This document shows, one piece after another, positions 1 through 34,019 of a DNA stretch of 34,019 nucleotides. The DNA comes from Natrinema gari JCM 14663 (GTDB lineage: Archaea > Halobacteriota > Halobacteria > Halobacteriales > Natrialbaceae): contig NZ_AOIJ01000029.1 of the NCBI RefSeq assembly GCF_000337175.1, forward strand, positions 1 through 34,019, read 5' to 3'. The first letter of the stretch is position 1; each line of letters begins with the position of its first letter. Under the pieces are notes generated by a model. That model did no database searches. It saw nothing but the letters and a program-made list of their open reading frames with translations, and had not been told where the DNA came from. A program made the position numbers and the translations under genes.

Positions 1-827
1 TGGGCGACCCTCTGGGAACTTCGTTTCGCCGCCTCCACTCATACTCCACTACCCCACACAGCATCGGCTGTGTGGGGTTTTCTACGTATATCTCGCTTCT
101 GAAGCGGTACAATACGCAACTCGAAACAATCAATTATAATATAGTATTGTCCAGTCATATCTATACAGAGCTTCGAGAGACTCCGTGACTATCGAGCACG
201 CGCGAGGTGTCGAATCCGTCGACTTAGCCGATGATCATCCGACTGAATCAGTTCTCTCTACCGCTCCGGTAATGGAATCGACTACTACCGACAGTTAATC
301 GGTTCGTTGTGTTGGCCGGGGAAGGCGCTAGCAACTATTCACTGAACTTGGTAACAGTACGCTGCGTTCGTGGCCGGTCTGTACGGTCTACGCTGTCGCC
401 TCGAGAGTCAGGGCTCACCGGCTCGGAAAATGTCGCCCGGAACACTAACGTCCAGCCTCATCCCGTGGCGGCGTGCCGCGTCGGCTGGCTAACCCTCGTG
501 CCGGGCGGGGGAACTCGTGGGAGGTCCCCGGAACGATTGTCGCGTGCCCGGGTTCGCCGTACTGTCATCGCACCCGAATGGGTTTGCTCGGACGGGGACT
601 AAAGGCACGCAGTGTCTCTAGGCCGGTGTCCCGTTTAACTCTTACAGACTGGGACTGTCTTGGCGGCAGTGTCGGATCGGGATTGAAGCGAGCGGCGTTT
701 TGTCAGTGTCCATGTCAGAAAACGCTTGCCTCAGCCGTCGTTTCATCCAGGATTGACTTGGGTTTCGTGGAGCGGGAAGCGCCATCCCGACTGCTGATGA
801 AATTGAATATGTAGCTGCGTCTCGTCG
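1..827. other. gene-free left end, with short inverted repeats
   Basis: I found no convincing gene in these 827 bases. The open frames here lack haloarchaeal codon character and resemble no family I know. Bases 85-170 are AT-rich and carry a 7-base inverted repeat (ACAATAC at 109-115, GTATTGT at 144-150) around a TATA-like stretch near 132-143, which could be a promoter. Bases 300-640 are GC-rich. A further inverted repeat (GCGTTTT at 695-701, AAAACGC at 719-725) lies about 100 bases beyond the stop of coxB and could be part of its 3' end. An unrecognised non-coding RNA or decayed gene cannot be excluded. Confidence 0.5.
52..81 (+). terminator. hairpin plus T-run terminator
   Basis: CCCCACACAG (52-61) pairs perfectly with CTGTGTGGGG (68-77) around a six-base loop whose ends can also pair, and TTTT follows at 78-81. 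It looks like a bacterial-style intrinsic terminator reading rightward, so a gene or RNA probably ends just left of the window. Confidence 0.65.
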
Positions 828-1619
828 TCAATCCGCAAGCTGATCTCGGCTGGGTTCCGGCGCGTCAGCGACGGTGTCCTCGTTTTCGGCGAGCCAGTGA
901 TCGTAGGTGGCTTGTTCGACGACAACGACTGTGGCGTCCATTCGCGAGTGGCCTGCGCCGCAGAACTCGGAACAGACCGCGTTGTAGCGGCCCGGTTCGG
1001 AGACGATGGTCCGGGAACGGGTGTATTTACCGGGGAAGGCGTCCTGTTTGATGCCCAGATCGGGGACGAACAGCGAGTGGATGACATCGTCGCTGGTGAG
1101 CCAGACGGTGACGTTTCGATCGGCCGGGAGCACGAGTTCGTTTTCGGTCGTGACGTTCGATCCCGGGTAGGTCGCTTGCCACTCCCACTGGTAGCCGCGG
1201 ACGTGTATCTCCTCGTCGTCGGTTTCGGGGAGGTCGTCGAACGAGTCGAATCCCTCCTGACTGCGGTCGTCGCCCTCGAGTGCCTGGGAGGGTGACACGT
1301 AGGGATTGACGAGGACGCTGTAGCCGGAAAGGCCGACGAAGAGCAGGATGAGCGCCGTCGCGGCGGTCCACGTGATCTCGAGGGCGGGATCTTCCGTGGT
1401 CGGTTCGGGATCGTCGTTGTCGTGGAACTTGACGGCCGCGTAAGCCAGGATGACGAGGACGAACAGGGTAAGCGGCAGGGCAACGTAGAGCAGTTGGTAC
1501 TCGAGGGAGTCGATGAGGTCGCGATTGGTCGACTGTGCAGCGACCGGCCCCGTCAGCGCGAGGCAACTCGAGCACGCCACGACGAGGAGTGTGAGAATCG
1601 CGCGTCGACGGCTACCCAT
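828..1619 (-). CDS. coxB: cytochrome c oxidase subunit II (CuA subunit)
   Basis: Subunit II of an aa3-type haem-copper oxidase. It takes electrons from a small copper or haem donor (halocyanin is likely in halophiles) through CuA on the outer face and passes them to subunit I. The 263 residues have an N-terminal signal-like helix (about 7-29), two transmembrane helices (about 42-65 and 84-105) and an exterior cupredoxin domain. CuA ligands are visible: H181 in VIHSLFVPDLG, then C216, E218, C220, H224 and M227 in the CSEFCGAGHSRM motif. The aromatic electron-entry patch is QWEWQ at 144-148. The ATG lies 27 bases after a TATA-like element, suggesting a leaderless transcript. It is divergent from coxA across 221 bases. 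The family assignment is secure; the electron donor is inferred. Confidence 0.96.
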   Translation of the reverse strand: MGSRRRAILTLLVVACSSCLALTGPVAAQSTNRDLIDSLEYQLLYVALPLTLFVLVILAYAAVKFHDNDDPEPTTEDPALEITWTAATALILLFVGLSGYSVLVNPYVSPSQALEGDDRSQEGFDSFDDLPETDDEEIHVRGYQWEWQATYPGSNVTTENELVLPADRNVTVWLTSDDVIHSLFVPDLGIKQDAFPGKYTRSRTIVSEPGRYNAVCSEFCGAGHSRMDATVVVVEQATYDHWLAENEDTVADAPEPSRDQLAD

Positions 1620-1641
1620 TAGCGGGCATTCGACGACCGGC

Positions 1642-1650
1642 GTAATATAC
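1642..1650 (-). promoter_or_regulatory. coxB TATA-like element
   Basis: On the minus strand this reads GTATATTAC, centred about 27 bases before the coxB ATG. That is the spacing expected for a leaderless haloarchaeal transcript. The coxA promoter is probably TTTATT at 1761-1766, which would give coxA a leader of roughly 50 bases. Confidence 0.5.
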
Positions 1651-1840
1651 GGCGTTCACGAATCGGCGGACTGTCAGGGTCGGCTACTGATCGGAGACGA
1701 CGGGGAGTAGTGGCGGAGACCTGTCACAGACGGCGACACTCACGGGGATGCCAGTCCACCTTTATTGCGGACGATGGTGAGGCCACCGCTATGTACGGTG
1801 ACGAGCGGCACGGTCGAGCAACGGGGGGTGGCGGGAGACG

Positions 1841-4129
1841 ATGAACCGTGCACTCGCGGAGGTGTCACTGTTCGGTGTCATCGTCATCAGCTGTCTGGTG
1901 GTCGTCCTCTATGCGCAGCGCGTTCGGGCCGAGGCGTCGCCGGATGGGGGCTACGCGGCCGAGCGGCAGCTCCGGTTCGGACTCGGGGACGCAAAGGCGG
2001 CCGCGGTCCGCTGGACGACGACGACGAACCATCGGAAGATCGGCGTGCTCTACATCGCGTTCGGGACCGTCGCAGCGATTTGGGGCGGGATCGATGCGAT
2101 GATGATGCGGACGCATCTGTTGACACCCGAAGCGAACATCTGGACGGAGCAGACGTACAACGAACTGTTCACGATGCACGGGCTGACGATGCTGATTTTC
2201 TTCGTCACGCCGGTGTTCTTCGGGATCGGGAACTATGTTCTCCCGCTGTTGATCGGGGCCGACGACATGGCGTTTCCGCGGCTCAACGCTGTCGGGTTCT
2301 GGTTATTGCCGCCGTCGCTCTTGCTTGCTCGGCTGGGGATCGTGGCCGAAGTGACGGGTGCAATGCTCGCAGTCGTCGTGCCGACGGAGTGGCTCTCGGT
2401 GCTGTTGGCGTTTCAGGAGCCGGCGATCGGGTGGACGATATATCCACCCTTGTCCCTGGCACCGAACCCGCAGACGAATTTCCTCTTGCTCGGACTCCAC
2501 CTGAGTGGCATCGCTACGACGATCGGTGCGATAAATTTCATCACGACGGTCGTCTACGAGCGCGACGAATCGATCGGCTGGGCGAATCTCGACATCTTCT
2601 CGTGGAACATGCTCGTCACGAGCGCGATCATCATCTTTGCGTTCCCGTTGCTCGGGACCGCCCTGCTCATGTTGCTGTTCGATCGGAACTTCGGGACGAC
2701 GTTCTTCGCGATCGAGGGCGGCGGTCCAATCCTCTGGCAGCACCTCTTCTGGTTCTGGGGACACCCCGAAGTCTATATCATTTTCTTGCCGGCAACCGGG
2801 CTGATGAGCCTCATCTTGCCGAAGTTCGTCGGTCGAAAGCTGTTCGGCTTCAAGTTCATCGTCTACTCGACGATCGCCATCGCCGTCCTCTCGTTCGGCG
2901 TCTGGGCCCACCACATGTTCGTGACCGGCATCGATCCACGCGTCCGAGCGAGCTTTATGGCGACCTCGATCGCTATCGCCGTCCCGAGCGCGATCAAGGT
3001 GTTCAACTGGATCACCACTATGTGGAACGGCGATGTCAGACTCGCCGCGCCGACGATCCTCTGTATCGGCTCGATCGGTCTGTTTATCGTCGGCGGCGTC
3101 ACCGGCATTTTCCTGGCCGTAATCCCCGTCGACGTCATGTATCACGGGACCTACTACGTCGTCGGTCACTTCCATCTTATCCTCATGGGGATCATCCCGC
3201 TGATGATGTTCGCCGCCAGCTACTACTGGTTCCCCATGCTCACCGGCCGGATGTACGACCGTCGGCTCGCGATCTTCCAGTCGTCGCTGCTAGTCGTCGG
3301 CTCCGCACTCACGTTCATGACGCTGATGGCGCTCGGCTTCCTCGAGCTTCCCCGTCGGTACGCGACGTACCCGCCGGCGTACTCGGGGCTGCAGGTCGTC
3401 GCGACCGTTGGGTCGTTCATCATCGGGCTCAGCGTCCTTATGTGGCTCTATAACCTGCTCTGGTCGTCCGTTCGTGGGACGCCGATCGAGACCGCAGATC
3501 CTTGGGAGCTCAAGGCGACCGAGCAGTTCACGCCGGAGTGGCAGTGGTTCGAGGACCGTCTCGAGCGCGAGCGCGGCGTGCCGCCGAGCGAACCCGAGGA
3601 CATCCGTCCGTCGTACGTGCCCGCACAGGACGAGCGGCCGCCGTCGATCTACGGCCGGATCAAGCCGGTGGCCAGATCCGTCGCGAACGACGCCGGTATC
3701 GGCGCAGTCGGCGGGTTCGTCGGGACGATGCTGATGACGGGTGTCCTCCTTTTGGCAGTGGTACTCGGCGTGTTCGATCTCGAGTCGTTCGCGACCCTCG
3801 CGACGTTCGTCGGGTTGCCGGCGAACCTTGGGCTCGGATACGCGCTCTTCGTCGCGGGTGGAATGACGGTCTGGCCGCTCCTGTTCCTGTCGCTGGGCGA
3901 GTACCTGCCCGGGACGCTCACGCTCGTAACGGGGCTGTGGTATGCGACGGTCATCGCCTCGGGGTTCGCACTCGCCTTCTACACCGGGCAGCCCGGCCTG
4001 CAGTTGGTCGCGTACCTGCTGTTCGTCCTGCTCGGCCACTGGAGCTACGGACTCGGGCTCGCCGGCACGATCGCAACGCTCGGCGGCCGGCAACGCCGCC
4101 CGTCGACTGAGGAGGGCGAGGAGCGATGA
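1841..4129 (+). CDS. coxA: cytochrome c oxidase subunit I with extra C-terminal membrane domain
   Basis: Catalytic subunit of a proton-pumping aa3-type oxidase that reduces O2 to water. The expected residues are present: H113 (haem a), H308-P-E-V-Y312 (CuB His with the Tyr cross-link and the D-channel Glu), H357 and H358 (CuB), H435, H443 (haem a3) and H445 (haem a). The K-channel Lys is K386, and GADDMAFPR supplies the D-channel Asp. At 762 residues it is about 200 longer than the usual subunit I. From about residue 615 on there is a separate domain of three or four helices, which from memory resembles DUF6789 seen with haloarchaeal oxidases. This ATG is the first in the frame; GGGAG lies just upstream. 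Its stop overlaps the next gene by four bases (ATGA), so the two are probably co-translated. Confidence 0.96.
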   Translation: MNRALAEVSLFGVIVISCLVVVLYAQRVRAEASPDGGYAAERQLRFGLGDAKAAAVRWTTTTNHRKIGVLYIAFGTVAAIWGGIDAMMMRTHLLTPEANIWTEQTYNELFTMHGLTMLIFFVTPVFFGIGNYVLPLLIGADDMAFPRLNAVGFWLLPPSLLLARLGIVAEVTGAMLAVVVPTEWLSVLLAFQEPAIGWTIYPPLSLAPNPQTNFLLLGLHLSGIATTIGAINFITTVVYERDESIGWANLDIFSWNMLVTSAIIIFAFPLLGTALLMLLFDRNFGTTFFAIEGGGPILWQHLFWFWGHPEVYIIFLPATGLMSLILPKFVGRKLFGFKFIVYSTIAIAVLSFGVWAHHMFVTGIDPRVRASFMATSIAIAVPSAIKVFNWITTMWNGDVRLAAPTILCIGSIGLFIVGGVTGIFLAVIPVDVMYHGTYYVVGHFHLILMGIIPLMMFAASYYWFPMLTGRMYDRRLAIFQSSLLVVGSALTFMTLMALGFLELPRRYATYPPAYSGLQVVATVGSFIIGLSVLMWLYNLLWSSVRGTPIETADPWELKATEQFTPEWQWFEDRLERERGVPPSEPEDIRPSYVPAQDERPPSIYGRIKPVARSVANDAGIGAVGGFVGTMLMTGVLLLAVVLGVFDLESFATLATFVGLPANLGLGYALFVAGGMTVWPLLFLSLGEYLPGTLTLVTGLWYATVIASGFALAFYTGQPGLQLVAYLLFVLLGHWSYGLGLAGTIATLGGRQRRPSTEEGEER

Positions 4130-4710
4130 GCGCTGGCGACGACACGTCATCCGATTCGACCGAGCCGCCCGCGACCGACGAGACGGGGCCGATCGAGCCG
4201 ACGGCAGCGTCCGAGTCGCTGGTGTTGACCTATGCCGCGCCCTTTCTGGGCGTCGTTCTGATCGCCGCCGGCATTCCACTGTCGATCGCCGGGGGCTACG
4301 TCGTGATTCAGGACGGGCTCGGGCTCTGTGGGGACCCCAGTATCACGGTCGACCCGGTCGCCGAGGGTGACACTCCACCGGAGACCGTCGAGACGCTGCC
4401 GGTCGCGACACTCTCGCCGACTGAGCGAGCGGCCCTCGAGGAGGCGATCGACAGCCCGCTACGGGAGGCGACAGTCGACGGCGAGACGGAGAACAGAGGA
4501 ACGCTGCTCGAGGGAGCGGTCGTCGAGTACGACGGTGACCGCTACTACGTCCGGATCACGTCCCGGAACTCCTGTCTCGAGGTTGCACCGTTGCTGTTTC
4601 CGATCGGAGCGATCGCGATCCTTATCGGTGGGATCGGCGTCCTGACGCCCCCGATATACCGGCAAATGGCGGGCTTCGAGGAGCGGATGCAACGCGATCG
4701 TCCGGACTGA
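4126..4710 (+). CDS. two-helix membrane protein coupled to coxA
   Basis: A 194-residue protein of unknown function. It has an acidic Ser/Thr/Pro-rich N-terminus, a transmembrane helix at about 34-62, a soluble loop of some 90 residues, and a second helix at about 153-174. Each end of the loop carries one Cys (C68, C150), which could form a disulfide on the outside face. The loop includes an acidic helix (LSPTERAALEEAI) followed by a short beta segment ending YDGDRYYVRI. It starts inside the coxA stop codon, so it is likely an accessory or assembly protein of the oxidase; that role is inferred from position only. Confidence 0.85.
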   Translation: MSAGDDTSSDSTEPPATDETGPIEPTAASESLVLTYAAPFLGVVLIAAGIPLSIAGGYVVIQDGLGLCGDPSITVDPVAEGDTPPETVETLPVATLSPTERAALEEAIDSPLREATVDGETENRGTLLEGAVVEYDGDRYYVRITSRNSCLEVAPLLFPIGAIAILIGGIGVLTPPIYRQMAGFEERMQRDRPD

Positions 4711-4769
4711 GCGGCCGCTTGCAGACGGCGCGACCGCGGCTGGCGACGACACGATGTGAGGCATCGCGC

Positions 4770-5717
4770 TTACTCGTTCGAGTCCGTGGCGTCGGCCGAG
4801 TCGGTCGACCGAGCCGACTGGGTGTCCCTGTTCGGATCGTCGTTCGTCATGGGAGCAGGATCGGAGGCGACGACGGTGCCGTCACCCGGCTGCTCGGCGG
4901 CGTATGAGAACTGGCCGTTGCCGTCCGGCGTCTCCCCCTGAGTCCACGGGTACTCGGGGTCCGGTTGTGCTTCGCGCCTCGTCGAGATGAACGTGTAATT
5001 GAAGTCCTGGTTCTCCCGGTCTTGCGGGAAGCTCGCGGGCACCGGGACCGGGTCGTCGAGCGTTTCTAGGACCTGCAGCCACTGGTTTTGGTGCATCGTG
5101 TCTCGAGCGATGAGATAGGAGAGCATGTCCTTCATGCCGGGGTCGTCGGTGTACTCCCAGAGCCGCGTCGCGAGGGTGCGGCCGGTCGCCTCGGCCATCA
5201 CGTTCGCGTAGAGGTCGCCGGCGGGGTTGCCCGACGCGGCGATGTAGCTGCCGGTGAACGGGACGCCGTTGCTGTCGACCGGCATCGCCGACTGGCCGGC
5301 CGAGAGGAACTGCCGCGGGTTCTGTCCGGTCATCGACGCCGCGGCGGCCGCCGTCTCCCGAGCGTCGTCGTCCATTGCCGCGGAGGAGTCGCGCAGGTTC
5401 TTCGTGACCGCGGTCGCGAGCAGCTCGATGTGGCCGAGCTCCTCGGCTGCGGTCTCCATCAGCAGGGTCCGATACTCCTCGTACTCCTCGGGCAGTGCCC
5501 AGGCCTGGAACAGGTACTGCATGGCGACGCGCATCTCGCCTTCCTGGCCGCCGATCGCTTGCTGGAGGAGTTTCGCGAAGTGCGGGTCGGGTTGGTCGAC
5601 GGTGACTTCGTATTGGAGTTCCGGTTCTTGGAAGAACATCCACTGGACCCTGGGATGAGCGTCGATACGTGCGAGATCGGCAGTCGAAACCCCGATCCCC
5701 TGCTGTTGTATCGCCAT
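4770..5717 (-). CDS. manganese catalase
   Basis: Non-haem dimanganese catalase, splitting hydrogen peroxide into water and oxygen in the cytoplasm. The four-helix-bundle core matches the Lactobacillus plantarum enzyme, and all five metal ligands can be placed: E61 (GGQEGE), E93 and H96 (AAEELGHIE), E176 (VMAEATGR) and H209 (RDTMHQ). The last 40 or so residues are an acidic, Ser/Asp/Thr-rich tail, typical of halophilic versions. There are 315 residues, close to the family's usual length. It lies between coxA and coxC on the same strand as coxC, which suggests a role against peroxide around respiration. No Shine-Dalgarno sequence is obvious before the ATG. Confidence 0.95.
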   Translation of the reverse strand: MAIQQQGIGVSTADLARIDAHPRVQWMFFQEPELQYEVTVDQPDPHFAKLLQQAIGGQEGEMRVAMQYLFQAWALPEEYEEYRTLLMETAAEELGHIELLATAVTKNLRDSSAAMDDDARETAAAAASMTGQNPRQFLSAGQSAMPVDSNGVPFTGSYIAASGNPAGDLYANVMAEATGRTLATRLWEYTDDPGMKDMLSYLIARDTMHQNQWLQVLETLDDPVPVPASFPQDRENQDFNYTFISTRREAQPDPEYPWTQGETPDGNGQFSYAAEQPGDGTVVASDPAPMTNDDPNRDTQSARSTDSADATDSNE

Positions 5718-5881
5718 GGAGGACTAGGATGCCGGCACCGGCGGTCGGGAACAGCGTATGCGTGCGTCACCACGCACGAGGGGAGAGCCGACCCGCGCGC
5801 ACCGTGCGGGCTGGGGCTGCCGATCGGACCTGGGTTTTTCCTCGGTGGCTGTGATAGGGCCCAGTCCCAGAGGTGACCCTC

Positions 5882-6064
5882 GTGGGAACGAACGACGAGA
5901 AACAGCGAGCGGCGGCCGAGTGCGACGGATGCGGGTCGATTGGGATCGTTCAAATCTGGCCCGACGGGAGTCTCCAGCCACTCGGTCAGTCGAATTTCTG
6001 TGACTGCGACGCACCGACGCTGCGAGTCCTCGAGACGGATCTCGACCACGACGAGATACCGTGA
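5882..6064 (+). CDS. small CxxC/CxC zinc-finger-like protein
   Basis: A 60-residue acidic protein with two cysteine pairs, C14-x2-C17 and C40-x-C42, which can form one zinc site. I chose GTG at 5882 because AGGTGA, complementary to the 16S rRNA tail, lies at 5871-5876 with an ideal five-base gap. A GTG at 5873 would place the start inside that site. It reads away from the manganese catalase gene and toward the end of coxC. I do not recognise the family; a role as a small adaptor or regulator would be a guess. Confidence 0.65.
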   Translation: MGTNDEKQRAAAECDGCGSIGIVQIWPDGSLQPLGQSNFCDCDAPTLRVLETDLDHDEIP

Positions 6065-6106
6065 GTCCCGGTTTTCCGGTGGCGGTCGCAATCAGCTGCG
6101 GTCCCC

Positions 6107-7015
6107 CTACACCGACGCGCCGACGTAGAGGACGACGACGAGGAAGAGCCAGACGGCGTCGACGAAGTGCCAGTACAGGGACACGGTCGTGATCGACGTA
6201 TCGCGATCCGGACCGTAGTGACCGCGGCCCGCTCGCCAACAGAGCACGGCGATGCCACCGATGCCCAGCGCGACGTGGAGTCCGTGCAGTCCAGTCAGTC
6301 CGAAGAAGGCGGTCCCGAAGAACCCGCTCGCGAGGGTAAAGCCGTCGTGTGCGACGAACTCGTAGTACTCGTAGGCCTGCCCGGCGAGGAATACCAAACC
6401 GAGCGCGAGCGTCGCTCCGAGCAGCCCGAGAAATCGCCGTCGGTGCTCGCGCTCGAGCGCCCTGTGGGCGTAGTGGAAGGTGACGCTGCTGGCGACCAGG
6501 AGGCCGGTGTTGACGATCACGAGCGAGCCGAGCAACGGCGGGAGTTCCGACGGCGGCCAGGCCCCGATTCTGACGACGAAGTAGTAGATAAACAGCGCGG
6601 CGAACGTCGAGACGTCAGTCGTGAGGAAAAGCAGCGTTGTCGAGACGTACGACTCCCGTGACTTTCGCGGTCCGCGTTCGTCACGGGCGGGTGCCAGAAA
6701 CGCCTGGTTGACCCAGCCCGCGATGCCGGCGAGCAGCCCGATCGTTCCGGCGACGGCGAGGCCGACGCCGAGCAGCGGCGGGACGAGACCGGTTTCGTCC
6801 CCGAGAATGAAGACCGCGATCCCGCCGTAGAGGCCGGCCGCTCCCGCGGCGGCGACGAGCGGCCAACGACTGCGGTGATCGTGTTCGTCGTGATCGCCGC
6901 GACCGCGGTGGTCGCCGTACTCCTCGGGGGCCTGTCCCTCGGGAACGCGGTGGCCGGATCCGTCGGCTCGAGGAGGGCGCTCGTCGAGCGGTTCGGACCG
7001 TCCGCCGGAATCCAT
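6107..7015 (-). CDS. coxC: cytochrome c oxidase subunit III
   Basis: Membrane subunit III of the haem-copper oxidase, which stabilises subunit I and supports proton uptake. It has 302 residues: a His/Asp/Arg-rich hydrophilic N-terminus of about 50, then seven hydrophobic helices. Family features include the stretch GLTGLHGLHVALG and, near the end, SLYWHFVDAVWLFLVVVLY. The ATG at 7015 is preferred because GGAAGG lies seven bases upstream; an in-frame GTG at 7030 would add five residues. It is separated from coxAB by the catalase and a small zinc-finger gene. The first two helices (about residues 55-105) precede a charged loop. Confidence 0.93.
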   Translation of the reverse strand: MDSGGRSEPLDERPPRADGSGHRVPEGQAPEEYGDHRGRGDHDEHDHRSRWPLVAAAGAAGLYGGIAVFILGDETGLVPPLLGVGLAVAGTIGLLAGIAGWVNQAFLAPARDERGPRKSRESYVSTTLLFLTTDVSTFAALFIYYFVVRIGAWPPSELPPLLGSLVIVNTGLLVASSVTFHYAHRALEREHRRRFLGLLGATLALGLVFLAGQAYEYYEFVAHDGFTLASGFFGTAFFGLTGLHGLHVALGIGGIAVLCWRAGRGHYGPDRDTSITTVSLYWHFVDAVWLFLVVVLYVGASV

Positions 7016-7165
7016 AGGGTTGCCTTCCACGCCGGTCCGGAAAAAGGATGACCGCGCCCGGGAGGGACTGTCATCACGCGGTACCGAGTCTCGGTCGACA
7101 CACGCTCGCCTGTTCCGTGAGCGCGAGAGAGCGCGGACGGCCGGACGGGCCGCAAGCCGGTCGCC

Positions 7166-8557
7166 TCAGTAGAAGTAGTCGTCAGCCGAGAGCTGGACGT
7201 AGTCGCCGTCGCGATAGTTGACCTTCCGGCGCTTGTACGCCGCCATGATCTTCGCCGCGCCGATGCCGGCGGAGTACGTTTTGTTCACGAGACCGTCACT
7301 CGAGCCGGTGCCCTGCATGTCGTTGATGGTATCGAACACTCGATCCCAGTCGTCGGGCCCGTAGTCGGCGACGATATCCGCGAAGGCGACGTTGCGCAGG
7401 ATCTCGTCGCCGATCGCGCGTTTCCAGACGTCGTTGTAGTTCGCGATGGAATCCGTTGCGGCGAGTCGTCCGGCAATCTTGCCGGTGCGGACGGCGACGT
7501 GATAGCCGCCCTCGTGGAAGGCGGACGTGGTTCCCATCGCGCCGCCGGCGACGGCGATGTTCGCGCCGACGGGCGACTCGATCGGTCGCGTCGAGGAGAT
7601 GGGATAGGTTTCGGTCCCCTTCGACTTGCCGCGGTCCTCGACGCGCGGGATGTCCGCCTCGATGTCGTACTCGTCGCCGAACTCCTGTTCCAGGAGGCGG
7701 CTGATGTACTCCGCACCCGAGGGAATCCCCTCGTCGTCGGGCCGCAGGAGCTTGTAGGAACCGGGATCGTCGACGTCTTCGAGGCGCATGCCGATGGGCA
7801 TCGTCAGCCCGACGCGGGCGACGGTGCCGTCGTTCGGGAAGATCCACGGATACGCGGTCTCGCCGGGCATGTGCCCCCACCAGAACAGCAGTCGATCCTC
7901 GAATTCCTCGAACAGTTCGGGCGGGAACTCCCGGTACTCCTGGTAGGCGATGTGGTTGGCCTCCGGCGGCGAGAGGTGATCGGAGACGCTCCGCCCGGGG
8001 GCCGTGAACTGATCGAGCGCGTCGAGCGTGATCCGTCGCTGGGGACCGTCCGCGAGGACGACGTACTGGGCTTCGAGTTGCTCTCCGTTCGAGAGCGTCA
8101 GCGTGTGGGTCGGTCCCTTCGGGCTCGCGGCCCGCAGGTCGGTTTCGAGGTCCGAGACGCCGGTCCCGACGCGCAGGTCCGCACCGGCGTCGGCGGCGCG
8201 GTCGTAGAGCCAATCGTCCATACGCGCACGATGAAAAGTATAGCCGAAGTTCGGATAGCTGGCTGCCATCCCGGTCGACGTCAGTTCGACGTCGCTGTTC
8301 GGACCGACGAATTCGGTCGCCTCGAGTTCCCGGTGGATGATCTCGTCGGGGATGTCCCGGTAGTCGAAGCCCATGATGTCGATCCAGTAATCGAGCATGC
8401 CGGCGGCGTCGGTCGAATCCGGCCCCGGTCCCTCGCGGTCCTCCCGCGGGACCCCCTGCTCAAAGAGGACCGTCTTTGCGCCGTGAGCGGCGGCCCGTTC
8501 GGCCGCTGACGCACCAGCGGGGCCTCCGCCGACGATCGCGACGTCTACGCGTTCCAT
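7166..8557 (-). CDS. geranylgeranyl reductase family flavoprotein
   Basis: An FAD-dependent oxidoreductase of the geranylgeranyl reductase family, whose archaeal members saturate the isoprenoid chains of ether lipids. The FAD-binding GGGPAG motif is at residues 10-15 and the family signature around AYPWIFP is at 235-241. At 463 residues it is longer than the usual 390-410 of the lipid reductase, so it may be a paralogue acting on another isoprenoid (a quinone or carotenoid precursor). A TATA-like element (8583-8590) lies 29 bases before the ATG. The family is clear; the substrate is not. Confidence 0.85.
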   Translation of the reverse strand: MERVDVAIVGGGPAGASAAERAAAHGAKTVLFEQGVPREDREGPGPDSTDAAGMLDYWIDIMGFDYRDIPDEIIHRELEATEFVGPNSDVELTSTGMAASYPNFGYTFHRARMDDWLYDRAADAGADLRVGTGVSDLETDLRAASPKGPTHTLTLSNGEQLEAQYVVLADGPQRRITLDALDQFTAPGRSVSDHLSPPEANHIAYQEYREFPPELFEEFEDRLLFWWGHMPGETAYPWIFPNDGTVARVGLTMPIGMRLEDVDDPGSYKLLRPDDEGIPSGAEYISRLLEQEFGDEYDIEADIPRVEDRGKSKGTETYPISSTRPIESPVGANIAVAGGAMGTTSAFHEGGYHVAVRTGKIAGRLAATDSIANYNDVWKRAIGDEILRNVAFADIVADYGPDDWDRVFDTINDMQGTGSSDGLVNKTYSAGIGAAKIMAAYKRRKVNYRDGDYVQLSADDYFY

Positions 8558-8582
8558 ACGCCGTTTGGACTCGTTGGGTCAT

Positions 8583-8590
8583 TATAAAAA
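8583..8590 (-). promoter_or_regulatory. TATA-like element of the reductase gene
   Basis: On the minus strand this reads TTTTTATA, centred 29 bases before the ATG at 8557. It is one of the clearest TATA boxes in the window and implies a leaderless message. Confidence 0.6.
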
Positions 8591-8738
8591 CTGCGAGGTG
8601 TATTTTCGGCGCTCGGCGTCACCCGCCATTGCGGTCCGGATCGGCAACGACGGTGGCGCGGCCCGCGCTGTGCCTCGGTGAGCGATGCCTGACCGAAACG
8701 GATTGTGGCCTCCCGAAACGGCCCGGTACGACGGCCGA

Positions 8739-9083
8739 TTACAGCGGTGCGCCGACCAGCACGAGTTTCGCGCGTTCGTCGCTCCGGTTGTGGATCTGCC
8801 TGGTTTCCCCCGCGTCGAGTCGGATCGCGTCGTCCGTCCCCAGCGTTACGGTTTCGTCGGCGTCGTCCAGTTCGATGTCGACCGTCCCCGCGACGACGTA
8901 GTAGACCTCCTCTTGCCCGGAGTCGGTCTCGTCGTGTTCCAGTCCCTTCCCGTCCGACTCGAGTTCGAGGACCGAGATGCCCAGTTCCTCGGTGCCGAGC
9001 TCGTCCTTGAGAAACCACATGCCGCCCCACTCCTCGTCGATGACTGATTCCGGGTCGGTCTTGGCAACGGTATCGTAGCCCAT
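8739..9083 (-). CDS. cupin-domain protein
   Basis: A single-domain cupin of 114 residues. The first cupin motif is at about 50-66 (H50 in EHDE, then QEEVYYVVAG), and the second is around RLDAGETRQIHN. The usual His-x-His of motif 1 is His-x-Glu here, so metal binding may be altered. Small cupins of this type are common in haloarchaea as sugar or polyketide enzymes or sensors; the substrate cannot be told from the sequence. The ATG lies about 27 bases after a TATA-like ATTTAAG, and the gene is divergent from the CitG-like gene. Confidence 0.85.
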   Translation of the reverse strand: MGYDTVAKTDPESVIDEEWGGMWFLKDELGTEELGISVLELESDGKGLEHDETDSGQEEVYYVVAGTVDIELDDADETVTLGTDDAIRLDAGETRQIHNRSDERAKLVLVGAPL

Positions 9084-9184
9084 GATCGATACTTCGCGTT
9101 TCGAAACTTAAATCGACGGGACATCGACTCCACCGGGTCCACCACGACAACTGCTAAACCGCGGCGGCACGCAGTGAGAGGTGT

Positions 9185-10036
9185 ATGCGATCGACGGCAG
9201 AAAACGCACAACTGGCGTTGCTCCTCGAGGTCGCGGCGACGCCCAAACCGGGGAACGTCGACCGCCACCGGGATCTTTCGGACCTGCGCTTTGCCCACTT
9301 CATGGCCGGTGCGGTGGGGACCCGCGAGGGGCTCGAGATGGTGGCCGACGGTGCGGCGGTCGGGCCCGCGTTCGAGCGGGCCGTCGAGAAGATGGCCGCT
9401 CAGCAGGGGGGAAACACGCAGTTCGGCGCGCTTCTGTTGCTCGTTCCGTTAGTGCGGGCCGCCTGCACGGATCTCTCACGGCCCGTCGCCGAGTCCGTCG
9501 CTCGGGGGACGACCGTCGACGATGCGGCGTCGTTCTACCGCGCGTTCGAGCACGTCGATGTCGCCGTCGGCGACCCGCCCGACGACATGGCGGCCCTCGA
9601 CGTGCGCCGCGGCGCGGACGCGGTCCCAGCTGTCGAGGCCCGCGGGCTGACGCTCTTCGACGTGATGGACCGGAGCGTTCCCGGCGACGATGTCGCTCGC
9701 GAGTGGGTCCGCGGGTTCGACCGCTCGTTCGCGGCGGCCGAGCGACTCGCCGCGGTCGACGGCCCCATATCGAACCGGACCGCGGCCGTCTTCCTCTCGC
9801 TGCTCGCCGAGCGACCCGATACGCTCGTCGCGACGCGCCACGACGAGGCGACTGCACGGGAGGTGACCGACCGCGCCGCGGCCTTACACGACGCGGACGC
9901 CCTCGAGACGGAGCCCGAAGCCGTCGATTCCTTCGCCGACGATCTCGTCGATCGCGGGATCAACCCGGGAACGACGGCCGACGTTACCGCAGCCGGGTTG
10001 TTCATCGCACTCGAGCGCGAGGCGGTCGACGTATGA
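9185..10036 (+). CDS. triphosphoribosyl-dephospho-CoA synthase-like (CitG family) protein
   Basis: CitG/MdcB-family protein of 283 residues. Family signatures are PKPGNVDRHRDL near residue 19, GGNTQFGALLLL near 78, and a C-terminal NPGTTADVTAAGLF. In bacteria this family makes the prosthetic group precursor of citrate or malonate lyase from ATP and dephospho-CoA. No lyase subunit is nearby, so the archaeal protein probably ribosylates or adenylates something else. Its stop overlaps the start of the DUF447 gene (ATGA), indicating a shared pathway. The enzyme class is certain; the actual substrate is unknown. Confidence 0.88.
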   Translation: MRSTAENAQLALLLEVAATPKPGNVDRHRDLSDLRFAHFMAGAVGTREGLEMVADGAAVGPAFERAVEKMAAQQGGNTQFGALLLLVPLVRAACTDLSRPVAESVARGTTVDDAASFYRAFEHVDVAVGDPPDDMAALDVRRGADAVPAVEARGLTLFDVMDRSVPGDDVAREWVRGFDRSFAAAERLAAVDGPISNRTAAVFLSLLAERPDTLVATRHDEATAREVTDRAAALHDADALETEPEAVDSFADDLVDRGINPGTTADVTAAGLFIALEREAVDV

Positions 10037-10662
10037 CCGACGAGCGAGCGGCCGTGACCGACGATACAGTGACCGATCGCGAGGACGACCGGGCGGCCCT
10101 CGCGGAGTGGCCGGTCGAACTCTCGGGGGTCACCGAGTCGATCGTGACCACGCTGGGCCCCAACGGGTTGTGGAACGCCGCTGCGCTCGGCCTCCACGCC
10201 GGCGACCCCGTCACCGCCCGAACGTGGGGCAACACCCGCACCCGCCGGAACTTCCACCGGCAGGGGACGGGCTACGTTCAGTTCGTCGACGACCCCGTCG
10301 ACTTCGCCGAGGCAGCTTGCTCGATCGTCGAGCGCGAGGACCCGGTGTTGGCGTCCGCGACCGCCTGGGTTCGCGTCGCCGTCGACCGGGTCGATAGCGG
10401 CCGCGAGGGCGACACCGACTGGGAAGACTGGGCACTTTACCCGCTCGAGGCGACGATCGAGCGGGAAACCGTGCCCACGATCGATCGCGGGTTCGGAGCC
10501 GTCGTCGAGGCGACCGTCGCCGCGTCGCGACTGTCCGTCTCCGGCTACGACGAGAACGAACTTCGGGACCGCCTCGCGTACTGTGCGTCGGTGGTCGACC
10601 GCGCCGGCGGGCCACGCGAACGCGAGGCCATCGAGCGTATCCGCGCGCAATCGTCGTGGTAA
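10033..10662 (+). CDS. DUF447-family protein
   Basis: A 209-residue protein of the archaeal DUF447 family. The conserved N-terminal part reads ESIVTTLGPNGLWNAAALGL, followed by a basic GNTRTRRNFHRQG segment that suggests a flavin or nucleotide phosphate site, as in split-barrel flavoproteins. The ATG at 10033 overlaps the preceding CitG-like stop; the open frame extends further upstream but only as a shadow. From memory, DUF447 and CitG-like genes also sit together in tetrahydromethanopterin gene clusters of methanogens and methylotrophs. No biochemical function is assigned. Confidence 0.85.
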   Translation: MTDERAAVTDDTVTDREDDRAALAEWPVELSGVTESIVTTLGPNGLWNAAALGLHAGDPVTARTWGNTRTRRNFHRQGTGYVQFVDDPVDFAEAACSIVEREDPVLASATAWVRVAVDRVDSGREGDTDWEDWALYPLEATIERETVPTIDRGFGAVVEATVAASRLSVSGYDENELRDRLAYCASVVDRAGGPREREAIERIRAQSSW

Positions 10663-10752
10663 CCCGGGAGCCCGAAACGACGGGCCGACGGATCGATATT
10701 CCGGAGCGGCAAAGAGAAAGGGATTAAGAGCCTCTAGACGGAACCACCCTAC

Positions 10753-10944
10753 ATGGCAATCAAACCGGCCTACGTCAAGAAGACCGGGAACCTCCTCCTG
10801 GAACGGTACCCGGAGGCGTTCACGACCGATTTCGAGCAGAACAAAGAGAGCGTCACGAAGCTCACGAACGTCGAGTCCAAGGGCGTCCGCAACCGCATCG
10901 CGGGCTACGTAACGCGAAAGAAAGGCGCAGAAGTTCCCGCGTAA
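10753..10944 (+). CDS. rps17e: 30S ribosomal protein S17e
   Basis: Small-subunit ribosomal protein of the archaeal/eukaryotic S17e family. It has 63 residues, the normal archaeal length, with the conserved VRNRIAGYVTRKK segment near the C-terminus. It is monocistronic here. A TATA-like GATTAAG about 30 bases upstream fits a leaderless or very short-leader transcript, and a TTTT follows the stop. Confidence 0.96.
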   Translation: MAIKPAYVKKTGNLLLERYPEAFTTDFEQNKESVTKLTNVESKGVRNRIAGYVTRKKGAEVPA

Positions 10945-11089
10945 GTCGATCTTTTCACCTCGAGCGAGTCACCCCGGCGACGAGCAACCGGCCATAGTCG
11001 ATTGTCCGGCTCGAGAGACGGGCCCCGCTGAGAGAGCGGATCGCTCTGCAGTCGAGAGCGCTCGGAAAACAGTCCGACTCGATCCCGTT

Positions 11090-11347
11090 TTACTGGTCGA
11101 ACCCGGGTTCCATGTAGACCGCGGCGACGAACGCGACGATCGCGATCCCGAACCCGAACAAGAGCCCGATCACGCCGGTCAGAATGCTCAGTTTCAGGCC
11201 GATTACCGGGAGCATCCCGTCGTTGTAGCCCGTCCACGCGAAGACGACGCCTAGCAGCGCCGCGACGGCCGCGATGGCCGCCGCACCGATACTAAAGCGG
11301 GTGTCGAACAGTCCTCGGTCGCTGGTGTTCGCGGTCGAACTCGTCAT
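11090..11347 (-). CDS. small membrane protein, two helices
   Basis: An 85-residue protein with transmembrane helices at about 18-40 and 52-77, and short polar ends. I chose the ATG at 11347, not an upstream start in the same frame, because a strong Shine-Dalgarno (GGGAGGTGG) lies just before it and the extension has no membrane-protein character. Haloarchaea have many such proteins of unknown function. It is convergent with rps17e and divergent from asd. Confidence 0.75.
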   Translation of the reverse strand: MTSSTANTSDRGLFDTRFSIGAAAIAAVAALLGVVFAWTGYNDGMLPVIGLKLSILTGVIGLLFGFGIAIVAFVAAVYMEPGFDQ

Positions 11348-11569
11348 CGGGACCACCTCCCGTCGGCGGCCTCGAGTCGATCCTGTCGATAATACATCGG
11401 TCGAAAACTGGCGCTCCCGTTTCTTAATATCTTCTATCCGTTCACAGCGCCCGCGACGGCCGGCTCCCGGTCGGACGCGAGTGCCGATGCCCGCCGAGTC
11501 ATTCCGTCCAGTGACACGCGCTACCGTAAACCCAAACCGTTTTGCGGACACGACTCGGAGTGGCGGAAA

Positions 11570-12604
11570 ATGGCAGTACGAGTAGGCGTACTCGGTGCAA
11601 CCGGTGCCGTTGGACAGCGACTCATTCAACTACTCGATCCCCACCCGGACTTCGAGATCGCGGCGCTCACCGCCAGCGAGGCAAGCGCCGGCAAGACGTA
11701 TCGACAGGCCGCGAAGTGGCGCGTCGATAGCCCGATTCCCGACGCCGTCGCCGACATGACCGTGACGGCGACCGATCCCGACGCGGTCCCCGACGACATC
11801 GACATGCTGTTCTCGTCGCTCCCCTCGAGCATCGGCGCGGACGTCGAACCCGACTTCTGTGAGGCCGGGTACGTCGTCTCGTCGAACTCCTCGAACGGCC
11901 GTATGGACGACGACATCCCGCTCGTGATTCCGGAGGTCAACCCCGACCACCTCGACCTGCTCGAGGTCCAGCGCGACGAGCGCGGCTGGGACGGCGCGAT
12001 GGTCAAGAATCCCAACTGCTCGACGATCACCTTCGTTCCCACGCTCGCAGCGCTCACGGAGTACGGCCTCGAGAAGGTGCACGTTTCGACGCTCCAGGCG
12101 GTTTCCGGCGCGGGCTACGCCGGGGTGAGTTCGATGGAGATCATCGACAATGCCGTCCCCCACATCGGCGGCGAGGAGGACAAACTCGAGACCGAGTCGC
12201 GGAAACTGCTCGGCGAGTTCGACGGGGCCGAACTCACCCACAACGGCATGCACGTGGCGGCCTCCTGTAACCGCATCCCGACCATCGACGGCCACCTCGA
12301 GAACGTCTGGGTCGAGACCGAGGAGGACCTGCCCGCCGACGCGGCTGCCGAGGCCATGCGGGAGTACCCGTCTCTCGATCTCCGCTCCTCGCCGGACCCG
12401 CTCATCCACGTCTTCGAGGAGCCCGACCGTCCGCAGCCCCGACTGGACCGCACTCTCGGCGACGGGATGGCCATCGCCGCCGGCGGTCTCCAGAAGTCAC
12501 CCTTCGGCCTGCAGTACAACTGTCTGGCTCACAACACGGTCCGCGGTGCCGCCGGTGCGAGCGTGCTCAACGGCGAACTGCTGCTTGAGAACGGGTACAT
12601 CTAA
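11570..12604 (+). CDS. asd: aspartate-semialdehyde dehydrogenase
   Basis: Reduces aspartyl phosphate to aspartate semialdehyde with NADPH, the branch-point step to lysine, methionine and threonine. There are 344 residues with an N-terminal GATGAVGQR nucleotide-binding loop, the catalytic cysteine C150 in NPNCS and the catalytic histidine H242 in TIDGH. Length and motifs match the archaeal/fungal class of the enzyme. It stands alone, with a GC-rich 3' region ending in a T-run near 12675. Confidence 0.95.
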   Translation: MAVRVGVLGATGAVGQRLIQLLDPHPDFEIAALTASEASAGKTYRQAAKWRVDSPIPDAVADMTVTATDPDAVPDDIDMLFSSLPSSIGADVEPDFCEAGYVVSSNSSNGRMDDDIPLVIPEVNPDHLDLLEVQRDERGWDGAMVKNPNCSTITFVPTLAALTEYGLEKVHVSTLQAVSGAGYAGVSSMEIIDNAVPHIGGEEDKLETESRKLLGEFDGAELTHNGMHVAASCNRIPTIDGHLENVWVETEEDLPADAAAEAMREYPSLDLRSSPDPLIHVFEEPDRPQPRLDRTLGDGMAIAAGGLQKSPFGLQYNCLAHNTVRGAAGASVLNGELLLENGYI

Positions 12605-12838
12605 CCGCGCGAGCCGTCCCGCGGTCGACGGGCGGGCGGCGTCGCCGTTCGATCGCCGTCCTTCCCCACGGTTTTTCGAACCGCTCTCCGGTCGCAGCGC
12701 TGCCTCGAGGCCGTCCCTCGGCCGTGCTGTAACGGGGATCCGGGGATTGCGGCTATGAGAGTCCCTGTTTCGGTCGACGCCGCGGACGGAACGGTCCGTC
12801 GGAAGCGACCGACGAGTGAGGCGACGAGACGTCGCCGA

Positions 12839-13270
12839 TCAGGTGTCGGTTCGTGGCAACGCGACCACCGGTACCGATGCTTCCTTCACTAACCGTCGTG
12901 CCACGTCGCCGGTAAGTAGTTCCACGAATCGGCTTCCGCCGCGAGGTTCGAAGACGACAGCGTCGACAGCGCGCTCGACTGCCGCCTCGAAGATCGTCTC
13001 GACCACGTCGGTTCCGAAGAGGATCGTCGTCTCGACTGCGCCGGCTCGCTCCTCGAGTGGCTCTCGAGCGCGCTCGAAGACCGTCTGCGCGTACTCCTCG
13101 CGTTGTTCGACCGAGGCTTTGTCGGGCGCACCCCCCGCTTTCTCGATCACGTTGACGATGATCACCCGACTCGATGGGGAGAGATACGGTGCAAGCGCTG
13201 CCGCGGTCCGTTCCCCGTCTTCGGGGTCAGCCACGGGAACGAGCACCGCCCCATCGAACGTCAGCGACAC
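12839..13270 (-). CDS. universal stress protein (UspA family)
   Basis: A 143-residue single Usp domain. The N-terminal strand AVLVPVADPEDGERTAAAL and the C-terminal VKEASVPVVALP are typical. The usual ATP-binding loop (G-x2-G-x9-G-S/T) is not clear, so nucleotide binding is doubtful. I chose GTG at 13270 because GGAGGGTG is well placed just upstream. It follows the hydroxyacid dehydrogenase on the same strand, but an A-run/T-run between the two argues against co-transcription. Confidence 0.85.
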   Translation of the reverse strand: MSLTFDGAVLVPVADPEDGERTAAALAPYLSPSSRVIIVNVIEKAGGAPDKASVEQREEYAQTVFERAREPLEERAGAVETTILFGTDVVETIFEAAVERAVDAVVFEPRGGSRFVELLTGDVARRLVKEASVPVVALPRTDT

Positions 13271-13359
13271 GGGACACCCTCCACATTCTCCGCTTGCGCG
13301 GCGTCTTTCGTGCGAACGGTGGCGACTGCTGTGAACGTCATACGCGTGGTTCGTCGCAG

Positions 13360-13373
13360 GGGGACAAAAAAGT
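13360..13373 (-). terminator. T-run after the hydroxyacid dehydrogenase
   Basis: On the minus strand a run of six T (13366-13371) lies about 56 bases beyond the dehydrogenase stop. Archaeal termination often needs only such a U-tract. No strong hairpin was seen. Confidence 0.4.
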
Positions 13374-13426
13374 AGGTCGACAGCTCGGGCAGCGATCGTT
13401 CGGGGGCGACCGCGGCCGACTCTCCA

Positions 13427-14398
13427 TCAGGGGAGAACGACGTTTTCGAGGGCCGCGTCGGGTCCGGACTCGTCGAATCGACGGCGGTTTTCCGCGACGA
13501 TGTCGGCCAGTCGGTCGTAGTACTCCGGCGTGTGCCCCGCGTTGTGTGGCGTGATCTGAACGTTTTCGAAGGTCCACAGCGGATGCTCCTCGGGCAGCGG
13601 CTCGGGATCGGTCACGTCCAGCGATGCACCCCGAATCCGGTTCGAGCGCAGCGCCGCGACGAGCGCGTCGGTGTCGACGACCGGCCCGCGGGCGATGTTG
13701 ACGAGCACCGACTCGGGCCCCATCGTGACGAGTGCCTCGCGGTCGATCAGACCTCGCGTCGTTTCCGTCAGCGGACAGGCGAGGACGAGGTAGTCCGTCC
13801 GTGCGAGCGCGTCGTCGAACGCCGCGTCGTCAAAGCCGATGACCTCGTCCGTCGGCCCGCCCTTCTCCGGGGTATAGCGCACACCGATCGTGTCGACGCC
13901 GAACGGCTCGAGGCGCGTACAGACAGCCTGCCCGATCGCACCGAGGCCGACGACGGTCACCGTCGACCCCTGTAGTTCCGTGGCCTTGTAGTGGCGCCAC
14001 TCACGGCGGCGCTGGCGGCGCTCGCCGACGTGGAACCGCCGGGTGAAGTGGAGGATCGCACCCACGACGTGCTCGCCGATGTTCGGTCCGTGAACCCCCG
14101 AGGCGTTCGTCACTGTGACGCCCCGATCCTCGAGTGCCGCGAGCGGCAGGTGGCCGGTCCCCGCGTAGGCACACGCGAAGACATCGAGGGAGTCGGCGGC
14201 CGCGAGCAACTCCTCCTCGAGTGTCATACCGGTGACAAAGCGTGCGTTTTCGATCGCCTCGCGCTCCTCGGCCGGCGTTCTCGCCAGGTCGACGGTGTGG
14301 TCCGGCAGCCGATCGCGGATCGCGTCGGCGTACTGTTCGATCGGCGTTCCGTGGGTGCCCGTTCGCAGGACGAGCACGTCCGGCGCATCGTCGCTCAT
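13427..14398 (-). CDS. D-2-hydroxyacid dehydrogenase
   Basis: NAD(P)-dependent D-2-hydroxyacid dehydrogenase of 323 residues. The Rossmann motif GLGAIG is at 151-156 and the catalytic triad is R237 (NIARGP), E266 (DPEPLPEEHPLW) and H285 (ITPHNAGHT). The family includes glyoxylate, phosphoglycerate and 2-oxoacid reductases. It lacks the C-terminal ACT domain of serine-pathway phosphoglycerate dehydrogenase, so it more likely reduces a small 2-oxoacid. The exact substrate cannot be read from the sequence. Confidence 0.93.
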   Translation of the reverse strand: MSDDAPDVLVLRTGTHGTPIEQYADAIRDRLPDHTVDLARTPAEEREAIENARFVTGMTLEEELLAAADSLDVFACAYAGTGHLPLAALEDRGVTVTNASGVHGPNIGEHVVGAILHFTRRFHVGERRQRRREWRHYKATELQGSTVTVVGLGAIGQAVCTRLEPFGVDTIGVRYTPEKGGPTDEVIGFDDAAFDDALARTDYLVLACPLTETTRGLIDREALVTMGPESVLVNIARGPVVDTDALVAALRSNRIRGASLDVTDPEPLPEEHPLWTFENVQITPHNAGHTPEYYDRLADIVAENRRRFDESGPDAALENVVLP

Positions 14399-14595
14399 GT
14401 CTCAGTCCTCGGCCGATGCCGGCAAAAGCGTTCGTCTCGCGGCACCGCTGGGGTCCCAACGCCGATCCGACCCGACCCGGACCGCGATGCACGCTCCGCT
14501 CACGCTGGCATGGCGTCCCGCCGCGACCACCCGCCGAAGCGGTTCGCCGTTGACGGCCCGTCGTCCAGCGCACGCCATCCCGGTCTCGCAGGCCG

Positions 14596-15357
14596 CTATC
14601 GGCCCGTCTCGCAGCCCAGTCGTCGCTCCACCGCATCGCGAACCCGCTCGAGCACGACGGGCGTGTCGCTCGGGCGACCGACGCTGACCGCGTCCGCGCC
14701 GTAGTCGACGTACTCGCGGACGGTCTCGTCGTCGCGGACGCCGTTGTTGGCGATCACGAACAGGTCGGTGGCGTCGGCGATGGCGGCGATGATCGATTCG
14801 GTATCCATCGCGTCGACGTGGACGAAGGCCGCTCCCGCCGTCTCGAGGCGACGGGCCAGTTCCGGCAGGTCGACGCCCGGGACCTCCGCGCGGACCTTCA
14901 CGCCGACAGTCGCACCGGTCTCGGCCGCCCGCTCCACGTAGTCAGCGAGTCGCTCGCCGTCCCGCAGGAGCGTCTCGCCACAGCCGACGTCGCGGAGTTC
15001 GGCCTGCCGGCAGTGGGCGTTGATCTCGAGGTACGCGTCCCGATCGCGACAGACGCAAGCGGCGTCGACGACGGGATCGACGGTCGCACTCCGGACGTTG
15101 ACCGCCGGTTGGATCGGCATCCCGGCGAGTGACTCGAGTTCGCGGGCGACGAAGGCCAGCGGATCGTCGGGCAGGAACTCGGTGCGATCGCGGGCGACGA
15201 GTTCGCGAGCGGCCGCGCGGGAATCGGCGTCGATGGCGATGCCGCCGAGGAACGCGGCCCCGGCGTATTCGGCTCCGGCCCGCGCCCAGTCGGCGTCGGC
15301 CTCGCCGCTGAGGCTCGCGAGCGCGAGCGGCGGCGTAAACGACACTGTCGATGCCAT
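14596..15357 (-). CDS. dihydrouridine-synthase-like TIM-barrel flavoprotein
   Basis: A 253-residue TIM-barrel protein of the Dus/dihydroorotate-dehydrogenase-like group found across archaea beside F420 genes. The Dus catalytic cysteine region is changed: INAHCRQ (C116) stands where Dus has N-x-G-C-P. The FMN-binding Lys is K154 in VKVRAEV, and IANNGVRDDET with ADAVSVGR gives the phosphate-binding end. It starts one base after the cofD stop, so the two are surely co-transcribed. It may modify tRNA or act on a small molecule; the altered motif makes canonical Dus activity uncertain. Confidence 0.82.
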   Translation of the reverse strand: MASTVSFTPPLALASLSGEADADWARAGAEYAGAAFLGGIAIDADSRAAARELVARDRTEFLPDDPLAFVARELESLAGMPIQPAVNVRSATVDPVVDAACVCRDRDAYLEINAHCRQAELRDVGCGETLLRDGERLADYVERAAETGATVGVKVRAEVPGVDLPELARRLETAGAAFVHVDAMDTESIIAAIADATDLFVIANNGVRDDETVREYVDYGADAVSVGRPSDTPVVLERVRDAVERRLGCETGR

Positions 15358-15358
15358 C

Positions 15359-16351
15359 TCAGCCTACGTGCTCGATCGCGTCGTCGATCGCGCGGATCAC
15401 GCGCGCGGCGTCCTCGCCGGAGTCGATCGCGATGTCCGTTCGAACCGTCGGTCGGTCGAAATCAGCGTCGTCGCCGTCGTCGATCACGAACGCGTCCGCG
15501 AACGGGTAGGCGGTCGCCAGCCCCTCGGTGCTCGGTTCCGCGTTGACGGCCTCCATGAGGTCACCCGCGGGCCCGGAAAACGCGTCGTCACCGAGGAACG
15601 GCGAGACGGCGACGACGGTCGTCTGGGCGAGCGCGTCCGCGACGCCCGGGAGCGCGAGCATCGGTCCGATACTGGTGACTGGGTTCGACGGACCGATGAC
15701 GACGGTGTCATCGAGTGCCTCGAGGACGCCCGGGGCGGGGTCGGCCTGCGAGGAGCCGCGGAACTCGACGGTATTGACGGCCGGATCGCCCCGATGAGCG
15801 ACCCAGTACTCCTGGAAGTGCATGACTCCCTCGTCCGTGTGGACGAGGCTTGCGACGGGATCGTCGCTCATCGGGAGGAGATCGATCGTCAGTCCGAAGG
15901 CGTCGGCGAGTCGCTCGGTCGCCTCGCTCAACGTCTTCCCCTCGTCGATGAGGCTCGTCCGCGTGATGTGGACGGCCCGGTCGCGGTCACCGATGGTCAT
16001 GAACTCGGCAACGCCCGAAAAGCGACGCCAGTTCGCGAGCGTCCGACCCTCGGTCTGCCTGTCGTCGGGGAGATACTGCGGCCCCTCAGGCAGCCCCGCG
16101 GCCGACGCGATGTCGGACAGCGCCGAGTTTGTCCGCTGCGTATCGCCCTTGATGCCCCACCACGTCTCCCGGTCGAGGATGCCACCACCCTGAAACAGCA
16201 GCGTATCGACGTCCGGCGAGACCAAGAGTCCGCCGATCTCGATGTCGTCGCCCGTGTTGACGACGACTGTGGTCTCCTCCGGCGAGAACGCGGCGGCAGC
16301 GCCGTCCAATAGCTTCGGCGTTCCAGTGCCCCCGGAGAGGAAAGTTACCAT
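15359..16351 (-). CDS. cofD: 2-phospho-L-lactate transferase (F420 biosynthesis)
   Basis: Transfers the phospholactyl (or phosphoenolpyruvyl) group to the deazaflavin Fo, giving F420-0. The 330-residue protein begins with the family hallmark [13 protein letters not shown] and has NTGDD at about 32-36, followed by the conserved substrate loop around GWWGIKGD-like residues (ETWWGIKGD). The ATG lies about 27 bases after a TATA-like GATTAAG. It heads a two-gene unit with the Dus-like gene. Confidence 0.95.
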
Positions 16352-16488
16352 ATCTACACCTCTCGAGCGAGGCTACTTAATCGCTTATGGCCGGTGTTCG
16401 GGACCTGGAAACACCGTCCCGAACAGCTTCGTCAAACGACGACCGGCGGAGTGGCGGTTCCATGTCGGGACCCGGAAGGATCGCGTGG

Positions 16489-18984
16489 TTACTCGACGAC
16501 GATCGTTCCGGTCATGAAGCGTTCGTGGGGGATGCAGACGTACTCGTGTTCGCCCGTCGTCTCGAACGTGTGGACGTACGACTGGCCCGACTGGACCGCG
16601 CCGTTGCCGTTCTCCCATCCCGTGCGGGCACCCTCTTCGCTGTCGAACCCGCCCGATGCCCAGTAGGTCGCGTCGCTCGGAATCCCGTCTTCGAAGGCCG
16701 TCACTGTATGTGGCTCGCCGGCCGCGTGTTTCCAGGCGACGGTCTCGCCCTGCTTGACAGTGAGCGTCTCCGGATCGTACGCGGTCGCCTGCATCTCGAC
16801 GACGTGGTCGGCGTCGTCGGGGACGCCCTCGACGACGTTCGGTCCGCCCTGGAGGTCGGGTGCTGATTCGGTCTCCTCGGCAGTGTCAGCCGACCCGTCG
16901 ACCGGCGCTGCGTCGGCCGCGCCGGCGACCGCGAACTGCGCCTGCAACGCCGCCGTCGCGAACGCTTCGGCGGCCGTGTCGACATCCATCTCCGTCTCGC
17001 GGGCAGCATCGCTCTCGGCGTCGCTCGCCTCGAGCGCGGCGATGTACTCCTCGAGCGCCGCCTCGAACCCCTCGTAGGCCTCCTGATCGGCCTCCTCGAG
17101 GAGTTCGTGGACCCGCGCACCCTCGAACGTCTCGTACACGGCATCCATGAGTGACGCGGCGGCGGCCCCGAACGAGCCGCCGGCGGCCGCGACGACGGTA
17201 TAGGTCGCCGCGACCGCTTGCTCGTTGAACGCCCGGGCCGTGGCTCCGACACTCTCATCGTTTCCGGCGGCGGCCTGCGCGTCGCCGAGCGCGCCCTCGA
17301 ACGATTCGTACCGGTCGTGGTCGGCGTCCTCGAGTGCCTCGTGGAATCCACCCGCACCGTTCTCGAAGTACTCGAACGTTTCTCCAACGACGGTTTCGGC
17401 TCGGCCGGACGCGCCGAGAGCGTCTAGGACGCCGGCGTCGAACACCCGCGCGGTCATGTATCCGCTTTCGACGGCGCTGACCTGTGCGGGCGAGCCGATG
17501 GTTGTTTCGAACTCGAGGAGGGTCTCGCGGATTCCGGTCGCGTGTTCGTCGACGGCCGCGTCGTCGCCGTTCTCGCAGGCCTTGATGAGGCCTTGCAGGT
17601 GCTCCTCTTCGAAGGTCTCGTAGAGCGATTCGTCGGTTTCCTCGAGCGTTTCGTGGAAGCCGGCTTCGTTGGCCTCGAACGTCTCGAACAGCCCGCTGAC
17701 GAGTTCGGCGGCGACCGCGTTCTCGCCGAGCCGATACCGTTCCACCGCGTCCTCGGTTCGAGCTTTGAAGAAGCCAGCCTCGATCAGTGTGGCCTCGCTG
17801 CCGGTCCCCAGGGCCTCGATCCCGGTCACCAGCCCGTCGTCGATCGCATCGACGGCGGTGTCGACGCCCGCCGGGTCGTCGTTCTCGATCGCCGTCGCGA
17901 GCGCGTCCAGGCCGTCCTCCTCGAATCGGTGGTAGGCGTCCTCGCTCGCCTCCTCGAGCGCCTCGTGTGCACGGGCGCCCTCGAAGTGTTCGAAAGCGTT
18001 CTTGACGACTCGCGCGGCTGCCTCGTGCTCCCCGCGCTCGAAGAGCCAGGCCGCGTCGTGGGCCCGCGCCCGATACACGGTCAGGGCAGCGGCGTGAGCG
18101 AACGCCGTCGACGGCCCGCCAAGCCCCGCGAGTGCCGCGGCGTCCCATCCTCGTGCCTGATAGGCGGCGATCTCTCCGGCTCCCGCTGCCGATTCGGACG
18201 GAGTGAGAGCGTACCCGCCGTCGATGGCCGCCTCGAGCGCATCGCTCGCGCTCGAACGGACGCTCTCGCCGTCCTCGTTACCCGCGGCCGTGGCGACGCT
18301 TTTCATAGCGGCTTCGAATGCCTCGTAAACGTCGCCGTCGGCCTCCCCGATCGCGTCGTGAACGGCCGCCCCCTCGAACCGTTCGAACGCGTCGTTCGCG
18401 ACGGTTTCGGCGGCGTCAAAGGCACCGGCCGAGGCGAGCATGACGCTATCGGCGACCGTCGTGCCGAACGCCTGCAGATCGAACGCCTGGACCGTCGGTT
18501 CGCCGACGAGGGTCTGTTGGGCCCCGCGGAGTTGCTTGTCCGCGATACCGGTCTCCTCCCGTCCGCGAGCGATGTCGTTCTGCTCCAGCCCCTCCGTCCG
18601 GAGTTCGACGAGCGCCTCCTCGAATGCCTCGTAGCGCGACTTGTCGGTTTCCTCGAGCATTTCGTGGGCGTTGTACTCGCCGCTGGCCTGCTCAAAGCGA
18701 TCGAACGTCCGGCCGGCGATAGCAGCGCCGGCACCGGTCTCACCGGCCTCTCCCGCGGCGAGTGCGTCCCACAGCCGCGCTCGCATCGCGTTCCATTCGG
18801 CGGCGACGGCCGTCTCGGCTGGCTTGGCGTCCGCCGATTCTTCGTCGGACTCCGGTGATGTCCCGTCCTCCCCCGACTCCGATTCTGGCTCTTTTTCCTC
18901 GGTCGTCTCGGAACACCCGGCGAGTCCGAGACTCGCGATTGCAGCACCGCTCCCCTTCAACCACGCGCGTCGTGTTTGCCGCAT
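16489..18984 (-). CDS. Tat lipoprotein with six helical repeats and a cupredoxin domain
   Basis: An 831-residue exported protein. A twin-arginine signal (TRRAWLK) ends in the lipobox LAGC at 21-24, followed by an acidic Ser/Glu/Asp linker. Six copies of a helical core follow, starting near residues 94, 200, 331, 433, 537 and 617. Each reads roughly F-x2-F-E...H-E-x-L-E-E-x-D...Y-x2-F-E. From memory this matches haloarchaeal DUF5059. The last 100 residues are a halocyanin-like cupredoxin: H759 (EPHTV), C817 and H820 (CIPHERFM), M824. The Cys-to-Met spacing is one shorter than in plastocyanin. Two DtxR-like palindromes lie just before the ATG, so metal-dependent control is likely. Role unknown; metal capture or electron transfer at the cell surface are the main options. 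Confidence 0.88.
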   Translation of the reverse strand: MRQTRRAWLKGSGAAIASLGLAGCSETTEEKEPESESGEDGTSPESDEESADAKPAETAVAAEWNAMRARLWDALAAGEAGETGAGAAIAGRTFDRFEQASGEYNAHEMLEETDKSRYEAFEEALVELRTEGLEQNDIARGREETGIADKQLRGAQQTLVGEPTVQAFDLQAFGTTVADSVMLASAGAFDAAETVANDAFERFEGAAVHDAIGEADGDVYEAFEAAMKSVATAAGNEDGESVRSSASDALEAAIDGGYALTPSESAAGAGEIAAYQARGWDAAALAGLGGPSTAFAHAAALTVYRARAHDAAWLFERGEHEAAARVVKNAFEHFEGARAHEALEEASEDAYHRFEEDGLDALATAIENDDPAGVDTAVDAIDDGLVTGIEALGTGSEATLIEAGFFKARTEDAVERYRLGENAVAAELVSGLFETFEANEAGFHETLEETDESLYETFEEEHLQGLIKACENGDDAAVDEHATGIRETLLEFETTIGSPAQVSAVESGYMTARVFDAGVLDALGASGRAETVVGETFEYFENGAGGFHEALEDADHDRYESFEGALGDAQAAAGNDESVGATARAFNEQAVAATYTVVAAAGGSFGAAAASLMDAVYETFEGARVHELLEEADQEAYEGFEAALEEYIAALEASDAESDAARETEMDVDTAAEAFATAALQAQFAVAGAADAAPVDGSADTAEETESAPDLQGGPNVVEGVPDDADHVVEMQATAYDPETLTVKQGETVAWKHAAGEPHTVTAFEDGIPSDATYWASGGFDSEEGARTGWENGNGAVQSGQSYVHTFETTGEHEYVCIPHERFMTGTIVVE

Positions 18985-18988
18985 AGGT

Positions 18989-19004
18989 TTTAGGCTCCCC
19001 TAAA
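18989..19004. promoter_or_regulatory. DtxR/IdeR-like operator 1
   Basis: TTTAGG-CTCC-CCTAAA is a perfect six-base palindrome with a four-base centre, 4-20 bases upstream of the lipoprotein ATG. It resembles the TTAGG/CCTAA boxes of iron-dependent DtxR-family repressors (SirR/Idr in haloarchaea). Its position would block transcript initiation. Confidence 0.65.
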
Positions 19005-19022
19005 TACACAAATGCATTCCGA

Positions 19023-19038
19023 TTTTGGCTGGCCTAAA
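19023..19038. promoter_or_regulatory. DtxR/IdeR-like operator 2
   Basis: TTTTGG-CTGG-CCTAAA repeats the first palindrome with one arm mismatch, 34 bases further upstream. Two boxes about three helical turns apart suggest cooperative binding on one DNA face. The rest of the space up to 19283 holds no further clear element except the AT-rich 19221-19250, the likely promoter of the flavin oxidase gene. Confidence 0.6.
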
Positions 19039-19283
19039 CCGATGGGGAACGGCATCGCTCGCGTTGCTGTGCTGTAATCGCGGCCCCAATAGGTCCTGCA
19101 TCCGGTTCGACCGACCGGCCTCCGATCGGAGCGCGGGCCAGTTTGCAGGCGCGCGGCGCGATCCGGATTTCCTCGAGTCGCCCCGTTATCTCCCTGTTTT
19201 CGGGTCTCTCTGGTCGTCATGTTATATAATTACTAGTGATGTCATCTATATCTCCGAGCGGGACCTACGACTACCGAGGACCG

Positions 19284-20681
19284 ATGGCAGTAACGACCAC
19301 ACCCGTAGACGACGGTGCAATGGACGGACTCGGCGAGGAACTTCGCGGCGAGTTGCTCCGGCCCGGTGATCCGAACTACGACGAGAGGCGAGCAGTCTGG
19401 AACGGCATGATCGACAGACGCCCGGCGCTCATCGTTCGAGCGATGGGCGCGTCGGACGTGATCGCGACGGTGAACTTCGCCCGCGAGCAGAACGTAGTAC
19501 TCGCAGTTCGCGGCGGCGGGCACAACATCGCCGGCAATGCCGTCTGCGATGGCGGCGTGATGCTCGATCTCTCGGCGATGCGGTCGGTCCGGGTCGATCC
19601 GGCGGCACAGGCGGCTCGCGTCGAGCCGGGCGCAACCCTCGGTGACTTCGACCACGAGGCGCAGGCGTTCGGACTGGCGACGCCGACCGGGATCAATTCG
19701 ACGACCGGTGTCGCGGGACTCACGCTCGGCGGTGGGTTTGGCTGGCTGACTCGCAGGTACGGAATGACGGTGGATAACCTGCGCTCCGTCGACATCGTCA
19801 CCGCTGACGGCGAACTGCGTCACGCAAGCGAGGCGGAAAACTCGGACCTCTTCTGGGGGATTCGAGGCGGGGGCGGTAACTTCGGCGTGGTCACCTCGTT
19901 CGAATTCGATCTCCACGAGGTCGGCCCCGAGATCCTCTCCGGACCGATCGTCTACGCGGGCGACGATGCGCGGGAGGTCATCCGACACGTTCGGGACTTC
20001 AACGAGGACGCACCGGACGAGTGCGCCGTCTGGATCGTGCTTCGGGCGGCACCGCCGCTTCCGTTCCTTCCCGAGACCGTCCACGGCGTCGGCGTCGTCC
20101 TCGTCGTGACGTTCTACGCCGGTGATATCGACGACGGCAAAGCTGTTCTGGCCCCACTTCGGGAATACGGGGACCCGATCGCCGATGCCGTCGGCCCCCA
20201 CCAGTACGCGGCGTTCCAGCAGTCGTTCGACCCGCTTCTCACCGAGGGGGCCCGGAACTACTGGAAATCCCATAACTTCAGCGACCTCTCCGACGACGCC
20301 ATCGATACCGCGGTCGAGTACGCAGCCGATCTCCCGTCACCACTGTCCGAGATCTTCTTCGGGCAACTCGGCGGCGAGATGGCATGCGTCCCGTCGGACG
20401 CGACGGCCTACCCCCATCGGGACGCCGAGTACGCGATGAACGTCCACACGCGCTGGGAGGACCCAGCGATGGACGACGACTGTATCGCCTGGTCCCGAGA
20501 GTTCTTCGACGCGATGGCACCGTACGCGACCGGCGGCGTCTACGTGAACTTCATCAGCGAGGACGAGGGCGAGGAAGCCCTCGCCTACGCGGACAACCGG
20601 GACCGGCTGGCCGACATCAAGGCCGACTACGACCCGACGAACCTGTTCCGGATGAACCAGAACGTCGAACCAGCCCGATAA
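19284..20681 (+). CDS. FAD-linked oxidoreductase, berberine-bridge type
   Basis: A 465-residue oxidoreductase of the PCMH-type FAD family with a C-terminal BBE segment (VNFISEDEG ... YDPTNLFRMNQN). H80 in RGGGHNIAG is the likely covalent 8-alpha-histidyl FAD attachment. The second, cysteinyl link found in bicovalent members is absent (GLTLGGGFGWL). Such enzymes oxidise sugars, alcohols or cyclic substrates with O2. ATG 19284 is preferred to a GTG at 19236 because it follows GAGGA and begins the conserved part. It is divergent from the lipoprotein, and converges on the next gene with 14 bases between stops. Confidence 0.9.
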   Translation: MAVTTTPVDDGAMDGLGEELRGELLRPGDPNYDERRAVWNGMIDRRPALIVRAMGASDVIATVNFAREQNVVLAVRGGGHNIAGNAVCDGGVMLDLSAMRSVRVDPAAQAARVEPGATLGDFDHEAQAFGLATPTGINSTTGVAGLTLGGGFGWLTRRYGMTVDNLRSVDIVTADGELRHASEAENSDLFWGIRGGGGNFGVVTSFEFDLHEVGPEILSGPIVYAGDDAREVIRHVRDFNEDAPDECAVWIVLRAAPPLPFLPETVHGVGVVLVVTFYAGDIDDGKAVLAPLREYGDPIADAVGPHQYAAFQQSFDPLLTEGARNYWKSHNFSDLSDDAIDTAVEYAADLPSPLSEIFFGQLGGEMACVPSDATAYPHRDAEYAMNVHTRWEDPAMDDDCIAWSREFFDAMAPYATGGVYVNFISEDEGEEALAYADNRDRLADIKADYDPTNLFRMNQNVEPAR

Positions 20682-20682
20682 C

Positions 20683-20688
20683 TTTTTT
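20683..20688 (+). terminator. T6 run between convergent genes
   Basis: Six T directly after the oxidoreductase stop, in a 14-base gap before the stop of the opposing gene. A simple archaeal U-tract terminator for the rightward gene. Confidence 0.5.
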
Positions 20689-20695
20689 GAGTCCC

Positions 20696-22249
20696 TTACT
20701 CGCCGATCCAATCGGCGAAGCTCCCCTCGAGCAGCGTCTCCGACTGCCGGCTGACGTATTCGCGTTGCATCGTTGCGATCGCCTCGTCGAGGTCCGCCCC
20801 GTCCTCGAGAGCGGTTCGGACCTGCTCGCGCTTCCAGCCGGCTGGCGTGACTTCCTGCCGGACGCGCCGCCGGAGCGGGTAGAGATACTTCGCGGCGTCT
20901 TCCTCGCTCAGCCCACGGTTGGTCAGTCCGTCCTCGGCGTGAGCCAGCAAGTCCTCGTAGAGCGCGAGGCGATCGGCCGTCTCCTTGCCGTCGTTGGTGA
21001 TCCAGATCAGTTCGGCCTCGAGCCCGTCGACCATCGCGGCGTAGAAGTTGCCGCGAGCGAGCTGCCAGTCGAGTTCGATGACGGGATGCTCGAGGCGGGT
21101 CAGACTCTCCATCAGGCCGGCGAAGGCGGCGAGGAAGGAAATCGAATCACGAACCGTGGGCTGGGCGGGGATCGGCCGGAACTCGATGCGGGCGTTCGCA
21201 GCCGATCTGGTCGGGCCGCCGAAGACCGGTCGGATCCACCGCCAGTACGTGCCGTGTTTGCGGCTGAAGTGGGGGAACTGATCGTCGAAGCGCTCGCCGG
21301 GCTCGACCGGCATCGGGACGATAGTGTCGTCATCGGCGACCCGGTCGATCGCTTCCTCGACCGTCTCTAGGTCGTGTGGGAAGCGGACCTTGCCTTCACC
21401 CGTTGTGGGATCGTTGAGGACGGTCTCGAAGATGCTGATACGGTGTTCCATCCAGGCGTCCCGGAGGATGTCGTCGGCAGTGGCGTCGTCGTCGTAGAGA
21501 TCGGCGGGGAAAAACGGGGAGTTGACCCCGAGCGCGAGCAGCGGGCCGGCGACCCGGAGCGCGTAATTGAAGTACTCGGGGAGGTCGGGGGCGTGAGCGA
21601 CCTGATAGTGGGGCTGAATCGATGTGATGAGGCTCTCGGGCATGACGGTATCGCCCTGCACGGAGACGTTCGGGGCCTCGATGCGCATTCCCGCGGCGTC
21701 GGCCTGCTCGGTGTTGGCCATCGCGTGATACCGGGCGGAGTCGCTCATGTTCGTCGCGATACGGATCGTCCGTTCGGTCCCGTCCGGGGTGGTCGCTGTC
21801 CGTTCGACGCTGTCAGTGAGGTAGGTCCCCGCCGCCTCTCCTTCAGGGGGGAGCGTCCAGAGCGCATCGCTGACTAACCGCATCCGCTCGGAATCCGTCA
21901 CGTCGAGTGCCGTCTGTAACCGGGCTTTGACCTCCGACTCCTGGGCGGCCAGCCCGGGGGCGTTCAGCGGCTGCGGACTGGTCGTCATCTCCGCGTTGTG
22001 CAAGCCCAGTTCCTTCTCGAACCCGATCAACTCGAGCAGCCGACGCGGGACCCGCCGCAACGCACAGTCGTCGGCCTTGACCGCGTAGAACTCATACTCG
22101 AGGCCGACGATCGCCTGCGGATTGTCGAAGACCCCCTCCTCGACGGCGTCTTTGATGACCGCCGCGTCCGCCTGGGCCCGCTCCCGAAAGTCGGCGGCGT
22201 CGACCGCCAGCATGTCCGCGACCCGTGCGGCGAGTTCCTCCTCTGGCAT
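20696..22249 (-). CDS. glutamate-cysteine ligase (GCS2)-like protein
   Basis: A 517-residue protein with the fold signatures of the GCS2 family. GLEYEFYAV near residue 49 is the Glu-rich ATP/Mg strand, NAEMTTSPQPLN is the substrate Glu/Thr loop, and ANARIEFRPIPAQ is the distal R-x-E-x-R strand. It is about 140 residues longer than ordinary GshA, so it may ligate another amine or serve a different pathway. The ATG at 22249 lies 29 bases after TTTAAA (22275-22280), giving a leaderless start; an upstream in-frame start would add 16 residues of no clear character. It is divergent from the DNA ligase. Confidence 0.75.
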   Translation of the reverse strand: MPEEELAARVADMLAVDAADFRERAQADAAVIKDAVEEGVFDNPQAIVGLEYEFYAVKADDCALRRVPRRLLELIGFEKELGLHNAEMTTSPQPLNAPGLAAQESEVKARLQTALDVTDSERMRLVSDALWTLPPEGEAAGTYLTDSVERTATTPDGTERTIRIATNMSDSARYHAMANTEQADAAGMRIEAPNVSVQGDTVMPESLITSIQPHYQVAHAPDLPEYFNYALRVAGPLLALGVNSPFFPADLYDDDATADDILRDAWMEHRISIFETVLNDPTTGEGKVRFPHDLETVEEAIDRVADDDTIVPMPVEPGERFDDQFPHFSRKHGTYWRWIRPVFGGPTRSAANARIEFRPIPAQPTVRDSISFLAAFAGLMESLTRLEHPVIELDWQLARGNFYAAMVDGLEAELIWITNDGKETADRLALYEDLLAHAEDGLTNRGLSEEDAAKYLYPLRRRVRQEVTPAGWKREQVRTALEDGADLDEAIATMQREYVSRQSETLLEGSFADWIGE

Positions 22250-22274
22250 ACCACCGAGTGTGTGGCCGACTGTC

Positions 22275-22280
22275 TTTAAA
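22275..22280 (-). promoter_or_regulatory. TATA-like element of the GCS2-like gene
   Basis: TTTAAA, 29 bases from the ATG at 22249. The opposing ligase promoter is probably TTTTAC at 22323-22328, also about 28 bases before its ATG. Both genes would be leaderless and divergent. Confidence 0.55.
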
Positions 22281-22352
22281 GCACGTCTCTCGACCACCGA
22301 GCGCCGGTCGGTCTCAGAACCGTTTTACTCCCCGCGACGATACACGTCGCCG

Positions 22353-24110
22353 ATGGAGTTTGCCACGTTCGCTGACCGTGCCGGGACGATCGAGGCCGAA
22401 CCCGCCGCTCTTGAGGTCGTCGCTCACGTTCGGGACCTGTTCGCCGACGCCGGCTCCGATCTCGAGGTCGTCGCGCGGTTCGTTCAGGGCCGGGTGTTTC
22501 CGGCCTGGGACTCGACGACGCTGGACATCGGGCCGAGTGCGTGTTACGAAGCGATCGCCCGCGCCGCGGGGACGAACGTGAGCAGCGACGACGTAGAGGC
22601 CCGACTCGCCGAGGTCGGCGAGATCGGCGACGTGGCGGCGAATTACGACTTTGGTGGCCAGCAAGGGCTCGGTGCGTTCACTGGCGGTGGCGGAGGCAAC
22701 GGCGGCAATCTCACCGTTCGCGAGGTCCACGAGACGCTCGAGGACATCGCGGCTGCTGAGGGATCGGGGAGCCAGGACCGGAAAGTCGACCTGCTCTTCG
22801 GTCTCTTCAACCGCTGCTCGAGCGAGGAAGCGCGCTATCTGGCGCGCATCGTGCTCTCGGAGATGCGGATCGGCGTAGGTGAAGGGACAGTACGGGACGC
22901 TATTGCCGAGGCGTTCGACGTTCCCACGGATCGGGTCGAACGCGCATTGCAGGTCTCGAACGACTACGGACAGGTCGCACGGACCGCCCGTGACGACGGA
23001 CTCGAGGGACTGGATTCGACTGAGCTCGAAGTGGGTCGCCCGGTCCAGGCAATGCTCGCCCAGACGGGGACGGTGACGGACGCGCTCGAGGAGTGGGAGA
23101 CGGCCGGTGTCGAGTGGAAGTACGACGGCGCGCGGATTCAGTTGCACCACGCTCCGAACAGATCGAACGAATCGACGGCGGAGACCCGCGTCTTTTCGCG
23201 AAACATGGAGGAGGTCACCGACGCCCTGCCGGAAGTCGTCGAGTTCGCCGCGGCCCATCTCGAGGAGCCCGCGATCCTCGACGGCGAGGTCGTCGCGATC
23301 GACGAGGACGGCTCGCCGCTCCCGTTTCAGGAGGTGCTCAAGCGGTTCCGGCGGAAACATGACGTTGCGAAGGCCCGCGAGGACGTCTCGGTGCGTCCCG
23401 TCTTCTTCGACTGTCTGCACGCCGGCGGTGAGGACCTGCTCGCGGAGCCGCTGACGACGCGCCACGACCGGCTCCGATCGGTGCTGGTCGACGCGGACGC
23501 CGACCCCGTCGCCGATGACGAAATCGAGGGACTGTCCCTGCTCTGGCGGACCGACGACCCCGACGAGATCGAGTCGATCGCCGCCGAGGCGCTCGAGGCG
23601 GGCCACGAGGGGATCATGCTGAAAAACCCCGACTCGACGTACTCGCCGGGACGACGCGGGAAGCACTGGCGAAAGCGGAAACCGGACGTGGAGACGCTGG
23701 ACTGCGTCGTGACCGGTGCTGAGTGGGGCGAGGGGCGACGCGCGACCGTCCTCGGTACGTTCGAACTCGCCGTGCGCACGGGCGACGACAGCGAGGAACG
23801 CCGTTCCGCTGGCTCTGCGGTGGAACCGCAGAACCTCGAGACCGTGGGCAAGGTCGCGACCGGGATCACCGACGAGAAACTCGAAGAGTTAACTGATCTG
23901 CTCGAGCCCCACATCACCGTTGCTGAGGGACAGACGGTCGACCTCGAGCCCGCGGTCGTCTTCGAGGTCGGCTACGAGGAGATCCAGTCTTCGCCGACCT
24001 ACTCGTCGGGCTATGCCCTGCGGTTCCCGCGGTTCGTCGGTGTTCGGTCCGACAAGTCTCCCGCGGATGCGGACTCGCTCGAGCGCCTCGAGCGACTTCA
24101 CGACCAGTAG
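22353..24110 (+). CDS. ligA: ATP-dependent DNA ligase
   Basis: Seals nicks during replication and repair. The 585 residues contain an N-terminal DNA-binding domain (1-230), then the nucleotidyltransferase motif KYDGAR with the adenylated K256, motif III-like DCLHAGG, motif V around KNPDSTYSPGRRGKHWRKRKP, and an OB-fold C-terminal domain. Residues 480-494 (SEERRSAGSAVEPQN) form an extra loop between two OB-fold strands (RTGD and NLETVGKVATG) where family members have only a short turn. That loop is encoded by a palindromic DNA segment described separately. A Gly-rich stretch (about 110-117) is another halophile-type insert. Confidence 0.96.
   Translation: MEFATFADRAGTIEAEPAALEVVAHVRDLFADAGSDLEVVARFVQGRVFPAWDSTTLDIGPSACYEAIARAAGTNVSSDDVEARLAEVGEIGDVAANYDFGGQQGLGAFTGGGGGNGGNLTVREVHETLEDIAAAEGSGSQDRKVDLLFGLFNRCSSEEARYLARIVLSEMRIGVGEGTVRDAIAEAFDVPTDRVERALQVSNDYGQVARTARDDGLEGLDSTELEVGRPVQAMLAQTGTVTDALEEWETAGVEWKYDGARIQLHHAPNRSNESTAETRVFSRNMEEVTDALPEVVEFAAAHLEEPAILDGEVVAIDEDGSPLPFQEVLKRFRRKHDVAKAREDVSVRPVFFDCLHAGGEDLLAEPLTTRHDRLRSVLVDADADPVADDEIEGLSLLWRTDDPDEIESIAAEALEAGHEGIMLKNPDSTYSPGRRGKHWRKRKPDVETLDCVVTGAEWGEGRRATVLGTFELAVRTGDDSEERRSAGSAVEPQNLETVGKVATGITDEKLEELTDLLEPHITVAEGQTVDLEPAVVFEVGYEEIQSSPTYSSGYALRFPRFVGVRSDKSPADADSLERLERLHDQ
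23790..23831 (+). repeat. palindromic insert inside the DNA ligase gene
   Basis: Two adjacent hairpins. The first (about 23790-23810) has AGCG-x2-GGAACG facing CGTTCCGCT. The second is CTGCGG (23815-23820), five loop bases, then CCGCAG (23826-23831). They encode an extra 15-residue loop with the core Glu-Arg-Arg-Ser-Ala. A similar two-hairpin order with the same peptide occurs in the HMGS-like gene at 32606-32649. Confidence 0.6.
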
Positions 24111-24231
24111 CGTCGGTCGTCGTTTTCCATCCGGGGAGCCGTCGTTCGCGGGAGCAGCGTCACACGGTTTTCCCCCTCTATTTTTACAGTTAGTATAAAG
24201 GAATATACGTTACTTATCGATAGTACCTACT

Positions 24232-24429
24232 ATGTCATCACCATTCGAAAACCCGGCGATCCGCTATGGAATGGGTTTCAGTAGTGCCGTGCTACTCGTC
24301 ATCGTCGCGTTCGTCTTTCTCGAGGAGGGATTGACTCGGTGGCTCGTACTCGGTCTTGCAGTCATCGAGATCACGGTCGTTCCACGGATTCTGAAAATGA
24401 CGGTGGAGAACAACACTGACGGGGTGTGA
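24232..24429 (+). CDS. small membrane protein, two helices
   Basis: A 65-residue hydrophobic protein with helices at about 14-32 and 35-55 and a short acidic tail. The preceding 40 bases are AT-rich with TATA-like GTATAAAGG (24193-24201) and AATATAC (24203-24208). The second is 27 bases before the ATG, fitting a leaderless transcript. I do not recognise the family; conserved small membrane proteins of this size are common in haloarchaea. Confidence 0.75.
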   Translation: MSSPFENPAIRYGMGFSSAVLLVIVAFVFLEEGLTRWLVLGLAVIEITVVPRILKMTVENNTDGV

Positions 24430-24555
24430 GTGACGTCGGTAGCGCTGTCTGTCTCGTCTGCTTTCCCGACTCGCTGCCGTATTGGATCGGCAGCCAGTGA
24501 CTACGACCGACCATATGTGAGCACCCTTAAGACCCACGCCCGACAGCATTGCCGT

Positions 24556-25710
24556 ATGCAACCGCGCGACCTGTCCGATCACGTCGCATACGAGGCGGGT
24601 CGAGGCATCGAGGAGGTCGCCCGCGAACTCGGGCGTGATCCCTCGGAGTTCATCAAACTCGCCTCGAACGAGAACCCGCACGGTCCGTCGCCGGCCGCCG
24701 CCGTGGCCATCCGCGAGACGGCCTCGAGCGTGAGTTCCTACCCCAAAGCCGCCCACGCCGATCTCACGACCGCCGTCGCCGGCCGCTGGAACGTCACCGA
24801 TGAACAGGTCTGGCTGGCAAACGGCGGCGACGGGGCGATCGATTACCTCCACCGGGCGGCGCTGGAACCGGCCGATGACGTGCTCGTCCCGACGCCCGGC
24901 TTCGCTTACTACGGAATGAGTTCCCGCTTTCACCACGGCGACGTTCGGGAGTACGAACTCACCCGAGCGGACGACTTCGCTCAGGAGGCCGATGCGGTTC
25001 TGAAAGCCTACGACGGCGAGCGCGTGATCTGGCTCACGAGCCCCCACAACCCTTCCGGCTCGACGATGCCCCTCGCGGAAATCGAACGCCTCGCCGACGG
25101 GACCGACGAGGAGACCCTGATCGCCGTCGACGAGGCCTACGGCGAGTTCGCCGACCGCGACAGCGCCGTCGCGCTGATCGAGGGTCGTGACGGATTCGAC
25201 GCCCGCGACGATGTCGCGGTCCTCCGGACGTTCTCGAAAGCCTACGGGCTGGCCGGCGTGCGCCTCGGCTACGCCGTCGTACCCGACGAGTGGGCCGACG
25301 CCTACGCCCGCGTGAACACGCCCTTCGCGGCGAGCGAACTCGCCTGTCGGGCTGGCCTCGCGGCCATCGACGACGAGGAACACGTCGTGCGGACCGTCGA
25401 AACCACCCGCGAATCCCGCGCGTACATGCGCGACAACATCAATAGCCACGTCTGGGAGAGTCAGGGTAACTTCGTCCTCGTCGATGTCGGTGACGCCTCG
25501 GCCGTCGCCGCCGAGATGCAGGAACGCGGTGTCATCGTCCGTGACTGCTCGAGCTTCGGGCTGCCGGGCTGTGTCCGCATCACCTGCGGAACCGAGGACG
25601 AAACGGAGCGCGCCGTCGAGACGCTCAACGACGTGCTCGACGACCTCGATGTCGAGCCGGAATCGACGGGCGAGTCCGCGGACCCGGACGCGGAGGTGGC
25701 CGATCCATGA
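24556..25710 (+). CDS. hisC: histidinol-phosphate aminotransferase
   Basis: PLP-dependent transamination of imidazole-acetol phosphate to histidinol phosphate. It has 384 residues. The family marker SNENPHGPS is near residue 38, the PLP lysine is K228 in TFSKAYGLAGVRLGYA, and the phosphate-binding Arg is within VRLG. The ATG lies about 27 bases after TTAAG. The stop overlaps the following kinase start by ATGA. It is away from other his genes, as is normal in haloarchaea; an aromatic aminotransferase is less likely. Confidence 0.93.
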   Translation: MQPRDLSDHVAYEAGRGIEEVARELGRDPSEFIKLASNENPHGPSPAAAVAIRETASSVSSYPKAAHADLTTAVAGRWNVTDEQVWLANGGDGAIDYLHRAALEPADDVLVPTPGFAYYGMSSRFHHGDVREYELTRADDFAQEADAVLKAYDGERVIWLTSPHNPSGSTMPLAEIERLADGTDEETLIAVDEAYGEFADRDSAVALIEGRDGFDARDDVAVLRTFSKAYGLAGVRLGYAVVPDEWADAYARVNTPFAASELACRAGLAAIDDEEHVVRTVETTRESRAYMRDNINSHVWESQGNFVLVDVGDASAVAAEMQERGVIVRDCSSFGLPGCVRITCGTEDETERAVETLNDVLDDLDVEPESTGESADPDAEVADP

Positions 25711-26261
25711 GGATCGCCGTCACCGGTACGCCGGGCACCGGGAAGACGACCGCGACGGAACTGCTCGAGTCCCGGCTGGCCGCTGCGGGGACGGATGCCG
25801 ACGATGAGTCGCCACCCGAACCTGAGGTGATTCACCTCAACCGGGTGCTCGAGGACGAGGAACTGTACACCGAGGTCGATACCGACCGCGAGAGCAAGGT
25901 CGCGGATCTCGACGCACTGGCCGCGTGGCTCGAGGGACGTGAAGACATCGTGATCGAGTCCCACCTTGCCCATCACTTCGATGCCGACCGGATCGCCGTC
26001 CTGCGGTGTCACCCCGAGACGCTCGAGCAACGCTTGCTCGAGCGCGGTGAAACCGAGGCGAAGGCGGCCGAGAACGCCGAGAGCGAGGCGCTCGACGTGA
26101 TCCTCTCGGCGGCCGTCGAGGAACACGGCCTCGAGTCCGTCTACGAGATCGACACGACCGACCGCGCTCCCGCGGCGGTCGCGGACGAACTGATGGCGGT
26201 CGCGACGGGCGAGCGCGACCCGAGCGCCGGCGAGGTCGACTTCATGGAGTATCTGACATGA
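25707..26261 (+). CDS. AK6/Fap7-type adenylate kinase
   Basis: Small NMP kinase/ATPase of the archaeal AK6 (Fap7) family, which in yeast helps the last step of 18S rRNA maturation and in archaea acts with uS11. The 184 residues start with the P-loop GTPGTGKTT (7-15), followed by the HLNRVLEDE segment of the NMP site and the Fap7-like VIESHLAHHF motif. It overlaps hisC and the next gene by four bases each (ATGA), so all three are translated together. The family is clear; the cellular role here is inferred from homologues. Confidence 0.92.
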   Translation: MRIAVTGTPGTGKTTATELLESRLAAAGTDADDESPPEPEVIHLNRVLEDEELYTEVDTDRESKVADLDALAAWLEGREDIVIESHLAHHFDADRIAVLRCHPETLEQRLLERGETEAKAAENAESEALDVILSAAVEEHGLESVYEIDTTDRAPAAVADELMAVATGERDPSAGEVDFMEYLT

Positions 26262-26872
26262 CGCTCGATAAGTTCCGTCCGTACGTCTCGCGGTTCCTCG
26301 ACCCGTTCGTCAGGGGGTTCGATCGCGTCGGCATGACGCCCAACGGGGTGAGCGTCGTGGCGTTCGGGATGGCGATCCTGGCGGCCGTCGCGTTCGCCCT
26401 CGGCGGACTCGAGGATCCGATCTGGTACGCCGTAGCGGCGATACTGGTCTTCCTGAACGGCTGGTTGGATATCGTCGACGGCGCGCTCGCGCGCGAACAG
26501 GAGGTCGCCTCGGCCGGCGGCGACCTGCTGGATCACGTCCTCGACCGATACGCGGACATCGTCGTCATCGCCGGACTGGCCGCCGGCATCGAAGACTACC
26601 TGCTTGGCTTTGCCGCGGTGACCGGCGTCGTGATGACCTCGTATCTGGGCACGCAAGCCCAGGCGGTCGGCCTCGATCGGGTCTATGGCGGACTCGTCGG
26701 TCGAGCGGACCGGTTGGCGATCATCGGTCTCGCCGGCTTCCTCGCGTACCCGCTCGCGGACGCGTCACTCGCCGGGGTCTCGCTGGTCGGCTGGCTGCTC
26801 GTCTTCCTCGCGGTCGTCGGCCACCTGACGGCGCTCCAGCGCTTTTATTACTCCTGGATCGCTCTCGAGTAG
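26258..26872 (+). CDS. CDP-alcohol phosphatidyltransferase
   Basis: Integral membrane enzyme that joins a polar alcohol phosphate to a CDP-archaeol lipid. The 204 residues match the CDP-alcohol signature exactly: D71-x2-D74-G75-x2-A78-R79-x8-G88-x3-D92-x3-D96. About six membrane helices are visible. The likely product is an archaetidyl-inositol or -glycerol phosphate; archaetidylinositol phosphate synthase is the best guess. It is the third gene of the hisC unit and starts within the kinase stop. Confidence 0.92.
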   Translation: MTLDKFRPYVSRFLDPFVRGFDRVGMTPNGVSVVAFGMAILAAVAFALGGLEDPIWYAVAAILVFLNGWLDIVDGALAREQEVASAGGDLLDHVLDRYADIVVIAGLAAGIEDYLLGFAAVTGVVMTSYLGTQAQAVGLDRVYGGLVGRADRLAIIGLAGFLAYPLADASLAGVSLVGWLLVFLAVVGHLTALQRFYYSWIALE

Positions 26873-26957
26873 GCCCGTTTCGACCCGGTCTTCGGGTGGT
26901 TCGACGGCGTGGCGCCGCGCCGCATGCTTTATCCCTCACCGCGATATAGAGTCCGAC

Positions 26958-27503
26958 ATGGTTCAGTGCGAGATGTGTGGGGCCGAGACGTCGTCCCCGA
27001 ACACCATCAAAGTCGAGGGCGCGAAGCTAGACGTGTGTTCGAACTGCACGGACTTCGGCACTGAAGTCAAAGACACGTCGAGTTCGAGCGGCTCGACGAA
27101 GTACTCGACCGGGTCGAGTTCGTCCTCGTCGAGCGGGGGCGGCCAGTCGAGCGGCTCGAGTCGGAGTTCCGCCAGTTCGGGCGGCTCGAGCCAGCGCCGC
27201 TCGGACATGTTCGACGACATGGATGAACTCGCGACCGATTACGACGACCGCGTCCGCAACGCACGCGAGGACGCGGGGCTCAGCCAGTCCGATCTCGCGA
27301 ACGAACTCAACGAGAAAGCCAGCCTGATCCGCAAGATCGAACGCGGCGAGACGCTGCCAAGCGACAAGGTCCAGAGCGAACTCGAGGACTTCCTCGAGAT
27401 CAGCCTGAGCGCACAGGGGAGTTCCGGCGAGGACTCGGAGTGGTCCGGCGGCTCCTCGACGGGGAGTTACACCTTGGGCGACGTCGTCAAGCGCAAGGAC
27501 TGA
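26958..27503 (+). CDS. multiprotein bridging factor 1 (MBF1)
   Basis: Archaeal MBF1 homologue, a transcription coactivator-like HTH protein linked to ribosome function. The N-terminal zinc ribbon has C4-x2-C7 and C27-x2-C30. A serine/glycine-rich linker (about residues 38-80) follows, then a cro/C1-type HTH ([20 protein letters not shown], then SLIRKIERG) at about 90-140. The ATG is about 27 bases after TTTATC. The Ser-rich linker is much longer than in most archaeal MBF1 and looks flexible. Confidence 0.95.
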
Positions 27504-27579
27504 CCGCGACGGCCGGTTCCGTCCTCGATACCGCCGCCGACTCGCAAACTATTTCTTTCGGGCGGGTGCGGTTGCCGAT

Positions 27580-28224
27580 ATGTTCGTCCTCGTTAATCTG
27601 AAGACGTATCCGTGTGACCCGGTCGAAGTCGCGGCGGCCGTTCGCGACGTCAACGACGCCACTGACGCTCGTCTAGCCGTCGCACCGCAGGCGGCCCATA
27701 TCGAGCGCGTCGCCGAAACGGGTGTGGAGACGTGGGCACAGCACGTCGACGCGATCGAACACGGGAGCAACACCGGGCACGCGCTCGCCGAGAGCGTCGC
27801 CGACGCCGGCGCGGTCGGCACGCTGATCAATCACTCCGAGCGGCGGCTGAAACTGGCCGACATCGACGGTGCCGTCCGTGCGGCCAAGCGGGCGGATCTC
27901 GAGACGATCGTCTGTGCGAACAACCCGGCCCAGATCGGCGCGGCCGCCGCGCTGGGGCCGGACGCCGTCGCCGTCGAACCGCCCGCACTCATCGGCACCG
28001 GGACGCCGGTCAGTCAGGCCGATCCCGACGTCGTCGAGAACGCCGTCGAGGCGGCAGCGAACGTCGATTCTTCGGTGTCGGTCCTCTGTGGTGCGGGCAT
28101 CAGTACGGGTGACGACGTCGTCGCCGCGGGCGATCTGGGTGCCGAAGGCGTCCTGCTCGCCAGCGGGGTCGCAAAAGCCGACGATCCGCAATCGGCGCTC
28201 GAAGACCTCGTCGAACCGCTCTGA
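27580..28224 (+). CDS. tpiA: triosephosphate isomerase
   Basis: Interconverts dihydroxyacetone phosphate and glyceraldehyde 3-phosphate in glycolysis and gluconeogenesis. It has the short archaeal form, 214 residues. Catalytic residues are visible: K8 (VNLKTYP), H85 (NHSERR) and E133 ([10 protein letters not shown]). The phosphate loop GAGISTGDD is near residue 170. A leaderless ATG follows an AT-rich ACTATTTC about 28 bases upstream, and a strong terminator follows. Confidence 0.96.
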
Positions 28225-28236
28225 AGCGGGCACCGT

Positions 28237-28279
28237 GTCGACCGCGTCTCGAAGACGCGGCCCGTCGACCGACTTTTTT
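28237..28279 (+). terminator. tpiA hairpin/T-run terminator
   Basis: Perfect inner stem CCGCGTCT (28242-28249) / AGACGCGG (28253-28260), extended by outer GTCGA (28237-28241) and TCGAC (28265-28269), then six T at 28274-28279. The T-run may also serve as the promoter T-stretch of the next gene at 28302. Confidence 0.65.
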
Positions 28280-28301
28280 CGATCGCCGCCGAAGAGTGCG
28301 T

Positions 28302-28754
28302 ATGACTGATCAGGGGGACGATCCCGGGAGCGATCCCGGCATCGGCGACGAGTCCGCAGCGGGAGAGCGACCCGTGGCCGTCACGCTCGAGAATCGACTG
28401 ATGAGTCACGGGCTCTATCTGACCGCTTTTCGGTGGCTGGACGAGCGCGACCCACCCGGGGCTGACGGGGCCGGGATCGAGCTCGAGTACGAAGCCGTCT
28501 CCGAAGCGCCCGTCGTCACGAGCACCGAGGTCGGTGCCGTCGTGCGGACGCTCGTGACGATCGGCGACGAACGGGAGTGGACACCGGGGCGTCTCGAGGC
28601 CACCTCGCTGACGACCGACGGCGATGTCCGCGGGCGGTGGCATGTCGAACGCGAGTGGTTCCGCGGGCTCGGATCGACGCTTACCCAACTCGAGTTCTCC
28701 CAGCGAGTCCTTACAACCGTCACAAATAACCGTCACGAACAGGACAATCATTAA
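28302..28754 (+). CDS. conserved haloarchaeal hypothetical protein
   Basis: A 150-residue acidic protein with no membrane segment. The first 30 residues are disordered (Asp/Gly/Ser). The rest alternates helix and strand, with ENRLMSHGLYLTAFRWLDER and later GRWHVEREWFRGLG. No catalytic motif is seen. The ATG is 23 bases after a T6 run. It ends 59 bases before the TIR-domain gene on the same strand, so the two might share a message, but an AT-rich promoter-like stretch lies between them. Confidence 0.75.
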   Translation: MTDQGDDPGSDPGIGDESAAGERPVAVTLENRLMSHGLYLTAFRWLDERDPPGADGAGIELEYEAVSEAPVVTSTEVGAVVRTLVTIGDEREWTPGRLEATSLTTDGDVRGRWHVEREWFRGLGSTLTQLEFSQRVLTTVTNNRHEQDNH

Positions 28755-28813
28755 AGAGGAACGCGGGGATAGATTAATGATGTCCCATACGCGTGTGTAT
28801 CGTAGACGATTCA

Positions 28814-29419
28814 ATGACTGGGGAGCAGGTGTACGTTTCACACGCGCCACGGAATCTCGATCTCGTTCAGGACCTGTTCTCGACGGTCAAGAACTTCCCC
28901 TTCGGCGTCCACATCGCGCTCGAGGAGATCGAGTCCGGCCGCTCCCGAAAGCGACTCGAGGGTCGCCTCGCCAACAGCGACCTCGTCGTCGCTGTGTTAA
29001 CCGAGGACGCGGCCGGGAACACCTGGATCAATCAGGAGGTCGGCTACGCGGTGGCGAAAGGAATTCCCGTCTTGCCGGTCCGGGATGACGGAGTCAGCTG
29101 TCGCGGGTTCATCAGTGACATCGAAGGCGTGACGATCGATCGGGATGACCTCTCGGTCACCATCTTCAACCTGCTCTGTCGACTCCGAAGCGAACTCGCG
29201 CCGCTTGGCGCGCTGTCGGTCCCGAACTGGTATATTCGGTTCCCCTGTACGGTCACCGGCTGCGATCAGCCAGTCACGCTCGAACTCGAGCGTGGGCAGA
29301 CGAAACTCTGGAAACTCCACAGTCACGGCAAACACCTGGCCGCCTCGTGTGACGGCTGCGGATCGACGTATTTCTTCGATCCGGCGACGATCGGTTTCTC
29401 GGGCCGAAAAGACGGATAA
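28814..29419 (+). CDS. TIR-domain protein with C-terminal zinc ribbon
   Basis: A 201-residue protein. The N-terminal 120 residues match a TIR domain: VYVSHAPRNLDLVQDLF (box 1), ALEEIESGRSRKRLE, then SDLVVAVLTEDAAGNTWINQEVGYAVAKGIPVLPV. E75 stands at the position of the NAD-hydrolysing glutamate. The C-terminal part has two Cys pairs, C145/C150 and C179/C182, likely one zinc site. TIR proteins in prokaryotes cleave NAD or make cyclic-ADP-ribose signals, often in antiviral defence; others are scaffolds. The ATG at 28814 begins the conserved strand; a GTG seven codons earlier is possible. No known defence partner is adjacent. Confidence 0.85.
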   Translation: MTGEQVYVSHAPRNLDLVQDLFSTVKNFPFGVHIALEEIESGRSRKRLEGRLANSDLVVAVLTEDAAGNTWINQEVGYAVAKGIPVLPVRDDGVSCRGFISDIEGVTIDRDDLSVTIFNLLCRLRSELAPLGALSVPNWYIRFPCTVTGCDQPVTLELERGQTKLWKLHSHGKHLAASCDGCGSTYFFDPATIGFSGRKDG

Positions 29420-30007
29420 CCCGCGTCAACCATCCGTCGAAGTGGGTCGCAGGCGTCGGCGACGATCCGTTCGCCGGCCTCGTCAACTGTCGTCACCGCC
29501 TTGAGTGCGACCGATCGGTGCCCCGCTCACGGCCGAGCCATCGAACCTCGACCGCGACCATCACGCGAGCGGTTCGGGACCGTTTCATCGCAGTGCTTCC
29601 GCTGACACCCGTGCCCGTTGATAGTCCGCACGGTATCCGTCTCGAGGGTCGTCGCAATGGGCCCGTTTCACGGAGTGGTTGTGGCCGTAGGACTCGCTTA
29701 CCAGTCGGTCGGACACCGACCGTGTGGCCGCCGCCGCTGAACGGTGTCGATAACAAAGTGCCTCCCGACCGACGGCTCGATCGTGCGAGGCCACCCTCGC
29801 ACGGAGACGTTCTGTCCGTTGGACGACACTCGGCGGCCGCCGGTCGCCGAGTTCCTCCTCACCTGTCAGGGATATCGGTGATCGCCGCGACCGAGTCGAA
29901 GTCGGCTCGGAGAGCGGCCGACTCCGTTTGTCGCGCTCGCGCAGCCGTCGGCCACGCCGTCGAGCGGAACCGGGGAAGCAATAGGAACGGGGCACCCACA
30001 GTCGACT
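29420..30007. other. 588-base gene-free region with three strong hairpins
   Basis: No convincing gene on either strand; the open frames are Arg/Ser-rich shadows. Three perfect hairpins stand close together: CGGTCGG/CCGACCG (29706-29722, loop ACA), CGTGCGAGG/CCTCGCACG (29782-29803, loop CCAC), and CTCGGCG/CGCCGAG (29829-29851). No TATA-like promoter is clear. It could be a structured RNA, or a decayed gene. Confidence 0.5.
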
Positions 30008-30433
30008 ATGGACACGGCAGTTCAGACGGGCGTCCGTGACAGCGCAGCCGGCCGCGATCGGATCGCCGCCGGGGTAGTCGATGTCGGCCTCGTCACCGCG
30101 ATGGTCCTCTACGGCTACGTCCATCACGGGGGCGACCCGATCGCGACCCCGCTCGAATCGCTCGAGACGATCGCTCCGTTCGTGGTCGGGTGGCTCGCCG
30201 TCGCAGCGCTCGCAGGCGTTTACACGCGTGACCGGCTCTTGGGCCGGGACGAACTCCGAGTAACAGCGACCGCCTGGATCGCGGCGGCAAACGTGGGGCT
30301 CATGCTCAGGGGTGTCCCGCAGTTACACGGCAACACGATCTGGCCGTTCCCGGTCGTGATAACCCTCTCCGTCCTGGTCGTTTTGCTCGGCTGGCGGCTC
30401 GGGTTCTCGCTGTACCTATCAGTAACGGAGTGA
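30008..30433 (+). CDS. DUF3054-like membrane protein
   Basis: A 141-residue integral membrane protein with four hydrophobic helices (about 20-40, 53-75, 82-100 and 110-137). The order of conserved segments (GYVHHGGDPIATPL, FVVGWLAVAALAGVY, TATAWIAAANVGLMLRG, WPFPVVITLS) fits DUF3054 as I remember it. Function unknown. The ATG has no clear Shine-Dalgarno, so it may be leaderless. Confidence 0.8.
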   Translation: MDTAVQTGVRDSAAGRDRIAAGVVDVGLVTAMVLYGYVHHGGDPIATPLESLETIAPFVVGWLAVAALAGVYTRDRLLGRDELRVTATAWIAAANVGLMLRGVPQLHGNTIWPFPVVITLSVLVVLLGWRLGFSLYLSVTE

Positions 30434-30728
30434 GTCACCACGATACCGGTTGCTGTCATCTTTTCGAGTCGAGTTAGGTATTATCGTCCCGACCACGCTC
30501 GGACGAAACGTGCGGTAGACGGCTTCTTATGGGTTAATACTGTCGGGCGTACCGTTCGAGTCGCTGCCGTCGGTATTTCAATCGGCAACACATTATCAGA
30601 CTGGGACGACAGAGCTGCTCTATAAGTTATAGAGATTATTTTCAGCAAATATTAGATTGTTATCAGTACACCACGAACTGATTATGGGAAACACTTATAT
30701 GGTTATCTCGCATACTATAGGATAGATT
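30434..30728. promoter_or_regulatory. AT-rich intergenic region with palindrome and TATA box
   Basis: CTCTATAA-G-TTATAGAG (30618-30634) is a perfect 17-base palindrome, typical of a dimeric repressor site. TTATAT at 30695-30700 is a TATA box about 32 bases before the 30729 start. The region from 30600 is far more AT-rich than its surroundings. No gene is seen. Confidence 0.5.
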
Positions 30729-30944
30729 ATGACTGGATATTACGACATTGTCCTCGGCCTCATCCCAGTCGCACTGCTCGGTATCACCGCCGCCCTGCTG
30801 TTCGTGGGACTGTCGCTGACGGCGGCGATACCGCTCGGTTCGCTGGCCGCGATGGGAATTATCGGGCACGCAATGTTCGTCAATACGCCAGTCGACTCCG
30901 GCGATGAATCCCGATCCGCGCGGCCGCCGATCAACGCGGACTGA
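30729..30944 (+). CDS. small membrane protein, two helices
   Basis: A 71-residue protein with helices at about 7-28 and 30-51 and a polar, charged C-terminal tail. It starts with ATG a few bases after the expected transcript start. I do not know the family. Its promoter is unusually AT-rich and carries a perfect palindrome, which suggests regulated expression. Confidence 0.75.
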   Translation: MTGYYDIVLGLIPVALLGITAALLFVGLSLTAAIPLGSLAAMGIIGHAMFVNTPVDSGDESRSARPPINAD

Positions 30945-31011
30945 TCTTGCGCTTTCGGTCTCTATCCCCGGTTTCGATCCTTTTTCACGTCTTTGCATCC
31001 TCTTGTCGACT

Positions 31012-32010
31012 ATGACTGACACGCTGTTTCTGACCAGTTCGGATGTCGATACGCTCGCAACGCCGTCCGAATACGTCGACGCCGTCCGCGATGGCTATCG
31101 CCAGCGCGGTGAGGGCGCGCCCGCCCAGCCGCGGTCGAAGTTCCTCCGCGAGGATCCGGAGGGGATGTTCACGGCCTATGCCGCCATCCTCCCCGACACG
31201 GGTGTCATGGGCGGATACATGTACAGCGCCGGCTTCGGTGCGGCCGACGCCTGGTTCATGACCCCCCTGTTCGACGCCGAGAGCGGCGCACCGCTTGCCC
31301 TGCTCGACGGCGCGAGTATGAACCCGTTCAAGACGGGTGCGGTGGGTGCCGTCGGCGTCGACGAACTCGCCCGCGACGACGCCGACACCCTCGCGATCAT
31401 CGGTAGCGGCGCACAAGCGCGGGGCCAACTCCACGCGACCGCGACCGTCCGCGAGTTCACCGACGTTCGCGTCTACTCGCCGACGCCCGAGAACCGCGCG
31501 GCCTTCGCGTCCGACTTCGACGACGCCCTCGAGGCCGATGTCCGCGCGGTCGACTCGAACACCGCTGCCGTAACGGGCGCGGACGTGGTGATCACGGCGA
31601 CACAGGCCAGCGAGCCGGTCATCGACGGTGACGACCTAGAGCCTGGCACCCACGTCACCGCGATGGGTCAGTACTCGCCCGACAAGCGCGAACTGGACGC
31701 GGAGACGATCGCGCGGGCGACCTACGTCCCCGACCTCCGTGAGCGGGCGACGATGGACGCCGGCTCGTTCATCCAGGCGCTCGAGGAAGGCGTGATCACC
31801 GAGGACCACGTCCACGCGGAACTGGGCGATGTCGTCGCCGGGACCGAACCCGGCCGAACGAGTGACGACGAACTCACGGTCTTCGACAGCGGCGGGACGG
31901 GAATCGAGACGGTCGCCGCGGCGTCCCTGCTCTACGAGCGCGCGAAAGAGGAGGGGGTCGGGCAGACGATCGAGTTCGCACCGGCGAGCGAGGCGCTGAC
32001 GGGGAACTAG
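31012..32010 (+). CDS. ornithine cyclodeaminase / mu-crystallin family protein
   Basis: NAD-dependent enzyme of the ornithine cyclodeaminase, alanine dehydrogenase and mu-crystallin family, 332 residues. The Rossmann segment IIGSGAQARGQL is near residue 130, preceded by the substrate-side MNPFKTGAVGAVG. Family members deaminate ornithine, reduce imines or make alanine. The usual R-T-A-A substrate motif is K-T-G-A here, so ornithine is not assured. The ATG at 31012 is chosen over an upstream in-frame ATG at 30904 that overlaps the preceding gene. Confidence 0.9.
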   Translation: MTDTLFLTSSDVDTLATPSEYVDAVRDGYRQRGEGAPAQPRSKFLREDPEGMFTAYAAILPDTGVMGGYMYSAGFGAADAWFMTPLFDAESGAPLALLDGASMNPFKTGAVGAVGVDELARDDADTLAIIGSGAQARGQLHATATVREFTDVRVYSPTPENRAAFASDFDDALEADVRAVDSNTAAVTGADVVITATQASEPVIDGDDLEPGTHVTAMGQYSPDKRELDAETIARATYVPDLRERATMDAGSFIQALEEGVITEDHVHAELGDVVAGTEPGRTSDDELTVFDSGGTGIETVAAASLLYERAKEEGVGQTIEFAPASEALTGN

Positions 32011-32077
32011 GTGCTCGAGAGGGCAGCGGGACGTTCGTCCGTCTGCCAGCTATTCTGTGAGCTGTTCTCACCCCGGC

Positions 32078-32085
32078 TATATATT
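32078..32085 (+). promoter_or_regulatory. TATA box of the small zinc-ribbon gene
   Basis: CTATATAT, centred about 27 bases before the ATG at 32108. It favours that start, leaderless, over the ATG at 32102. Confidence 0.55.
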
Positions 32086-32107
32086 GGTGGCTCGGGAATC
32101 AATGGAC

Positions 32108-32287
32108 ATGGCTCACACCCCAGAAATGCCGGAGAAGTACGTCTGTACGGCCTGTCAAACGATACACGCCGGTACGGTCACCAAACGAACCGAGAGCGGT
32201 CACCAGTACGAGGCACCTGCGGAGTGTGGCTGCTGTAGCGAAACCGAACTGATCCCCGAAAAGAGCTGGCCGCATTTCAAGCCGTAA
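32108..32287 (+). CDS. small zinc-ribbon protein
   Basis: A 59-residue protein with a complete zinc ribbon: C13-x2-C16 and C40-x2-C43, plus C42. The ATG at 32108 lies about 27 bases after a TATA box; an ATG two codons upstream is the alternative. Haloarchaeal genomes encode many such single-ribbon proteins, some linked to biofilm, swarming or transcription. Function unknown here. Confidence 0.75.
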   Translation: MAHTPEMPEKYVCTACQTIHAGTVTKRTESGHQYEAPAECGCCSETELIPEKSWPHFKP

Positions 32288-32432
32288 CTGCGCTCGCCCG
32301 TTCTCGATACGACCGGCCGAACGGGGTTCGCGGTCGATGGAACGTTCAGCGAGCGACTCGCTCGCCGCCCTCGAGTCCCCCTTCTTCGATGGAGCCCGCA
32401 ACCCCAGTTTCGACGGCTCGGACTCGCGCCCG

Positions 32433-33956
32433 CTACTCGCCTGCGGGCCGCATCTTGAACCCGTAGCGGGTGACGCCTTCCTGCGTGTAGATCCGTCGGA
32501 TCGTCGTCTCGATCCGCTCACCGACCGAAAAATCGGCGGGGTCGGCATCGGTGCCCATCGCGGGGACGCTGACGGTCCCGTCGCCGCTATCGACGGCTCC
32601 TTTTCGCGGGCGCTGCCCGCTCGAGTGGTCCGCGGAGCGACGCTCCGCGTGATCGCCGTCTTTTCGTTGCGTCTCCGACGCACCGCCCGTCTCGAGCGCG
32701 ACGATCGCGGCCGCGTAGTCGCCCGACTGAGCCTGCTGTTCGGCGAACTCGGGCGGCGCGCCGCCCTGCGAGATGGTCGTGACGGCCTCGATCGTCCCCT
32801 CGCCCGCGAGTTCGACGGGGTCGTAGTCGGCGAGCGCACCGCAGTCGTCGCAGGCACCGTCCGGCGGGAAGGAAAGCGCACCGCACTCCGAACAGCGACC
32901 CGCCTCGAGCCGGTAGCGTTGGGGGAGCGAGCGCCGCCAGGAGGGGACGCTGACGTAGGCACCGCCGCCCGAGGGGGGGCCAGTGGTCACAACGCCGCGC
33001 TGGCGCAGGTATTCGGCGTAGGAAAGCGGATCCGATCCTTCGAGCGCGGTGACGGCCGGCACCTCGCCGTCGGTCTCGACAACGAAGGCGTCCGCGCCCG
33101 CGCCACTGCCCTGGGAGACGGCGAGAACGGATTCGTAGCTGTCCGCGAGTGCGGTCGCCAGCGAGACGGGGACGCTCGCAGCGCCGAGGTCGCCCAGATC
33201 GTGGACCGTCGTGGCGGCCCGTATCTCCTCGGTCCCGACGCCGGCCGCGCCCGCGGCGCGGTAGGGGAGTTTCCCGTCGGGAGCCTGGATCGCGACCGCG
33301 TCGGGATCGGGCTCGTCCTCGAGGCCGGCGACGGCCCCGCCGATCGTCTCGGTAAAGGCCTGCCGGTCGTACTGGGTGATTCCCAGTCCCTGTGTCTCGT
33401 CCTCGCCGGCGTTGCGGAACCGAGTGCCGGGATACGGCGCGGCGTATTCCGCTCGATCGACGATCTCGGTGGGGCCCTCACGCTTGAGGACGAACGCCGC
33501 GCTGCCGGCCCCGGCGGCGTGGTCGATCCCGTCGTCGGGGTCGCCCTGTGGCGCGTCGGCGGCGACGACGAGCGCGGTCGTCGCGTCGGCCTCGAGCGCG
33601 TCGAGACCGGCCCACAGCGCCCGCGTGCCGGCGCGCGTGCTGCCGGAAAACGCGTGGCGAGTCGCCGACTCGGCGAGCGCCAGCATCGCGCCCAGCCGGG
33701 CGGTCAGGTCGTCCTCGGCTGCCGGCGGTCGCGAGGAAGCGAACGCCAGCCAGTCGATCTCGGCGGGGGCCGTATCGGCCGCCTCGAGCGCGCGGGTTGC
33801 GGCCTCGTAGGCCATCGTCAGAGCGTCTTCGTCGGCCGCGGGGACGGCCTTCTGGGTGACGCCGGCGGCGTGGAACTGCCCCCAGGCGTCCTCGAAGGCC
33901 TCGGCGCTGATGCGGAACCGCGGCGCGTACGCGCCGACGCCGGTGATCGCGGCCAT
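32433..33956 (-). CDS. HMG-CoA-synthase-like domain fused to DUF35 zinc-ribbon OB-fold
   Basis: A 507-residue fusion. Residues 1-320 have the archaeal HMG-CoA synthase fold (GVGAYAPRFRI at the start, VPAADEDALTMAYEAA near 38). The catalytic cysteine of that family (in A-C-K-A-G-T) is T107 here (STRAGTRA), and the catalytic histidine of F-H-x-P-N-G-K is Q224 (IQAPDGKL). Residues 345-507 are a DUF35 domain with zinc ligands C355, C358, C369 and C372 and an OB-fold. A charged insert (about 424-460) splits the OB-fold. It starts at the TAATG overlap with a thiolase gene. A non-catalytic scaffold for acyl-CoA transfer to the thiolase is the best inference. Confidence 0.88.
   Translation of the reverse strand: MAAITGVGAYAPRFRISAEAFEDAWGQFHAAGVTQKAVPAADEDALTMAYEAATRALEAADTAPAEIDWLAFASSRPPAAEDDLTARLGAMLALAESATRHAFSGSTRAGTRALWAGLDALEADATTALVVAADAPQGDPDDGIDHAAGAGSAAFVLKREGPTEIVDRAEYAAPYPGTRFRNAGEDETQGLGITQYDRQAFTETIGGAVAGLEDEPDPDAVAIQAPDGKLPYRAAGAAGVGTEEIRAATTVHDLGDLGAASVPVSLATALADSYESVLAVSQGSGAGADAFVVETDGEVPAVTALEGSDPLSYAEYLRQRGVVTTGPPSGGGAYVSVPSWRRSLPQRYRLEAGRCSECGALSFPPDGACDDCGALADYDPVELAGEGTIEAVTTISQGGAPPEFAEQQAQSGDYAAAIVALETGGASETQRKDGDHAERRSADHSSGQRPRKGAVDSGDGTVSVPAMGTDADPADFSVGERIETTIRRIYTQEGVTRYGFKMRPAGE
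32606..32682 (-). repeat. three-hairpin palindromic insert inside the HMGS/DUF35 gene
   Basis: Perfect hairpins TGCGTC/GACGCA (32668-32682), CGCGGAGCG-A-CGCTCCGCG (32631-32649) and GCGGGC/GCCCGC (32606-32620). The middle one encodes Ala-Glu-Arg-Arg-Ser-Ala-Asp on the coding strand. The stretch forms a charged insert in the OB-fold and matches the insert in the DNA ligase in peptide core and hairpin order. Confidence 0.6.
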
Positions 33957-34019
33957 TACGCGCTCACCTCCCCGTCCTTTTCGAACACGTGAACGACGGC
34001 GGCACCACCGCTACCACCG
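33956..34019 (-). CDS. thiolase, C-terminal end (partial)
   Basis: Only the last 20 or so codons are inside the window, ending GGSGGAAVVHVFEKDG plus four residues. The Gly-rich segment and the following strand are the C-terminus of the acetyl-CoA acetyltransferase (thiolase) family. Its stop TAA shares one base with the ATG of the HMGS-like/DUF35 gene (TAATG), so the pair is translationally coupled. The gene continues beyond the right edge. Confidence 0.8.
   Translation of the reverse strand, partial: GGSGGAAVVHVFEKDGEVSA

Follow-up and report, generated by a model that had tools for sequence, protein, structure and literature searches.

A dispersed double-hairpin element carried in frame in the DNA ligase and other genes of haloarchaea

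Until now, palindromic elements inserted in frame have been regarded as something peculiar to Rickettsia and Wolbachia, with a single further case from a methanogen. The Rickettsia palindromic elements (RPEs) are palindromic DNA that lies in frame in many unrelated conserved genes, and also between genes, and their peptide is tolerated in the host protein (PMC2229807, PMC10969869). The Wolbachia palindromic elements, as far as they are cited in PMC2229807, are likewise coding repeats in frame in genes, and protein-coding palindromic repeats fused into genes have been described in Methanocaldococcus jannaschii (Suyama et al., 2005, as represented in PMC2996958 and PMC2229807). Short palindromes are also found in the REP/REPIN sequences with their RAYT transposases and in GTAG- and CGTC-tagged repeats; they often occur as inverted pairs and are sometimes coding (PMC3733652). 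Finally, double-hairpin or repetitive hairpin-forming elements of mitochondrial DNA are potentially mobile and are also found inside genes (PMC2800124).

Here we analyze an in-frame palindromic insert in the DNA ligase gene of Natrinema gari JCM 14663, within a 34,019-nucleotide stretch of contig NZ_AOIJ01000029.1 (the window). The insert is probably a copy of a dispersed, mobile, non-autonomous and GC-rich double-hairpin element that behaves like an RPE and is kept where its frame adds an acidic disordered loop. The original prediction had likened it to an RPE-type mobile element, and as a description of behavior this stands: the element is found in frame in dozens of unrelated protein genes, and orthologs lacking it give it clean ends. 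Membership of the RPEs does not stand, as these are bacterial, measure about 105–150 bp and form one long stem-loop, whereas the archaeal element is 45–63 bp long, about a third of that length, and forms two separate hairpins; no sequence relation has been shown. The M. jannaschii repeats are similarly archaeal, palindromic and coding but belong to another class, and the Wolbachia elements share the in-frame coding palindromes but are bacterial. With the mitochondrial elements it shares the two-hairpin architecture, and we claim no sequence relation. REP/RAYT systems resemble it in their short, often inversely paired palindromes, some of them in coding regions. A GTAG immediately before the 5′ side of stem 1 was seen in 29 of 144 copies, too few to speak clearly for such a system or against it; the haloarchaeal element has no associated Y1/RAYT gene and is mostly coding in our sample, not extragenic. 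GACG occurs near the end of 88 of the 144 copies, where it would be a CGTC tag after stem 2, but we do not claim it as such because GAC is a common codon here. No relevant Rfam family matches the element. An intein was discarded as a candidate, since its self-splicing domain takes up at least some 130 residues and the insert has 15. We found no haloarchaeal report in the full-text literature searched, so as far as that literature shows the family is undescribed in haloarchaea; most subscription papers fell outside the search, and a prior description is not excluded.

The ligase insert and a second copy in the window

The ATP-dependent DNA ligase gene occupies positions 22,353–24,110 of the forward strand, as judged from its translation, a solved relative (DNA ligase 3gde, the closest solved structure, E = 3e-128) and homologs, which are present in 135 of 149 related genomes. 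The insert, at what we call site 1, spans 23,790–23,834 (forward strand; covariance model match at 23,787–23,843) and comprises 45 bp, or 15 codons, encoding SEERRSAGSAVEPQN. The original prediction had the segment in the right place and its length, about 12–15 residues, right, but ended it too early, at 23,831; comparison of alleles with and without the insert set its ends. Both of the predicted hairpins were confirmed. The first, GGAAC-GCC-GTTCC, lies at 23,795–23,807 (forward strand) and is also seen in the model alignment, and the second, GGCTCTGCGGT-GGA-ACCGCAGAACC, an inverted repeat with 10 of 11 pairs at 23,811–23,835 (forward strand), is also seen in the DNA fold. The window holds a single instance of a stem of at least 5 pairs closely followed by a stem of at least 8, each closed by a 3-nt loop, and it is this insert; dinucleotide shuffles of the window contain 0.01 such structures each. 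The insert folded as single-stranded DNA has a z-score of −2.75. The only other double hairpin in the window with a stem of 5 followed by one of 7, at 27,088–27,115, was not recovered by the covariance model R2 (see below) and is probably due to chance.

In the AlphaFold model the insert corresponds to residues 479–493 and is placed between strands 466–474 and 494–500 of the OB fold, in agreement with the loop position originally proposed. It contains the lowest-confidence stretch (478–487, pLDDT < 50), as a predicted disordered loop would. The two closest solved ligases in the alignment lack the insert.

We compared ligase alleles over 110 loci. Most haloarchaeal ligases, including those of most Natrinema, carry the empty allele RAGDD-LETVGKV or a near equivalent, and N. 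gari carries the filled allele RTGDD-[SEERRSAGSAVEPQN]-LETVGKV. A loop shared by most haloarchaeal ligases would have refuted the idea of an insertion; the loop is absent from most of them. Inserts of 14–15 residues at exactly site 1 were found in some Natrinema, Natronolimnohabitans, Natronorubrum, Natronococcus and Natrarchaeobius, and Salinadaptatus has a decayed version, so that filled alleles are scattered across several genera of Natrialbaceae. A second position in the gene, site 2 (forward strand, approximately 22,458–22,465; ...AGSD/LEVVARF, the slash marking the junction), is empty in N. gari, whereas other Natrinema carry the element there. Among ten members of a Natrinema clade, four have only site 1 filled, five have only site 2 filled, one has neither and none has both.

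The second copy in the window lies in an HMGS/DUF35-type gene (32,433–33,956, reverse strand), recognized from its translation, its alleles in the genus and its zinc ribbon domain (zf-ChsH2). The copy is a 54-bp in-frame element in the HAERRSADHSSGQRPRK region at 32,602–32,655 of the reverse strand, with ends ambiguous by about 3 nt, and it is supported by a model match at 32,589–32,654 and by staged alleles. This copy is genuine as well: it has two hairpins of its own, it aligns to the same model as the ligase insert, and empty alleles of the site exist. The element is nested inside an earlier small hairpin insert of the GGTGCGTC-GGA-GACGCAACG type (32,661–32,690, reverse strand) that is known from alleles without the element. 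Most relatives have no insert at all; loci L384 and L386 have the small hairpin insert without the element, L377 has it together with a further short hairpin, and L374–L376 have the full element nested within earlier hairpin inserts. The same assembly also contains a 98% identical C-terminal half of the gene without the element (L402, G000:C30:211886-212770), and whether this is a paralog or reflects a strain mixture is not decided.

A family of copies in unrelated genes

To search for relatives we used two covariance models. R1, built from the ligase site-1 inserts, matched ligase site 2 and the genes for TrpG, ribonucleotide reductase, an S9 peptidase, a glucose/sorbosone dehydrogenase and others, and its weaker matches revealed a longer generic form, (AGT)AGCGCGGAACGnnGTTCCGCGnACnnTC-stem-GnA-stem-GACGACGG. 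R2 was built from seven long copies in other genes, with no ligase or DUF35 copy in its training, and it recovered the ligase insert (E = 1.3e-6 per genome) and the DUF35 insert (E = 1.9e-4 per genome). The absence of further copies genome-wide would also have counted against the original prediction. On the contrary, R2 found 7 matches at E ≤ 1e-3 in the N. gari genome, of which three at least, those in the ligase, DUF35 and uvrC genes, are coding, and 452 at the same threshold in 29 genomes of the genus, with 4–35 in each. Across Halobacteriales, matches at E ≤ 1e-8 occur in 266 of the 392 genomes and in 71 of the 95 genera. These copy counts rest on model searches, and the E-values are rough because the calibration was short. 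A plain DNA search of the genome itself returned no near-identical second copy of the ligase insert, whose kinship to other copies is visible only with a structure-aware model. No match to the element was found in the plasmid collection. The viral contigs yielded a single exact-pattern match, in a gene of unrelated character, which we judged to be chance.

The stems vary together between copies: over 104 copies helix 1 is paired in 99%, and stem cells changed on both sides number 197, against 47 in shuffled and at most 23 in slid controls. Host genes include those for the DNA repair proteins UvrC, a MutS-type ATPase and NAD-dependent DNA ligase (ligA), all three named by Pfam, as well as metS (methionyl-tRNA synthetase), trpA, trpB (a PALP-family enzyme, TrpB by sequence), trpD (TrpD-type transferase), trpG (glutamine amidotransferase), pyrF (OMP decarboxylase) and the ribonucleotide reductase large chain. 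Further Pfam hosts are a dihydrolipoamide-type oxidoreductase, a P-type ATPase, CNNM/CBS, an AMP-binding enzyme, phosphomannomutase and a protein of the argininosuccinate-lyase type. The trpA, trpB, trpD and trpG genes with elements, assigned by sequence or Pfam, come from nine loci. As the element is present in most haloarchaeal genomes, and in core genes of DNA repair, translation and biosynthesis, this culturable group offers a tractable setting for studying the entry of selfish DNA into proteins.

The element is carried in a preferred frame. We placed 144 matches against reading frames by ORF length and third-position GC; 114 could be assigned, and 106 of these are read on the sense strand in codon phase 0. 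Counting distinct coding sites, 56 of 63 share this orientation and phase (binomial p = 4e-36 against an expected 1/6), as do all 22 assignable cases among the best 24 matches of the order-wide search. The R2 search reads both strands regardless of genes and therefore does not favor a phase; the share of coding copies, about 79%, is however not a genomic rate, since the copies that seeded R2 were themselves coding. Nor do stop codons explain the bias, because four of the other five frames are stop-free in at least 89%. Phase 0 is the only acidic, hydrophobic-poor frame: its peptide, of the pattern S-A-E-R-x-S-A-D-x-x-A-x-E-P-R-D-D-G-E, has a mean net charge of −3.0, compared with +0.9 to +4.8 in the other five, and 5% of its residues are hydrophobic, compared with 13–35%. 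The bias is most simply read, by inference, as selection in a salt-in cell for loops that are acidic and hydrophilic. Nevertheless, the charges of the frames differ by construction of the sequence, and acidity as the selected property is thus only a correlation. Through the frame choice it can be tested whether new protein sequence has to pass an acidity filter in salt-in organisms, and the "halophilic insertions" of 14–20 residues in haloarchaeal enzymes may be derived from the element rather than adaptive.

Alleles, rival explanations and mobility

Three sites, two in the ligase and one in the DUF35 gene, have clean filled and empty alleles, and nesting recurs at another locus, L355, which carries a 48-nt element within an older element found alone in L241. 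From these alleles, the nested insertions and the dispersion of the family we infer active mobility, which has not been observed.

The alternative that best survives is that the insertions are old and have spread between strains mainly by homologous recombination or gene conversion, with precise losses, while the element itself is now immobile. We regard this as a possibility to be kept in mind, though well behind a mobile element. On a ligase tree of 40 rows from which the insert columns were excluded, site 1 requires 8 changes, and sister rows differ (L028/L051 and L033/L034); the site-1 insert therefore comes and goes, and gain, loss and allele exchange all fit, as the data do not separate them. 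Moreover, the target sequences of the two ligase sites are near-identical (GCGGGCGACGAC/CTCGAGACCGTC and GCGGGCGACGAT/CTCGAGATCGTC, the slash again marking the junction), which would help conversion, so the filled/empty pattern could partly reflect exchange of alleles rather than fresh transposition. Recombination, however, accounts for spread within a single gene, not for more than 50 unrelated sites, and it does not explain copies nested in older copies at different loci.

We consider it improbable that the hairpins act as control elements at the RNA or mRNA level and are retained for a function in each host gene. Such a function would agree with the stems of orthologous copies, which are 91–100% paired and usually diverge less than unpaired positions, but the hosts are unrelated, the alleles are freely gained and lost, no Rfam family corresponds, and covariation within ligase site 1 alone is weak (24 of 500 shuffles scored as high). 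Equally doubtful is the repeated local formation of palindromes by template switching at short repeats, without any mobile element. Stem sequences do vary widely while the architecture stays constant (L213, L216, L338), small single-hairpin inserts also occur (L384), and template switching may contribute to the renewal of stems; yet copies from unrelated genes have primary sequence in common along the entire element, with E-values down to 1e-23, which a local origin would not give, and for the main family this explanation is already disfavored. Ordinary length variation of an acidic, disordered loop that contains a palindrome by chance, suggested by the unrelated short extensions that three other ligases (L125, L118, L094) have at site 1, is refuted by the excess of the architecture over shuffles and by the recovery of the insert with a model from other genes.

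For a mobile double-hairpin element, the course of events that we propose is as follows. Genes would receive copies at many different positions, probably in the form of single-stranded DNA that folds into hairpins, a route we infer, as we do the enzyme that might handle this DNA in trans. Where coding DNA is hit, most insertions would do damage, and the survivors would be those that keep the frame and whose orientation and phase give a stop-free, acidic, hydrophobic-poor peptide. The frame statistics, together with the ligase model, suggest that a salt-in proteome can accommodate such a peptide as a flexible loop on the protein surface.

What mobilizes the element is open: a trans-acting enzyme and a host DNA-copying process are both possible. 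Filled/empty pairs have sharp ends but no common target-site duplication or motif, and several split points are optimal. The target-site duplication expected of a MITE with terminal inverted repeats is not consistently present at the pairs compared. A Y1 transposase was rejected as mobilizer as well: its gene counts and those of the element are uncorrelated (rho = −0.15), and the N. gari genome has no Y1 transposase gene. At the Y1 loci checked, the sole transposase class considered, no strong element match flanks any Y1 gene. A more far-reaching, speculative version, to which we give only an outside chance, is an order-wide coding double-hairpin system that needs no dedicated transposase to spread (hairpins might, for instance, direct the copying of single-stranded DNA), has its retained frame set by the acidic salt-in proteome and steadily supplies acidic loops to housekeeping enzymes.

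Two further kinds of sequence were observed alongside the family. Intergenic REP-like relatives (GCGGCGCGTAGCGCCGCGAACAGGCGAACGG...) with the two-hairpin plan occur at nine loci in other genomes (L288–L290, L307, L310, L320, L324, L335 and L348) and at three in N. gari itself (L248–L250); by their appearance they form a non-coding sister family. Long low-complexity arrays (e.g., SKRDSEAPRASEASRAERSSADSRAAESSETAKPSRDDGSRKAASEPPRDDGETAS) in MutS-like and other proteins (L238, L283, L287, L299) look like piled-up remnants of the element.
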